Shown here one piece after another: positions 1 through 64,000 of a DNA stretch of 64,000 nucleotides (within the stretch, counting starts at the first letter, position 1; each line of letters begins with the position of its first letter). The translations under genes were made by a program, and so were the position numbers. The notes below the pieces were generated by a model, which searched no databases, had not been told where the DNA came from, and worked only from the letters and a program-made list of their open reading frames with translations. This DNA is from Deltaproteobacteria bacterium (GTDB taxonomy: Bacteria; Desulfobacterota; Desulfobulbia; Desulfobulbales; SURF-16). The DNA lies in NCBI GenBank assembly GCA_016219175.1, contig JACRCD010000062.1:1-64000 (forward strand), in the 5' to 3' direction.

Positions 1-198
1 CAGAAACTCATAGGTCCGCGGGGTATTGGTTACCAGCAGGCGGCGGGGAAAGATTTTTTCCAGAATGGACGCCACATGCAGGATGACAGGCACCCCATGC
101 AGCAGGGCAAGGGCCTTGTTGCAGCCGAACCGCGAGCTGGCACCGCCGGCCAGGATAACCCCTGTTGTTTCTTCTGTTGCGGTTTGAGTGGCCGACAT
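1..198 (-). CDS. mobA: Molybdenum cofactor guanylyltransferase MobA, N-terminal part
   Basis: MobA transfers GMP from GTP to molybdopterin to make the guanine dinucleotide cofactor of enzymes such as formate dehydrogenase and nitrate reductase. The first 66 residues are in the window and the gene runs off the left edge. Residues 13-28 carry the nucleotidyltransferase signature GVILAGGASSRFGCNK, the usual GTP-binding loop of the family. The ATG lies one base after the TGA of the upstream HIT gene, so the two are probably co-transcribed and translationally coupled. The fold alone is shared with other NTP transferases, but the short LAGGxSxRxGxxKA form is typical of MobA. Confidence 0.85.
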   Translation of the reverse strand, partial: MSATQTATEETTGVILAGGASSRFGCNKALALLHGVPVILHVASILEKIFPRRLLVTNTPRTYEFL

Positions 199-199
199 A

Positions 200-544
200 T
201 CAACCCGGAGGCCAATTCATTCTGCGTCCTCCCAGAATGTGCATGTGGATGTGGAATACGGTCTGTCCCGCCTCCAGCCCATTGTTAAAAACAATCCGGA
301 AACCATCACCAATGCCGTTTTCAGTGGCCAGCCGGGCGCCGATCCGCATGACTTTGCCGATCAGTTGCTCATCTTCGCCGCCCATGGCGGCGGGGCCGGC
401 AATGTGTCTTTTGGGGATAACGAGAAAATGGGTGGGCGCCTGGGGCGAGATGTCCCAGAAGGCCAGCACCTCATCGTTCTCATAGAGTTTTTTGGCGGGA
501 ATATCCCCGCGAATGATTTTGCAGAACAGGCAGTTTGCGTCCAT
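200..544 (-). CDS. HIT family nucleotide-binding protein
   Basis: A 114-residue histidine-triad protein of the Hint/HinT type, which hydrolyses nucleoside phosphoramidates and related nucleotide conjugates in the cytoplasm. The catalytic triad HIHMH is at residues 98-102. Two cysteines at residues 5 and 8 (CLFC) match the zinc-binding N-terminus seen in many bacterial HIT proteins. I chose the ATG at 544 because GAGGAG lies a few bases upstream and the protein then begins at the usual MDANCLFCKI; an in-frame start at 583 would add 13 unrelated residues. It is followed directly by mobA and is divergent from the deaminase gene at 669. The exact substrate cannot be deduced. Confidence 0.9.
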   Translation of the reverse strand: MDANCLFCKIIRGDIPAKKLYENDEVLAFWDISPQAPTHFLVIPKRHIAGPAAMGGEDEQLIGKVMRIGARLATENGIGDGFRIVFNNGLEAGQTVFHIHMHILGGRRMNWPPG

Positions 545-668
545 AGAGGCTCCTCGGGTAAATGTCGACGGGGTACGCTGCAATCAATATGAAAAAATGT
601 ACTGAAGCCTGTTGCCGATGTCAATTATTTCCCTTTGCGGCAAGAAACCTTTGCGGTATTTTCAGGGC

Positions 669-1985
669 ATGGACAGAGAACTCACCATCATCAATGCAAA
701 AATTTTTGCTGCTCATACCCCGCAAGGGTTCCTTGAGGACCACTTTATCAAAATCGGAGGGGGGCGCATCCTGGCGCTGGGGAGCATGGCCGCTTATGGG
801 CCCGGGAATTGCGGAAAACTTCTCGACGCCAGGGGGGCGCTGGTCATGCCCGGACTGGTCAACGGCCATAATCATGCCGCCATGAGCTTATTTCGCGGCC
901 TGGCCGATGATCTGCCCCTCATGCCCTGGCTGGAACAGCACATTTTTCCGGCCGAGGCCCGTTTTGTCAGGCCAGAGATGGTCTACTGGTGCACAAAACT
1001 CGCGGCGGCCGAGATGATTCTCTCCGGCACCACCACCGTGGCTGATGCCTATTTCCACGCGGATGAAGCCGCCGCGGCCTTTACGGAAGCGGGAATGCGG
1101 GCCGTGGCGGCCCACGGCGTCATCGATTTCCCGGCCCCCGGCGTACCCGATCCGGCGGAAAATGTGGCAGCCGTGGAGCATTTCATTGACAGATGGCTAG
1201 GGGCTGACCTCGTCACCCCGGCTGTTTTTGCCCATTCGCCCTATACCTGTTCCAGCCGTACCCTGGTGCGGGCCAAGGAGCTGGCCCGCTCCAGAAACGT
1301 GCCTTTTTTTATTCATCTCGCCGAAACAGAGGCGGAAAAGGGGATGATAAGCGATAAATGGCAGGGCTCGCCCGCCGCCTATTTGCATGACCTTGGGGTT
1401 CTTGATGAGCGCACGGTCTGTGTGCATGGGGTCTGGCTCGATGGGCATGACATTTCCCTGCTGGCCCTCAGCGGCGCCGCCGTGGTGACCTGTCCGGAAA
1501 GCAACATGAAGCTGGCCGCGGGCATGGCGCCGGTGGCCGAGCTGCTGAGCGCCGGGGTCCGGCTTGGCCTGGGAACGGATGGCTGCGCCAGTAATAACGA
1601 TCTGGACCTGTTTGGGGAAATGGATATGTGCGCCAAGCTGCACAAGGTCCGCTCCCTGGATCCGGCAGCGCTTAAGGCCCGGGATGTGCTTGACATGGCG
1701 ACGGTTGCGGGCGCGCGTCTGCTGGGCTTTGCCGACGCGGGCGTTGTGGCCGCCGGCATGTTGGCCGATCTCATCATTGTTGATCTGGCGCAGCCCCACC
1801 TCACCCCCTTTTATGGGGTTGACAATCTGGTGTATGCCGCGGACGGGGCAGATGTGCGGAGCGTCATAATCAACGGCAGGCTGGTCATGGAGGAGAGGAG
1901 GATCTTGACCTTTGACGTGGCGGAAGTCATGGACAGGGTGGCGGCCATGGCCAGGGATGTTCGCCGAGCCGCCCCGGGCTGGTGA
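669..1985 (+). CDS. mtaD: Amidohydrolase, 5-methylthioadenosine/S-adenosylhomocysteine deaminase family
   Basis: A 438-residue member of the metal-dependent amidohydrolase superfamily in the MtaD/SAH deaminase branch, which deaminates S-adenosylhomocysteine, methylthioadenosine or adenosine to the inosine forms. The metal-binding HNH at residues 67-69 (PGLVNGHNH), a HLAETEAE histidine/glutamate segment, a VHGVWLD histidine and the GTDGCASNN metal aspartate are all visible. The start at 669 (MDRELT) is favoured over 612 because the family begins just before the first beta strand; no strong ribosome site decides it. The gene is convergent with pcm. Related families such as guanine or cytosine deaminases are less likely from the motif spellings. 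Substrate choice needs biochemistry. Confidence 0.82.
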   Translation: MDRELTIINAKIFAAHTPQGFLEDHFIKIGGGRILALGSMAAYGPGNCGKLLDARGALVMPGLVNGHNHAAMSLFRGLADDLPLMPWLEQHIFPAEARFVRPEMVYWCTKLAAAEMILSGTTTVADAYFHADEAAAAFTEAGMRAVAAHGVIDFPAPGVPDPAENVAAVEHFIDRWLGADLVTPAVFAHSPYTCSSRTLVRAKELARSRNVPFFIHLAETEAEKGMISDKWQGSPAAYLHDLGVLDERTVCVHGVWLDGHDISLLALSGAAVVTCPESNMKLAAGMAPVAELLSAGVRLGLGTDGCASNNDLDLFGEMDMCAKLHKVRSLDPAALKARDVLDMATVAGARLLGFADAGVVAAGMLADLIIVDLAQPHLTPFYGVDNLVYAADGADVRSVIINGRLVMEERRILTFDVAEVMDRVAAMARDVRRAAPGW

Positions 1986-2012
1986 AGACGCCGGAAAGAA
2001 CAGCGGGAAAGC

Positions 2013-2660
2013 TCAGCTGCCCCACCCCTCATTGCCGATCAGGCTGACAAAGCGCACCTTTTCGATGCAGGTCCGGGCAATGACCCCGTCAATTTTTTCC
2101 ACGGCCAGCAGATCCTGACTGATGCGGTCGCCGACCGGGATCACCAGTCTGCCCGGATCAGCCAGTTGATCCAGCAGGGGGAGAGGGATATGGGGGCCGG
2201 CGGCGGTAACGATGATGGCGTCATAGGGGGCGTATTCCGGCCAGCCCAGGGTGCCGTCATCAATTTTGCAGACAATATTAAGCAGGGTGAGCCGGTCAAA
2301 AATCCGGCGGGCCTTGATGTGCAGGTTTTTAATCCTCTCAACCGTATAGACCTTCTCGCAGAGGTGGGCCAGAATGGCGCTCTGGTAGCCGCAGCCGGTG
2401 CCGATTTCCAGCACTTTTTCGTGGCCTTTCAGCTGCAGGGCCTGGGTCATGAGGGCAACGATATAAGGTTGGGAGATGGTCTGCCCTTCGCCGATGGGAA
2501 GCGGGAAATCCCCATAGGCCTGACTTTGCAGGGCATCCTCGACAAAAACATTTCTGGGCACGGCGCCCATGGCCTCAAGAACGCGCGGGTCCGTGATGCC
2601 CCGTGGCACAAGTTGTTCCCGTACCATTCTGGCCCTGGCCAGTGCATAATTATTCGACAT
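2013..2660 (-). CDS. pcm: Protein-L-isoaspartate O-methyltransferase
   Basis: A 215-residue repair enzyme that methylates L-isoaspartyl residues formed in ageing proteins, using S-adenosylmethionine. The TISQPYIVA segment (61-69), diagnostic for PCMT, is followed by the SAM-binding glycine-rich loop VLEIGTGCGYQ (83-93) and the acidic VYTVERI strand. The start at 2660 gives MSNNYALAR; an upstream start at 2705 would add 15 residues lying inside the previous gene. The start overlaps the end of the SmpA-like lipoprotein gene by 11 bp, which suggests coupling. Length and motifs are ordinary for the family. Confidence 0.93.
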   Translation of the reverse strand: MSNNYALARARMVREQLVPRGITDPRVLEAMGAVPRNVFVEDALQSQAYGDFPLPIGEGQTISQPYIVALMTQALQLKGHEKVLEIGTGCGYQSAILAHLCEKVYTVERIKNLHIKARRIFDRLTLLNIVCKIDDGTLGWPEYAPYDAIIVTAAGPHIPLPLLDQLADPGRLVIPVGDRISQDLLAVEKIDGVIARTCIEKVRFVSLIGNEGWGS

Positions 2661-3039
2661 CAGGGAGATCGTGGCTGGTAATGCCCGATTTTTTGAACTC
2701 TTCAACGGTCAATGAGCGGTAAGCGCAGGTGATAACCTTCTCGCCTTCAAAGCGCACCGTGACCACATCAACATCTTCCGTGCCCAGGTTGTCACCGATG
2801 AAAGGGGTCTTGCGCATGATGCTTTTATTCACCTGATAGTAAATCCACATTTCTCCGTATTGATCGGTCTGCTGGTCATCCGGGGCGCCCATGTAGGTCA
2901 GCACCTCATCCTTGCTGGTTCCCTGGGTCATCAGGCAGACATCGGAGGCCAGGTGGCGCACCGGGGAACCGAAAAAACAGGCTGAAAGAAAAAACAGACA
3001 GAAGACGAGCAGGAAGGTTGAGAATAATCTTTTTATCAT
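2650..3039 (-). CDS. Small lipoprotein with SmpA/OmlA-like domain
   Basis: A 129-residue predicted lipoprotein. The N-terminus MIKRLF followed by a hydrophobic stretch ends in the lipobox LSAC with cysteine 21, so the mature protein should be lipid-anchored in the envelope. The segment GTSKDEVLTYMGAPDD resembles the start of the SmpA/OmlA (BamE-like) fold, where a short helix precedes a G-x-P turn. ATG at 3039 is preferred over 3150, since only it puts the signal peptide at the N-terminus. No good Shine-Dalgarno is visible. Function is unknown beyond a likely envelope role; it is coupled to pcm. Confidence 0.75.
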   Translation of the reverse strand: MIKRLFSTFLLVFCLFFLSACFFGSPVRHLASDVCLMTQGTSKDEVLTYMGAPDDQQTDQYGEMWIYYQVNKSIMRKTPFIGDNLGTEDVDVVTVRFEGEKVITCAYRSLTVEEFKKSGITSHDLPDVE

Positions 3040-3299
3040 TTTTAAGGGGTGTTCACAGTTGAATTTATAAAAAATGGACCGGCGTACTTTGCTATAAATA
3101 TCCTGTAGGTTTGAATTTTGCAAGATTTCAAAGTTCGCGGCAGGGGACATTGCCGGAAAAGCATAACCCGGCGGCGCTGGACGAGATCCTTAGCGTAAGC
3201 ATTTTGATCATAGTTTCAAGATGATGTAAATCTGAGGGCTGATTTTTCAGACCCGGAGAGCAAGAATCTAAAAAATAAGGTTACCGGTCCGGGAATGTC

Positions 3300-3327
3300 T
3301 TGACCTTAAGTGTAAGATTATAATAAT
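3300..3327 (+). promoter_or_regulatory. Possible sigma-70 promoter of the zinc-ribbon gene
   Basis: TTGACC at 3300-3305 followed after about 16 bases by an AATAAT-like hexamer in an AT-rich stretch, 50-80 bases ahead of the start codon at 3381. A better TATAAT at 3319 is too close to the -35, so the exact -10 is uncertain. Confidence 0.35.
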
Positions 3328-3380
3328 TTATTATATATTTTCCAAAAAAACACCTTTAAATTTTCTGGGAGACAACCGTA

Positions 3381-4391
3381 ATGCGCTGCCCGAAGTGTGG
3401 ATACATCTCTTTTGATAACCTGCGAAGCTGTGCAAAATGCGCCGCAAGTCTTGAACGGATAAGCGACAGCATCACCGGAACAGTCGTCCGGGCGCAGGAA
3501 CCTTTTTTTCTGGCAACCGCATTAGGACATGCTGTCCAGCCGGGGCTGGGAGGGGAAGAGGTGGTGGAGTTTGATCTGGCCGAGGCGGATGAGCTGTCGG
3601 AATCCGGCGAGGAAATTGATCTGTCCGGGGAGGAAGAAGGTATCCCCATGGTGGATCTCTCACCCTTCGCGTCCTCCGCCGGGGTAGAGGTTGAGGATGA
3701 GGCCGGCATAAGTTTTTCGCTCCCTGAAGAGGAAGAAGAGGAAGTGACCGAGATGGCCGCGGGCGCGGAGGAAGAGGTTGCAGCCGGGGAACATGGCACC
3801 ATCGACTTCATGCCGGGAGAGGAACTTGCTGAAGAACCGGAGACCCTGCCGGGGGAAGAGGGCTATGCGCTTGATCTGCCCCTGGAGGAATCCCGTGAGG
3901 CTGAAGCGGAAGGGATAGCGTTCGCCTTACCGCAGGAAGAGGAAGAGGTTTCCTGGGCCGGTGGAGAAGAGGAGGAGGCTCTGCCCGAGCTCGATTTTGA
4001 TACCGGCGAGGGGGAGGAAGCCCTTGCCCTGGATGCGGGTCTGATGCCCGGCGGCGTGGAAGAGCCCGCGGAAGAAGAGGAAGAGGCCGAGGCCGGCGGC
4101 GCCGGACTCAAGCTTGATATTGACGTTGATCTGGAAAACGAGCCGGCCGAAGAGGAAATGGTCTTTAATCTTGAAGACATAGACATGTCCGATCTGGTTA
4201 TCGAGGAACAGGGTGGCGCGCAAGATGCCACGGACCGCCCGGAAGAAACGGCCCTTGACCTGGAGGATTTTCTCAGCGAAGGGAAAAAAGACGAGGGCGG
4301 CATACCCATGAATCTGAGCATGGATGACATCGATCTGGGCGACGACGAGCAGGATAAGGAAAATGACGAGCTGCCGATCATCAAACACTAA
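3381..4391 (+). CDS. Zinc-ribbon protein with long acidic region
   Basis: A 336-residue protein of unknown function. It opens with a two-knuckle zinc ribbon (cysteines 3, 6, 17 and 20 in MRCPKCGYISFD...CAKC). Most of the rest is extremely rich in glutamate and aspartate with repeated short E-E-E-x-x runs and D-L/D-I-D blocks, and no transmembrane segment. Such proteins are common next to RDD membrane proteins in deltaproteobacteria, and here the RDD gene follows after 12 bp, so the two are an operon. GGGAG upstream supports the ATG. The acidic tail is probably disordered; a role in binding basic partners is only a guess. Confidence 0.8.
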   Translation: MRCPKCGYISFDNLRSCAKCAASLERISDSITGTVVRAQEPFFLATALGHAVQPGLGGEEVVEFDLAEADELSESGEEIDLSGEEEGIPMVDLSPFASSAGVEVEDEAGISFSLPEEEEEEVTEMAAGAEEEVAAGEHGTIDFMPGEELAEEPETLPGEEGYALDLPLEESREAEAEGIAFALPQEEEEVSWAGGEEEEALPELDFDTGEGEEALALDAGLMPGGVEEPAEEEEEAEAGGAGLKLDIDVDLENEPAEEEMVFNLEDIDMSDLVIEEQGGAQDATDRPEETALDLEDFLSEGKKDEGGIPMNLSMDDIDLGDDEQDKENDELPIIKH

Positions 4392-4403
4392 CGGCGGGAA
4401 GAT

Positions 4404-4871
4404 ATGACGGAAAGCGAATTCCATCCCGCCCGCAGGGGCGAAACCGTCGACTTTGGCACCCGGGGCGTGGCCTTCATGATTGACGGCGTGTTTCTGGCCT
4501 GCCTTGCCGGCTGCACCTTTTTTATTCTGGCTGGCATGGCGGTTGAGTTCATGCAGGCCGGCAGGCAGAATTTTCTCGTCCTGCTGGGGCTGGCGGTCCT
4601 GTCGGCCCTGGCGCTGCCCGCCCTGCTTGCCACCTTTTATTTTATCGTGCTGCACAGCCATGGCGGCCAGACACTGGGCAAGGTGTTCATGGGCATCAAG
4701 GTTGTGTCCGACAGCGGGGAAAACCTTTCCGCCGGGGCTTCCTTTCTGCGCCTGGTCGGTTATCTTCTCTCCGCCGTGCCCCTGGGCGCGGGTTTTCTAT
4801 GGTCTGTGGTGGATAAGGATTGTTCCGCCTGGCATGACAGGCTGGCCTGCAGCCGGGTCATTTATGTGTAG
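4404..4871 (+). CDS. RDD family membrane protein
   Basis: A 155-residue integral membrane protein of the RDD family. It starts with FHPARRGETVDFGTRGVAF, then two hydrophobic helices (about residues 28-52 and 60-82), the HGGQTLGKVFMGIKVV loop and a last helix before WSVVDKDCSAWHDRLA, the arginine/aspartate-bearing signature that names the family. The family's biochemical role is poorly known; some members act as Na+(Li+)/H+ antiporters. It is the second gene of the operon with the acidic zinc-ribbon protein. GGGAAG precedes the ATG. Confidence 0.85.
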   Translation: MTESEFHPARRGETVDFGTRGVAFMIDGVFLACLAGCTFFILAGMAVEFMQAGRQNFLVLLGLAVLSALALPALLATFYFIVLHSHGGQTLGKVFMGIKVVSDSGENLSAGASFLRLVGYLLSAVPLGAGFLWSVVDKDCSAWHDRLACSRVIYV

Positions 4872-4885
4872 CATGGAAAAATTGC

Positions 4886-4914
4886 TTGACAAGGAAGAGG
4901 TATTTCGATACTTT
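4886..4914 (+). promoter_or_regulatory. Sigma-70 promoter of tRNA-Phe
   Basis: TTGACA (4886-4891), 17-base spacer, TACTTT (4909-4914). The expected transcription start is around 4921, a few bases before the mature tRNA 5' end at 4925. Confidence 0.8.
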
Positions 4915-4924
4915 CTCCTTTTTC

Positions 4925-5000
<76 letters not shown>

Positions 5001-5007
5001 AGATATT

Positions 5008-5046
5008 AAAGGGTTTGTGGCATTTATGCTGCAAACCCTTTTTTTC
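5008..5046 (+). terminator. Intrinsic terminator after tRNA-Phe
   Basis: Stem AAAGGGTTTG (5008-5017) pairs with CAAACCCTT (5032-5040) and is followed by a run of T. Confidence 0.85.
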
Positions 5047-5609
5047 GTTTCCCATCGATCTCCTCCCTTTGGATTTTTTTAGGCCTCAATTTGGCGTTCA
5101 AGGGTAAGTTTTTTTTCACCATTTTCACCGTCTAAAACCTAAACTGGCCTTCTGCCCTTACACTGCCATACCCCTGTCATTTTCCTTGCAAGTAATCACC
5201 TTAAATGTGATATTGTTAGTGGGGTTATTTGAGAAAATATATTGACTTTTGTGCGCTAGAAGAGGAAGGAAAAAGAAATCTATGGAATTCTTTGAGCTGG
5301 TAAACTGAAAATCTTGACAAAAGTATAGAGCAAGCTTGACCTCCATTTGTTTCATTTGCTTTATACAAGAATGCAGTGAGGCGCAAACTTACCCCGCTGC
5401 AAAGATTTGAGATCGCCGATGTTGCGGGGGAGCATATGGGGATGAAACGCGTCACCACTTGGAATAAAGAAAATTCACGATCTATTATATGCTCGTTTCC
5501 GTATTATGCTAGAAAATCGTGCCAGAAATTATTAGTCATCCTAACATGGCAATCCTTGTTCGGATAACTTAAGCTTTGTTTTAAGAGCCACAGAGAATGA
5601 TATTTCCCT
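5047..5609. other. AT-rich gap without a convincing gene
   Basis: About 560 bases between the tRNA terminator and the decayed methylase fragment. Short open frames occur at 5158-5355 (minus) and 5376-5567 (plus), but they have no recognisable domain or good ribosome site, and the base composition is more AT-rich than the flanking genome. I read it as eroded foreign DNA at the edge of the accessory patch. Most of this segment lacks any structure I can name. Confidence 0.4.
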
Positions 5610-5826
5610 CACTTATGGAAGAGATCTGGAAGAAAGACCTGACTAATGACCAGGATAAATCGATACTGCTCTGGACGAATATCAAGGTTTTACTAACGAA
5701 GAACTCGACTTTATCATTAATCATGACATCAAGTTCCGCATGGGGTCGGCGGCGGTTAATCTGGTGGTCCTGAAGAGGGATAACCGCTTGAAGTTTGACT
5801 TCATTGACTTTTACCCTAAGAGGTGA
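5610..5826 (+). pseudogene. Decayed C-terminal fragment of a type IIG-like restriction-modification enzyme
   Basis: The frame ending at the TGA at 5824-5826 reads ...LDEYQGFTNEELDFIINHD then IKFRMG and continues to FYPKR. A C-terminal F-x-x-E-E-L-D-F-I-I-N-x-D-I-K-x-R-M-G string is, as far as I know, typical of Eco57I-type combined methylase/nucleases. Upstream the frame is closed by a TAA near 5650, and other frames give short matching-looking pieces, so the gene has been truncated and frameshifted. The remaining tail holds the ribosome site of ptuA (AAGAGGTG), which overlaps its stop. I infer loss of an R-M gene in a defence island; family assignment rests on one short motif. Confidence 0.4.
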
Positions 5827-5831
5827 TTGCT

Positions 5832-7145
5832 ATGTTTGTTGAAGAATTAACCTTAGAAAATATTCGCTGTTTCGATAAAGCCACCTTGCGTTTCAAGGAT
5901 AAAAAATGGATTACTTTTCTTAGTCAAAATGGATGCGGAAAGAGCACGGTGCTCCAATCGCTGGCGTTACTTCTGGCTGGGCCTGAAGGCGCGCAGAAAC
6001 TTGCACCACGTCCTATCGGCTGGCTTCGTGATGAAGACCAGCCAGGCAAGCTTTCCATCAAGATCCACCAGTCTGGAAATGATCCCGGACAATTCGGGTC
6101 AAAGACAGTGACCCGCGCGTTTGGTTATACTTTTTATTTAACAGGCGGAAAGCGGTTGACAATTCGCAATAAGGTTCATACTGAACCTGGCGTTCATGAA
6201 TCTCCTGAAAAGCGGCTTACATGGCTGCGGCAGAATGCCTTTGCATCAAAAGGGACTGGATGGTTTGCCGTCGGCTATGGGGCGTTCCGCCGACTTACCC
6301 GCAAAAGTGAAATTATTGTGCCTTCCCTAGAGCCCCAGGCCCGCTATACGAATTTTTTTACCCAGTTCGATGAAGACCAGCCACTGTCAGCCTTTGAACG
6401 ATGGATGGTTTATCTGGATTACCGCATAGTTAAAAGCAATGATTCCGAAGCGAAACGGCAGAAGGAACTAGGGATCGCAGCGATCAATCGGTTGTTGCCG
6501 GAGGGAGTGCGATTCGACAGCGTGACTGCAGAAGGGCGAATCTTTTTCGATGTTGCAGGCTCAAAGGTTCCGACGCTGGCTTTGAGTGATGGTTACCGGA
6601 GTGTTCTCGCGCTGGCCGGTGATCTGGTTTGGCGATTAATCCAAGCTTTCCCGACAAGCGGGGATCCATTAAAGGAAGAAGGAATCGTGTTGATTGATGA
6701 GCTGGACATTCACCTCCATCCGATCTGGCAGCGCGATATAGCCCTCTGGCTCCGGGAGCAGTTCCCGAAGCTTCAATTCATTGTTGCTACCCATAGTCCG
6801 CTCATAGCTGCAGGGGCAGGTCCAGAAGCCCTTACGCTAAAATTTTCATTAACTGATGGCAAGGCCGTGGTTGAAAAGGTGCCGGATATTTCCCCCATGA
6901 ATGTCGACCGGATGCTGCAAAGCGCCGCTTTTGGCATCGTCTCCCCCTACTCACCACAGACCCAGAGTAAGATCGACCGCTATGATGAATTACTTCCTAA
7001 AGTGAAGAAACTGACCGGAAAAGAACAAAGCGAGTTTAAGCAACTCTCGCTTTTTATGAAAGACGCAAGACCAATCGGCGGACCTCCAGAACCTGATTCG
7101 ATTCAGGCAAAAGTTGAAGCATATCTGGAGAAGAAGCTCCAATGA
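5832..7145 (+). CDS. ptuA: Septu defence system ATPase PtuA
   Basis: A 437-residue AAA/ABC-type ATPase of the OLD/SMC-like class. Walker A is SQNGCGKST at residues 31-39, a signature-like LALSDGYRS precedes Walker B (IVLIDELDIHLHP), and the H-loop is VATHSPLIAA. The C-terminal region (ISPMNVDRMLQSAAFG onward) is the helical tail usual in PtuA. The next gene overlaps by 4 bp and encodes a PtuB-like HNH nuclease, which makes the pair a type I Septu anti-phage system; in characterised Septu the ATPase assembles with PtuB, and phage infection triggers DNA cleavage. I chose ATG 5832 (MFVEEL) over GTG 5823. No reverse transcriptase or retron RNA is seen, so it is not a retron-associated version. 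Composition is AT-richer than the neighbours, consistent with transfer. Confidence 0.85.
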   Translation: MFVEELTLENIRCFDKATLRFKDKKWITFLSQNGCGKSTVLQSLALLLAGPEGAQKLAPRPIGWLRDEDQPGKLSIKIHQSGNDPGQFGSKTVTRAFGYTFYLTGGKRLTIRNKVHTEPGVHESPEKRLTWLRQNAFASKGTGWFAVGYGAFRRLTRKSEIIVPSLEPQARYTNFFTQFDEDQPLSAFERWMVYLDYRIVKSNDSEAKRQKELGIAAINRLLPEGVRFDSVTAEGRIFFDVAGSKVPTLALSDGYRSVLALAGDLVWRLIQAFPTSGDPLKEEGIVLIDELDIHLHPIWQRDIALWLREQFPKLQFIVATHSPLIAAGAGPEALTLKFSLTDGKAVVEKVPDISPMNVDRMLQSAAFGIVSPYSPQTQSKIDRYDELLPKVKKLTGKEQSEFKQLSLFMKDARPIGGPPEPDSIQAKVEAYLEKKLQ

Positions 7146-7789
7146 TAAAAATTGTACGATCACCGAAACCAAAGGTGCTAGAACGGCACGAGATTGCATG
7201 GACCAATGTCCTTCTTGATGCTTCAACTGAGGAAGGGAAAAAAAGGGCGGAAAAGAAGTATCAACATCGTGAAATCAAGGATGCCCTGCTTGTTATGTTT
7301 CACGACAAATGTGCATACTGTGAGAGCAAAATTTCCCATATAGCGTATGAACAAATTGAACACTTCCGGCCGAAATCCAAATTTCCTGAACTGACGTTCG
7401 AATGGACAAATCTTCTTCTGTCGTGTCCTATCTGTAACGGGCTGGCATATAAAGGAGATCATTTTCCAGAAGAGACAGAAGGCGGGCCGCTGATCAATCC
7501 CTGTGAAGACATGCCAGATGAGCATCTCGATTTTGTTTTTGACCTAGATGCGCGGCTAGCAACAGTAGTCGGCAAGACAGCAAGAGGGGAAACTACTAAA
7601 AAGCTGCTGGGATTAAATCGCGATGATCTCCGTGCATATCGCACAAAGGTAATAATGAGGTTTTCCGTGTTGGCATCCTATGCAAAAACCGACCCCGAGG
7701 CCAAGAGGTTACTTGACGAGGCACGCAAGGATGATTGCGAGTATGCGGCCTTCGTTCGATCACTTCCCACTGGGGACATTGGGGGCTGA
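7142..7789 (+). CDS. ptuB: Septu defence system HNH nuclease PtuB
   Basis: A 215-residue HNH-type endonuclease. The zinc/metal frame is two CxxC pairs, CAYC (57-60) and CPIC (95-98), with the catalytic-region segment IEHFRPKSKFPE (72-83) and the following WTNLLLSCPICN. This spelling, including the YKGDHFP segment, is that of the PtuB/TIGR02646-type family found with PtuA. The start ATG overlaps the ptuA stop (ATGA), so the two are translated together. Expected role: the DNA-cutting effector of the Septu complex. All the cysteines and the histidine expected for the nuclease core are intact, so the system looks functional. Confidence 0.87.
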   Translation: MIKIVRSPKPKVLERHEIAWTNVLLDASTEEGKKRAEKKYQHREIKDALLVMFHDKCAYCESKISHIAYEQIEHFRPKSKFPELTFEWTNLLLSCPICNGLAYKGDHFPEETEGGPLINPCEDMPDEHLDFVFDLDARLATVVGKTARGETTKKLLGLNRDDLRAYRTKVIMRFSVLASYAKTDPEAKRLLDEARKDDCEYAAFVRSLPTGDIGG

Positions 7790-7969
7790 TTTTTTTAAAG
7801 AGAACTTTTGGGGGAAAAAAAGGGGGCTGTTTTTTTTAACAAAACAAACGGCAAAGCCGAACAAGCGTATAGAGAGGGACGGCGGGGAGCAGCTATCCCT
7901 GAAACTATTTCAGTGGCCGCCGCCCCTCATGCTGGTCGTCAAGCTCTGCCAGTAATAGGAGAAATTAAA

Positions 7970-8158
7970 ATGAATACCGCAAAAGACGAAGTAAAGTCAC
8001 TACTCCAAAGACTTCCAGACAATTGCACCTTTGAGGATATTCAATACCATCTGTATGTAATTGAAAAAATCCGCAAGGGATTAGATAGAGCCGAGGTTGA
8101 AGGCACAATTCCGCACGAGGAAGTTGAGAAAAGGTTGAGCAAATGGACTATAGAATAG
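7970..8158 (+). CDS. Antitoxin of a ParDE/RelBE-type pair
   Basis: A 62-residue protein, MNTAKDEVKSLLQ..., ending in EVEGTIPHEEVEKRLSKWT. The helical middle (FEDIQYHLYVIEKIRKGL) and the terminal IPHEEVEKRLSKW string are typical of small antitoxins encoded ahead of ParE/RelE toxins. AGGAG precedes the ATG. It overlaps the start of the toxin reading frame by 16 bp. It should bind and neutralise the toxin and autorepress the operon; since the toxin here is frameshifted, it may be an orphan. Confidence 0.7.
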   Translation: MNTAKDEVKSLLQRLPDNCTFEDIQYHLYVIEKIRKGLDRAEVEGTIPHEEVEKRLSKWTIE

Positions 8159-8464
8159 CTTGGTCACCTGAAGCCGTTGGAAGATATCCAAGCTATTGCC
8201 GAGTTTATAGGAAAAGATTCAGCATTCTATGCAAGGGCAGTTGTTTCAAAGATTCTCAATTCTGCAAAATCTCTTGGAGAATTTCCAACAATCGGGCGCA
8301 TTGTGCCAGAGTATGACAACAAAAACCTCCGAGAACGATTTATTCACAGCTACAGAATGATTTATCAAATTCACGGAGGCAAAATTACAATTATTGCCAT
8401 AATACATGGAAAACGAATGCTTGAACCCGTTGCCACTGAAAGGATAAAAATTGAGGGTTCCTGA
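8143..8464 (+). pseudogene. ParE/RelE-like toxin, frameshifted
   Basis: From ATG 8143 the frame reads MDYRIAWSPEAV and then should continue EDIQAIAEFIGKD, but that sequence lies in the +1 frame from about 8177. The run GTTGGAAGAT at 8176-8185 appears to carry one extra G compared with the expected codons for V-E-D. After the shift the domain is intact: FPTIGRIVPEYD, RFIHSYRMIYQIHGG and the IIHGKRML C-terminal strand usual for ParE/RelE. So the toxin is either inactivated by a one-base insertion or the base is a sequencing error. Translation from an internal TTG at 8177 would lose the first beta strand. Confidence 0.7.
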
Positions 8465-8518
8465 GGGCTCTTTGCGGTTTTTCTTCCGATCAAAAATATT
8501 GAGTGAACAGTATTGGAC

Positions 8519-8977
8519 TTAAGGCGGTCCAATTACCTTGCCCCAGATGCCCTTTCCCCTGGCGCGGGCGATTTTTTCCAAGGCATGATAGGCAAACGGG
8601 GCATCCGGCAGGGCAACGGCCCAGCCCTGCTGGAGCATCCAGGAGCTCAAGTCCTCATCTTTCACCTTGCACAAGGCGACAATGCTGCCATCCTCGTTGT
8701 CCCATTTTTTTTCACAGTCGATAAAAAAAGGGCCGATCTTGGCATCAAGGGCCAGGATGGCCCTGGAGCCGCAGATGATGGGAATCTCGTAAGTGCGGCA
8801 GGTGCGGTCCGACGGCGGGATGTAGATGCCGTATAGCCAGATTTTGTTTCTACTCACCTCCAGGGAGCCATCTTCCAGCACATAAGCATAACTGACAAGA
8901 TCCTTGGCCTGCAGCGGCGACAGCAGGCCGGTCAGAAGAATGATCAGCAAGCCGGCTGTGCGAAAAAAAGATTTCAT
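8519..8977 (-). CDS. Exported staphylococcal-nuclease-like protein
   Basis: A 152-residue protein with an N-terminal signal peptide (MKSFFRTAGLLIILLTGLLS, cut near PLQA). The mature part resembles the SNase/thermonuclease fold: IWLYGIYIPP in place of the usual R-L-x-G-I-D, then LCKVKDEDLSSWMLQQGWAV and Y-x-x-x-E-x-x-A-R-A-R-G-K-G-I-W-G. The consensus active-site arginines and calcium aspartates are not all kept, so it may be a non-catalytic relative. Its start overlaps the helicase stop by 4 bp (ATGA), so they share a transcript. No function beyond fold can be given. Confidence 0.65.
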   Translation of the reverse strand: MKSFFRTAGLLIILLTGLLSPLQAKDLVSYAYVLEDGSLEVSRNKIWLYGIYIPPSDRTCRTYEIPIICGSRAILALDAKIGPFFIDCEKKWDNEDGSIVALCKVKDEDLSSWMLQQGWAVALPDAPFAYHALEKIARARGKGIWGKVIGPP

Positions 8978-11475
8978 CGGTTGCTCCCCTGATATTTCAG
9001 ATGGGCCAGCATCAGTTTGATGTCGCCGTAGGAATAGTCGTCGCCCAGCGCGATTTTTACCTCCTTATGCGAACTGTTTGGCGTGTCGGCCAGCTTTTGC
9101 CTGATGGCCCGTTGTTTTTCAGGCGACAGGAGCCTGCCGATCTCCAGCTCTCCGGTTTCCACAAAATGGGCCAGGTGTCCCTCTATGGTTGCCTTGACCA
9201 GGCCGCGTTCCTCGGCAATGCGGGCAATGGTTAATCCTGCCTGAAACATGGCGAAACTGGCTTGCCTGGTGTTAGGTTGGGGCGATTGTTCTTGGTCGTC
9301 GGCAACCTGTTGCCGCTGGGCTCCGGCCGCGGGCAACACCACTTCGGTAATATTGTGTTTGCGGCGATACGCCGCCACCATCTCCACCAGTTCCCTGCCG
9401 TGTTTTTCCAGGGTGCGGGCGCCGATACCCTTTGTTTTTTGCAGATCAGCTGGATTGTCGGGCAGATTGACCGCAATCTGGATCAGGACGCTTTGGTGCA
9501 AAATCCGGTAAAGGGGGAGCCCTTCCTTGGCGCCCTTTTGCGCACGCCAATCCTTCAAGGCCTGGAACAACTCGGGGTGCGCAACATCGGCAGCGGTGTA
9601 TTCCGCTGGGGCGGTTTTTTCTTCCTTGTCAGGTTTGAAATCGATTTCCGCTCTCGAGAGGGCGCGCAGATATCGCTCGGGAGAAAAACCGCTTGCGCAA
9701 CTCGTTACCGCGGCCGTCTTCAAGGCGATTTCCCTGTGCAGCTCGTTTAAGGACTCTTTAATTTTTTTGCCTATTTCCTTGTTATCCGTATCCACCCGTA
9801 AAGTGCGCAGGGTTTCCCCTAGAATCGTGCCGAGTTTTTCCTGAAAATAACAGGAGGCCTTGCCGATCCGCTCCACAACAACCTGGTCCGCCTGGGGCAC
9901 GTTGCCATGGGCAAAGAGACGGCCCAATTCCCGTTTGAAATTTTCGCCGACCACACAGATTTCCCGCACCGCCATTTTCTCCACCTCGCGGATATCCCGC
10001 ACCCCCGTCACCGTGACCAGCCGTTCGTTGCCGAGCAACACCCGCATCAGGCGGTTGAGGCGAGCCCGCAACGGTTCAAAATCAAAGCAATCCATCAACA
10101 GCCGTTGCTGGCTGCTGACTTTTTCGGCGATAAGACGTTCCCCCGAGGGCGGGTTCCGGCAAACCTTGGTCACAAAATCCAACACAACAGGGTCGCTTTT
10201 CACACCATGCAAGGAAATGGGTGAGCTGAGCACCATGCCTTCAAAGGTCCGGCAGCGGCTCAGGGCCACATAGACCTGGCCATGGGCAAAGGCCCCGGCC
10301 GCGTCAATGACGGCCTTGTCAAAGGTGAGCCCCTGGCTCTTGTGGATGGTGATGGCCCACGCCGGTTTCAGCGGGTACTGGACGAACTTGCCGATTTTGT
10401 TTTCCGTGATCTCCTTGGTTTCCGGATCAATCGTGTACTTGATATTTTCCCAGGTAGCCGGATCAACGCTGATTTCTTCCTTGTCGCCGGGGCACCTGAC
10501 GAACACCGTTTTATCGGCAATACGGGTTATCTTGCCGATCTTGCCGTTAAAATAGAGCTTGTCGCGCGACGAATCGTTACGCACGAACATGACCTGGGCG
10601 CCCACCTTGAGTTCAAGCATGGCCGGGGTCGGATAGGCGTATTCGGGAAATTCTCCTTCCACGGCGGCGCTGAAACTGTGCATCTTTGCCGGCAAGGCCC
10701 GCAGTCTGGATTCGTTGATGACGTCAACCCCGCGATTGTGGGTGCCGAGGGTGATGTAGCCCTCCTCGTCACCAGGGGCAAAATGGGGCAGAAAGCGGCT
10801 GTTGAGCGCCTGCAGGGAGTCCGGGTCAAGCTTGTTGTCGCGGACCCGGTTGAGCAGTTCGATGAAATGGAGATCGGCTTGACGGTAAACATGTTGCAGC
10901 TCAATGGAGACCAGTTCGGTCTGCCGCAAGGCATTACTGCTGAAAAAGTAGACTGACTCATAATAATCGCGCAGGATCTGCCAGTCGGCATCCTTCACCA
11001 CGGGCGACAGCTGGTGCAGATCGCCGATCATCAGCAGCTGTACGCCACCGAAGGGCAGGTTGCCGCGTCGGTAACGCCGGAGAACCATGTCCACCCCATC
11101 GAGCAGATCGGCCCGCACCATGCTTATCTCGTCGATCACCAGCAGATCGAGGCTTTTGATGATGTTGATTTTTTCCTTGTTGAATTTGTGCTGATTGTTG
11201 TGGACATGGGTTTCGCTGCCCGGCACAAAAGGTCCGAAGGGCATCTGGAAAAACGAATGCAGGGTCACGCCGCCGGCGTTGATGGCCGCCACCCCGGTCG
11301 GCGCGGTGACTACCATGCGCTTATGGGTATTCTTTTTTAAATTATGGAGAAAGGTGGTCTTGCCGGTACCGGCTTTGCCGGTCAGGAAAACATTACAGTC
11401 GGTGTAGCGGACAAAATCGTCGGCAAGCCGCAGTTCCGGGTTTGAGCTGCTCATGGGCGGTTGGGTGGCGAACAT
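8974..11475 (-). CDS. PIF1/RecD-type helicase with HRDC and helix-turn-helix domains
   Basis: An 833-residue superfamily 1 helicase. Walker A GKAGTGKT is at residues 33-40, then TAPTGVAAINAGG, LVIDEISMVRADLLD (Walker B), GDLHQLSPV and the late motifs AWAITIHKSQGLTF and QVYVALSRCR typical of PIF1/RecD2. After the helicase core come a helical region and an HRDC-like nucleic-acid-binding domain (LQKTKGIGARTLEKHG, about 700-720), then a C-terminal helix-turn-helix (GLTIARIAEERGLVKATIEGHL). Such proteins are widespread in Bacteroidetes and deltaproteobacteria and are thought to act in DNA repair or replication. A start at 11454 (MSSSNPELRL) is also possible. Confidence 0.85.
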   Translation of the reverse strand: MFATQPPMSSSNPELRLADDFVRYTDCNVFLTGKAGTGKTTFLHNLKKNTHKRMVVTAPTGVAAINAGGVTLHSFFQMPFGPFVPGSETHVHNNQHKFNKEKINIIKSLDLLVIDEISMVRADLLDGVDMVLRRYRRGNLPFGGVQLLMIGDLHQLSPVVKDADWQILRDYYESVYFFSSNALRQTELVSIELQHVYRQADLHFIELLNRVRDNKLDPDSLQALNSRFLPHFAPGDEEGYITLGTHNRGVDVINESRLRALPAKMHSFSAAVEGEFPEYAYPTPAMLELKVGAQVMFVRNDSSRDKLYFNGKIGKITRIADKTVFVRCPGDKEEISVDPATWENIKYTIDPETKEITENKIGKFVQYPLKPAWAITIHKSQGLTFDKAVIDAAGAFAHGQVYVALSRCRTFEGMVLSSPISLHGVKSDPVVLDFVTKVCRNPPSGERLIAEKVSSQQRLLMDCFDFEPLRARLNRLMRVLLGNERLVTVTGVRDIREVEKMAVREICVVGENFKRELGRLFAHGNVPQADQVVVERIGKASCYFQEKLGTILGETLRTLRVDTDNKEIGKKIKESLNELHREIALKTAAVTSCASGFSPERYLRALSRAEIDFKPDKEEKTAPAEYTAADVAHPELFQALKDWRAQKGAKEGLPLYRILHQSVLIQIAVNLPDNPADLQKTKGIGARTLEKHGRELVEMVAAYRRKHNITEVVLPAAGAQRQQVADDQEQSPQPNTRQASFAMFQAGLTIARIAEERGLVKATIEGHLAHFVETGELEIGRLLSPEKQRAIRQKLADTPNSSHKEVKIALGDDYSYGDIKLMLAHLKYQGSNR

Positions 11476-11573
11476 GGGTTTAGGGGTCTGTGAAAGCGAT
11501 CAATAATCTTATTATGCTCTTTTACATAAAATCATCCATAAATCCAGGACAGAATTATTTTTTGATTCTGCGC

Positions 11574-12929
11574 TCATATGTCCGGGTACAGATTTTTGAT
11601 GCAGTCAGGGCAGATGCCATGGGTGAATTGGGCCTCCGAGTGCTTGGCGATGTAGGAATCAACCTGGGTCCAGAAACCTTGGTCGTCGCGGATCTTCTTG
11701 CAGGAAGCGCAGATGGGGATGAAACCCCGCAAGAGTTTCACCTGTTCCAGGGATTTTTTCAGGGCATGGATGAGATGTTCCTTTTCATCCTCCAGTCGTT
11801 TCTTTTCGGTTATCTCCTGAAAACTTTCTACCACCCCGATTACCTTGCCCCTGGAGTCGGGCAGCGGTTTGGCGGTGACGATGAAGTGCTGGCATGCCCC
11901 GGCCTTTTCTTTGCTGGGTTCGCAGACGTATTTGTTCGACCCGCTCATGATCTGCGTGAGCGGGCAAGACTCGGTATGGCAGGATTTTCCTGGCCGGTGC
12001 TCATAGCATTTGATCGTTTTTTTGTGGTCAGGGAGGGGGCCGAACTCAGCCCAGTACGATTTGTTCGCCATCAGGATCGTATGGTCTTTGCCGGTGACGC
12101 AGGTTGGCACCGTGTTGTTGAAGGTGGCGTCGAACAGGAGCCGTTTGCGTTCATAGAGGGTGCCGCCGATGAAAATAAAGAGAAGGCCGATGGCCGCCAC
12201 CGAACCGAAGCCGGTAAAGAGTTTGAAGTGTGTATTGGGGGGATAGGGGAGGGAGACGCTGAGGCCGCCCCGGATATCGCCTTCCTTGTGTCCCTGCTGG
12301 GCGTGGCAGGGGAGACAGTCGGGGCCGGTGAAGAGGGGCGCCATGTAGCGGAACCAGGTGATGTTGCCGTCCGCAACGAATTCGCCTTGCTCCTTGACCC
12401 CTTGCTCGAAGGACTTGAGCCACTTCTCCTCCCACGTAGTCGCCTTGTTCTCGGGTCTGATCGGCTTGAGACTGGTGATGTGGAACTCGATGCCGCTCTC
12501 GTTTTTTACAGCAAGTTCCGCAATTTGCCGGGTCATGTAGGTGGGGTTAATCTTGGTCAGCCTGAGGCCGTTGTCGGCAGTCAGGTCTCGATTTTGACTC
12601 GGCAGATATTTGTTGGGCTGGGTTTTGCTGGTGATCGGGACATAGACTCCGCCGTGGGAGGCGTTCCAGCGGCGGGTGATTACGATTTGCTGGTAAATGG
12701 CCTTGGCGGTGGTCTGTGCCAGGCGCTTTTCCTCGCGCCGGGTGTCCATCTCGATCCAGTAGAGGAAAGAGCCGAGGATGCAAACCCAGACGGCCATCAT
12801 GATCAGTATCAAGTTTCCTTTGCTGCCAGGCATTGAGTGGGCTCCCTCTGGTGGCAATGTTTCCGTTGCTGACTCCGGCCGGGAATTCAACCTGGAAATG
12901 ACAGTTACCCGCAAACCATGCGAAGACAT
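11574..12929 (-). CDS. Membrane heme sensor: DUF3365-type domain plus PAS and cysteine-rich tail
   Basis: Up to 451 residues; the real start may be ATG 12833 (MPGSKGNL), which puts the first membrane helix at the N-terminus. Layout: membrane helix, a periplasmic Tll0287-like domain with FVADGNITWFRYMAPLF and the c-heme motif CLPCH, a second helix (GSVAAIGLLFIFIGGTL), then a PAS domain (DATFNNTVPTCVTGKDHTI) rich in cysteines, a coiled coil, and a C-terminal ICASCKKIRDDQGFW module that in related proteins follows PAS or GAF domains. There is no kinase, GGDEF or output domain, so it may relay redox signals by protein contact. It fits a redox-sensing role in a cytochrome-rich cell. Certainty is good for domains, low for the output. 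Confidence 0.72.
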   Translation of the reverse strand: MSSHGLRVTVISRLNSRPESATETLPPEGAHSMPGSKGNLILIMMAVWVCILGSFLYWIEMDTRREEKRLAQTTAKAIYQQIVITRRWNASHGGVYVPITSKTQPNKYLPSQNRDLTADNGLRLTKINPTYMTRQIAELAVKNESGIEFHITSLKPIRPENKATTWEEKWLKSFEQGVKEQGEFVADGNITWFRYMAPLFTGPDCLPCHAQQGHKEGDIRGGLSVSLPYPPNTHFKLFTGFGSVAAIGLLFIFIGGTLYERKRLLFDATFNNTVPTCVTGKDHTILMANKSYWAEFGPLPDHKKTIKCYEHRPGKSCHTESCPLTQIMSGSNKYVCEPSKEKAGACQHFIVTAKPLPDSRGKVIGVVESFQEITEKKRLEDEKEHLIHALKKSLEQVKLLRGFIPICASCKKIRDDQGFWTQVDSYIAKHSEAQFTHGICPDCIKNLYPDI

Positions 12930-13089
12930 TTAAATCATAGGATGGCAGGATGCAGAAGTCAAACACCTACAGGTACAAATATACGAAACACGGAACAATG
13001 GCAGTAGTAGAAACCCTGTAATAAGCGATCTGCCTGAGTGGGAAAAACGACAGGTGCGGGCAGGGCGGCAAGAAAGGCAAAAAAAAGAG

Positions 13090-13240
13090 TGTTCGCGCGG
13101 CCCAAGGTCCTTTGGCAACGGTCCGGTCGCCACCCTGCGACGTCAAGGAGGGCAGGGCGAGGAACCGCCGGGTCGAGCTGGTGCACAAGGAGCGGTTGAG
13201 GCCTGCAAGAAGGATGGGATTATGGGGGAGGGCAGGTGTT
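13090..13240 (+). pseudogene. Fragment of an OmpA-family C-terminal domain
   Basis: In one frame the sequence reads GPRSFGNGPVAT and, after a one-base shift near 13136, CDVKEGRARNRRVELV. The order G-x-x-x-P-V-A followed by E-G-R-A-x-N-R-R-V-E is the hallmark of the peptidoglycan-binding OmpA C-terminus. There is no start codon or upstream domain in frame, so this is a remnant. The rest of the 12930-13270 gap shows nothing else I can name. Confidence 0.45.
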
Positions 13241-13270
13241 GGCGGTGCGTTTGAAGAATGGCCCTCGGTT

Positions 13271-13414
13271 TTATTCCTCATCCTGAATGTGGTCGGCATC
13301 CCCCTCGGGCTGGCTATCTTTTTTTTCCTGCTTGCGTTGTTGCTTTTCTTCTTTCTTTTTTTTCTTTGCCAGTTCTTTCTGGCGTTTATCAAATGAATAA
13401 TTGTTTTTTGCCAA
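13271..13414 (-). CDS. Small lysine-rich protein starting with TTG
   Basis: A 47-residue protein read from a TTG start at 13414 to TAA at 13271-13273. It begins (M)AKNNYSFDKRQKELAKK, continues as a long lysine/glutamate/glutamine helix and ends in an acidic tail SQPEGDADHIQDEE. AAAGG lies about 8 bases upstream of the TTG. From memory, closely similar small proteins (AKNNYSFxKRQKELAKKKKK) are found in Geobacter-type genomes, which supports it as a real gene. It lies close to the zinc-ribbon and cold-shock genes. It may bind nucleic acid because of the basic helix; that is inference only. Confidence 0.7.
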   Translation of the reverse strand: MAKNNYSFDKRQKELAKKKKKEEKQQRKQEKKDSQPEGDADHIQDEE

Positions 13415-13544
13415 GAGGATACCTTTCAGTTGAATTTATATCATAAAGATGACCTTGCTGATTGATTACGCCCGGCCGGCCTTGCCGTCAGCCGCGCAGG
13501 AAGTTGTTTTGCCTGGATCAATCAGGGGAAATGGCCGTTTCCTG

Positions 13545-13742
13545 CTAATGCCCGGCAAGCTGCTCTTCAGTCAGCACATGTCCCGCCTTGCACATTGCGC
13601 ATTCCCGGTTGCCACTGCTGCTTTTATCAATCAGCCGCCAGTTGCCGTCAAAACTCTGGCCCGCATGTTTTTTACGGCAATGCTCACAGACCCATATTTC
13701 TTCCGGTTTGCCTTTGTTGCCGATTACAATATACTGAAACAT
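13545..13742 (-). CDS. Small zinc-ribbon protein
   Basis: About 65 residues starting MFQYIVIGNKG; longer starts at 13748 and 13760 are possible. It has two CxxC knuckles, WVCEHCRKKHAG and ECAMCKAGHVLTEEQ, separated by about 25 residues, as in a treble-clef or zinc-ribbon fold. No partner domain is present. Its neighbours on the same strand are the lysine-rich small protein and the cold-shock gene, so a nucleic-acid-related role is plausible but not shown. Confidence 0.65.
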   Translation of the reverse strand: MFQYIVIGNKGKPEEIWVCEHCRKKHAGQSFDGNWRLIDKSSSGNRECAMCKAGHVLTEEQLAGH

Positions 13743-13928
13743 TTTCATCTTATATTCCAAGTGAAATTATAGAGAAACGAGAAATAATTCTTTTGTCTTA
13801 TTGCTTGGTTGATGAAATCGGCAAAAAGACGATTCCATCAGGTTCAAGCGGTATAACCTGTTGATTTGGCCGTACTGCCCCGGCGCTGCCGGCTTGCTGG
13901 GGCGGGGCGGCATGTTTGACGGTCTCGC

Positions 13929-13962
13929 AAAAAAAAACCCCGCAATGATGCGGGGTTTTTGT
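13929..13962 (-). terminator. Intrinsic terminator of the cold-shock gene
   Basis: Stem CCCCGCA (13938-13944), loop ATGA, TGCGGGG (13949-13955), flanked by A-run on the left and T-run on the right, so it can work in both directions. It lies 18 bases past the csp stop. Confidence 0.9.
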
Positions 13963-13979
13963 AATGGTCAAATGCAGGC

Positions 13980-14180
13980 TTACTGCTGTACAACATCCTC
14001 TGCCGCCGGGCCTTTCGGGCCGTCAACAACATTGAATTTTACGCGAGCGCCTTCGGTAAGGGATTTGAATCCTTGGGCCTGGATGGCTGAATGATGTACG
14101 AATACATCCTTGCCGCCGTCCTGCTCAATAAAACCAAAACCCTTCGCATCATTAAACCATTTAACTGTACCTTCTGCCAT
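13980..14180 (-). CDS. cspA: Cold-shock protein, CspA family
   Basis: A 66-residue single cold-shock domain. RNP1 is KGFGFI and RNP2 is VFVHHSAI, both intact; the N-terminus [14 protein letters not shown] is canonical. It should act as an RNA chaperone melting secondary structure in mRNA. AAGGAG lies before the ATG. The gene has a long leader (to about 14320) with its own hairpin and a strong terminator, so it is a single-gene transcript. Whether it is cold-induced or constitutive cannot be read here. Confidence 0.95.
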
Positions 14181-14276
14181 TTTGTACTACTCCTTGAAAA
14201 CAGGTTCCGCTTGGGAACCATTTGATAAATTGTCCAACTTACCTCTAGGTAAATCGGTTGGCAGCTTGTTTGTACA

Positions 14277-14320
14277 AACAAAAAAACCGCACTTCCTCTC
14301 TGTAAGGATTGTGCGGTTAT
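14277..14320 (-). terminator. Hairpin with U-run between the TPR operon and csp
   Basis: AACCGCAC (14285-14292) pairs with GTGCGGTT (14311-14318); read on the minus strand the stem is followed by a T-rich run. It may end the TPR-OGT transcript, or may be part of the csp leader. The rest of 14181-14529 holds no gene I can see. Confidence 0.6.
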
Positions 14321-14529
14321 CATTTTAAGTATTTTCTTTACTACAAACAGTTACTGCACCTTTAATTTTGATTATACACGGCCTGACTGCAAAAAGCTAG
14401 CTATTTATTTTGCCCATGCAAATAAGATCAATTATTGCCAATCTGCCCTTACTCCACCGGGACATCACCGAAATAAGCTGTATAGACAGGGGGGTCAATC
14501 GGGGAAATTCCCAGCCGGATCGGATTGAC

Positions 14530-16680
14530 TCAGCACGAGGAACACCACGTTCGCCACATCGCCCGATACGCCCCTTCAAGATCCCTGGTGAAGCCCGGCC
14601 CATCACAGAGCGGGGAAGCGGAGACGCGGGCGCGCATGGTCTGGCGTAACGCGGTCAGCCGGGTATGATCGGCGGCCAACGCGACAGCCCGCCGCACATA
14701 CTCTTTCTCGTTTGCGGCAATACACTCGTCAAGGCCGATGGTTGACAAAAGGCTGACCCCAACCCTGGCGACATGCCGGGCGCCGGCCAGGATAATGACA
14801 GGCACCCCCATCCACAGGGCCTCGCAGGTGGTGGTGGTACCGTTGTAGGGAAAGGTATCAAGGCCGATATCGACACTGCCATAGAGTCCCATGTGTGCGG
14901 TGAATGATTTGGTAAAAGCCGCGAAGTGGATCCGCTCTTGCGCCACGCCCAGGCCGGCAAAGAGCAGCCAGAGCCGGTTGCGCACGCTTTCACAGCTTGA
15001 TTGGGTGCTTTTCAGGAGAAGCCGCGAGGAGGGAAGCTCCCGCAGGATTGTGGCCCAGACTCTGATCGTCGCCTCACTCACCTTGGTCAGGTTGTTGAAG
15101 GAGGCAAAGGTGATCATGCCTGTTTCGCGGACCGGCGGGGGGGCTACTTCCGGACAGTCAGTCTGGGGGGCATAACACAGAAAACAGTTTGGCAGACGGA
15201 AGAGTGTTTCAGAGTGCCATTGCTCAGTATTGCCCGCGGGATCCGCCTGGTTATCGGTAAGGCGATAATCCATGGCCGCAAGCCCGGTCGTGTCCGGATA
15301 GCCCAGCCAGGTCACCTGGACCGGCGCCGGTTTTCTGGCAAACACCAAGAGGCGGTTGCCGTTGGTGTGGCCGGCCAGGTCCACCAGGATATCGATCCGG
15401 TCGGCGCGAATCCGCTGGGCCAGCCCCTCATCCGACATGCCGGCGCAGGGCAGCCAGTGATCCGCATATCCGGCCAGGCGGCGGCTGCAGTCATCTTGCT
15501 GCTTGTTGTTGTAATAGCAAAAAACCTCGACATGTTCCTTACGGTGATGAGCCAGAATCGGTTCAATAAAATAGGCAACCGAGTGTGCGCGGAAATCCGC
15601 CGATACATAGCCGATTTTTAATCGTCTTTCCGGTTCGGCGGTGTTCGCATGGGGCTCCCAACTTTTTTTGAGGGGGGCCTCGAACTGTTCGGCAAATCGC
15701 AAAGCGTGTTGAAAAAGCGCGGCGGGCGACGGAACAGGGGTATATTGCGCGGTCAGCAAAAAGTTGGTCCAGGCCAGGTGATCAGTGGGGGATCCGGCCA
15801 GGACTCTTTGGTAGCAGGCCCGGGCCTCGTCGAGTTGCCCGGTGGCATTGAGGCTATTTCCCAGGCTGAGGAGAACCTCATAGGCCTTCGGCCGCAGGGC
15901 AAGAGCTTGCCGGTAGCTCTTGATCGCCTCATCGAATTGTCCTTTCTTGTTTAAGACGATGCCGAGGTTGTAATGGGCATCCGTCAGTCCGGGCTTCAGC
16001 GAGATGGCTCTTCTTTGGCAGGACTCGGCCTCGTCAAGCTGGTCCATCTCCTGCAGCAGAAGGCCCAGGTTGCTGTATGCCTCGGCAAAACCGGGCGAAA
16101 TTGAAATGGCCTGCCGGTAGCAGGAGTTTGCCTCCGCAAAGCGGCCGGCCTCCTTGAGCAGGATCCCCAGGTTGTTGCATGCCTCGGCATGGCCGGGACG
16201 GATGGCAACCACCTGCCGGTAGCAGGCAATGGCCTCGTCGCTTTGTCCATCTCCCTGCAGCACATTGCCGAGATTGTACAGGGCGTTGTCAAAGTCAGGC
16301 TGGAGGGCGACGGCCTTGCGGTAGCTGGCGATAGCCTCGGCAAACTGGCCGCCTTGCTTGAACATGATCCCGAGGTTGTAGTGGAAATTGGCCGTGACAG
16401 GAGCAATGCGGATCGCTTTTTGGGTCAACTGGATGGCGCGCTCCATATCACCGGCCTGTCCGGCAAGAATACCCAGCATGGAGTATGCCTGGGCATTATC
16501 AGGATCCTTGGCCAGAATCTGCTGATAAATGGTCTCCGCCTGCTGCGGCTGACCTGCCTGGCGATAGCCGTTTGCCAGCTGCATGGCCTGCTCGATCGGC
16601 ATCTCGACAGGAGCAAGACGCGTGTTTTTTTGCGTGGAGTCGCTTTCTGCTTTCCCTTTTTTTCTCTTGAGGCCGCGCAT
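14530..16680 (-). CDS. TPR protein O-GlcNAc transferase (GT41 family)
   Basis: A 716-residue protein. Residues about 25-340 are roughly ten tetratricopeptide repeats with the A-x-x-x-L-G-x-x-x-x-x-x-G pattern. Residues about 355-705 are a GT41 domain: LKIGYVSADFRAHSVAYF, DILVDLAGHTNGNRL, APVQVTWLGYPDTTG, ITFASFNNLTKV, LDTFPYNGTTTTCEALWMG and RHVARVGVSLL, the sites that bind UDP-sugar in OGT. It should add a sugar (GlcNAc or another) to Ser/Thr of proteins recognised by the TPRs. The gene follows a TPR-methyltransferase after 15 bp, so both act in one pathway, perhaps modifying surface or secreted proteins. Confidence 0.9.
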   Translation of the reverse strand: MRGLKRKKGKAESDSTQKNTRLAPVEMPIEQAMQLANGYRQAGQPQQAETIYQQILAKDPDNAQAYSMLGILAGQAGDMERAIQLTQKAIRIAPVTANFHYNLGIMFKQGGQFAEAIASYRKAVALQPDFDNALYNLGNVLQGDGQSDEAIACYRQVVAIRPGHAEACNNLGILLKEAGRFAEANSCYRQAISISPGFAEAYSNLGLLLQEMDQLDEAESCQRRAISLKPGLTDAHYNLGIVLNKKGQFDEAIKSYRQALALRPKAYEVLLSLGNSLNATGQLDEARACYQRVLAGSPTDHLAWTNFLLTAQYTPVPSPAALFQHALRFAEQFEAPLKKSWEPHANTAEPERRLKIGYVSADFRAHSVAYFIEPILAHHRKEHVEVFCYYNNKQQDDCSRRLAGYADHWLPCAGMSDEGLAQRIRADRIDILVDLAGHTNGNRLLVFARKPAPVQVTWLGYPDTTGLAAMDYRLTDNQADPAGNTEQWHSETLFRLPNCFLCYAPQTDCPEVAPPPVRETGMITFASFNNLTKVSEATIRVWATILRELPSSRLLLKSTQSSCESVRNRLWLLFAGLGVAQERIHFAAFTKSFTAHMGLYGSVDIGLDTFPYNGTTTTCEALWMGVPVIILAGARHVARVGVSLLSTIGLDECIAANEKEYVRRAVALAADHTRLTALRQTMRARVSASPLCDGPGFTRDLEGAYRAMWRTWCSSC

Positions 16681-16695
16681 TTTGGATTGTATTGG

Positions 16696-18411
16696 CTATT
16701 TTATCCCCGTGCAGACGAACCAAGGGGTATTACGGTTGTGCGCCGCGGCAATCACGGCAACCTGCCCCGGCAGCACGTCGATTGCCGATGGGAAAACATA
16801 GGCGCAATGCTGCCAGCTGGAGGAGGGGTTTTTAAGCGACGGATGATTTTCAAAGACCACCGTGTCGTCCATCTCCAGCCGGAGCCACTGGATTATCCCG
16901 CAGCACCGGCCCGCTTGGCGCACAACCACTTCGATGATCTTCCGGCCGCTTAAGGGGAACAGATCAGTCCCGGCAAAATCAAAGAAAAATGCCATGCTGT
17001 CATCGCTCAGCAAATCGATGTTGAGATCGTTCCTGCTGATATACTGTTTCCGGGGCACAATCGCGTTGAATCTGCTTAAGTCGAAGCCATGCACCTGGCC
17101 AACCCGGATATTTTTTTCGATGTCGTCACCGCCGAACAGAGCGAACTGAATGGAGCCGCGGGCCGGAATGATGGGGGCTTCCGGCTTCAACAACCGGCGT
17201 TTGGCGTCCTCGATGCTGGAGAGGACCCCCTCGCCGAGAAATTCGCTCGACAGGATCTCGGAAACGAGCAGATCGGCCCGTTCCGCCATATCAACCCCGA
17301 TCTCCATTCTGGTTGACATCTTGGCGACCACGGTGACCGGCGGGGTAAAGCCGTTATCGGCCACGATGGCCCGCGCTGCTTCGGCAATACCGGTAACCGC
17401 CTCGCAGGTCGTCACCTCGCGAGCCCCGAGTTTGGCTGCCATCATGGCCAGCAGTCCCGAGCCGGTGCCGATCTCCAGGACATGGCTGCCTGGGGTGACC
17501 GCAGCGGTTAAGGCGGCGAAGTAGGCGTCGTTTCGCATGCCGTCGTTCATCATGGGCACGTGCCACGAGGGAGTCAGCTTTTTCAGCGCGTTGTCCAGCC
17601 CGACATGGGCCTGGATGAGCGAGGAGTCCAGGTCGAGAGCCCTGCGAAAGCAGGCAATGGCCTCGGACAATCGTTCGAGTTTCATGAGGACATCGCCCAA
17701 GCCGCCGTGGGCCTGCGCGTAATCCGGCTTAAGCGCCAGGGCCTTTTGATAGCTTTCCTCCGCCTCCGGCAGCCGTTCAAGTTTCATGAGGACATTGCCC
17801 AGGTTCTGGTGCGCCTCGGCAAAATCCGGCTTGAGGGCCAGGGTCTGGCGGTAGCTGGCCTCCGCCTCGGCAAACCGGCCGAGTTCCAGCAGGGTGTTGC
17901 CCAGGTTGTTATGTCCCTCGGCAAAATCCGGCTTGAGGGTCAGGGCCTTTTGATAGCAGGCTGCCGCCTCATCAAACCGGCTGAGATTCATGAGGGCGAT
18001 GCCCAGGTTATTGTGGGCCTGCACATAACCAGGGTTAAGCGCCAGGGCCTGGCGGTAGCTTCCCTCCGCCTCGGCGAACCGGTCAAGCGCGAGCAAGGCG
18101 CTGCCCAGGTTCAGGTGGAGCTGGGCATCATTGGGGGCCAGCTTTACCGCGTTTGCCAGGGGGGCCAGGGCCTCCGCCGCTTTTCCCTGCATGAGCAGAA
18201 CGTTGCCAAGGGCCTTCCAGCCCAGGAAATGATCGGGCCAGCCGCGGATGGTCTCCTTGGCTTTCCGCTCCAGCAGCCCCAGCTGCCCGGCCGTATGCAG
18301 GGCGACCAGCTCATTGACGAGGCTGGCCGGCGGTTCCAGCGCAATTTTAGTCCCTGGCGGGGAGGGGACGGAGCGGCGGCCGGCGGGCATTATTTTTTTT
18401 GCTTTCGTCAC
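16696..18411 (-). CDS. TPR repeats fused to a PRMT-like protein methyltransferase
   Basis: A 571-residue fusion. The first about 270 residues are six or seven TPRs. The C-terminal half is a class I SAM methyltransferase of the protein arginine methyltransferase type: MNDGMRNDAYFAAL, HVLEIGTGSGLLAMMAAKLG (SAM loop), TTCEAVTGIAEAA and the double-E-like LLVSEILSSEFLGEG, followed by a beta-barrel-like region. The order TPR-methyltransferase recalls eukaryotic PRMT9. It starts with GTG overlapping the upstream TGA (GTGA) and is followed by the OGT gene. It probably methylates a protein; arginine as target is inferred from the fold. Confidence 0.78.
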   Translation of the reverse strand: MTKAKKIMPAGRRSVPSPPGTKIALEPPASLVNELVALHTAGQLGLLERKAKETIRGWPDHFLGWKALGNVLLMQGKAAEALAPLANAVKLAPNDAQLHLNLGSALLALDRFAEAEGSYRQALALNPGYVQAHNNLGIALMNLSRFDEAAACYQKALTLKPDFAEGHNNLGNTLLELGRFAEAEASYRQTLALKPDFAEAHQNLGNVLMKLERLPEAEESYQKALALKPDYAQAHGGLGDVLMKLERLSEAIACFRRALDLDSSLIQAHVGLDNALKKLTPSWHVPMMNDGMRNDAYFAALTAAVTPGSHVLEIGTGSGLLAMMAAKLGAREVTTCEAVTGIAEAARAIVADNGFTPPVTVVAKMSTRMEIGVDMAERADLLVSEILSSEFLGEGVLSSIEDAKRRLLKPEAPIIPARGSIQFALFGGDDIEKNIRVGQVHGFDLSRFNAIVPRKQYISRNDLNIDLLSDDSMAFFFDFAGTDLFPLSGRKIIEVVVRQAGRCCGIIQWLRLEMDDTVVFENHPSLKNPSSSWQHCAYVFPSAIDVLPGQVAVIAAAHNRNTPWFVCTGIK

Positions 18412-18986
18412 TTATCCCCGGCAATTTTCAGGTTATTTATCTCATCCTGCAGCGCGGTCACTATTTTTTTCAGTTCCGCCAGCTGCGCGTCCTGGGGCAG
18501 ACCGGTTGCGGTAAAAACGTCCTGGGCCCTGGCAAGGCCGGCTGAGGTATGTGACAGCTTCTCTTTGAAGAAGTCGATTAAGTCGTTCACCGTGACAGCC
18601 AGGGGCAGGGCCGCGTCACCCCTCCGGAGCCTGACCCTGGCGTTCAGGTCGCCCCCGATAATTTTCTTTAGATCCCGTTCAATGGCGTAGAGCCCGCCCG
18701 CGTAATTTCTCGGGAAAAACAGACTGGCTATCATGCCGGCCACCAGGCTGACGACAAAAGAACCGATAATGGCCGGCAGGAGAAAATCGAGAAAATTCTG
18801 CGCCTTAATATGAAAGGTATTATATGAGGCGGCAATTTCCTGATTGGCCAGAACGTAATAGACCCCACTGCACAGCAACAGACAGACAAAGAGGATACAG
18901 CTGATCCTGATTATCATGCCCACCTGCACGGCGCGGTTCACCTTCAGGTTTAATAATCTCCGTTGAGAGCGTCCTTGGTTATTCAT
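18408..18986 (-). CDS. Two-helix membrane protein with HAMP-like segment
   Basis: About 192 residues from ATG 18986 (MNNQGRSQRR); a longer frame from 19079 is unlikely. Two membrane helices (about 20-45 and 65-92) bracket a short periplasmic loop, followed by a HAMP-like linker (AIERDLKKIIGGDLNARVRL), helix and a coiled-coil tail ending LQDEINNLKIA. This resembles the front half of chemoreceptors or kinases without any signalling domain. The stop overlaps the GTG of the TPR-methyltransferase. It may anchor or regulate the two TPR enzymes at the membrane; that is inference from the operon only. Confidence 0.65.
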   Translation of the reverse strand: MNNQGRSQRRLLNLKVNRAVQVGMIIRISCILFVCLLLCSGVYYVLANQEIAASYNTFHIKAQNFLDFLLPAIIGSFVVSLVAGMIASLFFPRNYAGGLYAIERDLKKIIGGDLNARVRLRRGDAALPLAVTVNDLIDFFKEKLSHTSAGLARAQDVFTATGLPQDAQLAELKKIVTALQDEINNLKIAGDK

Positions 18987-19015
18987 TTTTATTTTTCCAT
19001 CAATTTTTTCGTAGG

Positions 19016-19040
19016 GCGGGCATGGGTTCATCATGCCCGC
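19016..19040. other. Hairpin after the cytochrome operon
   Basis: GCGGGCATG, a 7-base loop, then CATGCCCGC. It lies in the 114-base gap between the pentaheme gene and the HAMP-like gene, the longest gap on this part of the minus strand. No U-run follows directly, so terminator activity is uncertain. Confidence 0.4.
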
Positions 19041-19100
19041 GCGGATTGATCGGCAATACATCCCGCCACCCTCTGCCAAAAGAGCAGGAGTCTCACGAGA

Positions 19101-20120
19101 CTAATCGAAGATGGTGCTCTGCGACCTTCTCTTGAATTTGAAGTGACAAGCCACACAGAGCTTTGTCTTTATTTCTTCCCGGATAAGCTGCTTTCCCGCG
19201 GAACCGTGGGGATCATGACAGGTCACGCAGGTCATCATGCCCTCAATTGTCGGCAGTTCCTTCGGTATTTTTGTATCCGACCCGTTCGCGTATAATCGCA
19301 CCGGATGGGAGGCGCCAAGGTTGGCCTCCGGATGACAGGTGTAACAGACATCAATGGTTAATTCCTCCGGCGTGCGCCGCAGATCATGCAGCTCCTCCGT
19401 GGTCAACGCCTCCACACTTTGGACCTGGACCCCGGCATCGGCGGCGCCGGCCAGTTGCCCTGGGCCGCTGCCGTCCATTTCCTGCAGTTCAAGCCAGGCA
19501 AAAACAGGCCGTTTTGTCTGCCAGGAGACAAAGATGCGTGACCCGGCCGGGCAGGAAATCCCGGGACTGGCAACCATCTCATCGGCAAAGGACGACGAAC
19601 CGGCCACACAGGTAATGCTCTTGTCCTTACCGGCCGCCGTCATTTCCCGCGGCGCTAGACCGAACCAGCTGCTCGCCATGGTTTCCCGGCCGGCTCTCTC
19701 CGCTGTTTCGCTTAGAACGATCCGGAAACGGTATTGTTTCGCCGGGGCGAGATTGCCGAGGTCAATCATATGCTCCACTGTTTTATCCTTGGCGCCCGGG
19801 TGGATGAATTGTTTTGCCCAGTGGGGCTTCTGGGAAACCAACGTGCCGGTAATGCGCGTGGTTCCCGGGCGGCTGCCGGGCGCCAGGTTCCGCGTCCCTT
19901 CCCGCAGATGGCAGGCGGCGCATTGCCGCTCAAAAGCAGGAAGATGCTGGTAATGGGATTTTAAAGAGAGATTATAGGTATCCACATGACAGAGCACGCA
20001 CCTTTCGTTGACAGGGTCTTCGACGAAGTTCCGGGGTTGCGAGGCAACCAGTCCTCCCCCCAGAAGAATAAACAAAACGATGGCCCCGCCCCGGTATGTT
20101 ATCTTGCTGTCGAAATACAC
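19101..20120 (-). CDS. Exported pentaheme c-type cytochrome
   Basis: A 339-residue protein from GTG 20120 (AAGG seven bases upstream). A hydrophobic N-terminal segment (GGAIVLFILLGGGLVASQP) exports or anchors it. Five heme motifs are visible: CVLCH and CAACH near the N-terminus, then CYTCH, CVTCH and CVACH in the last 100 residues. The 160 residues between them lack hemes and have a beta-rich, fibronectin-like composition with FVSWQTKRPVFAWLEL, so this is a heme-domain/beta-domain/heme-domain layout. It is the last gene of the electron transfer cluster, 22 bp after the propeller gene. It may connect the inner membrane or periplasm with the large cytochromes. Confidence 0.8.
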   Translation of the reverse strand: MYFDSKITYRGGAIVLFILLGGGLVASQPRNFVEDPVNERCVLCHVDTYNLSLKSHYQHLPAFERQCAACHLREGTRNLAPGSRPGTTRITGTLVSQKPHWAKQFIHPGAKDKTVEHMIDLGNLAPAKQYRFRIVLSETAERAGRETMASSWFGLAPREMTAAGKDKSITCVAGSSSFADEMVASPGISCPAGSRIFVSWQTKRPVFAWLELQEMDGSGPGQLAGAADAGVQVQSVEALTTEELHDLRRTPEELTIDVCYTCHPEANLGASHPVRLYANGSDTKIPKELPTIEGMMTCVTCHDPHGSAGKQLIREEIKTKLCVACHFKFKRRSQSTIFD

Positions 20121-20142
20121 GTGTGAGCCTTATACGACGTCA

Positions 20143-21045
20143 TTATTTTTCAGCCAGGCCGAATACCTGGACCCGGCTGTTGCCGCGATCGGCTATGAAT
20201 ATCTCATCGCTGTTGTTGATGCAGAGCTGCGAAGGATAAAACAGGAGACTGTCGATCCAGCCCATGGCGATTTTTCTGCCCTGAAACGAGCCGTCCCTGC
20301 CGATCAGCACCAGGCCGCTGCCGAACTGATCGGTCAGAAACAGCTGTCCGCTCCGGTCGATTACCATGCCGGTGGGGAAGTTCATATACTCCTTCATGTT
20401 CTTGCTCAGGGGAGAAAAACCGTCCCCCTGCTCGTTCTGGGTGTAAATCATCGCATTGATGCTATCCAGCAGGAAAACCTTGCCGCGCTGGTCCATGGCC
20501 AGATCGGAAAAGAAGCCATGGTTTGCGGGAAAGGGAATGCTTTTTATGAATTTACCCGCGGCAGTGACGCTCACCACTCTTTGCGAAAAAATATCAAGCA
20601 GATAGATGTTATCTTGCGAGTCGATTCTGAAATTTCTCAGCACCAGCGCTTCAGCCTCGGGCAGCCCCTCGAATTTCATGAATCCCCTTGGCTCGCCCGC
20701 GGCGCTTAAAACGGCTATGCGGCGCTCCTTGCCGTCCAGATAATAGATCTCTCCCTTCGAATTGACATGAATGACGAGCGGATATGCGTTCTCCAGAGGA
20801 TATTGTCCTTCGGGGGTCAGGGTCGCATTTTTATAGGAATAGCGGATGATCCGGCTGTTTCCCGTGTCGGCGACCAGAAAATAATCCTCCCGGCAGGCAA
20901 CCCCTTCCGGAGATTGCAGTTTTTTGCCGTCAGCGTCTCCATAGACACTGACCAGATGCTTGATCTTCGCTGTTTCAGCCGCGGCATTAAACGATGCGCC
21001 CAGAAGAAGAAAAAGTATTGAAAACGATACACATAATTTTCGCAT
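20143..21045 (-). CDS. Exported NHL/six-bladed beta-propeller protein
   Basis: About 300 residues from ATG 21045 (AGGAG upstream), with signal peptide MRKLCVSFSILFLLLGASFN. The mature part has repeated blades of the pattern P-x-G-V-A...D-x-x-x-x-V-A-D-T-G-N-S-R-I, ending in LCINNSDEIFIADRGNSRVQ. NHL propellers accompany OmcS-type cytochrome genes in Geobacter (my recollection of that locus). It sits between the 16-heme and pentaheme genes with 4 and 22 bp gaps, so it belongs to the same transcript. A role in binding or assembling cytochromes in the periplasm is likely but unproven. Confidence 0.75.
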   Translation of the reverse strand: MRKLCVSFSILFLLLGASFNAAAETAKIKHLVSVYGDADGKKLQSPEGVACREDYFLVADTGNSRIIRYSYKNATLTPEGQYPLENAYPLVIHVNSKGEIYYLDGKERRIAVLSAAGEPRGFMKFEGLPEAEALVLRNFRIDSQDNIYLLDIFSQRVVSVTAAGKFIKSIPFPANHGFFSDLAMDQRGKVFLLDSINAMIYTQNEQGDGFSPLSKNMKEYMNFPTGMVIDRSGQLFLTDQFGSGLVLIGRDGSFQGRKIAMGWIDSLLFYPSQLCINNSDEIFIADRGNSRVQVFGLAEK

Positions 21046-21049
21046 GGCA

Positions 21050-22333
21050 TTATCTCCTATATTTGGCATGGCATTGGACGCAAAGCGACTGCGTATCGGC
21101 ATAATACATGAAATGTTTGTATTCGGTGCCGTGGGTGCGATGACAGCTCATGCACTGCAGGGTGATGTTCTGGTTTCTGGGGTCAATGGCCTTTTCCCCG
21201 ATGGGATGGGTTGAATGGGTCTGCCAGTCATGGCATTTTCCGCACACATCAACGGTGGCCGCCTCATTCATGAAAAAGAGATTGTCCGAGGCATGGGGCG
21301 AATGGCAGGCGGTGCATTCTCCTTCCGCCACGGGCGGATGCGGGGTTTGCGATCTCTCCTGCCGGGAAATGGTGTCGGCGTGACAGCTGCCGCACAGGGT
21401 AAGCATGGGTTTCTTTAACAGTCCGCTGACAGGGGAGGCATGGGGCGAATGGCAGTTGATGCACCCGGTTTTGTCAAGCAGCGGCCAATGCATGCGCTTC
21501 TTGTTCATTGTCTTATTCATCATCTCGTAATGACAGCCCTTGCACAGCTCAAAGCCGTTTTTCTTGAGGCCGAGAGGTGAGGCGGATTGGGGCTCGTTAT
21601 GGCATTGATTGCACATTTTCGTGACAATCGGTTGGTGGACATTGTCATAAAGGATTGCCCCCTGGCTGGATCCGTGGGGATCATGGCAGGATGTGCAGCG
21701 GCTCTTCTCCACCGGATAATTGAGGTGTCGTGTCTTGAAGGATGCCTGATCGGTCTGGTGGCATTTGAGGCAAAGCGACTTCACGTCGGTTTTGAGCAGT
21801 TGCTCGTTGTCCGCCGAGGCATGGGGGGTATGACAGCCAAGACAGTCTTTTTCTACCGGGGCATGCTTGAACGTGTTTTTTTCAATCCTGGCCGCCATCT
21901 CCTTATGGCAGGTGAAACAGAGTTTGTTTCCCGCCTCCAGGAGATTTCCGGGATTGTCAGAGGAGTGCGGATCATGGCAGGAGACGCATTTGCCTTCCTT
22001 TACCACCTTATGCGCGCTGCGCGCCTGGTCCGGCACCAGCTTGTCGTGGCATTGGTAGCAGATCGAATCCGTGCCCGCCGCCATGAGTTTGGCATGGGAG
22101 GAGGTATGCGGATTATGGCAGCCGGAGCATTCTCCCTGGGCCAGCGGGGTATGAATGTGCTTTTTTTTCATTTTATCGCTGAAAGCCGCATGACAGGTCA
22201 GGCAGATTTTGCCGTGCGCCCCCGGCTGGAGCTTGAATTTCCCTTCCGCCCTCGCCGGCGACGCGGCCAAGAAAAAAGCGATTCCGGTCAAGAGCAAAAA
22301 AACGAGTGTCTGTTTATGTTTTGTCCGAGGCAT
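21050..22333 (-). CDS. 16-heme c-type cytochrome
   Basis: A 427-residue exported protein with signal peptide (QTLVFLLLTGIAFFLAASPARAE) and sixteen CxxCH motifs, by my count, spread evenly from CLTCH near residue 45 to CVQCH at the C-terminus. They alternate in the doubled-CxxCH pattern with C-x-x-C-H-N/D-P-H-x-S and L-C-x-x-C-H, the H of D-P-H providing likely axial ligands. AAGGAG stands 8 bases before the ATG, inside the end of the 26-heme gene region (gap 3 bp), so the two are coupled. It should act as a periplasmic or surface electron conduit. Confidence 0.92.
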   Translation of the reverse strand: MPRTKHKQTLVFLLLTGIAFFLAASPARAEGKFKLQPGAHGKICLTCHAAFSDKMKKKHIHTPLAQGECSGCHNPHTSSHAKLMAAGTDSICYQCHDKLVPDQARSAHKVVKEGKCVSCHDPHSSDNPGNLLEAGNKLCFTCHKEMAARIEKNTFKHAPVEKDCLGCHTPHASADNEQLLKTDVKSLCLKCHQTDQASFKTRHLNYPVEKSRCTSCHDPHGSSQGAILYDNVHQPIVTKMCNQCHNEPQSASPLGLKKNGFELCKGCHYEMMNKTMNKKRMHWPLLDKTGCINCHSPHASPVSGLLKKPMLTLCGSCHADTISRQERSQTPHPPVAEGECTACHSPHASDNLFFMNEAATVDVCGKCHDWQTHSTHPIGEKAIDPRNQNITLQCMSCHRTHGTEYKHFMYYADTQSLCVQCHAKYRR

Positions 22334-22336
22334 CTC

Positions 22337-24325
22337 TTACTCCTTCTCTACAATGTGACAGGGATCACAAGTTTTTGCCGCAAAGGGCGCGTGCAATATT
22401 TCCTTGAAGAATTTCGGGTCTTTCGATGAATGCGGTTCATGACAGTTGATACAGTTGATGTCAGCCGCATTAATGGAAATGTGGGCCTTTTTGAAAGCAG
22501 CGCTGTCCGCTTCATGACATTCGCCGCAGAGCGGCTGGAGAGGTTGAGCCATGAGCTTCTTCTCGCTTGCTCCATGGGGTTTATGGCAGCGCAGGCAATC
22601 CCGGCCAGCCGGCGCGTGCACTTTTTCGCCGGCCATTTTATCTTTCAAGGTTGTGTGGCAAGCCATGCACAGGTCCGGGGGCTCAGCCAGCAGCAGAGAG
22701 TTGAGCTTTGCCTGGTGGGCGTTATGACACGCGCTGCACTGCCCGCTGGTGACCGGCGAGTGAATGCTTTTGGCCCCGCTCAGCTTCGTGTTAAAATCGC
22801 TGTGACAGGTGATGCAGAGGCTTTTCTGGCTCTCGACCGTAATGCCCTTGTGGTCACTGGCATGGGGATTGTGACAGGTGAGGCAGTCGCCGTCGTCAAA
22901 AGGCGGATGCAGGGAAACAGCTCCCTGTTTTTTCATGAACTCCTCATGGCAGGTGGCGCAGAGAGCCGCGCCGGACGCCTTGAGAAATTGCGCCTGATTG
23001 CCGCCATGGCCGAGATGGCAGGAGGTGCACTGCCCGTTTTGCACGGGTTTGTGGATGTTGGATTTGAAGAATTCGCCCTCAACCTCGGTATGGCAGGAGT
23101 AGCAAACCTGATCCGAGCGGGCGGTGAGAATTTTTTCCGCGCTGGAACCGTGGGGATTGTGGCAGCTGGTGCACATATTCTCGCTGTATGGCGGATGCGG
23201 GTTCTGCATTTTTTCCCCGGCCTTGCGGGTGTTGGCGTGGCAGGTGAAACACAGCTCGCCATCGCTTTTATTGACCAGCTTTTTATAGGCGGCGGCATGG
23301 GGGGCATGGCACGAAAGGCAGCCCCGGTCGCTGGCCAGCGGCGCATGGGGAAACTTGATCGTCTTGCTGGTGTCCTCATGACAGGTAAAACAGAGCTGGT
23401 TGCCTGGGGAGGAAAGAAGCTTTTCCTGGTCCGAGGTGTGGGGATTGTGACAGGAAAGACACATGCCGGTCTGAAAGGGTTCATGCTCGATCTTCCCGCC
23501 GCTCATCAGGGAGTCTTTGTCATGACAGGTCATGCATAATTCGCCGCCTTCCGCGGTGGTCTTGAAGGGGTTGGCGTCCGCAGGGGGATTATGACAGGAA
23601 GCGCATTCAGCGGCAGCCACCGGATTATGCACGCTGCCCTTGAGAAGTTTTGCCTGCTCCGAACTGTGCGGGTCATGGCAGATGGTGCAGGATTTCTTCT
23701 CCACGGGATAACCGCCATGACTCTTTTGAAAGGAGGAACCCTTGCCGTCATGACAGGAAAGACAGAGCTTGTCCGGCGCCATGCCGAGCAGATTGCTCTC
23801 TGGGGAAGAATGGGCCAGGTGGCAGGCGCCGCACCCTTCCTTGGCGATAACGGCGTGCACCACCTTTTTTTCGAATTTTTCCTTCTGATGGCAGGAAAAA
23901 CACATTTCACTGCCTTCCGCTTTCAGCAGGTGCGATGAATCGGAGGCATGGGGATTATGGCAGGCAACACATTTGCCCTGTCGCAGGGCCGTATGCACCC
24001 CTTCCTTCCGGTCCAGCCGCAGATCCTCTTTTTTGTGGCAGAGAAAACAGAGATCATTGCCCTCCTCCTTGAGCAGCAATTTGCCCACGATGCCGTGGGA
24101 GAGATGGCATTCCTCGCATTTTCCCTCTTTCACCACGGAGTGCACATTTTTCATGCCAAGATATTTTTTTTCGAAGTCCTTGTGACAGTCCGCGCATGCC
24201 TTGGTGGTGAATGTGCGTTTGGCCGCCTGGGCCGGTGCGGGAAAATCCAGCTGCAGCAAACCGAGGCCGGAGAATACCACCGCTATCCCAAGGAATATTT
24301 TTTTTCTTCCCGTGCTCGTTACCAT
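22337..24325 (-). CDS. 26-heme c-type cytochrome
   Basis: About 662 residues with signal peptide and twenty-six CxxCH motifs by direct count, arranged as thirteen near-repeats of a two-heme unit (one C-x-x-C-H-N/D-P-H-x-S and one L-C-x-x-C-H per unit). The start ATG at 24325 is chosen because GGAG lies 8 bases ahead; ATG at 24331 would be too close. It follows the peptidyl-prolyl isomerase by 40 bp and precedes the 16-heme gene by 3 bp. Length and heme density suggest a rod-like wire that could span the periplasm or extend from the surface. No lipobox is present. Confidence 0.92.
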   Translation of the reverse strand: MVTSTGRKKIFLGIAVVFSGLGLLQLDFPAPAQAAKRTFTTKACADCHKDFEKKYLGMKNVHSVVKEGKCEECHLSHGIVGKLLLKEEGNDLCFLCHKKEDLRLDRKEGVHTALRQGKCVACHNPHASDSSHLLKAEGSEMCFSCHQKEKFEKKVVHAVIAKEGCGACHLAHSSPESNLLGMAPDKLCLSCHDGKGSSFQKSHGGYPVEKKSCTICHDPHSSEQAKLLKGSVHNPVAAAECASCHNPPADANPFKTTAEGGELCMTCHDKDSLMSGGKIEHEPFQTGMCLSCHNPHTSDQEKLLSSPGNQLCFTCHEDTSKTIKFPHAPLASDRGCLSCHAPHAAAYKKLVNKSDGELCFTCHANTRKAGEKMQNPHPPYSENMCTSCHNPHGSSAEKILTARSDQVCYSCHTEVEGEFFKSNIHKPVQNGQCTSCHLGHGGNQAQFLKASGAALCATCHEEFMKKQGAVSLHPPFDDGDCLTCHNPHASDHKGITVESQKSLCITCHSDFNTKLSGAKSIHSPVTSGQCSACHNAHQAKLNSLLLAEPPDLCMACHTTLKDKMAGEKVHAPAGRDCLRCHKPHGASEKKLMAQPLQPLCGECHEADSAAFKKAHISINAADINCINCHEPHSSKDPKFFKEILHAPFAAKTCDPCHIVEKE

Positions 24326-24365
24326 GATCATCACTCCATTAATGAAAAAGGTGTATCCTTTCCTG

Positions 24366-26174
24366 TCATTTATTATTGTCGACGAGGAAAATTTCCGTTT
24401 CATAGACCTCTTTCAGCTTTTTCCCATAATCCTCAAGCGCCAGGTTTATTTTTCCGCCGTAGACCACCTTGGCCGCCTCGTTCTGCACCTCTTCGTATGG
24501 TTTTGCCTGGGGAGGGAAAGCTGATTCAACTACCAGCACATAAAAAAGATTGCCGGGGTCTTTGTAGAGAAACGTGTCGTCGGCCCTGGCATTTTCCACC
24601 ATTTTCTGCAGGTCAGCCGGCAGGGCGGTGATGGCGAGCAGGCTGCCGCCGAAGTTGAGAATCCTTTTGTCATCCTCGGCCGCCAGGCCGCGGACATTGC
24701 TGGAAACCCATTTGAAATCGCTGCCGGCTTTGAGTTTTTTCAGGGCGTCCTGCCCGTTTTTTTCATCAAGGAAGGCCAGGCTTTTCATCTTGAGCATCAA
24801 GGGGGTGGAGTATTCACCAATATTCTCATTGTAATACGTACGGGCCTCCTCTTGCGAAACTTTAACGCCCGGCAGCACCACTTTGCTCATGAAGGTGTCA
24901 AAGAGCAGTTTTTCCCTGAATTTTTTAACCGCATCGAGGTATTCCTTTGACTGGTCGATGCCCAGGGTTTTCGCCTCAAGAACACCGATGATTCTAATCA
25001 GTTTATCCTGGATGATCGCATCTTTTTTGACATTGGTTTCATTGGGGGCGATGGGCTGCTCGGTGCCGTGAAAAAAGGTGGCTTCCAAATCTTTGACGAT
25101 ATCCGCCACCGTGATGGCCGTTGTTCCGGTGTTGGTTTTTATGGTGGCCAGGGGACGCTGGTCGCTGCGCAGCTTGGCGAAAACCTCCGACGCTTTGGCC
25201 CCGGGACTCTCCTGCATGATCTTTTCAAAATCGAGTAATTCCTCCGCCTCCTTGTCCATGGTGACATATTTATCTTCAAGTTCCTTCAGGTATTTCGCCT
25301 GTTTTTCTCCGGCCAGCTGCTGCATGACCATCTGGGCGGCCTGGGTTCGCGCCTCCGGATCTTCATAGAGCCGCCGGTCCTCGAGCTTGAAAAGCATAAA
25401 GGCCTTATCGGTTTTGAAAATTTCGCTGACCTTGCCGATCTCCATTGTAAAAACCGCCTGGGCCACATTGGGGAGCAGATCTTTCAACTTGACATAATCT
25501 TCAGACTTGTCTCCGCCTTCCGCCTTGCCGCTTTGCACCATGGCCTGGGCCAATTGGCTGAAATCCCCGCCTGCCTGGTATTGATCGAGCAGCGCTTGCG
25601 CGTCCATCTGATTCTGAAATTTATAGGATGTCAATTTTGCTTCCAGGGCCATCTGTCTGTAGATTTCTTCAACCTTATCCGGGTCCGGCTCCAGATTCCG
25701 CAGCTGTCGGCCGATCAGCTGTGAAATCAGGGTTTTCAAGGCAAAGTCTTCCATCTGCTTCTGGGTGGCCGAGGTCTTGTCCAGGCCGATATTGACGGCT
25801 TCCTGCACTACAAGTTTGATGCCTATCATCCGGTCGAGCAGTACGGAAAATTTTGTTTTCTCCTGGGTATCTGGTTGCTCCATGTTGCTGTGAATGGCAA
25901 CCAGCTGTTCGGCGAATTCCTGCAGGGGGATCGGGTCGCCGTTGACCATGGCCACCGGGGTCTGCCCATATTTTTCGGAGAAAAGCGGAACCTGCTCTAC
26001 TTTTCCCGAGGATGGCAGCCGCAGGGAGATGGTGATTTCCTTGACCTCTTCCACGGGGGATGGCGGTGCTGCCTCAATCGTGCTCTTTGTCCCGCCGATG
26101 GCGCCGCTCGCTGCAACAGTTGAAAAAAGGATGAAGGTGCACGCGACCGCCAGCCTGCTGAACTTTCTATTCAT
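24366..26174 (-). CDS. Periplasmic SurA/PpiC-like peptidyl-prolyl isomerase/chaperone
   Basis: A 602-residue exported protein with a signal peptide (RLAVACTFILFSTVAASGA). The N-terminal segment PVAMVNGDPIPLQEFAEQL is the usual opening of SurA/PpiC proteins, followed by a helical chaperone region and two parvulin-like regions (about 200-270, YKFQNQMDAQALLDQYQAGGDFSQLA, and about 455-570, LMLKMKSLAFLDEKNGQDALKK). The isomerase sites look divergent, so chaperone action may dominate. GGAGG precedes the ATG. Isomerases of this type often sit with multiheme cytochrome genes and help fold outer-membrane barrels and secreted cytochromes, which fits its place between lipoproteins and the 26-heme gene. 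Confidence 0.85.
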   Translation of the reverse strand: MNRKFSRLAVACTFILFSTVAASGAIGGTKSTIEAAPPSPVEEVKEITISLRLPSSGKVEQVPLFSEKYGQTPVAMVNGDPIPLQEFAEQLVAIHSNMEQPDTQEKTKFSVLLDRMIGIKLVVQEAVNIGLDKTSATQKQMEDFALKTLISQLIGRQLRNLEPDPDKVEEIYRQMALEAKLTSYKFQNQMDAQALLDQYQAGGDFSQLAQAMVQSGKAEGGDKSEDYVKLKDLLPNVAQAVFTMEIGKVSEIFKTDKAFMLFKLEDRRLYEDPEARTQAAQMVMQQLAGEKQAKYLKELEDKYVTMDKEAEELLDFEKIMQESPGAKASEVFAKLRSDQRPLATIKTNTGTTAITVADIVKDLEATFFHGTEQPIAPNETNVKKDAIIQDKLIRIIGVLEAKTLGIDQSKEYLDAVKKFREKLLFDTFMSKVVLPGVKVSQEEARTYYNENIGEYSTPLMLKMKSLAFLDEKNGQDALKKLKAGSDFKWVSSNVRGLAAEDDKRILNFGGSLLAITALPADLQKMVENARADDTFLYKDPGNLFYVLVVESAFPPQAKPYEEVQNEAAKVVYGGKINLALEDYGKKLKEVYETEIFLVDNNK

Positions 26175-26230
26175 TAAATGCCTCCGCTTGTTTTACTAAT
26201 TTTGTCTGTTGGTACCCGACCTGCCATTCC

Positions 26231-27688
26231 CTATTCTTCCAGCATGTCGACCACCGCCTTTGACATCCTGGTGGTCAGCCCATGGGCGGAAGGAACACTG
26301 CCCGCGTCAAAAAAGTAAACCCCGTCATTGCCGGCGGCATAGCTGCGGGAGGTCCAGATGACTTCCCTTTTTGGGCCGTCAAAGGCCTGTACGGAAAAAT
26401 CAACCTTGCTCATGCCCTGCACTCCCTGGTAGTCGAAAACCTTGCCGGACAGCACAAGGTCGGCCCCCAGTATGTTTTTATCCGCCAGGATGTCCGAGGA
26501 AGCGAGCGACGGACCGGCTTCCATGATCATCCGGTACTGCAGCAGGGTCTCTCGCACCAGCCCCGGCTCAACAACCCGCAGATTTTCATAGCGGCTCAGC
26601 TGTTTGACAAAGTGCAGGGCGACAACCTCTCCGGCATATTTCCTGGCCTCCACGTTTAAAAAGGGCACCACGGCCACAGTATAGCGGCCTGCCGGGTCAA
26701 AGTCCGGGGACCTGTAGGTGAAATGGGGGCGATGCTGGCGTTTTATCCCGGCCCCGAAAAAATCCGCTGTTTTGTTGCCGCTGTTGACCATGCTCATTTC
26801 CTGCCGGTCTCCGGCCAAACGACAGGTTGGATAGCCTCCCTGCAGATAGAGGTGAAAGGAGCCGGCCAGGCTGTCCACCCCTTTACCCAGCAGCTCGTCC
26901 GCGTTTTTTATTTTGCCCAGCCCGAGCAGGCCGGGTCTATCATCGCCGGTGAGACCGACACTGTCAATCCAGAGGATCTCCGGCCACTCTCCGGCCAGGT
27001 CCACCCTGGTAATCAGGGAAACCTTGGGAGGACCGCTATCCTGCCATGTTTCCAGCGAGGTGATAAAAATGCCGTCCACCCCCGCGTCATCATGAAGTTT
27101 TTTGCCGATGTCGGCGCTCACCCCGCCGGTGTAGCGCACCCTGTTTTTTTCCATGAAGGCCTCAAGCGTTTCCTGGTCCAGAACCTGGAAGCCCTTCGCC
27201 GTCAGGGCATCCAGCAGTGCCTGATGAATTTCTTTGAGCGGAGCTTTGGCCGCGCTGATATTGTCCACCGGCAGCACGGCATAGAGAGAAGAGGAGCCAA
27301 CCGGCGGCTCAAACCGGTATTCGTCTGACCAGCCGCTGTCCACAACAGCGCCGGTTTCATCCGTTGCCGTGGCCTTGAGCCGGTAGAGGCCCGGCTCCTT
27401 GGCTGACCACTCCCAGCTTGATTCCTCGCCTCGGTGTTCAATGGTGGCAATCCCCGCTTTCGACGATTGCAGGGTAAAGGTCAGCTGGCCGCTGCCCCCG
27501 CTGGTCTTGAAGCTGCAACGCAGGGCGCCGAGCCGCGCCTTCGGCGGTCCTTGCCAGGCAACATCCATCCCCTTCATGGTGAGCGGCTCCGTTTTTTCCT
27601 GCTCAAGCTGGGCGCAGCCGGTCAGCAACAAAAGGGCCAGCAACAGGAGGCAAATCCTGTTATTTGAAAAGTTTATCAAGAAGATCAT
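26231..27688 (-). CDS. Large lipoprotein with GNA1162/CsgG-like C-terminal domain
   Basis: About 485 residues starting MIFLINFSNN; the lipobox LTGC is at the end of a leucine-rich signal peptide. An Ig-like segment (LTFTLQSSKAGIATIEHRG...SDEYRFEPP) is followed by two alpha/beta segments resembling lipoproteins of the CsgG/GNA1162/TolB-N type: YAVLPVDNIS...LLDALTAKGFQVLDQETLEAF and YTVAVVPFLNVEARKYAGEVV...LRVVEPGLVRETL, each with an ADLVLSGKVF or DGIFITSLE strand. Such domains assemble rings or platforms at the outer membrane. The ATG lies 29 bp inside the preceding lipoprotein gene, so both are translated together. Function in secretion of surface cytochromes is inferred. Confidence 0.7.
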   Translation of the reverse strand: MIFLINFSNNRICLLLLALLLLTGCAQLEQEKTEPLTMKGMDVAWQGPPKARLGALRCSFKTSGGSGQLTFTLQSSKAGIATIEHRGEESSWEWSAKEPGLYRLKATATDETGAVVDSGWSDEYRFEPPVGSSSLYAVLPVDNISAAKAPLKEIHQALLDALTAKGFQVLDQETLEAFMEKNRVRYTGGVSADIGKKLHDDAGVDGIFITSLETWQDSGPPKVSLITRVDLAGEWPEILWIDSVGLTGDDRPGLLGLGKIKNADELLGKGVDSLAGSFHLYLQGGYPTCRLAGDRQEMSMVNSGNKTADFFGAGIKRQHRPHFTYRSPDFDPAGRYTVAVVPFLNVEARKYAGEVVALHFVKQLSRYENLRVVEPGLVRETLLQYRMIMEAGPSLASSDILADKNILGADLVLSGKVFDYQGVQGMSKVDFSVQAFDGPKREVIWTSRSYAAGNDGVYFFDAGSVPSAHGLTTRMSKAVVDMLEE

Positions 27689-28244
27689 TGACAACCTGCT
27701 CCGTGACCTTGTTCATGGGCTGGCCGCCGCCGCCTAAAAGACGATCGCCTACACTTATGCCGCCCCGGGTGGATGAGGCGGACCAGATGACGGTTCCTGT
27801 TTCGGTTTCCATCATCTGCAGGCTCAGGGAGACCAGATTGGCCTCGGCTGAACCGGAACGGACCGTGCCATATTCCCTGAGCGTTCCGGTAATGACGGCC
27901 TGTACCTCCAGAATTTTGCTGATGGACTTGATTTCATCCACCATGGGTGTCGACGGGGTACGGAGTCCGGCCCTGCTGATCCCCCTGTTCACCTCGCCCG
28001 AGGGCAAGACGTAAAAGGCCTCGCTGGCCAGCAGCATGCCCATGAAGGAGTCCCGCACCCTTTCCGCCGCCTGGTCATCGCTGGTGAGATTCTGGAAAGG
28101 AAGCACGGCGACGGATTTTATGGCGCTGAAATCCATGGTCGTATTGGTATAATCATTCTGGGGTGTCGACATCGCGCAGCCGGTCAGCACAAGGATCAAC
28201 AGGCAGCTGGTCCAGTAGCCAAGAAATTTTATTGTTCGTTTCAT
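27660..28244 (-). CDS. GNA1162-like outer-membrane lipoprotein
   Basis: A 194-residue lipoprotein: signal peptide with lipobox LTGC, then SVAVLPFQNLTSDDQAAERVRDSFMGMLL, FYVLPSGEVNRGI and VQAVITGTLREYG, the conserved blocks of the GNA1162/CsgG-like family. The end is a short helix EQVVNDLLDKLFK. Homologues form periplasm-facing assemblies at the outer membrane in secretion systems. It lies directly after a MITE copy, which separates it from the barrel-protein gene upstream, and overlaps the next lipoprotein gene. Confidence 0.8.
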   Translation of the reverse strand: MKRTIKFLGYWTSCLLILVLTGCAMSTPQNDYTNTTMDFSAIKSVAVLPFQNLTSDDQAAERVRDSFMGMLLASEAFYVLPSGEVNRGISRAGLRTPSTPMVDEIKSISKILEVQAVITGTLREYGTVRSGSAEANLVSLSLQMMETETGTVIWSASSTRGGISVGDRLLGGGGQPMNKVTEQVVNDLLDKLFK

Positions 28245-28291
28245 GTCATTTCCTTTTCCCTGAAAGTCTTGCGGTTACAGCGGATTTAACA

Positions 28292-28423
28292 GAGGCTCTT
28301 GCAAAATGAACTTGTGTGTCATTCCGAACGCAGTGAGGAATCTTTAATTGCTAGATTTTATTAGATTTCTCCCTTCGGTCGAAATGACAGGAACCACTCC
28401 TTTGCTTATTTTGCAAGAGCCTC
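28292..28423. mobile_element. MITE-like element, family 1, copy 1
   Basis: A 132-bp element with perfect 16-bp terminal inverted repeats GAGGCTCTTGCAAAAT, flanked by the 4-bp direct repeat AACA (28288-28291 and 28424-28427). Inside is a second inverted repeat built around TCATTCCGAACGCAGTGAGG and CCCTTCGGTCGAAATGACA, so the RNA would fold into nested hairpins. It codes for nothing. A copy in opposite orientation, roughly 90% identical by eye, is at 42802-42934. It sits between the barrel and lipoprotein genes. Confidence 0.85.
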
Positions 28424-28428
28424 AACAA

Positions 28429-30579
28429 TTAATAATAAACGCGCAGCCCCACGATAATAATTTCAAATTCGTTTTCTTCCCGTATATCCTCAAATTGACC
28501 CACCGAGTACTCCAGGGTCAGCAGGGAATTCCTGGTGATCCGCCACTTGAGGGCGGGGGAGACACTCGTGGTCTTTTCGCCGTCCGTGTCCTGGGAATCA
28601 CCGCAGGAAAGCGAGAACTGCATGGTGCCATCCTGGAAGGGGGACCAGCTGACCCCGTACATCTGCCTGGTGTATGAGTCACTGGTGGCCCCCTCCTCAT
28701 CCGTGAAGGTGAGATCCGCGGACAGACTGAGGGTGGGGAATGGCACCCAGGATATCAGCATGCCTCCCGTCTGTTCATGAAAATCCGGCTCATCCGTTTG
28801 GGTGGCCCGGGAAATCTCATAGTCAAGCGTGACGTTCATCCAGCGGTTCGGGGTGATGGTGGTGCCCAGCCGAGTAAAGATATTGGTGGCTTCCCCCCCT
28901 TCCTCCGGGGATTGCCAGCTGTAGCCGTTATCAAGATTCATGCTCCAGCCCTCGTAAAGATCCAGATTGTTCCTGAGCAGCACGGAGTTGACGGAGCTCT
29001 TCCCCTCTTCCTCATCGTCATTGTTGCCATAGCTGTACGTCAGTGTCTGGTTGAATGTCTCCAGGTAGCGCCCGGCCAGGGAAACGGAATAGGTGTGGCT
29101 GATACTGTCGGACCCTTGAGTCTCCGTTAGTTCCGAACGGGCCACCCGCATGTTGCCGGAAAAGATTTTATTGAAGATATGGCGGAGATTGGCCCCGGAG
29201 TTGAGCCAGGTTCTCTTGTCGTCAAAGGGCTTTGATTCCTCCTGCCGGTAATGCATGTCATAGCCCGAGGTCGTTTTGTCGGACATCTTCCAGTTGACGG
29301 CGAGATCACTGTTCCAGTTTTTTGTCGAGAATTCAGAGGTGTCCACCGGCAGGGTTCTTTTCGGCAGGAGGTCGCTCAAGCGGATCTCCTGATTTGTTAA
29401 AGTGCGTTGCTGCGTGGTGACAATCTTCAGGTAACGGGCATTGGCTGCCTCAAAAGAAATTTTAAAACCGTTGCTAGCAAATTCATCATCACCGAAACTA
29501 GTTTTTAGAACAGTCCGTCTGCGCCAAACCTCCTGATCATCGCTCTCGTAAACGGACCAGACAAAAAAGGAGGCAATGTCCGCTACATCAGGATCTCCAG
29601 GATCATCTCCCGGATTGACAACCACATAAACCGTATCCACTTCCGTGTCCGTACCAAAATCTAGGCCGAAGCTGATCTGAGTGGGAGTAGTACTCAGCAA
29701 ATTGACGTCGGCAAGGGGATGCTCAAATTCACCTGCGTTATTTGACATGGCCGGGTTGCGGTCGTTCGGGTTAGAAAAAGTTGTGCCCAGGTCCGCCGAG
29801 GGCACCAGCCGCTCCCTCTCTCCGAAAAATTCCACCTTGTCCTCTTTATACCTGGTGCCGGCGCTGACCGAGACCTTGCCGTCGTGATAGAGATGGTTGT
29901 AACGGATGGAGCCGTTATCCGACGCGCTCTGGGTTTCAGAAACCGTCGGCACTTCCTGTGCGGCATCCAGATTGGTATGGGTGTAGTCAAAGGTGAAATC
30001 CTTATACAGATATTTGCTTTGCAGTTCCAGATTGTCGGTGGTTGACTCCGTGGTCAGGGGGGCGTCATGGACCAGGTTGCGATTGTAGGTTACCGTCACC
30101 CTCGGCAGTTCAACCGGTTTCCAGTCCAGTCTGCCGCTGTATTCATCGCTATATCTTCTGGTGGTTTCCATGAACGATTCGCTCTCTTTGAGTTCCGTGC
30201 GCCGGTATCCCGTGCCCGCCTGCAGAATTGGGGTTATGAGCTGCAGTTCGCCATAGGGCCGGATGTTGCGGTCGTCGCTTTCCGTTTTCAATCCGTCGGT
30301 CTCGGTGTCCGTGCTGTCCAGATCAAACAAGCCTCCGCCGTTAAAGACGATGGTCGGGCTCAACTCCTTGCTGACATCCAGACTGTAAAGCTGCGAAAAC
30401 AAAGAATAATCGATTTCCGTTTTCTCGCCGGTGTCCTTGTTCTTCGTGCTGTTGCCGGCCGTCGTGTATTCCAGGTCCGTCAGAAAGCGCAGGCTGTCCG
30501 CCAGCAGAGGTCCGGGCATCAGGACCAGCAACAGCAGGACGGCGGGCAGCGATACGGACCGGAACGATGTTTTTCTCAT
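28429..30579 (-). CDS. Large outer-membrane beta-barrel protein of the electron transfer cluster
   Basis: A 716-residue exported protein (signal peptide MRKTSFRSVSLPAVLLLLVL...LLA). The rest is rich in alternating polar/aromatic strands with short turns, ending in VGLRVYY, a C-terminal aromatic pair as in outer-membrane barrels. About residues 300-405 differ: DFGTDTEVDTVYVVVNPGD...FVWSVYESDDQEVWRR...ARYLKIVTTQ resembles a discoidin (F5/8 type C) carbohydrate-binding domain inserted between barrel strands. No heme motif or lipobox. Its place beside multiheme cytochromes suggests the porin partner of a porin-cytochrome conduit or an export channel for OmcS-like proteins. Its start lies just behind a MITE that separates it from the propeller lipoprotein gene. 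Confidence 0.7.
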   Translation of the reverse strand: MRKTSFRSVSLPAVLLLLVLMPGPLLADSLRFLTDLEYTTAGNSTKNKDTGEKTEIDYSLFSQLYSLDVSKELSPTIVFNGGGLFDLDSTDTETDGLKTESDDRNIRPYGELQLITPILQAGTGYRRTELKESESFMETTRRYSDEYSGRLDWKPVELPRVTVTYNRNLVHDAPLTTESTTDNLELQSKYLYKDFTFDYTHTNLDAAQEVPTVSETQSASDNGSIRYNHLYHDGKVSVSAGTRYKEDKVEFFGERERLVPSADLGTTFSNPNDRNPAMSNNAGEFEHPLADVNLLSTTPTQISFGLDFGTDTEVDTVYVVVNPGDDPGDPDVADIASFFVWSVYESDDQEVWRRRTVLKTSFGDDEFASNGFKISFEAANARYLKIVTTQQRTLTNQEIRLSDLLPKRTLPVDTSEFSTKNWNSDLAVNWKMSDKTTSGYDMHYRQEESKPFDDKRTWLNSGANLRHIFNKIFSGNMRVARSELTETQGSDSISHTYSVSLAGRYLETFNQTLTYSYGNNDDEEEGKSSVNSVLLRNNLDLYEGWSMNLDNGYSWQSPEEGGEATNIFTRLGTTITPNRWMNVTLDYEISRATQTDEPDFHEQTGGMLISWVPFPTLSLSADLTFTDEEGATSDSYTRQMYGVSWSPFQDGTMQFSLSCGDSQDTDGEKTTSVSPALKWRITRNSLLTLEYSVGQFEDIREENEFEIIIVGLRVYY

Positions 30580-30590
30580 ACCCTATCTTT

Positions 30591-30762
30591 GATGAACTCG
30601 TAAAAGTATCCGGATGGCTAAGCACAAAAGTTCAATATACAAGGCGCGGTGGTGTCGCGAAAGCGGAGGCGTACATGGGGTACGCCGAGTATTTCGCGAT
30701 CCAAGAGTTTATACCCCCTTGCGGGGTACAACGCAGTAGATTGAACTTTTTGCGACGCCATC
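30591..30762. mobile_element. MITE-like element, family 2, copy 1
   Basis: A 172-bp non-coding element with imperfect terminal inverted repeats (GATGAACTCGTAAAAG at one end, GATGGCGTCGCAAAAAG at the other), flanked by the 6-bp direct repeat ATCTTT (30585-30590 and 30763-30768). It lies exactly between the stop codon of the propeller lipoprotein gene and the start of the barrel gene. A related copy in opposite orientation is at 57532-57711. Confidence 0.85.
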
Positions 30763-32230
30763 ATCTTTCACCCATTACGGCCACGGCATGACTGTCTTTT
30801 TCCAGCTCCAGGCTGGCCAGGGGCTGTTTGCTGACCAGATCGATTTTCTGCAGCCTGTTGCTGTGCGGCAACACGGCAAAAAAAGCATTTTCCTCATTGT
30901 CAATGGTCAGATGCCGCACCGTCCCCTCCAGGGTAAATGAGTCGATGAGCATCAGGGCCGATCGCGGGTCGACAACGGCTATCGCTCCATCTTGCATGCC
31001 GATATAGAGCAGGCCGGTTTTCTTGTCCGCCTTGATGGAGACCGCGCCCTGGCCGATAAAGATTTTGCTGGTCACGGCAAGTGTGGCGGCATCGACCACC
31101 AGCAGATTGGCGGAAAAGTCGGAGATGAGATAGAGAATGGCGCCGTTTACGTTGGTCGTCCCCTTGACCGGGAATTCCTCTACTTCTTTCGAGGCTGTTA
31201 CCTTGAGACCGGCCAGGTCCAGGACCGAGATGGCGCCGGATGTTCCCTGCAGCACATAGGCTCTTCCTTCATCCGGTCCCATGAACACCCCGGTTGGTGT
31301 GGCGGAGAGCCGGATCTTGCCTTTTTCAAAAAGCGAGTCCGTATCGATGATGCTGGCGGAATTGCTGCCCTGATTGATGGCGACCAGGGTGTTGCCCGAG
31401 GGGGAGAGGACCACTTCGCAGGGTTCATCTCCGAATTGCAGCCGCACCTTGCCCAGGATGACGCCATTGCTGACCTCGACAACAGCAATGGCGTTCTCCC
31501 GGGCCAGGGCCACATAGAGCCAGCCTTTCCTCTGGTCAAGGGCCAGCCCTTTCGGCATGGCGCCGATGTGCAGGGAGCCGGTTATCCGCGCCGTGCGTTT
31601 GTTGAAAATGGTCAGAGAGTCCGAGCCGCTGTTGCTGGCAAAACCCTTCAGGCTGGGCAACAGCCGCTCCGGCTCCCACAGGGAAAATTTCGGGGTAAAA
31701 AGCACCCCGTCGGTTACCAGCCTTTCCGGGGCCAGGGAGAGAAAAAGCGTTTCCGCTTTATCTTTCATAATGGTGAATTGATAGTCAATCCGCAGCGGTT
31801 CCTCCGGGGCCAGCAGGTTGATTTCCCCTTCCTCGCCCAGCAGGGTGGCCTCGGCGACCTGCAGGACAAAACCCTGATAGACCCCTGGCGGCAGAGCGGC
31901 AGTGGCCAGTTTTTTCTGCATTTCCAGCAGGTCACCGCCGGCTATGCGATCAATGGCCAAGGCCAGAGGGATCTCACTGCCGTCCTCCCGCAGGGCGGCA
32001 AGGGCGGTAATGGAAAAATGCAGCGGGTGGGCTTCATGGGGCAGGGGCTGCAGGTAGAGGCCAAATGAACCTGTTACGGCCGGGGGCGGTTGCACCAGGG
32101 TGGATTGTACCGCGCAACCACAGGTTATCAGCATGACGAGTCCGGCCAGCAGCAGGGTGGTCACTCTTCGCCCAAAAGGGATATTTGGCCCCGGCGATTG
32201 CCATTTGCTGTTTTCAGATGGATAGCCCAT
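30761..32230 (-). CDS. Beta-propeller lipoprotein (YVTN-like)
   Basis: About 489 residues from ATG 32230, which has GAGG nine bases upstream; ATG 32245, overlapping the previous stop as ATGA, is an alternative. Lipobox LITCGC gives an envelope lipoprotein. An N-terminal beta domain of about 170 residues (FGLYLQPLPHEAHPLHFSI) precedes seven YVTN-like blades such as GLALDQRKGWLYVALARENAIAVVEV... and PCEVVLSPSGNTLVAINQGSNS. No heme motif. The TGA stop is formed at the very edge of the inserted MITE. It probably acts on the outer membrane as partner of the OmcS-like protein encoded just upstream. Confidence 0.75.
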   Translation of the reverse strand: MGYPSENSKWQSPGPNIPFGRRVTTLLLAGLVMLITCGCAVQSTLVQPPPAVTGSFGLYLQPLPHEAHPLHFSITALAALREDGSEIPLALAIDRIAGGDLLEMQKKLATAALPPGVYQGFVLQVAEATLLGEEGEINLLAPEEPLRIDYQFTIMKDKAETLFLSLAPERLVTDGVLFTPKFSLWEPERLLPSLKGFASNSGSDSLTIFNKRTARITGSLHIGAMPKGLALDQRKGWLYVALARENAIAVVEVSNGVILGKVRLQFGDEPCEVVLSPSGNTLVAINQGSNSASIIDTDSLFEKGKIRLSATPTGVFMGPDEGRAYVLQGTSGAISVLDLAGLKVTASKEVEEFPVKGTTNVNGAILYLISDFSANLLVVDAATLAVTSKIFIGQGAVSIKADKKTGLLYIGMQDGAIAVVDPRSALMLIDSFTLEGTVRHLTIDNEENAFFAVLPHSNRLQKIDLVSKQPLASLELEKDSHAVAVMGER

Positions 32231-32241
32231 TCTCTTCACCC

Positions 32242-33411
32242 TCATGGAATTTGCGATCCATGGCATTTTTCACAGAATTGCCGCTGTCCGCTGCCGAATT
32301 CCGCGACGATGTCCCGGCCGTAGTAACTGTAATAGACATCGGTGGGCGTCACGCCGGCATCACCCATGGCCGGGTGGGACTGGGCCAGCAGGGTGGCTGT
32401 AAAATCCCAGCGGCCGCTGTTGGCAAAGGCGGAGGCATGGGCCCGGTGGCAGGTGAGGCACATGACGTTTGCGTTGGCATTGGGTCCCTGGCTGCTGTTC
32501 GGGTCAAGCAGGTCCGGGATGCTGACGCCTCGCTCAAAGGGGACGAACTGAAGATAGGCGGTGGCTGACATACCGGAAAAATCACCGGTGCGCAGATAGG
32601 TATTGTAGTTGGCGATGATGTCGCTTTCCAGTTTTTCGCTGTTGCCGGCGGGATGCTCAAAACCGCCGGCGGATTCATGTTTACTGTTCAGCACGCCGCT
32701 ATGGCAGTTGGCGCACCACTCGCTCATGCCCGAACCGTAATCCACATGGGAAGCATCTGATTCAGAGAATTTGCTGACACTGCTTTGCCTGGCAATCGGG
32801 GCGTCATTGGTAAAGGAGTTTCCCGATCCCCCGCTGTAAGAGGAATCGCCCAGCAGCCGATAATTGCCGGCGATGGTTCCCGCCACCCCCTGATCTCCAT
32901 AGGAGCCGGAGCCCGAGACCGGCTGGCCGCCAAGCGCGCTGCCCCCGGAGACCTGGCCATGGGGGTCATGGCAGCTGGTGCAGCCAAGTTTGGCCGCGGG
33001 GTAGGTGCCTCCGGGCGCCTGAAAGAGAAGGGGGTCGGCCAGCAGGTTGTAATCAATGGCAATGATATTATGGCCGTGCTCGTAACCGGGACTCTGGCCG
33101 TCGATCCAGCTGAAATTTCTGGTCAGCCAGTAGAAATCTCCCCCCGGAGTGAGGGCCGAGCCGTCCGGGCTGAACACCGAAGGGCTGCTGGGACCGCCGA
33201 AACCGCTGTGGCAGTTCAGGCAGATGGAGCTTGAGTCGCTTTTCCGCAGGAGCCACTGGCTGCCGGGCTGGCCTGAGTGCATGGAGTGGCAGCCAGTGCA
33301 GCTCCCGGCCCCGCCGGAGTGGAAACCCTGGCCCAGGGTGCTGCCGGGGCTTCCCGCCAGGAGAGCCCCGCTGCAGAACATTAAGGCGGCAATATGTGGG
33401 AATCTGGCCAT
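32242..33411 (-). CDS. OmcS-like hexaheme cytochrome, second paralogue
   Basis: About 389 residues from ATG 33411 (the in-frame TTG at 33417 is less likely). Signal peptide, then six heme motifs: CTGCH, CLNCH, CTSCH, CANCH, CLTCH and CEKCH. Segments such as GGAGSCTGCHSMHS, PGGDFYWLTRNFSW, YEHGHNIIAIDYN, APGGTYPAAKLGCTSCHDP and GMSEWCANCH follow the order of Geobacter OmcS, the protein that polymerises into conductive filaments. It differs from the first paralogue by a serine/glycine-rich middle and a different C-terminus (CEKCHGSQIP). It starts the 14-kb gene run leading to the big cytochromes. It may be a minor or tip subunit of the filament; that is inference. Confidence 0.82.
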   Translation of the reverse strand: MARFPHIAALMFCSGALLAGSPGSTLGQGFHSGGAGSCTGCHSMHSGQPGSQWLLRKSDSSSICLNCHSGFGGPSSPSVFSPDGSALTPGGDFYWLTRNFSWIDGQSPGYEHGHNIIAIDYNLLADPLLFQAPGGTYPAAKLGCTSCHDPHGQVSGGSALGGQPVSGSGSYGDQGVAGTIAGNYRLLGDSSYSGGSGNSFTNDAPIARQSSVSKFSESDASHVDYGSGMSEWCANCHSGVLNSKHESAGGFEHPAGNSEKLESDIIANYNTYLRTGDFSGMSATAYLQFVPFERGVSIPDLLDPNSSQGPNANANVMCLTCHRAHASAFANSGRWDFTATLLAQSHPAMGDAGVTPTDVYYSYYGRDIVAEFGSGQRQFCEKCHGSQIP

Positions 33412-33545
33412 AAGCAATTTTTCATTTCATGTTCCCGGATGGGGAAAATCCCTGACAATTCATCAATATTATTATTGTAGGGATGGAAGCTCATTTGGCA
33501 AGCAAAATATTGCCTGAACTGAACAGGCCGATTGGCTGTGGTCTT

Positions 33546-33662
33546 TTAGGCTCCAGGCAGGGCGCGGAGAAACATAATAGCAATCAGCGCCGGCAAACTC
33601 CAACCCGCCGTTTTCAGCCAAAATACCCTGAGCAGTTTCATATGATTATTTGACAGCTCCAT
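33546..33662 (-). CDS. Possible small membrane protein
   Basis: A 38-codon frame from ATG 33662 (or 31 codons from ATG 33641): MELSNNHMKLLRVFWLKT, then a hydrophobic stretch SLPALIAIMFLRALPGA. It would be a one-helix membrane peptide. It lies between the OmcS terminator and the second OmcS-like gene. No strong ribosome site is visible, and it may be chance. Confidence 0.3.
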   Translation of the reverse strand: MELSNNHMKLLRVFWLKTAGWSLPALIAIMFLRALPGA

Positions 33663-33732
33663 TTTCGCTTAGTTCCAACTGATCAGCGGCCGGTATATTT
33701 TTATCGCCCGCAATGCGCCGGCCTTCCCGCAC

Positions 33733-33775
33733 AATAAAAAAGCCGGCGGCACTTATCGCGCCGCCGGCTTTTATG
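33733..33775 (-). terminator. Intrinsic terminator of the OmcS-like gene
   Basis: An 11-bp GC-rich stem AAGCCGGCGGC / GCCGCCGGCTT (33740-33750 and 33760-33770) with an A-run on the left and T-run on the right. On the minus strand it ends the OmcS transcript about 50 bases after the stop, separating it from the genes that follow. Confidence 0.9.
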
Positions 33776-33822
33776 TTACCCAAGTTTGGTCAGGTCAAGC
33801 AAACCTGGGTCAGACAAGCGCA

Positions 33823-34977
33823 TTAATCCTTGGCATGACACTTGTTGCACAGTGAACGCTGATGCTCGCCGTATTTGACCGCGATGTCAACCAGCACACC
33901 ATTTTCATAGTAGGGTTTGGCGCCGGCGGCCATGATCGTTACAGCTGTGCCGCCAGCGTTCAAGATGCCGGACTCGGCGATGAATTCCGTCGAGTCATCC
34001 CAGCGCAGGCCGTTTTCAAAGGCCGAGCCATGGGCGCGGTGGCAGGTGAGGCACATGACCACGTCGTTGGCGTCCTCGGCACCCACGGTGTAGGCAGCGG
34101 TTGACACGTCGGGAAGAGCCGAGGTGTCGGTAGCGCCGCGCTCGAAGGGCACCAGCTCGTCAAAGGCCGTGGCAATCAAGCCGGTGAAATCGCCTGACTT
34201 CTTGTAGGCGTTATAGGTGGACATGGGTACGGGGACGTTGGTCGGATGCATGTTGGCATTGTCATTAAAACCAGAATGGCAGCTCAAGCACCAGGAGGAC
34301 ATGCCTGTTCCGTATTGGACCCTGATGCCGCTGGAACCGTTGGCGCGGGCCACGGGGGCCGCAGAGGTAATGAGTTTGAAACCGTCGTCGCCGAGGAGGC
34401 GGTAGTTGCCGCGAATGGAGCCGTCGGCCGGAGCGGCGGCGCCGTAAGAGCCGGAGACGGAAATGGCTGCGGTACCGGCAGCGGTGCCGCCGTTAACCTG
34501 GCCGTGCGGATCGTGGCAGCTGGTGCAGCCCAGGGTGTTGGCCTGCATGGTGCCGCCGGGGGCGGTGACATTAACGGAGTCCGCCGCAAAACCGAAGTCC
34601 GCGGCTACGATGTTATGACCATGGCTCTGGCCGACTGAGGTGACTACACTTCTTCCATTACTGTAGGAATAGTCGGTTTTTATCCAGAAGAAGTCGCCGC
34701 CCTGGCTCATGGTGCCGCCGTTGGGGGTGGCGATATGGTAGCTACCGGCGGTGCCGTTGTGGCAGTTCAGACAGGTGGAGCTGGCATCGGAGCCCTTCAT
34801 CAGGTCAGCCGCGGTGGCGGAGCCCGATCGCTGGTTGTCCGTGGCGGAGTTATGCATGGAGTGACAGCCGTCACAGTGGGCAACACCGCCGCCGTGAAAT
34901 GCCATGGCTGAACCGGCAAAACCCATAACCATCATCGTCGCGCCTGCTACTAAGGAAATCTTATACGTCTTTTTCAT
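33823..34977 (-). CDS. omcS: OmcS-like extracellular hexaheme cytochrome (nanowire subunit)
   Basis: About 384 residues with signal peptide (ISLVAGATMMVMGFAGSAMA) and six heme motifs: CDGCH, CLNCH, CTSCH, CLSCH, CLTCH, CNKCH. The order and spelling of segments match Geobacter OmcS as I remember it: FHGGGVAHCDGCHSMHNS, GGDFFWIKTDYSY, GHNIVAADF, APGGTMQANTLGCTSCHDPHG, GNYRLLGDDG, GTGMSSWCLSCH, VPFERGATD and the C-terminus QRSLCNKCHAKD. OmcS polymerises outside the cell into a heme-stacked conductive filament. Start: GGAGG directly abuts ATG 34983, so ATG 34977, six bases on, is the better start. The gene has its own sigma-54 promoter, riboswitch leader and terminator. Confidence 0.88.
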   Translation of the reverse strand: MKKTYKISLVAGATMMVMGFAGSAMAFHGGGVAHCDGCHSMHNSATDNQRSGSATAADLMKGSDASSTCLNCHNGTAGSYHIATPNGGTMSQGGDFFWIKTDYSYSNGRSVVTSVGQSHGHNIVAADFGFAADSVNVTAPGGTMQANTLGCTSCHDPHGQVNGGTAAGTAAISVSGSYGAAAPADGSIRGNYRLLGDDGFKLITSAAPVARANGSSGIRVQYGTGMSSWCLSCHSGFNDNANMHPTNVPVPMSTYNAYKKSGDFTGLIATAFDELVPFERGATDTSALPDVSTAAYTVGAEDANDVVMCLTCHRAHGSAFENGLRWDDSTEFIAESGILNAGGTAVTIMAAGAKPYYENGVLVDIAVKYGEHQRSLCNKCHAKD

Positions 34978-35002
34978 TTTCATCCTCCAAGATGATTTTT
35001 TT

Positions 35003-35086
35003 TACCCCGGCAGCCCAGCCATCCTTTTTTTATTCGCAGGATCCGTTGGCTTTGTGTCCCCACCTTGCGATGGGTTTACCCTTTTC
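35003..35086 (-). promoter_or_regulatory. GEMM-I (c-di-GMP-I) riboswitch in the omcS leader
   Basis: Read on the minus strand: AAGGGTAAACCCATC, tetraloop GCAA, GGTGGGGACACAAAGCC, then ACGGATCC, a variable A-rich loop, and GGATGGCTGGGCTGCCGGGG. These are the GEMM-I blocks: the GG-x-AAACC strand, a GNRA-capped hairpin, the G-A-C-x-C-AAAGCC core and the distal helix closing on a GCCGGG strand. The G before TAAACC matches, as I align it, the base that favours c-di-GMP over cGAMP. A CCTCC at 35087-35091, just 5' of the aptamer, can pair with the GGAGG ribosome site at 34984-34988, suggesting translational control. Confidence 0.75.
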
Positions 35087-35094
35087 GGAGGATT

Positions 35095-35655
35095 TTTTCA
35101 TTGTCGTCAATCCGACAATTTGTCATGCAAGTCTTTCGAGTTTCCCGTTGTTTTGGTACTGACTTTTTTTGGCCTTTCCCCTCCTGTTCCTGTTTGACCT
35201 TTTCTCTTTCGTTGCCCCGGTGTCTGTTCTTGCGGGGGCGCCGAATCCCCTGTTTTGAAGTAGTCTCTCGCCGGTCTGGTGTTCTGGTATATGAGCAAGG
35301 GTTATGCCACAATGTGTTATTTATTTAAAACAATAACAAAATCGTATTGTTACGGGGAAAAAATAAAAGATGATACCGGCTTGGCAAGGGGTGATCTGGT
35401 ATTTTCACTAAAACCGATCTGGGGATTTAGCTAGAAGTTCACGGCCCATGTCAGTAACCGCGGAAAAGCAGGCGAAATGGCTGAAGTGAACGGCATGGAT
35501 TCCGGGTCGCGTTTCGCTTGCCCGGAATGACGTCTTGCCGACAGGTTCGAATGACGGTAGTCCTGATGCGGGGTGAGGGGGAAGTTTCAACGATGGAACT
35601 TGCATGGAAAAACCAGGAGGGGAAAACGATCAAGCGAGAGGCGTGAAATCAGCGA
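35095..35655. other. Leader and intergenic region upstream of the riboswitch
   Basis: No gene is seen. It holds the sigma-54 site at 35295-35309, a small TTGTCG/CGACAA hairpin near 35103-35120, and an inverted repeat ATTCCGGG/CCCGGAAT at 35499-35528 that looks like a relic of a dispersed palindromic repeat. Short open frames here have no support. Confidence 0.6.
35295..35309 (-). promoter_or_regulatory. Sigma-54 promoter of omcS
   Basis: Minus-strand TGGCATAACCCTTGC, with GG at -24 and GC at -12 in exact spacing. The start of transcription would be near 35283, giving a leader of about 300 bases that contains the GEMM aptamer. Confidence 0.75.
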
Positions 35656-36624
35656 TTATTCATTGATGATGCGAAAGCAGCTGACCCCTTTGCCCGCGCC
35701 CTGAGCAACATAGACCTTGCCGTTATTGTCAAGGACCACATCATTGGGCACGACCAGGTTTGCCTGATCATAACCGCGATAGCCGAATTCGCTGAGAAAG
35801 TTAAAGGACTTATCGAAGACCATCACCACCGAGCGCAGGCGGTCGGAGACAAAGATGTTGCCGTCATTATCCGCGGCTATGCCGGCCACAACCCCGAATT
35901 TCCCCGGGCCGCTGCCGGCCTTGCCGAAGCTTTCCAGCAGGCCCCCGGCCTTCAAGCGGAAGGCGGCGAAAAGCGAGGGGGTGGTGAGATAGACAGTGCC
36001 CGCGTTATCCACGCTGAAGCCGCTGATATCAATGTCCAACCCCTTTTTTTTCTCGGGGTCCTGTTCCGCGGCCAAGGCTTCGAACTGGCTGCGCAGGTCA
36101 TATGCCGCCTGGAAGAGACCGTCGGTGCCGGTAACAAGTACCTTCAGATTGCCGGCATCCAGCAGGTAGAGCGAGCCGCGGGCATATTCCATCTGGGAGG
36201 GCTGAAAACCGCGCAGCTCCTCCGGGAGATTTTTGAGCTCGACCTCCGCGACGGGTTCCCCCCGATAGTTGAGCCGGGTGATGGGTTTGCCGCTGAAAAG
36301 AGAGGTGAGAACGTAAATTGCTCCATCTTCCGCCACCGCAAGGTCGGCAGCGCCGTTCACCTGGCCGTCCTCGCCGAAGCTGAAAATCTCCATGCCCTGG
36401 TCGTTGAAAATCCGCACCTCGTTTGCATGGGGGTCAAAGGCGTAAATCTCGCCCCTGTTCAGGTCGGCGGCCACCTTGGCCCACTGGGAGGAAACCGGCC
36501 CGGAAAAATCAGAGAGAATATACTGAAAGTTGGCCTGCACATCGGCCTGAGCCGGAATGCTCAGCGACAGCGGCAGGCAGATAAACGACATGGTTACTAT
36601 ATGTTTCGCGATTTTTTTTATCAT
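35656..36624 (-). CDS. Exported NHL beta-propeller protein upstream of omcS
   Basis: A 322-residue protein with signal peptide (HIVTMSFICLPLSLSIPAQA) and NHL-type blades: AKVAADLNRGEIYAFDPHANEVRIF, ADLAVAEDGAIYVLTS, SGFSVDNAGTVYLTTPS, AGIAADNDGNIFVSDRLRS and DVVLDNNGKVYVAQGAG. An NHL protein gene also stands beside omcS in Geobacter, as far as I recall, so this supports the cluster reading. It has no heme motif. AAGGA lies ahead of the ATG. It may be an assembly or docking factor for the cytochrome. It shares its fold with the protein at 20143-21045 but the two are clearly diverged. Confidence 0.8.
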   Translation of the reverse strand: MIKKIAKHIVTMSFICLPLSLSIPAQADVQANFQYILSDFSGPVSSQWAKVAADLNRGEIYAFDPHANEVRIFNDQGMEIFSFGEDGQVNGAADLAVAEDGAIYVLTSLFSGKPITRLNYRGEPVAEVELKNLPEELRGFQPSQMEYARGSLYLLDAGNLKVLVTGTDGLFQAAYDLRSQFEALAAEQDPEKKKGLDIDISGFSVDNAGTVYLTTPSLFAAFRLKAGGLLESFGKAGSGPGKFGVVAGIAADNDGNIFVSDRLRSVVMVFDKSFNFLSEFGYRGYDQANLVVPNDVVLDNNGKVYVAQGAGKGVSCFRIINE

Positions 36625-36639
36625 AATTCCTTAACCTTA

Positions 36640-36654
36640 GCAAAGCTCATACCA
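36640..36654 (-). promoter_or_regulatory. Possible sigma-54 site ahead of the NHL gene
   Basis: Minus-strand TGGTATGAGCTTTGC has GG and GC with correct spacing, but it would place the transcript start only about 4 bases before the start codon. It may be chance. Confidence 0.35.
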
Positions 36655-36819
36655 ACCGGGGATAAACAGAAAAAACAATAGAAAAACAAAAGGATAGACG
36701 AAGGGCAATGAGATTTGCCCTTTTCTCCGGGGCGGTGATCCGGGAATATCGCCAGGTGTTTTTCAGGGATATGGCTAACCAGCATGGCTGGACCAGGCTG
36801 GCAAGCCACAACGAACCAT

Positions 36820-36867
36820 GAAAGTTCGGCGCTCCGGCATGGGCAGTTTCGAGCACCGTCGACTTTC
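36820..36867. other. Strong stem-loop of unknown role
   Basis: GAAAGT pairs with ACTTTC and, inside, CGGCGCTC pairs with GAGCACCG, with a 16-base loop between. It lies in the 450-base gap between the NHL gene and the REC-PilZ gene. No T-run follows on either strand. The rest of 36655-37074 holds no gene I can support. Confidence 0.5.
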
Positions 36868-37074
36868 ATATAAAATAACCTTTTCATATGATGCAAAGAG
36901 GGGCATCGGCTGAAAAATGTTCCGTTATATCCCCCAGTCCTGTTGGGTGAAAAGGCTGATTTTTTTTGCGTGGCGTTAAAATCCCGTTGCCGGGTAGCGG
37001 AGATTTCTTTTTTATTTGTAAATAACCAGTTGTTATCAAACAGCTTATTTTTGATTTTCTGATTGTGGCTCAAC

Positions 37075-37092
37075 TTGGTCCGCATTTTGCTG
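37075..37092 (+). promoter_or_regulatory. Sigma-54 promoter of the REC-PilZ gene
   Basis: TTGGTCCGCATTTTGCTG with GG and GC in the -24/-12 spacing. The transcript would start near 37102, about 75 bases before the GTG start. Confidence 0.65.
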
Positions 37093-37176
37093 TACTACTC
37101 TTGCAAGGAAACGGTCTGATCATGTATGTCTTGACACCCTGGCCTGACAGAAGATAGCCATGGGCAAGAGGGAATT

Positions 37177-37869
37177 GTGGAAAAAAATATCCTTGTGGTC
37201 GATGATAACCAGCTCATCCTGTATGGCCTGGCCAGGGCCTTGCATTCGGGTTCTTTTGCCGTGCAAACGGCAACCACGGCGCAAATGGCGGTGGAAAAGC
37301 TTTCTTGCTGCCCATACGACCTCTGTCTGCTGGATGTCCACCTCGCTGACTTGAACGGTTTGGAGCTCATGAAGATGATCAAGGATATCTGCCCGAAGAC
37401 CAAGTTCATTATCATGACCGCAAGCTGCCTTGACTCTCCCGAGCTAAGGGAAAACATCAACGAAGCCATGGCTAGCGGGGCCTGCCACTTTATCGCCAAG
37501 CCTTTTAATCTCAGAGAGGTCACGGAAGTGGTGCGGTGGGTTTTGACGGAAGGAGCTGACTTTCATACCGGTTTCCGTTTCACCGGCAGCGGTTTTGTGA
37601 AAAGATCAAGAAAAAATCCCAGGAAGCCCTGTGGTGAAAACATAGATTTTCAGATGAGCGTCATCGACCAGGGAACCTCCACCCGCTGGTCACTTGAGGC
37701 GCTGGCGGTCGATATCAGCGACGGCGGCCTTGGCTTACTGAGCCAGTACCCTTTGAAGGAATCGCAGATTATCGGGTTTGATGAACAAATGGGCAACAGA
37801 ACCGGGGTGGTCGCTTGGAGTAAAATGACGGATGAAGGAAATTGGAGGGTTGGGATCAGATTCGCCTGA
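37177..37869 (+). CDS. Response regulator with C-terminal PilZ domain
   Basis: A 230-residue cytoplasmic protein. The receiver domain (1-120) has the acid pair D9/D10, phosphoacceptor D53 (LCLLDVHL), T81 and K108 (IAKPF). After a basic linker, the second half resembles PilZ: RSRKNPRKP for the R-x-x-x-R side and AVDISDGGLGLLS for the D-x-S-x-x-G side, so it may bind c-di-GMP. Start is GTG 37177 with GAGGG ahead. It faces away from the cytochrome cluster and neighbours an NtrC/kinase operon. Joint phosphorylation and c-di-GMP input would tie in with the c-di-GMP-type riboswitch before omcS, though a direct link is inference. Confidence 0.82.
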   Translation: MEKNILVVDDNQLILYGLARALHSGSFAVQTATTAQMAVEKLSCCPYDLCLLDVHLADLNGLELMKMIKDICPKTKFIIMTASCLDSPELRENINEAMASGACHFIAKPFNLREVTEVVRWVLTEGADFHTGFRFTGSGFVKRSRKNPRKPCGENIDFQMSVIDQGTSTRWSLEALAVDISDGGLGLLSQYPLKESQIIGFDEQMGNRTGVVAWSKMTDEGNWRVGIRFA

Positions 37870-37894
37870 TCCCCATCTCCGGGGCGGTGTCCTT

Positions 37895-39295
37895 CTATTT
37901 TAAATCATATTTTTTCACCTGGTAGCGCAGGGTGTCATAGGAAATATTCAGCAATTTCGCGGCCTTGGTCTGATTGCCTCCTACCCTTTCCAGGGCCTGC
38001 CGGATCAAATCCTTTTCAACGTCCTCCAGGGATATTCCCTCCTCGGGCAGGCTTAGCCGCCCGTGCTCGTAAGCCGGGACACTAGACTCTTCTTCCCCGG
38101 TCAGCCCCATGGCCAGATGTTTCGGCTTGATAATTTCCTCATTTTCCAGGACCACGATGCGCTCAATGACATTTTTCAGTTCCCGGATATTGCCGGGCCA
38201 GGCGTAGGAGACGATAATCTTCATGGCCTCGGGCGAGAATGCTTTGATGTTTTTCTTCAGGTATTTCTGGGAAAAATACACGAGAAAGTATTCCGCCAAT
38301 CGCGGGATGTCTTCCTTTCTTTCGCGCAGGGGCGGCAGTTGAATGGCAAAAATATTCAAGCGGAAGTACAGGTCCTCGCGGAACTCCTTGTTGGCCACCG
38401 CGGACTTCAGATCTTTATTGGTGGTGGAAATCACGGTCACATCAATGGGGAGATCAATTCTGCCGCCCAACCGGCGCACCTTGCGCTCTTCCAGGACGCG
38501 CAGAAATTTGCTCTGCAGGTCCAGGCGCATATCGCCGATTTCGTCCAGTAAAATGGTGCCGCCGTCGGCAAGTTCAAACATGCCTTTCTTGTCTGTTTTC
38601 GCGTCGGTGAAGGCCCCGCGGACATGGCCGAAAAGTTCGCTTTCAATAAGGTTTTCGGGCAGGGCGGTGCAGTTCACCGAGATGAACGGCACGTATTCGC
38701 TTTCATCGTCTTCGCGCAGATGCCGCCAGTTGTGGATATAGCGCGCCATCACCTCCTTGCCGGTCCCGGATTCGCCGGTTATCAAGACGGTTGAGGCCCG
38801 GGCCTCACCAATTTTTCTGGCATTTTCAATGATTTTAAGCATGGCGGGCGATTGTCCCACCATGGTGTCCGCCAGGGAGGCGGTGCCGGCTTTGCGCAGA
38901 TAGGTGACTTCATCCTTGAGCCGCGCTTTTTCAAGAATAGTTTCAATAACAATCTTGACCTCGTCCACATTGAAGGGTTTGGTGAGATAGTCGGCGGCGC
39001 CAAGTTTCATGGCCCTGATAGCCGATTCCGCTGTATCATCCGCCGTCAGCATCACCACCTGGGTTTCAATCTTTTCTTCCTTGATGTCGGCCAGGATATC
39101 CAGCCCGCTCCGGTCTTCTTCAAGGTGGATATCCAGCAGAACCAGATCAGGATGCCAGGCCGAGATTTTATTGATCACATCATCGGCATTGGTCTGGATT
39201 TTGGTCTCATATCCTTCTTTTTTCAAGGACCTGGCCAGCATGGAGATAATGAGTTCCTCGTCATCAATCAGGAAAATTCTGCCGCGATTTTTCAT
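37895..39295 (-). CDS. NtrC-family sigma-54 response regulator
   Basis: A 466-residue protein: receiver (phosphoacceptor D55 in LVLLDIHL), AAA+ ATPase with Walker A GESGTGKE, the sigma-54-contacting loop GAFTDA, Walker B GGTILLDEIGDM and the R-finger region, then a Fis-type helix-turn-helix with GNQTKAAKLLNISYDTLRYQVKK. It activates sigma-54 promoters when phosphorylated. Its start overlaps the kinase stop by 4 bp, so the kinase is its partner. Candidate targets are the sigma-54 sites in this window (omcS, REC-PilZ, small membrane operons). The GAFTDA and nucleotide motifs are intact. Confidence 0.93.
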   Translation of the reverse strand: MKNRGRIFLIDDEELIISMLARSLKKEGYETKIQTNADDVINKISAWHPDLVLLDIHLEEDRSGLDILADIKEEKIETQVVMLTADDTAESAIRAMKLGAADYLTKPFNVDEVKIVIETILEKARLKDEVTYLRKAGTASLADTMVGQSPAMLKIIENARKIGEARASTVLITGESGTGKEVMARYIHNWRHLREDDESEYVPFISVNCTALPENLIESELFGHVRGAFTDAKTDKKGMFELADGGTILLDEIGDMRLDLQSKFLRVLEERKVRRLGGRIDLPIDVTVISTTNKDLKSAVANKEFREDLYFRLNIFAIQLPPLRERKEDIPRLAEYFLVYFSQKYLKKNIKAFSPEAMKIIVSYAWPGNIRELKNVIERIVVLENEEIIKPKHLAMGLTGEEESSVPAYEHGRLSLPEEGISLEDVEKDLIRQALERVGGNQTKAAKLLNISYDTLRYQVKKYDLK

Positions 39296-40758
39296 TGCGA
39301 AACACCCTGGAGCTGTTGTTTTTCCGGTAAGGTTATGTAAAAGGTTGTTCCTTCTCCAGGGGTGCTGGAGACATGGATGGTGCCGTTATGCAGTTCGATG
39401 AGCCGTTTGCAGATCGCCAGCCCCAGGCCGGTTCCCTTCGGCTTGGTGGTAAAAAAAGGATTGAAGATTTTGCTCAGGTTTTCCGGGCTGATCCCCTTGC
39501 CGGTATCGGCTATGATAATCTGCGTGGCGGCGTTCGATTCTTTTTGGGTGGTGATGGTGATGACGCCCTTGGCCGGGATGGCATCAATGGCGTTGAGCAT
39601 GAGGTTGAGAAAGACCTGCTGCATCTGGCCCTGGTCCGCCACCACGTGCGGAACTTCGGGGCTGAAGTTTTTGACGATCTCGATCTCCTTGAGCGGTTTG
39701 GCGGCATTGGCCGGGTTTACCAGTGAGTAGCCGGCGGATTTGATTGTTGTGTCAAGCAGCTGGTGGAGATCAAGGGATACGGGCGCCGGTCCCGAGGGGC
39801 GGGCATAGCTGAGCAGGCTTTTGAGCAGGGACTCGATGCGGTGGATTTCGTTAATGATCCGCAGGAAAACCTCCTTGTCCTCCTGTTCCAGGGTGAGTTC
39901 ATTGGCCAGCACCTCGATGGATACCTTGATGCCCGCCAGGGGGTTTTTTACTTCGTGGGCCAGGCCGACGGCAAGTTCGCCGACCACCGCCAGCCTTTCC
40001 GTCTGTTGCATGTGCTGACACTGATCCTTGAGGGAGTTGGCCATTTCATTGAAGGCCGAGGCCAGCATGGCAAATTCGTCGGGTAGTTTTTCTTGCACCC
40101 GGTAGCGTAAGTCCCCCTGCTGAATTTTCCGGGTGGCGTCGACCAGGGCCTCAACGGAAGTGGTAAACTTATTGAGAAAAACGTAGGCGATCAGGATGAG
40201 GAAAAGCGGCCCCGCGCTGATGAGAAAAAAGAGCAGATGCTCGGTCTCGGCAATGTTGTTGCGGGCCAGGGTGATTCTGTTTGAAATTTTCTCCGATGAG
40301 GTTATGACAATTTTTTCCACCTCGGCCAGCGCCGCTTCTCCCTGGGCGAATGCCCCGTTTTTCTCCTGATCCACTCTTTCTTTCTCACCCCTGATGGTAT
40401 ACACCCTGCTCAACATCTGCATATACCTGTCAATTTGATCCTGGAAGTGATAGAGGGTCTTCAGCACTTCGTCCGTGTGATGGCAGGTGATGCAAACGTG
40501 GGCCGCCTTTTCCATCTCGGTCGCATGGGCCATGAAGAGGTCGATGGGCAGGGCATGAGGTGAATCCTTGAGCAGCAGGTCGGTCTGCACCACGCTGATT
40601 TTATTCTGCAGATCCTTGCGGAGAAATTCCACCTGATGGAGGGTGATGACGTTTTCCAGACCGGTAATTACTTCGTCAATTGAGCGCGCAATATAAATGC
40701 CGCCGCTGAAAAAGCAGAAAACAAGGACCAGCAGGGCAATGAAAACTTTCTTCTTCAT
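39292..40758 (-). CDS. Histidine kinase with a periplasmic c-heme motif
   Basis: A 488-residue sensor kinase from ATG 40758 (MKKKVFIALLV). Two membrane helices enclose a periplasmic helical domain of about 160 residues that carries CITCHH, a heme c binding motif in HVCITCHHTDEV. Then HAMP, a HisKA dimer helix with phospho-histidine in LAHEVKNPLAGIK and an HATPase with N, G1 (DTGKGISPENL) and G2 (GTGLGLAI) boxes. It is NtrB/ZraS-like and co-encoded with the NtrC regulator. A covalent heme would let it sense redox state, NO or CO. Its stop overlaps the regulator start. Confidence 0.87.
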   Translation of the reverse strand: MKKKVFIALLVLVFCFFSGGIYIARSIDEVITGLENVITLHQVEFLRKDLQNKISVVQTDLLLKDSPHALPIDLFMAHATEMEKAAHVCITCHHTDEVLKTLYHFQDQIDRYMQMLSRVYTIRGEKERVDQEKNGAFAQGEAALAEVEKIVITSSEKISNRITLARNNIAETEHLLFFLISAGPLFLILIAYVFLNKFTTSVEALVDATRKIQQGDLRYRVQEKLPDEFAMLASAFNEMANSLKDQCQHMQQTERLAVVGELAVGLAHEVKNPLAGIKVSIEVLANELTLEQEDKEVFLRIINEIHRIESLLKSLLSYARPSGPAPVSLDLHQLLDTTIKSAGYSLVNPANAAKPLKEIEIVKNFSPEVPHVVADQGQMQQVFLNLMLNAIDAIPAKGVITITTQKESNAATQIIIADTGKGISPENLSKIFNPFFTTKPKGTGLGLAICKRLIELHNGTIHVSSTPGEGTTFYITLPEKQQLQGVSQ

Positions 40759-40875
40759 GAAGGCAGGACAATGAAAGTGGTGAATGGGGCGGATTGGCGG
40801 ACAGTAAATCCTGCCCACCCTGCCAAAGGGCCAAGCGTTGCCTGGCAGGAGTTTGTCGGTCTGATTTTGCGGCTC

Positions 40876-41820
40876 TTATTCATTGATATAGTCATAGGTT
40901 GCCGGGTCAAGGCCGATTTTATCGGCATAGTCAAAAACAGGATCATAATCTTTTGGTGTTGCCGCGATAAATTTTCCGGCGCCGAAAGCACGGAGGACCG
41001 TCTTCCCTTCAGGATCCTGGTCCATCCGCAGCAGGGCGTTTTTGAGCTTTTGTTTCAGGGATTCGTCAAGGTCCCTTCTGACTGCTAAAGCATTGGCCGG
41101 CATCTCGGGCGAGATCTCAAGAATTTGCAGTTCTTCCCGCACCTTGCTGTCGGATTCGGCCAGGTGGTCAAAGACCGTATTTTTTGCGGCGCCGATATCC
41201 GCCTTGCCGTGCAGAACATCATAAACGGCATCCTCATGGGTTCCGGTAAAATAGGTTTCGCTGAAGAAGGTTCGGTAATCCTCAATAGCGTTTTCCTTGA
41301 AATAATGCATGGGCAGGAGCCAGCCCGCAGTGCTGGCTTTGTCCACCAAGGCAAACCTTTTGCCCCGCATGTCCGCCCCCTCGCGGATGGGGCTGTCCTT
41401 GCGGACAAAAATCAGACCGTGGTAGGTGGAGGCGCCGTTAGGATACTCTGGCCGGGCCAGGGGTTGTATCGCCAGTTTTCTGATGGCCAGGGCAGCGGCA
41501 AAGCTGCCGAAAAACGCCCCATCCAGGCCGTTGGGCGCAAAATTGTCAATGAGGTTGCCATAGCGGGAGAACATTGACAGCTCGATTGTCGTGCCTGTCT
41601 TTTTGGCAAGATAGGCGGCAAGGGGCTCGTAGCTCTTTTTTTGCGAGAAGATGTCATATTCGCTGATCAGGCCTATCTTTAATTTTTGGGATTGTGCTGC
41701 GCCGGGGGGTTCGTTTGCCTTTTTTTCATGCTGTTGCTGGTCCCCGCAGCCGGTGGCCAGGAGGAAAAAAAGACACACGGCAAAAAACATGCTACAATTG
41801 TGGTATGATTTTCCGGGCAT
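40876..41820 (-). CDS. PhnD-like periplasmic binding lipoprotein
   Basis: A 314-residue substrate-binding protein of the phosphate/phosphonate (PhnD, type 2 periplasmic-binding) class. The lipobox LATGC anchors it. Core segments are LKIGLISEYDIFSQKKSYEPLAAYL, GLDGAFFGSFAAALAI, GASTYHGLIFVRKDSPI, DMRGKRFALVDKASTAGWLLP and DIGAAKNTVFDHLAE. No ABC permease or ATPase is nearby; instead it lies 117 bp upstream of a kinase gene. Many such orphans are ligand sensors for kinases, so it may hand its ligand signal to the heme kinase. The ligand is unknown. Confidence 0.82.
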   Translation of the reverse strand: MPGKSYHNCSMFFAVCLFFLLATGCGDQQQHEKKANEPPGAAQSQKLKIGLISEYDIFSQKKSYEPLAAYLAKKTGTTIELSMFSRYGNLIDNFAPNGLDGAFFGSFAAALAIRKLAIQPLARPEYPNGASTYHGLIFVRKDSPIREGADMRGKRFALVDKASTAGWLLPMHYFKENAIEDYRTFFSETYFTGTHEDAVYDVLHGKADIGAAKNTVFDHLAESDSKVREELQILEISPEMPANALAVRRDLDESLKQKLKNALLRMDQDPEGKTVLRAFGAGKFIAATPKDYDPVFDYADKIGLDPATYDYINE

Positions 41821-41993
41821 GATCTTTCCCTGCTTTGAATGATGGTTGCCTGGGGTGTCAATATTTCGTGAAAGTTATTTTTTTATTGAAAGCCTCTTTT
41901 CTACAATAGCGAAGAGTTTCACTTCTCACAATAACTTATAAAGATTAATTGCCGAACATTTTGCCGGATTCATGCAATGCAAGGAGGATGGCG

Positions 41994-42764
41994 ATGCAAC
42001 TTACTCCCGTACTGCTTTTTTTACTTCTTCCCCTGTTTTTGCAGGCAACCGCGCTCGCGGCGAATTGGAAATTTCCTCCCCTGCCTCCCCCGCATGAATA
42101 CGGCAATATCCTGATCAATCGCACCTCGGAAGCCAACCGGGTCAAGCCGGTGTTTTTTTCCCACTGGAGTCATCGCCTGAAATATGCCTGCCGGGTCTGC
42201 CATCTTGAACTCGAATTCGAATTTGCCACGAACGCCACCCCGATTACGGAAGAGGACAACAGCAAGGGCTTGTACTGCGGCGCCTGCCACAACGGCAAAG
42301 AGGCCTTTGCCCATACCGGGGACAATTGCATCAAGTGCCATTCCGGGGATATTTCCGCGGGCAGGGAAAAATTTGCCGAAGTGACGAAAGATATGCCGCG
42401 CACCCTTTTCGGCAATCAGGTGGACTGGGTGCTGGCAGCATCCCTGGGAAAGATCAAGCCACGGTATGTCTTCTATAAAGAGAGCGAAAGGCCGGAGATG
42501 GATTTCCGCAACCGGCTGGAGCTGCGGGCGGAATGGAATTTTGTCCCCCCGGCTTTCTTCCCCCATGATGTGCATGTCGAGCTGCTCGATTGCGGCAACT
42601 GTCACCCGGATATTTTCAATATCAAAAAAAAGACAACCCCGCATTTTGAAATGGACCTGATTCTTGAAAAAAAATTCTGCGGCGTCTGCCATTTAAAAAT
42701 AGCCTTCCCCATAAATGACTGTAAACGATGCCATCCGGACATGGAGAATCAACCCCGTTTTTAA
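41994..42764 (+). CDS. Periplasmic hexaheme cytochrome, c7-like domains
   Basis: A 256-residue exported protein (signal peptide LTPVLLFLLLPLFLQATALA). Six CxxCH motifs: CRVCH, CGACH, CIKCH in the first half and CGNCH, CGVCH, CKRCH in the second. Each half has the H-S/D...C-x-x-C-H spacing of a triheme c7-type domain, as in Geobacter proteins with FSHxxH before the first heme (FFSHWSHRL here, FFPHDVHVE in the second). AAGGAGG abuts ATG 41988, so ATG 41994 is the start. It probably shuttles electrons in the periplasm toward the extracellular chain. It stands alone and is followed by a MITE. Confidence 0.85.
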   Translation: MQLTPVLLFLLLPLFLQATALAANWKFPPLPPPHEYGNILINRTSEANRVKPVFFSHWSHRLKYACRVCHLELEFEFATNATPITEEDNSKGLYCGACHNGKEAFAHTGDNCIKCHSGDISAGREKFAEVTKDMPRTLFGNQVDWVLAASLGKIKPRYVFYKESERPEMDFRNRLELRAEWNFVPPAFFPHDVHVELLDCGNCHPDIFNIKKKTTPHFEMDLILEKKFCGVCHLKIAFPINDCKRCHPDMENQPRF

Positions 42765-42801
42765 CCTGGAGCAAGGGGTCCTTTTTTTAAGCATGATAAT
42801 C

Positions 42802-42934
42802 GAGGCTCTTGCAAAATAAGCAAAAGAGTGCCTCCTGTCATTTCGACCGAAGGGAGAAATCCTATAAAATCATGGCAATTAAAGATTCCTCACTACGTTC
42901 GGAATGACACGCAGGTTCATTTTGCAAGAGCCTC
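42802..42934. mobile_element. MITE-like element, family 1, copy 2
   Basis: A 133-bp copy of the element at 28292-28423 in the opposite orientation, with the same perfect 16-bp terminal repeats. The flanking direct repeat is AATC (42798-42801 and 42935-42938). Internal sequence is about 90% the same by eye. Confidence 0.85.
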
Positions 42935-42985
42935 AATCGGCAAAAATTAAGGATGGGTGGACGCTGGCGGGGCTCAAGGCAAAAA

Positions 42986-43015
42986 AAAGGCAGAGCCATG
43001 ACTGGCCCTGCCTTT
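42986..43015. other. Hairpin in the 42935-43259 gap
   Basis: AAAGGCAG-A-GCCA, a short loop, then TGGC-C-CTGCCTTT, with an A-run to the left. Read on the minus strand it looks like an intrinsic terminator, but no minus gene ends here. The remainder of the gap, about 325 bases, is AT-rich and holds nothing clear. Confidence 0.45.
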
Positions 43016-43259
43016 GAAAGAAAATCTGTACCATCTTGGAGGATTGGACTTGTTTCTTTCTATCTCATTATAAAGGGATCTTGAAAAATTTTAAATACTT
43101 TCCTGATGCGATCGTAAACAAAAAGTGATTTTAATGCGTTATTGTATGAACGCCCCTATTTTTTGCAGGTGGGCAAATGGTTTCATTTATTGCCCACGCG
43201 GGTTGGCGGGCAATAAAAAAAAGCCTGCCCGCCTCGACGACATTTTCTGAAACGATACC

Positions 43260-44114
43260 ATGAATAAGATATTCGACTTCACGACACGTATTTTCGACCC
43301 CCTGCACTTTTTCTGGGAAAGGGACGCCAGCCAGCGTGTCGTGGCAGGGATGCTTGTGCTGATCTTCCTGTTGAGTCTGGGTTTGATCGAGCTCAACCGC
43401 CAGGGGGTGCTTCACGCCTCTTTTGCCGCTTCATTGCCCCTGACCCATTACATGGCAATCAATCTGGCCTTTACGCTTGTTTTGATTCTCGAGGTTGTCA
43501 GTCTCATCTTTACTCTCCCCTGTTCCATTTCCAGGGCCCTGGGTAAGCAGTTTGAGATTCTGGCGCTCATTTTTCTGCGCAGCTCGTTCAAGGAGCTGAC
43601 CCTGTTGCCCGAGCCCATCTCGATTGACGGCCATATTGACGTGGTCTGGCGCATACTTGCCGATGGCGGCGGGGCCATTATTATCTTCGCCCTGCTCGGC
43701 TTCTATGCCGGGATGCTCAGAAAATCGGAAGAGAAACACATGTCAGGGGGGGCGCTCTACAGCTTCGTCGCCTCGAAAAAAATGGTGGCCTTGCTCATGC
43801 TGGCCATTTTCTGCGGCATGGGGGCCTATAACGGCATACTGCTGATCAGCGGCCGGAAAATATTTGATTTTTTCCATCATTTCTATACGGTGCTCATCTT
43901 CTGCGATGTCCTGCTGGTTCTGATCTCTCAATGCTTCCAGCCGGGATTCCGGGCCGTCTTCCGTAACTCCGGCTATGCCCTGGCAACCCTGCTCATTCGT
44001 CTTGCCCTGACCGCGCCGCCCTTTCTGAACGTGCTGATCGGAGTGGTTTCGGCTGTTTTGGCCTTGCTGTTGACCCTGGTCTATGATAAATTTTACGCAT
44101 CCACCAGGCTGTAA
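43260..44114 (+). CDS. Unknown multi-spanning membrane protein
   Basis: A 284-residue protein with about seven membrane helices (for example VVAGMLVLIFLLSLGLI, MAINLAFTLVLILEVVSLIF, GGAIIIFALLGFYAGML, MVALLMLAIFCGMGAYNGI, VLIFCDVLLVLISQCF and a final FLNVLIGVVSAVLALLLTLVY). I do not recognise the family. No heme or quinone motif is obvious, although several helices contain histidine. It is followed after 51 bp by a two-helix protein, so the two are probably partners. No good ribosome site decides the start. Confidence 0.7.
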   Translation: MNKIFDFTTRIFDPLHFFWERDASQRVVAGMLVLIFLLSLGLIELNRQGVLHASFAASLPLTHYMAINLAFTLVLILEVVSLIFTLPCSISRALGKQFEILALIFLRSSFKELTLLPEPISIDGHIDVVWRILADGGGAIIIFALLGFYAGMLRKSEEKHMSGGALYSFVASKKMVALLMLAIFCGMGAYNGILLISGRKIFDFFHHFYTVLIFCDVLLVLISQCFQPGFRAVFRNSGYALATLLIRLALTAPPFLNVLIGVVSAVLALLLTLVYDKFYASTRL

Positions 44115-44165
44115 GGTCCACGGGGCGGTGGCTTGAGGGGTTGTGAAACATAAGGAGATTAGCTG

Positions 44166-44642
44166 ATGACGACTGTCCAGGAAGACCGGCAGCGGCTGCG
44201 GGAGGAATTAACCATGCGGGTGCTGGTGGCCCGCAAAAAAGCCAGGCGTTACAGGATCTGGAATTACACCCTGCTCGTGGCGGCCTTGATTTTTGGCCTC
44301 ATGGCAACGGCCCTGGCCGCCGACAGCGCCAAAGGCGGCAAAATGGTGGCCGGACCTGTTGCCGAGGCGACCACCGGCAAGCCTCCCGCCGAACTGCCGA
44401 AGGGCTGGCGCAATGTGTGCGGGCTGATCGCCCTTTTTACCCTGCTTGGCACCACGGCATCCGGGGTGCACACCTCGCTGAAAATAGCGGAGCATCAGTC
44501 CCGGGCGACCCGGTGTCTGGGGCTGCTGGATTCGCTCAGCGCGGAACTCGTGCCGGACGCCAGCGCCCGGCGCGAGATCCTGGAGAGGGTAAGCGGGGAT
44601 TTTGCCGGAATTGTCAAGGACTATGCGGACTATCTGCATTGA
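44166..44642 (+). CDS. Unknown two-helix membrane protein
   Basis: A 158-residue protein with a basic N-terminus, a membrane helix (NYTLLVAALIFGLMATALA), an alanine/glycine-rich loop and a second helix (VCGLIALFTLLGTTASGV) followed by a helical cytoplasmic tail (HTSLKIAEHQSRATRCLGLLDSLSAEL). AAGGAG precedes the ATG. The layout resembles SLATT-type membrane proteins, but the match is loose. It is co-directional with the seven-helix protein and likely shares its role, which is unknown. Confidence 0.65.
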   Translation: MTTVQEDRQRLREELTMRVLVARKKARRYRIWNYTLLVAALIFGLMATALAADSAKGGKMVAGPVAEATTGKPPAELPKGWRNVCGLIALFTLLGTTASGVHTSLKIAEHQSRATRCLGLLDSLSAELVPDASARREILERVSGDFAGIVKDYADYLH

Positions 44643-44819
44643 GTGCTTCGATTTCGCCGATCCGCCCGGCTCCCTCGGGGCATGATTTCCTTGTCAGTAT
44701 GTAATTATTCTGCTATAAAAATTTGATTAACTTGCATTATTGTGGGTGAAAGCGATGATAATTATCTCTTTTCAAACGCCTGCAAGGTGAAACCCGTTTA
44801 AAAGAGGAATGAGAACGTT

Positions 44820-45377
44820 ATGGTAGATAAAGCGAAATGTACTTTGTACAGTGGCGGAATGAAGGGCGCGGAAACTGCTTTTGGCGAGGCCGCCGAAAAA
44901 TGGGGTCTCAATGAAGTAAATTTTTCCTATGACGGACATGCCATGAGCCGGGAAAAGCACGTGGCGATGCTTTCGGAAGAGGATCTGGCCCGGGGTGATA
45001 TCAGCATGGAGCTGGCCTCCAAAATGATGAGCCGCACCTACTATGAAAAAAAGAAAATCCGTAAGGTTCTCCAGTCCATTTTTCATATGGTCAACAAAGG
45101 GCACCAGGTCTTTGCCGTGGGCAAGATTCTGGCCGATAACACCGTCAAGGGCGGCACGGGCTGGGCCGTGGAGCTGGCAAGGCTTTTCAACCGGCCGGTG
45201 AGCGTCTTTGATCAGGACAGAAAGAGTTGGTTTACCTGGAAGGAAGGGGCTTGGACCCAGGATGAACCACGGATCGAATTTGACACCATTGCCGGTTCCG
45301 GCACCAGAAATCTGTCCGATGACGGGCAAAAGGCCATTGACGAGCTTTTTGAGCGCTCATTTGGTCCCAGTCGATAA
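44820..45377 (+). CDS. Rossmann-like protein of unknown function
   Basis: A 185-residue soluble protein. The opening CTLYSGGMKGAETAFGEAAEKWG and later GHQVFAVGKILADNTVKGGTGWAVELA plus TIAGSGTRNLSDDG look like a nucleotide-binding Rossmann fold of the LOG/DprA-related group, with glycine-rich turns and a terminal G-x-G-T-R-N. I do not know a characterised member. It has its own terminator at 45439-45470 and stands alone ahead of the EF-G gene. Confidence 0.6.
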   Translation: MVDKAKCTLYSGGMKGAETAFGEAAEKWGLNEVNFSYDGHAMSREKHVAMLSEEDLARGDISMELASKMMSRTYYEKKKIRKVLQSIFHMVNKGHQVFAVGKILADNTVKGGTGWAVELARLFNRPVSVFDQDRKSWFTWKEGAWTQDEPRIEFDTIAGSGTRNLSDDGQKAIDELFERSFGPSR

Positions 45378-45438
45378 ATTTTCTTGACAAGCAGCCATGA
45401 TCTGGTTTATGTAACCAGATTTCCATAGTGTATTATTG

Positions 45439-45470
45439 AGCGGCCCCTGTTTTAGAGGGCCGCTTTTTTT
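45439..45470 (+). terminator. Intrinsic terminator
   Basis: Stem AGCGGCCC / GGGCCGCT with a short loop and seven T residues. It ends the transcript of the Rossmann-like gene. Confidence 0.92.
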
Positions 45471-45552
45471 CATTGTTGTTAATGTACCGAACGTATTTTT
45501 CCCGCGGGCGGGGACATATAGTAACAGAGCAAAAAAGTTTGAGGAACACGAG

Positions 45553-47640
45553 ATGCAGAAAGATTTAACGAAAGTTCGTAATATTGGAATCAGCGCCCAT
45601 ATCGATTCCGGTAAAACGACCCTGACTGAAAGGATTCTCTTTTACACGGATCGTATTCATGCTATTCACGAGGTAAGGGGTAAGGACGGCGTCGGAGCCA
45701 AGATGGACTCCATGGAACTGGAAAAGGAAAGGGGTATTACCATCCAGTCCGCCGCGACATACTGCACCTGGAAGGACCATTCCGTCAATATCATTGATAC
45801 CCCGGGGCATGTTGATTTCACCATTGAGGTGGAGAGGGCGCTTCGGGTGCTGGACGGGGCGGTGCTGATTCTCTGCTCGGTCGGCGGGGTTCAGTCCCAG
45901 AGTATCACCGTCAACCGCCAGATGTCCCGCTACAAGGTGCCCCGCGTGGTTTTCATCAACAAGTGCGACCGCACCGGCGCCAATCCCGAAAGGGTGGCCA
46001 AGCAGGTGCGTGACAAGCTGGGCCTCAATGCTGTCATGATTCAGTTGCCCATCGGTCTGGAAGGCGATCTGGAAGGTGTCATTGATCTGGTCAAGATGAA
46101 GGCCATCTATTTTGAGGGCGATAACGGCGAAAAGATCCGCGAGGTGGAAATTCCGGCAAATCTGCTGGATGATGCCGCAATGAAACGGGAAGAGATGCTT
46201 GATGCCGTTTCCATGTTTTCCGATGAGTTGATGGAAGCGATTCTTGAAGGAGAGCCCACCGAGAAGATGATCATGGAGGCCATCCGCAAGGGCACCCTGG
46301 CCCTGGAGCTGGCCCCCGTTTTGATGGGGTCGGCATACAAGAACAAGGGTGTGCAGCTGCTGCTTGATGCCATCAATAACTACATGCCCTGTCCCACGGA
46401 CATCAAAAATATCGCTCTTGATCTCAATAACAACGAGCAGGAAGTGGTGTTGAGCTGTAAACCGGAGGATCCGCTGATCTGTCTGGCATTCAAGCTGGAA
46501 GACGGCCGTTATGGTCAGCTGACCTATATCCGTAATTATCAGGGCTTCATGAAAAAGGGCGATACCATCATCAACAGCCGTACCGGCAAAAAGGTGAAGA
46601 TCGGCCGTCTGGTCCGCATGCATGCCGACGAGATGGAGGAGATCGAGGAGTCGGGGGCCGGTGACATCGTTGCCCTGTTCGGCATCGACTGCGCCTCCGG
46701 TGACACCTTTACCTCAAGCGATGTCAGCTACTCCATGAGTTCCATGCATGTGCCGAACCCGGTTATCTCGCTCGCCATCATCCCGGTGGACAACAAGGCC
46801 CAGGCCAATATGTCCAAGGCCCTCAACCGCTTCACCAAGGAGGATCCCACCTTCCGGACCTATGTGGATCATGAGACCAACGAAACAATCATCACCGGCA
46901 TGGGTGAGCTGCATCTGGATGTCTACATTGAGCGCATGAAGCGTGAATATGGGGCTGAGGTTAAGGTCGGCGCTCCCCAGGTTGCCTACCGTGAAACCAT
47001 TACCCAGCGGGCTGAGTTCAATTACGCCCACAAGAAACAGACCGGTGGTTCCGGACAGTTCGGCCGGGTGGCCGGTTATATGGAGCCTCTGGCCGAGGGT
47101 GAATACGAATTTGTCGATAATATCGTCGGCGGCTCCATTCCCCGCGAATTTATCGCCTCCTGCGACAAGGGTTTCCAGAAGAGTCTGGAGAAAGGCGCCC
47201 TGGCTGAATTTCCGGTCAGCGGCGTACGGTGCGTCATCAACGATGGCGCGGCCCATGCCGTGGATTCGTCCGACATCGCCTTCCAGTTGGCTGCCATAGG
47301 CGCCTTCAAGGAAGGTTACAAGAAGGCGAATCCCGTGCTGATGGAACCGATCATGAAGGTTGCCGTTGAGGGTCCCACCGAGTTTCAGGGGGCCATCATG
47401 GGCAGTTTGAACCAGCGCCGCGGCATTATCATTGGTACCCTGGAAGAGGGTGAGTATACAGTTGTTGAAGCAGAGGTGCCGCTGTCAGAGATGTTCGGCT
47501 ACTCCACGGTTCTGCGTTCCCTGACCCAGGGCAAGGCGGAATTCACCATGGAGTTCAGCGACTACAAGCAGGTTCCGAAAAATGTGGCTGAAAATCTGAT
47601 AGAAGAGCTGCGCAAGAAAAAGAAAGAGCAGGGGAAATAG
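45553..47640 (+). CDS. fusA: Elongation factor G, spdEFG1 type
   Basis: A 695-residue translational GTPase. G1 is AHIDSGKT, G2 the RGIT segment, G3 DTPGHVDF, G4 NKCD and G5 GSAYK. The region [19 protein letters not shown] resembles mitochondrial EF-G1 more than the usual bacterial EF-G, matching the spirochaete/planctomycete/delta subfamily EFG1. Domains II-V follow, with [20 protein letters not shown] and [15 protein letters not shown]. Start ATG 45553 ([10 protein letters not shown]) has GAGG upstream; an earlier frame start at 45436 lies before the terminator's downstream region and adds unrelated residues. It is not in a ribosomal operon, so the genome may carry another EF-G. Confidence 0.92.
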
Positions 47641-47650
47641 GGGTGACACT

Positions 47651-48361
47651 ATGTTGAAAGAGGATCTGATTAAAAAGAATCCGCTTCGTGTTTTGAGTCC
47701 GGCAGACCAGGGAAAGACGGGCTCGCCTAAGATGGGACTGGTAATGTCCCGGGCCGGCTTGGGAAAAACCGCTATTCTGGTGCAGATTGCCCTGGACAGC
47801 ATGCTGAGAGGCAACAAGGTGCTCCATGTGAGCATCGGCCAGACTCTCGATAAAACCAGGCTCTGGTATGATGATATTTTTCAGGATATCGCCAAAACCA
47901 GTAATCTGGACAAGGCTGGCGCGGTGCAGGATGAGCTCATGAGCCAGCGCATGATCATGACCTTTAACGAGGAGGGCTTCAGCGTCGCCAAGCTGCAGGA
48001 GCGCATGAAGGATCTCATTGATCAGAAGATTTTTGAGCCGGACTGCCTGCTGGTGGATGGTTTTGACTGTTCAGCCGCCCCGGAGAAGGTTCTTACGGAA
48101 ATGCGCCAGCTGGTGCAGGGCATGAATATGGACATCTGGTTTTCCGCCGTGTGCCACCGCGATGACGAGAGGGTCAGCAAGGCGGGTGTACCCGCCCCGT
48201 GCCACGAGGCCGATGAGCTGTTTGACACCATTATTCTTTTGCAGCCCGATGCCAAGAAAAATTGTGTTGGTTTAAATATCATCAAGCGTGATGGACAGAT
48301 CCGGCCGAGCTCCAAGAGCCTGACCCTGGATCCCTCCACGCTGCTGATTCTTGAAAATTGA
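47651..48361 (+). CDS. P-loop ATPase of unknown role
   Basis: A 236-residue cytoplasmic protein. The Walker A-like MSRAGLGKTAILVQIA, a hydrophobic strand with acid ending CLLVDGFDCS (Walker B) and VWFSAVCHRDDE-like sensor strand (DIWFSAVCHRDDE) suggest a RecA-like ATPase fold. It starts 10 bp after the EF-G stop with AGGGGTG ahead, so it is co-transcribed with fusA. I know no function for this family; it is found as a lone ATPase in deltaproteobacterial genomes as far as I recall. Confidence 0.65.
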   Translation: MLKEDLIKKNPLRVLSPADQGKTGSPKMGLVMSRAGLGKTAILVQIALDSMLRGNKVLHVSIGQTLDKTRLWYDDIFQDIAKTSNLDKAGAVQDELMSQRMIMTFNEEGFSVAKLQERMKDLIDQKIFEPDCLLVDGFDCSAAPEKVLTEMRQLVQGMNMDIWFSAVCHRDDERVSKAGVPAPCHEADELFDTIILLQPDAKKNCVGLNIIKRDGQIRPSSKSLTLDPSTLLILEN

Positions 48362-48456
48362 AGCATTGATTCTGCATGATTGATTCCGGAACGCGGACTG
48401 ACTGGCGCGCCCGCCCGTGACCCGCCTCCGGAATCCCCTGCAGCCTGCCTGCTGAT

Positions 48457-49233
48457 ATGAGATTCCGTCCCTGTATTGACCTGCATAATGGGTGTGTCAA
48501 GCAGATTGTCGGCTCCACCCTTTCCGATACCTCTTCCGCGGCCCTGCGGACCAATTTTTCTTCCACCCATCCATCCTCCTATTACGCTGAAATGTATAAG
48601 GCTGATGATCTGACCGGCGGTCATGTTATCATGCTGGGCCCGGGCAATGAGGCAGCCGCGGCCGAGGCGCTGGCCGCCTGGCCCGGCGGTTTGCAGATCG
48701 GCGGCGGCATCAATGCGGACAACGCGGCCGGCTGGCTGGAAAAAGGCGCCGCCGCGGTTATTGTCACTTCCCATGTCTTTGAAAACGGCAGGATACATGA
48801 GGAGCGGTTGCGTAAGATGCTGGCCGCTGTCGGTCGCGAGCGACTGGTGCTTGATCTGAGTTGCCGAAAGCGCGAGGCGGACTATTATATTGTCACCGAC
48901 CGCTGGCAGAAATTTACCTCTGTGATCATAACGGAGGCTTCCCTGGCCTATTTTGCCTCCTTCTGTCACGAATTTCTGATCCACGCCGTGGACGTGGAGG
49001 GTAAATGCGCGGGGATTGAGGAGGAGCTGGCCGAAAAACTCGGCAATTGGTCGTCTATCCCCACCACGTACGCCGGAGGGGTGAGGAATCTGTCCGACCT
49101 GGAAAGGCTGGCGGTTCTCGGGCAAAACCGGCTGGATGCCACTATCGGCAGCGCCCTGGACATATTCGGCGGCGCTGGCATCACCTATGCCGAGGCCGTG
49201 GCCTTCCATCGCCGCTCCCGCGGCCAGCCGTAA
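48457..49233 (+). CDS. hisA: HisA-type isomerase, eukaryotic HIS6 subfamily
   Basis: A 258-residue TIM-barrel enzyme: RFRPCIDLHNGCVKQIVG at the start, GGHVIMLGPGNEAAAAEAL, LQIGGGINADNAAGWLEKGAAAVIVTS, FLIHAVDVEGKCAGIEEEL and TTYAGGVRNLSDLERL. These spellings fit the yeast/plant HIS6 branch of phosphoribosylformimino-AICAR-ribotide isomerase, not usual bacterial HisA. It acts in the fourth step of histidine synthesis. No other his genes are near. The start is supported mainly by the fold; no strong ribosome site. Confidence 0.85.
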   Translation: MRFRPCIDLHNGCVKQIVGSTLSDTSSAALRTNFSSTHPSSYYAEMYKADDLTGGHVIMLGPGNEAAAAEALAAWPGGLQIGGGINADNAAGWLEKGAAAVIVTSHVFENGRIHEERLRKMLAAVGRERLVLDLSCRKREADYYIVTDRWQKFTSVIITEASLAYFASFCHEFLIHAVDVEGKCAGIEEELAEKLGNWSSIPTTYAGGVRNLSDLERLAVLGQNRLDATIGSALDIFGGAGITYAEAVAFHRRSRGQP

Positions 49234-49451
49234 TAGATGAGGCAGGGCCGTCTCGCCCTGCCTGATTTCCGTCTTCTTGACCCTGCTTTTGTTTGCCGCC
49301 CACCTTGCACACCCGCCGCCGGCCATGTTTTTTTGACGATGTCAACTTCTTTAGTCTTGTCGCAAATTGACAACCCGGCTCTTTTCCTCCATGATATATT
49401 TTCAATACTATTCGTTTTGGTTCAAGGGGTTATTTCGTCTAAAAGGAGCAA

Positions 49452-50777
49452 ATGGAGAATGCGCTGGTCAGTGCCGGTGATTACCTGATTGAATCATCCG
49501 GCCGGCAAAAAACGATTGAGGCGCTGCTTCTGACCTGCGTCGGCGTGGCAATCTATGACAGATCGGCCGGGGTCGGGGGCTTGTGTCATATTCTTTTGCC
49601 GGATGCGGATGGCCGGGACACGGCATGGCAGCCGAAGAGTTACGCCTCCTCCTGTCTTGCCCTTTTTGTGGACGACCTGCTCAAGCAGGGGGCCAACGCG
49701 CGGGGGCTTGAGGCGGTCGTGGCCGGGGGGGCCTTAGGACTGCCTTTTTCCCGGCATGACCTGAACCTTGACCTGGGCGGGCGCACCTGCGAGTGTGTCT
49801 ACCGTTTTTTAAAACGGCACGCCATCCCGGTGAAAAAATCAGAGGCCGGCGGCTGTTTCGGCATGAAAATCCGGCTCAATTGCCTCACCTGGCAGGTCGA
49901 AATTGAACATTTTGCCCAGGGGGAGCTGTTCCCCAAAGAAATAATCAAACCGTCCCCAATCCAGATCAGGCAGGCCATCATCACCGCAAAACCCATCCCG
50001 CAGATCACTTTAAAGCTGATTCGCCTTTTACGCAGCGGCAATTATGATATTGCCGGCATTGCCCAAGAGGTGAGCCGTGATCAGGTTCTCAGCGCTAAGG
50101 TCATCAGTTATTGCAATTCGGCATACCTGAATATGCCGGAAAAAATTGATTCCATTGAAAGGGCCACGCTGTTGCTGGGGGAAATCCGCCTGCTGGAAAT
50201 CGTTATTGTCAGTTCCCTGCAAGCGTTTTTTGAAAGCCAGGAAGGAGGTTACTCACTGCTCAGGGGAGGCCTTTTCAAGCATTCACTGGCGGTGGCCAGT
50301 TTAACCAAGATCATCGCCCTGCGGAAGCTCAGAAATGATGTGGCGACAGCCTACACCGCGGGTCTGCTCCATGACATAGGCAAGGTCGTGCTGGACCAGT
50401 ATGTGGCGGAGAGCAGACCCATGTTCTATAACATTGCCGATGAGCGGGGGGAGGATTTGATTTCGGTTGAAAAGGAGGCATTTGCCACCGACCACCAGGA
50501 AATTGCCAAAGAGCTGGCGGAAATATGGAATCTTCCGGAGAATCTGCGCGAAGCGGTCAGTCTCCATCACTGTCCGGAAAAAGCCACCTGCAGCCCGGAG
50601 CTGGTGCATGCCGTCTATATTGCCGATCTGCTGGCCTCCTGGTTTCTGGCCGGGGTTGAACTGGAAAAAATCAATACGGTTAATCTTGCCGCCAGACTGC
50701 GGAGGATCGGCCTTGAGGTTGCGGATATCCCTTCCATAGTAAGCCAGGCTCCCTGGAATGAATTCATGTATCTATAG
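49452..50777 (+). CDS. CheD-HDOD fusion protein
   Basis: A 441-residue protein. Residues 1-160 resemble CheD, the chemoreceptor glutamine deamidase: LLTCVGVAIYD (catalytic cysteine), GLCHILLPDADG (histidine), KSYASSCLALFVDDLLKQGA, VVAGGA and IPVKKSEAGGCFGMKI. Residues 180-441 are an HDOD domain: IPQITLKLIRLLRSGNYDIAGIAQEVSRDQVLSAKVI, then YTAGLLHDIGKVVLDQY with a kept HD pair and HHCPEKA. So the HD residues persist, unlike many HDOD proteins. AAGGAG precedes the ATG. It may link chemotaxis or adhesion signalling to another output. No che operon is near. Confidence 0.8.
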   Translation: MENALVSAGDYLIESSGRQKTIEALLLTCVGVAIYDRSAGVGGLCHILLPDADGRDTAWQPKSYASSCLALFVDDLLKQGANARGLEAVVAGGALGLPFSRHDLNLDLGGRTCECVYRFLKRHAIPVKKSEAGGCFGMKIRLNCLTWQVEIEHFAQGELFPKEIIKPSPIQIRQAIITAKPIPQITLKLIRLLRSGNYDIAGIAQEVSRDQVLSAKVISYCNSAYLNMPEKIDSIERATLLLGEIRLLEIVIVSSLQAFFESQEGGYSLLRGGLFKHSLAVASLTKIIALRKLRNDVATAYTAGLLHDIGKVVLDQYVAESRPMFYNIADERGEDLISVEKEAFATDHQEIAKELAEIWNLPENLREAVSLHHCPEKATCSPELVHAVYIADLLASWFLAGVELEKINTVNLAARLRRIGLEVADIPSIVSQAPWNEFMYL

Positions 50778-50898
50778 AAACGCAGAGAAGAAAGTTGTCT
50801 GGAAAAATAAAGAGTAAAACGGTTACTACAGCCGCTGTGGTCGCTTGCCTGCGAACACATGCCTCCTGCTAATGTTTTAAAATACGGGGTGGGTTTGG

Positions 50899-53577
50899 AT
50901 GAAGTTGAGCAAGCGTCTTTCCCTCATGATTTTCCTGGCCGTGGCCCTTTTTGCCGCTATAGCCTTCCAAATCCAGGAACATGTTGTTTATGCAAGTTTC
51001 GTCGAGATGGAGCGCAGGCATGCCCTTGATGACATCAACAGGATTGTCGAGGCGATCAGCCGGGATGAGAAGTATCTGGCAAACATCGTCACGGATTGGG
51101 CGGTCTGGGATGACAGTTATGCCTTTGTGCAGGATAAGAATGAGGAATTTATCAGCTCGACCCTGCAACCGGAGAGCCTCGTCTCGGCCAACGTGAACCT
51201 TATCTTTCTTCTGGATAACGAGGGGCGGGTCGTCTGGGGCAAGATAATTGATATTGATTCTGAAGAGGAGTTGCACATCCCGCTCTTCCCCATGGATAAA
51301 TGGCCCGAGGAAAATCCGCTGCTTCGGCATGAGGGCGGGGCAGATCGGACAACGGGTATTGTTTTGACCGATCATGGTCCCGTGATTGTCGCCGCCTCCA
51401 GGATTCTGCCCAGTGACAGACAGGGGGCCGGCCGGGGGACCCTGGTGATGGGGCGGTTTCTGGATGGAAAACTGGTGGCGGGACTTCAGGAACAGACCCG
51501 CGTGCCTTTTGTCTTATGGCCGATCGGGCCAGGCGCGCTTGCCGCGGAGCAGCAACTGGCGCTGGAGCGCATCGCCGGCCGGGAGCCGCTCATCGAAGAC
51601 GATGCGGCCAGCGCGCGGTTGCACATCTATACAACCTATCCGGACATGAATGGCCGGCCGGCCTTGCTTATTCGCGCCAGTATCGTTCAGGACGTAACTG
51701 CCCAGGGGCATGTGGCGGTGCGGTCATCCCTGCTCTTTTTCATTGTCGCCGGGCTGTTGTTGAGCCTCGGGGGCTATCTGCTGCTGCAGAGATGGGTGAC
51801 TGGGCCGCTTGCCACGGTAATCAGCCATGTTTCCGGCATAAGCGTCGGCCATGATCTCTCCTCGCGTCTTTCTGTTCAGGCATCAGGGGAAATCGGGATA
51901 CTGGCGCGGGAGTTCAATGCCTTGCTGGCACGGCTTGAAGAGGAAAATGCCAGACAGCAACTGACTCATGAAGAGCTGGTTCGGGCCCGGGAAAGGGCGG
52001 AAGGGGCGACAAGGGCGAAAAGTGAGTTCCTCGCCAATATGAGTCATGAAATCCGTACGCCGATGAACGGCGTGATCGGCATGACAGACCTGTTGCTGGA
52101 AACCGGTTTGACCGAGGAGCAGCGGAGTTTTGCGGAAATCATCAAAAACAGCGGCGATGCGCTGCTGACAGTCATCAATGACATTCTTGACTATTCAAAA
52201 ATAGAAGCAGGTCAGCTTGAGCTGGAACATATCGATTTTGATCTGCGGCTTACCATTGATGACGTGAGCGATCTCGTGGCCCTGAAAGCACAGGCCAAGG
52301 ATCTCGAGTTTGTTTCCCAGGTGCAGCCCGAGGTTCCCGCCCAGCTCATTGGCGACCCCGGAAGGATACGCCAGATATTGATTAATCTGACCGGTAATGC
52401 CATTAAATTCACCCAGCGGGGTGAGATCGTGGTCCGGGTGGCGCTTGAGGATGAGGACACAGCAAGCGTCACCATCCGGGTAAGCGTTGCCGACACAGGC
52501 ATCGGCATTCCCCGCGACCGCATGGACCGGCTTTTTAAATCCTTTTCCCAGGTTGACAGTTCCACAACCCGTAGATTCGGTGGAACCGGTCTTGGCCTGG
52601 CTATATCCAAACAGCTTGTCACGGCCATGGGTGGCCGTATCGGGGTGACGAGCGAGGAGGGGAAGGGGGCGGAGTTCTGGTTTACGGCGGTCCTGGCCAA
52701 GCAGCGGGAAAGCAGGGGTAAGGTGATTGTTATTCCGGAAAACATCAAAGAGAAACGCATTCTCATTGTCGACGACAACGTCACGAATCGTTATGTGTTG
52801 CGCGAACAGCTGCTGGTCTGGGGCGTCCGGAGCGAGGAGGCGGCAAGCGGCTCCGAGGCCATGATGAAGATGCAGCGGGCGGCTGAGGGGCAAGATCCGT
52901 TTGCCATAGCCTTGATCGACATGCAGATGCCTGAAATGAATGGCGAGATGCTGGGAGAAAAGATTAAGGCTGACCCTGTTCTCAAAAAGACCATTCTGGT
53001 GATGTTGACCTCGGTGGGGATACGCGGTGATGCCAAGCGTATGGAAAAGATAGGGTTTGCCGCCTATATGCTCAAGCCGGTCAGGCAGGCGCTTCTCCAT
53101 GATTGCCTGACTCGGATCTGTGGCAAATCCGCTGAAAAATTAGCGGGGCCGAAAAGAGAGAGTATCGTTACCAGGCATTCCATTGCCGAGGAAGGAAAGG
53201 GACATCTGGCTGTTTTGCTTGCGGAGGACAACATGGTAAACCAGAAGGTGGTCTTGAGCATGCTCGCTAAGCTTGGCTACAGCGCGGATTTGGCTGTCAA
53301 CGGTCTGGAGGCGGTGGTAGCCATGGGGAAAAGATCATACGATATCGTGCTGATGGATTGTCAGATGCCGCAAATGGGCGGCTTCGAGGCAACGGCAAAA
53401 ATCCGTGATCCCGGTTCAGGGGTGCTGAACCATCAAGCGCGCATTATTGCCTTAACGGCCAACGCCATGAAAGGAGACCGGGAAAAATGTCTCGAGGCGG
53501 GCATGGATGATTTCCTCTCCAAACCGGTAAAGTTGCAGGAGCTCTCCGCCATGCTGGATAAATGGCGGAGTTGTTAA
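50899..53577 (+). CDS. CHASE4 hybrid histidine kinase with two receiver domains
   Basis: An 892-residue membrane kinase. A first helix ([17 protein letters not shown]) and a second near residue 280 ([20 protein letters not shown]) enclose a CHASE4 ligand domain ([16 protein letters not shown]). After HAMP come HisKA with H in [15 protein letters not shown], HATPase ([16 protein letters not shown]), and two receivers: D in [13 protein letters not shown] and in [13 protein letters not shown]. The first has a conserved K in LKPV. The phosphorelay target is not encoded next to it. It probably senses a small molecule in the periplasm. The next gene starts 46 bp later. Confidence 0.9.
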
Positions 53578-53623
53578 AGCATGTCAGTAAATTTCATTAT
53601 CATGCGGAAAAGGGGGCTTTGCC

Positions 53624-53839
53624 GTGAAGGAAAGGAGCAAGGAGAATCCGTTTAATGGGGAGGAGGACAGCTCCCGGCAGGAGAGCTGGAGTCTTACGCC
53701 TTTGACCATCAAGATCCGGCCGGATCTGTACCGGGCTTACCAGCGCTGCAGCTGGATTATCATCCATGAAACCGGGCGCAGCCAGCTGGATATCATGCAG
53801 GAAATGGTTGAGGATTTTCTTATCAAGCACGGCTGCTAA
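53624..53839 (+). CDS. Small ribbon-helix-helix-like protein
   Basis: A 71-residue protein from GTG 53624 with AAGGGGG ahead. The C-terminal part SLTPLTIKIRPDLYRAYQRCSWIIIHETGRSQLDIMQEMVEDFLIKHGC has a beta strand and two helices as in ribbon-helix-helix repressors. It follows the hybrid kinase by 46 bp. The DNA-binding role is inferred from shape only. Confidence 0.55.
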   Translation: MKERSKENPFNGEEDSSRQESWSLTPLTIKIRPDLYRAYQRCSWIIIHETGRSQLDIMQEMVEDFLIKHGC

Positions 53840-53911
53840 AATGCATCGTATTGCTTTCTCGCATAAGGAAGGCCGGCTTGGGCTTGGTGGTGTTTTTCGT
53901 TATAACAAGGA

Positions 53912-53941
53912 AGCGGCGCATGAAAAAAGTCATGCGCCGCT
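53912..53941 (-). terminator. Conserved hairpin after small membrane operon B
   Basis: AGCGGCGCATGA / TCATGCGCCGCT, 12 bp with a short A-rich loop. The same hairpin is at 55067-55096 after the other copy. No T-run follows, so it may be an mRNA 3' end stabiliser or a terminator. Confidence 0.6.
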
Positions 53942-53969
53942 GGGCAGGAAAGAATGGGGTGTGGCGGTC

Positions 53970-54281
53970 TTATTTGTTGGCCACGGCCGCCTCTTTCGGT
54001 TTCAGATACTTGTAGTAAACCGGGAAGACAACAAAAAAGGCGACGGCTATGATGTATTCCACCCCTTTGATATGGGTATAGTAATCAACCATTGTCTCAT
54101 ATTCTCCCAGATTGCCGGTGGCAACCAGAAATTGCCGGCACATCTCGGAAACCTGCCAGTTGACGGACGAGAGACCTGTCATCAACATGGTCATTGCCCA
54201 GATGCCGATCATGCCGCCTACGGCCGCCATGATGCCCAAAAATACCCCTGATCCTTTCGTGGTCGAGTCCTTGGTTTCCAT
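53970..54281 (-). CDS. Unknown small membrane protein, duplicate family 1, copy B
   Basis: A 103-residue protein from ATG 54281 (GGGAGAAAGGAC upstream). Two membrane helices: VFLGIMAAVGGMIGIWAMTMLMTGL and VEYIIAVAFFVVFPVYYKYL, joined by a loop with NWQVSEMCRQFLVATGNLGEYETMVDYYTHIKG. I do not recognise the family. The copy at 55125-55436 is almost identical from residue 8 on (two or three substitutions). It is the last gene of a sigma-54-promoted two-gene operon. Confidence 0.75.
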   Translation of the reverse strand: METKDSTTKGSGVFLGIMAAVGGMIGIWAMTMLMTGLSSVNWQVSEMCRQFLVATGNLGEYETMVDYYTHIKGVEYIIAVAFFVVFPVYYKYLKPKEAAVANK

Positions 54282-54373
54282 GTCCTTTCTCCCTATAATT
54301 GAAATATTGTCAAAGCGAGAAGCCACTCTCTTGGATAACGTCATCTCGTGGGGAAGAGTGGCTCCGTAACCGG

Positions 54374-54583
54374 TCAGCCGCCGATAGACTGCATCCATCC
54401 CGCAATAGTCTGGGTAATTCCGTACTGGGCCAGGGCGCTGCACAGACAGGCTGCCCCCCATAATCCGCTCAGTGCGGCAAATGTTACGATAACTCCCATG
54501 CCAACCTCTGCGGCCTGCTGATCCAGGGCTGCCTGAGTCGTGGCGTTAACGGTAGTGGTGTTTGTCGTCGTTGTTGCTTTCAT
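54374..54583 (-). CDS. Unknown small membrane protein, duplicate family 2, copy B
   Basis: A 69-residue protein: a threonine/asparagine-rich N-terminus (MKATTTTNTTTVNATT), then one helix region VGMGVIVTFAALSGLWGAACLCSAL and QYGITQTIAGWMQSIGG. AAGGAGG precedes the ATG. The motif G-x-W-G-x-x-C-L-x-S-x-L-x-Q-Y-G-I is shared with the paralogues at 55532 and 55792. Not recognised. First gene of the operon, about 45 bases after the predicted sigma-54 start. Confidence 0.75.
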   Translation of the reverse strand: MKATTTTNTTTVNATTQAALDQQAAEVGMGVIVTFAALSGLWGAACLCSALAQYGITQTIAGWMQSIGG

Positions 54584-54639
54584 ATCCTTCCTCCTTTGGC
54601 CGGTTTTTTACTGTGTCGTTCTCTTTGACTTTATATAGA

Positions 54640-54654
54640 GCACCAGGCATGCCA
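54640..54654 (-). promoter_or_regulatory. Sigma-54 promoter of small membrane operon B
   Basis: Minus-strand TGGCATGCCTGGTGC, GG/GC in -24/-12 spacing. The same sequence stands ahead of the duplicated operon at 56047-56061. Upstream, at 54766-54782, is the palindrome GCCACACTTTGTGTGGC, a likely activator site. Confidence 0.75.
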
Positions 54655-54765
54655 AGGAGCTGTGCGACACTATGAAAAACATGGTAACTATTAGAAAATA
54701 TTGAAATAATATTTTTCCATGCCACAGTTTGCCTGCCATGGTGAAGTGTGGCGGGAAGTGTGCGC

Positions 54766-54782
54766 GCCACACTTTGTGTGGC
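54766..54782. promoter_or_regulatory. Palindromic activator-site candidate
   Basis: GCCACAC-TTT-GTGTGGC, perfect 7-bp arms, about 110-130 bases upstream of the sigma-54 site, with a second overlapping repeat GTGTGGCG...CGCCACAC to its left (54746-54773) and TGTGCGACA repeats on both sides. It is kept in the second copy at 56173-56189. This is the usual place for an enhancer-binding protein. Confidence 0.6.
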
Positions 54783-55066
54783 AGTATTGTGCGACAGTGT
54801 TGTGGCTATAAATGAATGTTTGGATCCCCTTGCTGCACTGGGGTGGGATGATATGAACCGGGGATAAGAAACGATGAGAGGAGGAAACGTTTCCGGAGTG
54901 AGGGCAAGCGGCGCTCTTTCGTTTTCATGAGAGACCGGCCGCGCCCCTAAAGCGATGCTGGTCAGCGCGTTCCGGAGCTGTGCCCTGCGTCAAGCACGGC
55001 TGCTGCAAGTCTCGTATTTTTTTGGTAAGCCGGGCCGGCTTGGTGGTGTTTTCCGTTACAAAAGGA
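54783..55066. other. Spacer between the duplicated operons
   Basis: About 280 bases without a supported gene. It includes the outer end of the duplicated promoter region and a piece (GAGAGACCGGCCGC near 54930) that looks like a broken form of the hairpin at 56316-56349, so the duplication probably extends into it. Confidence 0.5.
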
Positions 55067-55096
55067 AGCGGCGCATGAAAAAAGTCATGCGCCGCT
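55067..55096 (-). terminator. Conserved hairpin after small membrane operon A
   Basis: Same 12-bp stem as at 53912-53941, kept exactly in the duplicate. It follows the last gene of operon A. Confidence 0.6.
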
Positions 55097-55124
55097 GGGC
55101 AGGAAAGAATGGGGGGTGGGGGGG

Positions 55125-55436
55125 TTATTTGTTGGCAACAGCCGCCTCTTTCGGTTTCAGATATTTGTAATAAGCCGGAAAAACAGCAAAAAAGGCGACG
55201 GCTATGATGTATTCCACCCCTTTGATATGGGTATAGTAATCAACCATTGTCTCATATTCTCCCAGATTACCGGTGGCAACCAGAAATTGCCGGCACATCT
55301 CGGAAACCTGCCAGTTGACGGACGAGAGACCTGTCATCAACATGGTCATTGCCCAGATACCGATCATGCCGCCTACTGCTGCCATGATGCCAAAAAAAAC
55401 TCCTGATCCTTTTGTCGTCGATTCCTTGGTTGCCAT
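55125..55436 (-). CDS. Unknown small membrane protein, duplicate family 1, copy A
   Basis: A 103-residue protein from ATG 55436 (MATKESTTKGSG); GGAGAAAG lies upstream. Two helices and loop as in copy B, with changes such as VFFGIM for VFLGIM and FFAVFPAYYKYL for FFVVFPVYYKYL. The loop NWQVSEMCRQFLVATGNLGEYETMV is unchanged, so it is under selection. Third gene of operon A. Function unknown. Confidence 0.75.
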   Translation of the reverse strand: MATKESTTKGSGVFFGIMAAVGGMIGIWAMTMLMTGLSSVNWQVSEMCRQFLVATGNLGEYETMVDYYTHIKGVEYIIAVAFFAVFPAYYKYLKPKEAAVANK

Positions 55437-55531
55437 TTTCTTTCTCCACATTAATGTTTGTTATTATCAAAGCGGGAAGCCGCTTACCCGAATCGGGGTC
55501 ACCTCTAAGGGAGTGTGGCTTCCGTAACCTG

Positions 55532-55741
55532 TCAGCCGCCGATAGACTGCATCCATCCCGCAATAGTCTGGGTAATTCCGTACTGGGCCAGGGCGCTGCA
55601 CAGGCAGGTTGCGCCCCATAATCCGCTCAGTGCGGCAAATGTTACGATAACTCCCATGCCAACCTGTGCGGCCTGCTGCTCGACGGCTGCCTGACTCGTG
55701 GCGTTAACGGTAGTGGTATTGGTTGTCGTTGTTGCTTTCAT
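55532..55741 (-). CDS. Unknown small membrane protein, duplicate family 2, copy A
   Basis: A 69-residue protein, nearly the same as copy B (MKATTTTNTTTVNATSQAAV; ends TIAGWMQSIGG). GGGAGG precedes the ATG. It lies between the 65-residue paralogue and the two-helix protein, with 50 and 95 bp gaps. Its strict conservation next to the family 1 gene suggests that the two proteins form a complex in the membrane. Confidence 0.75.
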   Translation of the reverse strand: MKATTTTNTTTVNATSQAAVEQQAAQVGMGVIVTFAALSGLWGATCLCSALAQYGITQTIAGWMQSIGG

Positions 55742-55791
55742 GGTAGGCCTCCCTTGTCTTCCGGGTGATTTTAAACATTGAGTGAGTTTGT

Positions 55792-55989
55792 TCAGACGCC
55801 TGTTATCGCACTGATCCAGCCCCTGATCATGCCTGCGATGCCGTATTGGCAGAGACCGCTGACCAGGCAGGCAACTCCCCAGGTGCCGATCATGGCGCTG
55901 ATGATGCCGATAATGCCGATACCAATCTGGTCTACTGATTCATGTTCACGGATATCCGTTGCAGTGGTGATTCTTGCTGTTGCTTTCAT
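55792..55989 (-). CDS. Unknown small membrane protein, family 2, divergent paralogue
   Basis: A 65-residue protein: MKATARITTATDIREHESVD, then IGIGIIGIISAMIGTWGVACLVSGLCQYGIAGMIRGWISAITGV. It keeps the G-x-W-G-x-x-C-L-x-S-x-L-x-Q-Y-G-I motif but is otherwise different. AGGAGG precedes the ATG. It is the first gene of operon A and has no counterpart in operon B, where the 69-residue gene takes the place after the promoter. Confidence 0.72.
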   Translation of the reverse strand: MKATARITTATDIREHESVDQIGIGIIGIISAMIGTWGVACLVSGLCQYGIAGMIRGWISAITGV

Positions 55990-56046
55990 ATCCTTACCTC
56001 CTTTGGCCGGTTTTTTACTGTGTCGTTCTCTTTGACTTTGTATAGA

Positions 56047-56061
56047 GCACCAGGCATGCCA
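56047..56061 (-). promoter_or_regulatory. Sigma-54 promoter of small membrane operon A
   Basis: TGGCATGCCTGGTGC on the minus strand, identical to the site at 54640-54654, with the palindrome GCCACACTTTGTGTGGC kept upstream at 56173-56189. Start of transcription near 56035. Confidence 0.75.
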
Positions 56062-56172
56062 AGGAGATGTGCGACACTATAAAAAATATGGTAAATATTT
56101 GAAAATATTTAAATAATATTTTTCCATGCCACAGTTTGCCTGCCATGGTGAAGTGTGGCGGGAAGTGTGCGC

Positions 56173-56189
56173 GCCACACTTTGTGTGGC
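56173..56189. promoter_or_regulatory. Palindromic activator-site candidate, copy A
   Basis: GCCACAC-TTT-GTGTGGC, same as at 54766-54782, in a duplicated block that is close to identical between about 54600-54830 and 55990-56235. Confidence 0.6.
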
Positions 56190-56315
56190 AGTGTTGTGCG
56201 ACAGTGTTGTGGCTATGAATGAATGTTTGGATCCCCCTGGTGCACTGGGGTGGCGTGATAAGGGCGGGATATGATAAAAACAAAAAGAAGAGGAAGCGGT
56301 TCCGGCTCGCAAGAG

Positions 56316-56349
56316 AGCCGGTCTCTCTCATGCCAGAGAGAGACCGGCT
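56316..56349. terminator. Strong hairpin between peroxiredoxin and operon A
   Basis: A perfect 14-bp stem AGCCGGTCTCTCTC / GAGAGAGACCGGCT with a 6-base loop. It lies about 125 bases past the peroxiredoxin stop and may end that transcript; no T-run follows on the minus strand. Confidence 0.5.
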
Positions 56350-56473
56350 GGCGGGAAATCGAAGTTTACGCTGCTGTTTGTGGTTTTATCCTAGGCGGAC
56401 ATCAGCTATGCGGAACCTCTGAATTCGGACCCATGTGCTCCTGGAGGAGGCCCAGGGCTGCAAAAGAACACTA

Positions 56474-57124
56474 TTATTTCTGCAGAGGTTTGTGGCAGAA
56501 CCACCAGTCATAGCAGTCATACTGCTTGACACGCTCCTTGGCCAGAAAGACATCGCCCGCGGGCGGCACAATAACCCGGTCGCCAAGCATTTCGTTGTTT
56601 GGCCAGTCCGCGGGCATTGCCCCCTGTTTGTCCGAGGTCTGCAGCGCCTTGACCGCCCTCACCACCTCATCCATATTCCTGCCGATTTCCTGGGGATAAT
56701 AGATCATCAGGCGCACTTTGCCGTAGGGATCAACAATAAACACGGCGCGCACCGTGTTGGTCCCCTTGCCCGGATGGAGAAGACCGAGTTGCATGGCAAT
56801 GTGATCATTTGCCGCAATAATGGGAAACTGAATTTCCACATCAAGTTTTTCCTTAATCCATTCAACCCACTTGATATGGGAGAAGACCTGATCAATCGAC
56901 AGGCCGATCAGTTCACAGTTCATGTTCTTGAATTGATCGTAGCGTTTCTGAAATCCAACAAATTCCGTGGTGCAGACCGGCGTAAAATCGGCAGGGTGGC
57001 TGAACAGGACAAACCACTTACCTGCCATGTCGCCGGGGATGCTCATGGGCCCATGGGTTGTCTGGACGGTCATTGCCGGGAATAAATCTCCTAATAACGG
57101 GATGTGCATCTGTTTTTCCTCCAT
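56474..57124 (-). CDS. Peroxiredoxin, Prx6/archaeal type
   Basis: About 216 residues. The peroxidatic cysteine is in [15 protein letters not shown], followed by [17 protein letters not shown] and the [12 protein letters not shown] strand. The long C-terminal arm ends [12 protein letters not shown], with two extra cysteines likely to act as resolving residues, as in archaeal 1-Cys-like Prx6 proteins. It reduces peroxides in the cytoplasm. Start: AAGGAG lies seven bases before the third of three ATGs (57124). The adjoining promoter region 57131-57300 is AT-rich; no certain regulator site is seen. Confidence 0.92.
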
Positions 57125-57531
57125 CATCATTCTCCTTTACTTTCTATGTGAGGTTTTTTTAAAGAAACAGGTCTTTCAGGGGAGTTTTTTCGCTGTCCCA
57201 AGCCTGCCTGAATATTAAAGATACTACAGATAATCTTTACTAAATGTCAACTAATTATCTTAATTGATATAATAAAATTGAAACAGTGCCAAAAAAGAAG
57301 GGAATTCAAGAACTGATCGGCGCGCCCGTGGTTTTTTTTGGCCCCCTTTTTTTAGGGTTTTGCCGGACATCGCCTTTCCCTCGGATTACGTACGGAGTAA
57401 TTTTTCAAGGCGCTTTGGGTATATTGCCGGGCGCCGTACGATTTCCTTAAAATAATGGAGAGAGCCGCCGGAATTAAATTTTGTCGGCTGGCAAAGAATC
57501 GAGTATGGTAAAAAGCAATCCGTTAATTCAT
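57125..57531. other. Intergenic region upstream of peroxiredoxin
   Basis: About 400 bases with no supported gene. The part next to the peroxiredoxin is AT-rich (57200-57290) and probably holds its promoter; the remainder up to the MITE shows nothing I can name. Confidence 0.5.
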
Positions 57532-57711
57532 GATGGCGTCGTAAAAAATACCCTGAAGGGCATAAATCCGAGCTCCTGCGTTGTAGCGCATTTTTGTTCG
57601 TTCGGCATACCAACATGTATAGCCTCGCTCTCAAAAATTCACTACGCCTTGTATATCGAATTTTGTTACTGAGCCATCCGGCCTTTGTCGCTGACTTTTT
57701 ACGAGTTCATC
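57532..57711. mobile_element. MITE-like element, family 2, copy 2
   Basis: A 180-bp copy in opposite orientation to 30591-30762. Terminal repeats GATGGCGTCGTAAAAA and (reverse) GATGAACTCGTAAAAAG, flanked by the 7-bp direct repeat AATTCAT (57525-57531 and 57712-57718). The parts nearest the ends, such as CGCCTTGTATATCGAA and AGCCATCCGG, match copy 1; the middle is diverged. Confidence 0.85.
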
Positions 57712-57768
57712 AATTCATGGTGGATGCGGTAAACTCCAGGTTCCCGTACCCTCTTCACGGTCACGTTC

Positions 57769-58587
57769 ATGAAGCATTTGTTGAGAAATAACCGCAAAAA
57801 TGTCGTCGCGCTGTTGTTTGCGGTTTTTTCGTGGTGGTGGCCACACACGCCCGGACATACCGCTCCGGCCAGTTTTTTCTATTTTTGCCCTGACTCTCCG
57901 CAAAACAATTTCACCCGCCTGAAAGAGGCCATGGATGCCCTGTTGACAGAGGGAGGATTCAGCTATTCATTTCAGGCCTTTGCCCACTTTAAGGATTTTG
58001 AGCGCCAGGTGCGGGATGATCCTCCGGGCTTTCTGCTGTTGCCGGAATGGTATCTCCGGCAGAAGGATAACGCCGGCAGGTTCAAGCCCATTCTTGTTCC
58101 CCTGCGCCAGGGGGTCAGCACTTACCGCAAGGCGCTGCTCGTCAGCGTTGATTCGGACCTGACCTTGGCAAAACTGGCCGATGCCACTATTGCCATGACT
58201 CCCGTGGGCCAGGAGGGCATGACCATGCTCAATGAGGTTATTTTTAAAACCCATGGCTTAAACGGCGACAAGCTGAAATTCATCTATACGGCCAAGGACT
58301 ATGATGCCCTGTTTGCCCTTGCCTTGCGGCAGGTGCAGGCCGCCCTGGTCGCGGTGGACAACATGGAATATGTCGAGAGGATTAACCCGAAGATCGTCAG
58401 CGCCGTTAAAATCCTGGCCGTTTCCGAACCCATCCCCCGTCCGTTGATCTGCTACGACAAAAACGCGGTTCCGGCGGCGGATGTGGAAAAATTAAAGACC
58501 TTTCTGCTGGCGGGCAAGCAGAACGAGAAAACCGCTAAAATAATGGAGATGTTGCAGATTGATGCATGGCAAGTCTATTCATATTGA
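57769..58587 (+). CDS. PhnD-like periplasmic binding protein
   Basis: A 272-residue exported protein (signal peptide NNRKNVVALLFAVFSWWW). The fold is that of type 2 binding proteins: FLLLPEWYLRQKDNAGRFKPILVPLRQG, YRKALLVSVDSDLTLAKLADATIAM, TPVGQEGMTMLNEVIF and QVQAALVAVDNMEYVERI. Similar to PhnD but shorter. The next gene overlaps by 26 bp and encodes another binding protein, then comes a TonB receptor. No ABC permease is present, so it may serve the outer membrane receptor or a sensor. Ligand unknown. Confidence 0.72.
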   Translation: MKHLLRNNRKNVVALLFAVFSWWWPHTPGHTAPASFFYFCPDSPQNNFTRLKEAMDALLTEGGFSYSFQAFAHFKDFERQVRDDPPGFLLLPEWYLRQKDNAGRFKPILVPLRQGVSTYRKALLVSVDSDLTLAKLADATIAMTPVGQEGMTMLNEVIFKTHGLNGDKLKFIYTAKDYDALFALALRQVQAALVAVDNMEYVERINPKIVSAVKILAVSEPIPRPLICYDKNAVPAADVEKLKTFLLAGKQNEKTAKIMEMLQIDAWQVYSY

Positions 58588-59509
58588 GCTGCTGGTTCTG
58601 CTGCTGATTTGTCTCTGGTCAGCCCCTGTGCGCGCCGCCCAGGAGAGCGCGGTGGTGGCCATTTTGCTTTCGGACAGCGAAGAGGCCTATGGGAGACCGG
58701 TAACCACCTTCAGCGAGGAAATCGAGCGGCCCGTGAGTGTTTTCAACCTGCACGGCGATATCATGCATGATCCGGACCTGAAGGAGAAGTTGTTTGCCGC
58801 CCGCCCCGCTCTTATTTTCGCTCTGGGGGCCAAGGCCGCCTATGCCGCCCGGCTCTGGACCGAGGAGCGCCGCGATATTCCGGTCATCTTCGCCATGGTG
58901 CTGAACTGGCAGCGTTACAAGCTCACGGAAGGGAGGGAAAACATGGCCGGCATTGCCGCGGAAATGGCGCCGGGCACCCAGTTTGCCAACATGATCATGT
59001 TTTCGCCGGCCGTCCGGCGCATCGGTCTGCTCTACAGCCCTCAGTCGGGCCAGATTTTTGACCAGGCCAGAGAGGCTGCCGACCTGCTCGGCCTGGAACT
59101 GGTGGCCGAGTCCATCGATCACTCCAGGGACCTGCGGCTGGCATTCAAAAAGATATCCGCCAAGGTAGATGCCTTCTGGGTGCTGAACGATCCCCTGATT
59201 TACACCATGGAAAATCTGGATTGGCTTGAAAAACGGTGTGTCAGGGATAAACTGTTCTGCGTCGGCCAGACTTTAAACATCGCCAAGCTTGGTCTGACCC
59301 TTTCCGTCAATTCCGACAATGACCAGCTCGGCGTCCAGGCCGGCGCCATGGCCAGAAATATCCTGGAGCGCGGCCAAACGCCCAAGGACATCGGGGTGAT
59401 GGCCCCGCTTAACACCCAGATTATCGTCAACCTCAATACCGCCGCTAAAATAGGAACCAATATCTCTCCCCAGGCCCTTGACCTGGCCACCAGCATTATC
59501 GGCAGATAA
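58562..59509 (+). CDS. ABC-type substrate-binding protein (PF04392-like)
   Basis: A 315-residue exported protein (signal peptide HIELLVLLLICLWSAPVRA). It looks like the ABC sub-bind family: VVAILLSDSEEAYGRPVTTF, PALIFALGAKAAYAARL, VIFAMVLNW, NMAGIAAEMAPGTQFANMI, RRIGLLYSPQSGQIFDQA and DAFWVLNDPLIY. Known members bind aromatic amino acids or unknown ligands. It overlaps the PhnD-like gene by 26 bp and is followed after 176 bp by the TonB receptor. No permease genes are in reach. Confidence 0.78.
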   Translation: MHGKSIHIELLVLLLICLWSAPVRAAQESAVVAILLSDSEEAYGRPVTTFSEEIERPVSVFNLHGDIMHDPDLKEKLFAARPALIFALGAKAAYAARLWTEERRDIPVIFAMVLNWQRYKLTEGRENMAGIAAEMAPGTQFANMIMFSPAVRRIGLLYSPQSGQIFDQAREAADLLGLELVAESIDHSRDLRLAFKKISAKVDAFWVLNDPLIYTMENLDWLEKRCVRDKLFCVGQTLNIAKLGLTLSVNSDNDQLGVQAGAMARNILERGQTPKDIGVMAPLNTQIIVNLNTAAKIGTNISPQALDLATSIIGR

Positions 59510-59685
59510 ATCGTTGCACAACCCCCCCCTTTTTTCTCCTCACTGCTCGCCCCATGCGCCTGGAGGGGTAAACAACAGCTTGACTTTCCTCTTTTTTTTT
59601 ACGTAAGCTTGAGAAAAAGCAAACCGGGCGGCTGTTGCCGGTCCGGCAGTGTACGGCTGAACCGTGAGACGCAAGAGGGGGAACC

Positions 59686-61800
59686 ATGGAGAAGAAACGG
59701 CTGATGGCGGTAGCGCTCTTGCTGTGTGCTGCCGGCAGCTCGGAGGCCAGGGCGGCGGAAAATTCTTCCCCGGCAACTACCCAGAAGGAGGCCGCGGCCT
59801 TTGCGAAGATGTTCGGCCAGGGGCCCCAGGAGGAGGATGTCTACCGCACCGACCGGCTGCTGCTCACCGCCACCGGCTCGCTCAAGCCGGTGCATCTGGC
59901 CCCTTCGGTGGCCTCGGTCATCACGGCGGAGGATATCAAGGGCATGGGCGCCACCACCCTGGACGAGGTGCTGGAGGTGGTGCCGGGCCTGCATGTGGAG
60001 CCGTCGGGCACCGCTTTTTTTGGTTCCATCTGGTCGATGCGCGGCATCCATGCCAGCCTCAACCCCCAAGTGCTGCTGCTCATTAACGGCGCGCCCTTCA
60101 CCTCAAGCTACCAGGGCAGCCGCTATACTGGTTATCAGATGCCGGTGGCCATGATCTCCCGGGTGGAGGTGGTGCGGGGGCCGGGTTCGGCCCTGCACGG
60201 CGCGGATGCCTTCAGTGGTACGGTCAACGTCATCACCAAGGACAACTTCGAGATCAACGGCACTGAAAGCGGGGCGCGCTACGGTTCCTTTGACAGTTCC
60301 GATCTCTGGGCGCAACACGGCGGCCAGTACAACGGCTGGGATCTCGCTTTCGGGGTGGAGCAGCGCAAAACCGCCGGGGACATGGACCGGATCATTGAGC
60401 GGGATTACCTGCACGCCATCGGCGCCGGCGCCCTCTCCAACGCCCCCGGTCACCTGGACACCGCCAATGAACAGCTGGACAGCCACCTCAACCTGCGCAA
60501 GGGGGACTGGAACCTCCATATGTACGGCGCCCTGCAGGAGGCAACCGCTGGCCCGGGAGGCTCCCAGGCTATCACCTACAAAAACGATGTGGACAGCAAA
60601 TCCCTGCTTGCCGACCTGACCTACCATAACGACAAATTGATTGAGAACTGGGAGCTGGACAGCCGGGTTTACTACTCCTATATCTACCAGGATAGCTTTC
60701 TTCAGTATTATCCCGCCGGCTTCCGCAACATGCTGGGTAATCCCATCTACACCGCTCGGGACGGCGGGTTTGAAATGGGCGGCGTGTATCAGGGCTTTCA
60801 TAATCACCAGCTTCGCCTCGGCGCCGGGGGCAAATCCTACGACTTCGGCCGGGACCAGTACAAGAACTTCGGCCCGGCGGCCGGGGCTAACCAGTTTGGT
60901 CCCCTGGTGCATGTAACCGATCCGGCCCATATCTACATCAGCGAGGCGAGCCGCACCCTGTGGTATGGCCTGGTGCAGGACGAGTGGCAGCTGGCCCCGG
61001 CCTGGGCCCTCACCGCCGGCCTGCGTTACGATGAGTATTCCGACTTCGGCTCCACCACCAACCCCAGGGCGGCTTTAGTCTGGGAGACCCGCTACGACCT
61101 TAGCACCAAGCTCATGTACGGCCAGGCCTTCCGTGCCCCCTCCTTTAGTGAGCAGTACGTCAAGAACAATCCTGTCACCATCGGCAATCCCGATATCGCC
61201 CCGGAGGAGATCAGGACCCTGGAGCTGGCCTTTGATTATCAGGCCATGAGGGACCTGCGCTTGATCCTCAACCTGTTCACCTATGAGGCCAGGGAACTTA
61301 TCGAGCTTGCCGGCCCCACCCTGCCCCAGACCTTTACCAACTACGGCGAGCAGGAGGGCAGGGGACTTGAGGTGGAGATGGACTGGCGGTTGCGGAGCAA
61401 TTTCCGGCTGCGTTCCAATTTCGCCTACCAGCGTTCGGAAAACAAGACGATCGACGCCGTGGTGCCGGACGCCCCGGAGATGCAGTTCTCCCTGAACCCA
61501 TCCTGGGGTTTCCTGCCGGACTGGTCCCTGGACACCCAGCTCTACTGGATCGGCGAGCGGCACCGGGCCAAGGGTGACCCTCGTGCCGACATTGCCGACT
61601 ATGAGGTGGTTAACCTCACCCTGCGCAAGAAGAACATCGGTAAACGCTGGGAGGCGGCGGCGGGCCTCCGCAACCTCTTTGACGAGGGGGGCGGAATCCC
61701 CAGTCCCTATGCGGCGGCAGCCCCGGAGGGCGCCTATATCCCCAACGATTACCCCATGGAGGGAAGGGGTATCTGGGGTGAGATCAGCTGCCGTTTCTGA
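59686..61800 (+). CDS. TonB-dependent outer-membrane receptor
   Basis: A 704-residue protein: signal peptide, a short N-terminal extension, plug domain (VASVITAEDIKGMGATTLDEVLEVVPGLHV, RVEVVRGPGSALHGADAFSGTVNVITK) and a 22-strand barrel ending in aromatic FISCRF-like ISCRF. The plug is of the BtuB/siderophore receptor type. No TonB box is sure. The ligand is not known; the two binding proteins upstream may capture the same compound in the periplasm. GAGGGGG precedes the ATG. Confidence 0.9.
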   Translation: MEKKRLMAVALLLCAAGSSEARAAENSSPATTQKEAAAFAKMFGQGPQEEDVYRTDRLLLTATGSLKPVHLAPSVASVITAEDIKGMGATTLDEVLEVVPGLHVEPSGTAFFGSIWSMRGIHASLNPQVLLLINGAPFTSSYQGSRYTGYQMPVAMISRVEVVRGPGSALHGADAFSGTVNVITKDNFEINGTESGARYGSFDSSDLWAQHGGQYNGWDLAFGVEQRKTAGDMDRIIERDYLHAIGAGALSNAPGHLDTANEQLDSHLNLRKGDWNLHMYGALQEATAGPGGSQAITYKNDVDSKSLLADLTYHNDKLIENWELDSRVYYSYIYQDSFLQYYPAGFRNMLGNPIYTARDGGFEMGGVYQGFHNHQLRLGAGGKSYDFGRDQYKNFGPAAGANQFGPLVHVTDPAHIYISEASRTLWYGLVQDEWQLAPAWALTAGLRYDEYSDFGSTTNPRAALVWETRYDLSTKLMYGQAFRAPSFSEQYVKNNPVTIGNPDIAPEEIRTLELAFDYQAMRDLRLILNLFTYEARELIELAGPTLPQTFTNYGEQEGRGLEVEMDWRLRSNFRLRSNFAYQRSENKTIDAVVPDAPEMQFSLNPSWGFLPDWSLDTQLYWIGERHRAKGDPRADIADYEVVNLTLRKKNIGKRWEAAAGLRNLFDEGGGIPSPYAAAAPEGAYIPNDYPMEGRGIWGEISCRF

Positions 61801-61957
61801 TTCCTTTAAGTTCTGATGCGTGGTATTGCAGTCAGGATTTATTTATGATTGACGGAGTCAACAAGCAATGGCTGCCGCATGTCCCGGCACGGGGAAAAAT
61901 GTCTGCGGCCCTGTGTTTGCTTACGGCCTGCCAATGTTTTTTCATCAGGAGGATCAA

Positions 61958-63379
61958 ATGGGCAAAAGGCTTTTCCGCCGCAAATTTCTGGGGCATATCC
62001 TGGAAGAGCTCGATATCGAGCAGCATAAATTGGACAGGTCGCTTAATGCCTTTGATCTCACCATCCTCGGCGTGGGGGCGATTATCGGCGTGGGGATTTT
62101 TGTCCTGACCGGCGCGGCCTCGGCCAAGTATGCCGGTCCGGGAGTGATCCTTTCCTTTGTCATCGCCGGCGCGGCCTGCGCCTTTGCCGGCCTGTGCTAC
62201 GCGGAACTGGCCTCGTCGATTCCCGTGGCCGGCAGCGCTTACAACTACGCCTATGCCACCATGGGCGAATTGATCGCCTGGATCATCGGCTGGGATTTGA
62301 TCCTGGAGTATATCGTGGCCGCCATTGCGGTATCCATTGGCTGGTCCGGGTATTTCGTCCATATCCTGGCCGCCCTGGGGATACAGGTGCCGGTCTGGTG
62401 TTCCGCCGCCCCGGGCACGGTGGAGGGCGCGATCATTAATCTGCCTGCCATGGTGATCGTGCTGCTGCTGACCGTCATCCTGGTTGTCGGCATCAAGGAG
62501 AGCGCCCGCTTTACCAGCTTGATGGTGTTGGTCAAGATGGTCACCATCATGGTCTTCATCCTGGTCGGTGCGTCCCATGTGAATCCCGACAACTGGCATC
62601 CCTTCCTGCCCTTCGGCCTGAAAGGGGTTGTCGCCGGGGCGGCCATTGTTTTTTTTGCCTATATCGGCTTTGACGCCATATCCACCACGGCGGAAGAAAC
62701 CAGAAATCCCCAGCGCAACATGCCCATCGGCATCCTCCTCTCTCTTGCTATCTGCTCGTTGCTGTATATTGTCGTGGCGGCCATCCTGACAGGGATGGTG
62801 CCGTACACGGAGCTCAATACCCCGGCCCCGGTGGCCCATGCCCTGACCCTGGCCGGATTCCGCTGGGGTTCGGCCCTGGTCTCGGCCGGGGCGGTGGCGG
62901 GCATTACCAGCGTGCTCATGGTGATGCTCATGGGGCAGCCCAGGATTTTTTTCGCCATGTCCAGGGACGGTCTGCTCTGGCCCTGGGTGTCCAAGGTGCA
63001 TCCGCGCTTCCGCACCCCCTATGTCTCGCAGATTCTGACCGGCGGCGTGGTCGCGGGGTTTGCTGGTTTCATCGATATCGGCACCGCGGCGGAGCTCTGT
63101 AACATCGGCACCTTATTCGCCTTTGCCATGGTCTGCGGCGGGGTGGTGGTGTTGCGCAGAACCCACCCGGAACTCAGACGGTCATTCCGTTGCCCAATGG
63201 TGCCCTTGATTCCGCTGCTGGGGGTATTTTCCTGTGTCTGGCTGATGCTTTCTCTGCCCAAGATCACCTGGATCAGGTTCGTCTGCTGGCTGCTCGCCGG
63301 CCTGACCATCTATTTTTATTACGGCATCAAGCACAGCCGGATGGCGGGCGGACAGGCGGAAACGGACAGACGGGGTTGA
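61958..63379 (+). CDS. Amino-acid permease, APC family
   Basis: A 473-residue transporter with twelve membrane helices. The N-terminus LNAFDLTILGVGAIIGVGIFVLTG is the substrate-binding unwound helix of the cationic amino acid transporter branch; FAYIGFDAISTTAEETRNPQRNMP and LVSAGAVAGITSVLMVMLMGQPRIFFAMSRDGLL are typical. It is similar to YfnA/CAT proteins. AGGAGG before ATG 61958 fixes the start; a frame from 61868 adds 30 non-homologous residues. It probably imports an amino acid by proton symport; the specific one is unknown. Confidence 0.92.
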   Translation: MGKRLFRRKFLGHILEELDIEQHKLDRSLNAFDLTILGVGAIIGVGIFVLTGAASAKYAGPGVILSFVIAGAACAFAGLCYAELASSIPVAGSAYNYAYATMGELIAWIIGWDLILEYIVAAIAVSIGWSGYFVHILAALGIQVPVWCSAAPGTVEGAIINLPAMVIVLLLTVILVVGIKESARFTSLMVLVKMVTIMVFILVGASHVNPDNWHPFLPFGLKGVVAGAAIVFFAYIGFDAISTTAEETRNPQRNMPIGILLSLAICSLLYIVVAAILTGMVPYTELNTPAPVAHALTLAGFRWGSALVSAGAVAGITSVLMVMLMGQPRIFFAMSRDGLLWPWVSKVHPRFRTPYVSQILTGGVVAGFAGFIDIGTAAELCNIGTLFAFAMVCGGVVVLRRTHPELRRSFRCPMVPLIPLLGVFSCVWLMLSLPKITWIRFVCWLLAGLTIYFYYGIKHSRMAGGQAETDRRG

Positions 63380-63557
63380 CGGGCGGAGCAACCAAAACAG
63401 GGTGATAACGCCTTGCGGGAGAACAAGGGGCGGCAGGCCAACCAATCGGAAGTTTTAGGGGCCGTTATAAAATAACCATTACAGATTTGATATTGCCTCT
63501 ACGGCCCTTTATGCCGTTGCCACGCATAGAGTGTTGCAGTAATTTATTGACAACGGC

Positions 63558-64000
63558 TTAGCTGAAAATCCGCATTACCAGGATGCCGGCCTCATAAAGA
63601 ACAAAAAGCGGCAGGGCCAGCAGCAGGGTCGAGACAATATCTCCCGCGGCCAGCAGAAAGGCGAGAACAAGGATGGCCAGGTAAAAATATTTTCTCTGCC
63701 GGGAGAAATAGGCGTGTTCGGCAAAGCCTGTTTTCCCGGCGGCAACCATGAGAAAAGGAATCTCAAAAGCGAGACCGAAGGCCAGGGAAGAGCGGACAAC
63801 AAAGGTCAGGTAGGAATCCAGCCGGGGCAACGGTTCCAGGTTTTCTCCGGCAAAGCTCATCAGGAAACCGAGGGCTTCGGGCATGATGACAAAAAAAGCA
63901 AAGGCCACGCCAAAAGCAAAGAGCAGGGTCGCCCAGAAGACAACGGTAAGGGCGGTTTTTTTTTCATGCCCGTGCAGGGCAGGGGCGACAAAGGCCCAAG
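63558..64000 (-). CDS. tatC: Sec-independent translocase subunit TatC, partial
   Basis: The last about 147 residues of TatC; the 5' part lies past the right edge. Visible segments are FVAPALHGHEKKTAL, the helix FWATLLFAFGVAFAFFVIMP, LDSYLTFVVRSSLAFGLAFEIPFLMV, and FAEHAYFSRQRKYFYLAILVLAFLLAAGDIVSTLLLALPLFVLYE. The F-x-x-P near AFVAP and the helix with E in AFEIPF are family features. TatC recognises twin-arginine signal peptides of folded proteins. It is convergent with the permease gene. Confidence 0.95.
   Translation of the reverse strand, partial: WAFVAPALHGHEKKTALTVVFWATLLFAFGVAFAFFVIMPEALGFLMSFAGENLEPLPRLDSYLTFVVRSSLAFGLAFEIPFLMVAAGKTGFAEHAYFSRQRKYFYLAILVLAFLLAAGDIVSTLLLALPLFVLYEAGILVMRIFS

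Follow-up and report, generated by a model that had tools for sequence, protein, structure and literature searches.

GEMM-I riboswitches have already been reported at omcS and omcST of Geobacter sulfurreducens (PMC6456294 and PMC10599522, in the parts of both papers that were available), so that a GEMM-I element in front of an OmcS gene is not the new placement for which the original prediction for the present locus had taken it. The riboswitch at omcST of G. sulfurreducens (Kellenberger 2015, according to PMC6456294) resembles the element described here in its position upstream of an OmcS gene but differs from it by a reported sensitivity to both dinucleotides (PMC6456294). The literature covered, partly in excerpts and with Kellenberger 2015 and Nelson 2015 outside its scope, yielded no description of an anti-Shine-Dalgarno (anti-SD) platform for the GEMM-I element of G. 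sulfurreducens omcS, which is a weak absence. The cGAMP riboswitches of Geobacter pgcA (GSU1761) and pilM share the aptamer fold, the predicted ON sign and the control of an electron-transfer gene with our locus, but they act by preventing termination (PMC6456294 and PMC9262584, excerpts), whereas the leader in our window, by which we mean the whole 64-kb stretch of DNA that was analysed, is free of a terminator-like T-run.

Related c-di-GMP-I riboswitches are known from other bacteria. Vc2 of Vibrio cholerae has the same aptamer, acts at the level of translation and likewise depends on the stability of P1 as the key element, but it is a translational OFF switch (PMC9262584, in the part available). 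Vc1 (V. cholerae gbpA) has the ON response to c-di-GMP that we predict for our locus; it differs in that its authors saw neither a terminator nor an anti-SD and regarded the mechanism as unclear (PMC4744006, available sections). Bc1 of Bacillus thuringiensis, again a c-di-GMP-I riboswitch with a translational component, is distinguished by two terminators and an incoherent dual control (PMC11218506). We propose that the window contains a c-di-GMP-I riboswitch that probably switches on the translation of an OmcS-type nanowire cytochrome when c-di-GMP is bound. Novelty appears to lie in the expression platform and in how widely it occurs, not in the presence of GEMM-I at omcS.

A c-di-GMP-I aptamer in front of an OmcS-type gene

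Searching the window against Rfam with cmscan located a c-di-GMP-I (GEMM-I) aptamer at 35005-35089 on the minus strand, directly upstream of an OmcS-type gene. The match scored 62.9 bits with RF03167 (gathering score 59; E 1.7e-12 for the whole window) and 56.9 bits with RF01051 (gathering score 35). The GEMM-I blocks that had been read from the minus strand in the original prediction were thereby confirmed; the GCAA tetraloop (GNRA) and the three-helix fold are borne out by the RF03167 alignment and by the paired columns of 22 related leaders, which contain compensatory changes. A match to CRISPR-DR39 at 34976-35006(+) remained below threshold (23.8 versus 39) and was taken as chance across the complement of the Shine-Dalgarno sequence (SD). 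By eye, only the window, L051 and L054 have an upstream reading frame that ends inside the aptamer (MTNCRIDDNEKILRKG), and this candidate was discarded. Two further GEMM-I matches are present in the same genome. One (L001) precedes an 86-residue open reading frame followed by a PEP-CTERM-like gene, as judged by eye; the other (L003, 1497-1578) has a T-run and lies before a GGDEF-domain gene with an HD-type region by eye, where a feedback loop is possible.

The gene for the six-haem cytochrome occupies 33823-34977(-) and starts 27 bases after the aptamer. Its open reading frame was called from 34983, a position within the SD; the probable start is the ATG at 34977, which follows GGAGG at a distance of six bases. 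The deduced protein has six CxxCH motifs, as has OmcS of G. sulfurreducens (6ef8), and aligns with it over the mature length (E 1.8e-60). Its mature part is, however, about 50 residues shorter (358 versus 407), and filament formation is only putative. The closest named relative (81% identity) comes from a Desulfurivibrio sp. assembly, which makes a Desulfobulbales-type bacterium, and not Geobacter, the probable host. A second OmcS-like cytochrome gene follows in an omcT-like position at 32242-33417(-), with 48% identity to the first over its residues 18-384 (E 5.4e-76).

One strand shared by P1 and the ribosome-binding site

Helix P1 of the aptamer is formed by CUCCG (35090-35086) and CGGGG (35009-35005) of the minus strand. 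The 5' strand of P1 also represents the last five letters of the anti-SD AUCCUCCG at 35086-35093(-), which is complementary to the SD strand UUGGAGGAU at 34982-34990(-). In its full extent, AUCCUCCGA (35093-35085) forms nine pairs with UUGGAGGAU (34990-34982), one of them G-U. The window contains a single instance of ATCCTCCG-N80..110-GGAGGAT (34982-35093); the mean expected from shuffles is 0.01. The pairing between CCTCC and GGAGG that had been predicted thus stands and is even longer than claimed, but CCUCC (35091-35087) is more than a neighbour of the aptamer on its 5' side, since it runs into the 5' strand of P1.

P1 and the SD helix cannot coexist because they compete for one strand, and formation of P1 in the ligand-bound state should therefore free the SD, corresponding to an ON switch. 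In the ligand-free state the AUCCUCCG strand would leave the aptamer and pair with UUGGAGGAU, and the ribosome-binding site would be hidden; with c-di-GMP bound, the strand would be held in P1 (CUCCG/CGGGG) and the SD would be free. As far as sequence and energies can tell, the SD pairs with an element that is exclusive of the bound aptamer, as expected for SD sequestration.

When the region near the aptamer was folded, the SD-paired state of the window was favoured over the P1 state by 3.1 kcal/mol in terms of secondary-structure energies, which leave out tertiary contacts and the ligand; ligand binding could tip this difference. The accessibility of the SD was 0.25 in the free fold and 0.62 with P1 forced. 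The ensemble of the window varies with the stretch folded: the best probability of SD pairing was 0.62 in the near-aptamer fold and 0.63 in a fold starting just before an upstream AGGAGG (see below), to which 0.19 went, and in the longest fold with the full 5' leader CCUCC paired with AGGAGG at 0.43 and with the SD, at the core pairs, at 0.10. The SD-paired state was favoured over P1 in 21 of 24 related leaders, L062, L063 and L099 being the exceptions, and the probability of the SD helix reached 0.6 in 19 of the 24. Replacement of the anti-SD core in silico increased the mean SD accessibility from 0.08 to 0.43, with a rise of more than 0.2 in 17 of the 24 leaders. A local hairpin, UCAUC-UUGGAG-GAUGA, was considered as the main lock of the SD; it can be recognised by eye in the window, L051, L053 and L054 but is absent from L052, L060, L064 and L074, and is thus not general.

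These data bear on the suggestion that a cyclic dinucleotide sets the synthesis of the cytochrome at translation. Anti-SD pairing points in this direction and is conserved in most of the related leaders; to the suggestion we add that the anti-SD is the 5' strand of P1, that the sign is probably ON and that the aptamer letters favour c-di-GMP.

Conservation of the platform

At a cut-off of E 1e-30, searches for OmcS homologues gave matches in 16 of the 242 genomes covered in the window's order, in 15 of 395 genomes of the phylum, in 32 of 141 genomes of the order of genome G589 and in 6 of 24 genomes of the order of G390; the four sets overlap, and upstream regions were fetched for most of the OmcS matches. 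A covariance model built from 22 leaders and run on 142 partly overlapping loci gave 34 matches. Five of these were repeats, and the remaining 29 comprised 24 leaders with the aptamer beside the SD, four with other platforms and one degenerate. OmcS-like genes with GEMM-I farther upstream and with terminator-like or unclear platforms were seen at L083, L100, L101 and L168. The degenerate match, L188 (539-587; 22.7 bits), looks like what is left of a GEMM element; it precedes one OmcS copy in a genome that has eight OmcS matches.

Within the order of the window the aptamer is located directly upstream in 13 of the 16 OmcS-bearing genomes, including G220 (L062), in which the pairing is absent; upstream of OmcS in G063, G089 and G233 no aptamer match was obtained. 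At least 4 of the 32 OmcS-bearing genomes in the order of G589 have the aptamer (G589, G639, G717 and G389), and it is therefore not universal at OmcS genes. L082 and L127, the closest relatives of G. sulfurreducens OmcS that were examined (77% and 73% identity, respectively, over about 206 residues), have the anti-SD platform; no leader in the genomes compared was identified as that of G. sulfurreducens omcS itself.

Anti-SD pairs in register form an unbroken run of at least seven in 22 of 24 leaders. When L062, which lacks an SD of this kind, is set aside, 186 of 207 cells in the remaining 23 leaders are paired, compared to 74-117 in eight registers slid by one to four places. Shuffling of the partners among the leaders gave a mean of 179.9 (s.d. 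1.9; P 0.004 for the 186 observed). An A-U pair of the anti-SD helix is replaced by C-G in L084, L087 and L099, all of one family, and the changes elsewhere are one-sided and lead to G-U. In P1, C-G is replaced by U-A in L082 and, by eye, also in L064 and L298. Exceptions are L062, which has no pairing, L063 with six pairs and L061 with an inner mismatch. The covariation of the anti-SD is real but modest, because the SD is itself constrained and varies little, the leaders share ancestry and the C-G exchange is a single event.

A helix of at least seven pairs with the SD was detected in 21 of 24 OmcS leaders (not in L061, L062 and L063) versus only 1 of 29 other GEMM-I leaders, a control set that is not a random sample and consists of the best-scoring GEMM-I of each genome together with L001 and L003. 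In the one control (L040) the helix falls outside CCUCC. The measure compares 12 letters around the 5' strand of P1 with 60 bases downstream and gave the same result when 300 bases were allowed; L038, a partial match, and L045, which is the same OmcS leader as L061, were left out of the controls. A run of six T (T6) follows within 120 bases in 24 of 27 controls (absent in L029, L034 and L040; L024 and L043 uncounted), whereas none of the 24 OmcS leaders has T6 within 45 bases after P1 (T5 in L052 and L061), and on this ground an intrinsic terminator in these leaders was rejected. Within this sample, the anti-SD platform therefore appears to be a peculiarity of OmcS-type genes.

When the aptamer model was run against 242 genomes, 17 matches of at least 79.9 bits were listed, followed by a gap to 71.7; 15 were already known leaders of the order and two (L291 and L298) were new. 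In both new leaders seven anti-SD letters pair with a GGAGGA SD, a hairpin is located just upstream and multihaem genes lie downstream, and the SD-paired state is favoured by 7.5 (L291) and 6.4 kcal/mol (L298). Note that the scan favours their 5' strand because the first nine columns of the model carry the anti-SD consensus; the SD side is outside the model. The L298 cytochrome matches OmcS (E 5.7e-9), with a neighbour that resembles an NHL-repeat protein by eye. For the L291 cytochrome, with about seven haem motifs by eye, the OmcS-type label is weaker because no PDB match was obtained at 0.001. Nine lower-scoring matches (L299-L305, L308 and L309) each have a terminator-type T-run, again by eye. 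A pattern scan of the phylum with ATCCTCCG-N20..45-CAAAG matched 358 of 395 genomes; these matches were judged mostly chance and are uninformative.

Output and ligand of the switch

Translation is generally coupled with Rho action and mRNA decay. A hidden SD that stops translation might thus expose the transcript to Rho or to RNases, and the main output of the switch would then be the mRNA level, through termination or decay. We regard this as not very likely. The 2-3 fold decrease of omcST RNA without GacA in G. sulfurreducens (PMC6456294, part of the text) would fit such an output, but the lack of T6 after P1 in all 24 leaders speaks against it, and so does the rise of OmcS protein at constant RNA in a G. 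sulfurreducens regulator mutant, which would suit translational control (PMC10599522, part of the text).

Of the two dinucleotides, c-di-GMP is the likelier ligand compared to cGAMP, as suggested by the letters of the aptamer and by a survey of GGDEF enzymes. The ligand-contact letters of the window are G20/A47/C92, in what we take to be Vc2 numbering, and correspond to the c-di-GMP pattern of RF01051. The GGC in the name of RF03167 presumably denotes the same letters 20/47/92; its consensus G47 (GACGCGAA) is replaced in the window by A47 (GACACAAA), and the aptamer was therefore filed as c-di-GMP-I and not as a GGC variant, the RF03167 label not being accepted at face value. A47 is kept in 22 of 22 leaders. 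Position 92, C in the window, is T in L062, and position 20 is A in two of the 22 (L058 and L066) and C in one. The presence of A20, which we take to define GEMM-Ib (cGAMP) riboswitches and which is presumably found in those of pgcA and pilM, does not apply to the window with its G20. Considering further OmcS leaders, letter 20 is A or C in L058, L066, L174, L098 and L127 (for L174 and L127, as read by eye), which hints that the ligand may have changed within a single gene family.

The genome of the window (98.4% complete) has 33 GGDEF matches, represented by 32 stretches that were in part read by eye, and no Hypr GGDEF was recognised among them: the Hypr position is Asp in 29 and Asn in two (L212 and L222), L221 has no motif, and Ser/Thr was found in none. 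The Hypr signature is Ser, or Ser/Thr with GGDE[F/Y] (PMC6456294, excerpt), and the position-20 equivalent is described as a selectivity factor, not as a hard filter (PMC9262584, excerpt). G717 served as a positive control and revealed three Ser/Thr-type GGDEF domains (L269, L271 and L280) among 32 stretches (L252-L283) of its 36 GGDEF matches, two of the stretches being unparsed.

The same switch could have 3',3'-cGAMP or both dinucleotides as its natural ligand, which we consider unlikely. The sensitivity to both dinucleotides reported for the omcST riboswitch (PMC6456294, excerpt) is in agreement with this assumption, as are A20 in L058, L066 and, by eye, L174 and the three Ser/Thr-type GGDEF domains in the genome of L174 (G717). 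The G20 of the window and its 32 GGDEF stretches without a recognised Hypr signature argue against it. In G021, the genome of L058 and L066, A20 is found, yet 26 of 28 GGDEF stretches have Asp and two were unparsed (28 fetched; 3 of 32 matches unfetched); ligand letter and enzyme therefore do not track cleanly.

Elements upstream of the aptamer

A sigma-54-type -24/-12 promoter site, TGGCATAACCCTTGCT, is located at 35294-35309(-), from which we infer a transcript start near 35283. The site is the sole exact match to TGGCAYN5TTGCW in the window but is not strong when taken alone, because 0.26 matches are expected on average and 23 of 100 shuffles had at least one. Allowing one mismatch over the 330 bases upstream, such a site was obtained for 7 of the 24 related leaders; direct reading also revealed sigma-54-type sites at three OmcS genes that lack a GEMM match (L009-L011). 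Sigma-54 control together with GEMM-I and OmcS, proposed as a distinct combination, is therefore not general. An inverted repeat, AACAATA-N9-TATTGTT (35329-35351(-)), just upstream of the sigma-54 site is a possible activator site.

Transcription would probably be driven by the sigma-54 promoter, and the gene would in that case need both an activator and the second messenger. A sigma-54 activator gene with a histidine kinase is encoded at 37895-40818 and a PilZ-containing response regulator, a weak match just under the family cut-off (E 1.9e-4), at 37177-37869(+); the latter is possibly another link to c-di-GMP in the cluster. Promoter site, activator and PilZ regulator suggest two inputs, namely transcription and second messenger. 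At 37895-41820(-) the sigma-54 activator, the histidine kinase and a phosphonate-binding-type periplasmic protein lie in a row and are possibly the sensor system of the cluster.

Two elements lie closer to the aptamer. Just 5' of the anti-SD, a 7-bp hairpin with the loop GATTGA (P0, 35100-35119(-); shuffle P 0.0 in 200 shuffles) was found; hairpins at this place, with differing stem sequences, reach a shuffle P of at most 0.025 in 10 of the order's 15 leaders and in 0 of 9 others. Farther upstream, an AGGAGG (uSD) at 35180-35185(-) is a possible third partner of CCUCC or a contact site for the 30S subunit. The motif keeps a fairly constant distance from the aptamer (-73 to -120) and occurs in 16 of 24 leaders, where 2.94 are expected, versus 2 of 27 control GEMM-I leaders. 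It was rejected as the SD of a leader peptide, since, by eye, a suitably spaced start codon is missing from the window and several leaders; it is present in L060, L061 and L080. AGGAGG could hold CCUCC until the SD has been made, or it could attract 30S subunits.

Alternatively, the switch could be OFF, or it could be ON by default if AGGAGG captured CCUCC in the ligand-free state and left the SD free. Conservation of AGGAGG in the 16 leaders and in L298, the value of 0.43 in the longest fold of the window and high capture probabilities in L060 and L063 (0.96 each) and L051 (0.67) would be compatible with this reading. It is nevertheless improbable: among the 16 leaders with AGGAGG, CCUCC goes to the SD in 12, to AGGAGG in three and to neither in L127, AGGAGG offers CCUCC five pairs as compared to usually seven or more by the SD, and the first A of AGGAGG, which fits 16S rRNA, is unmatched by the leader's own strand. 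That the aptamer is a decayed or neutral remnant is hardly conceivable despite a decayed-looking copy elsewhere (L188), given a score above the curated cut-offs, intact ligand letters, compensatory changes and a pairing conserved from the order of the window to genomes whose OmcS shares 73-77% identity with G. sulfurreducens OmcS in the stretch compared.

Implications for OmcS-type cytochromes

A translational ON switch responding to c-di-GMP therefore remains our preferred reading of the locus, and the comparison of leaders gives its mechanism good support. Sequence and comparison establish the aptamer, the identity of the gene, the two exclusive pairings and their conservation, and from these we deduce the ligand, the sign, the effect on translation and the use of the promoter. 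Extending it is more tentative and may prove too broad: OmcS-type genes across the Desulfobacterota would share an RNA device, consisting of AGGAGG, P0, a CCUCC contested by P1, the SD and perhaps AGGAGG, and a c-di-GMP aptamer, that licenses translation of the nanowire cytochrome only with the second messenger and independently of transcription; other GEMM-I elements in these bacteria would work through termination. If the switch operates as proposed, it would be without precedent, within the literature searched, as a c-di-GMP-I ON switch with a clear anti-SD mechanism.

OmcS filaments carry electrons out of cells. If c-di-GMP gates the output of the nanowire cytochrome at translation, surveys at the RNA level would miss this gating. 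In Desulfurivibrio, a connection has been drawn between OmcS-like cytochromes and the oxidation of sulfide with iron oxides (PMC12545173), and the word riboswitch is absent from the available text of that paper. For G. sulfurreducens, an increase of OmcS protein without a change of omcS RNA was ascribed to an unknown post-transcriptional mechanism (PMC10599522, in the part available), for which the anti-SD platform would be a directly testable candidate.
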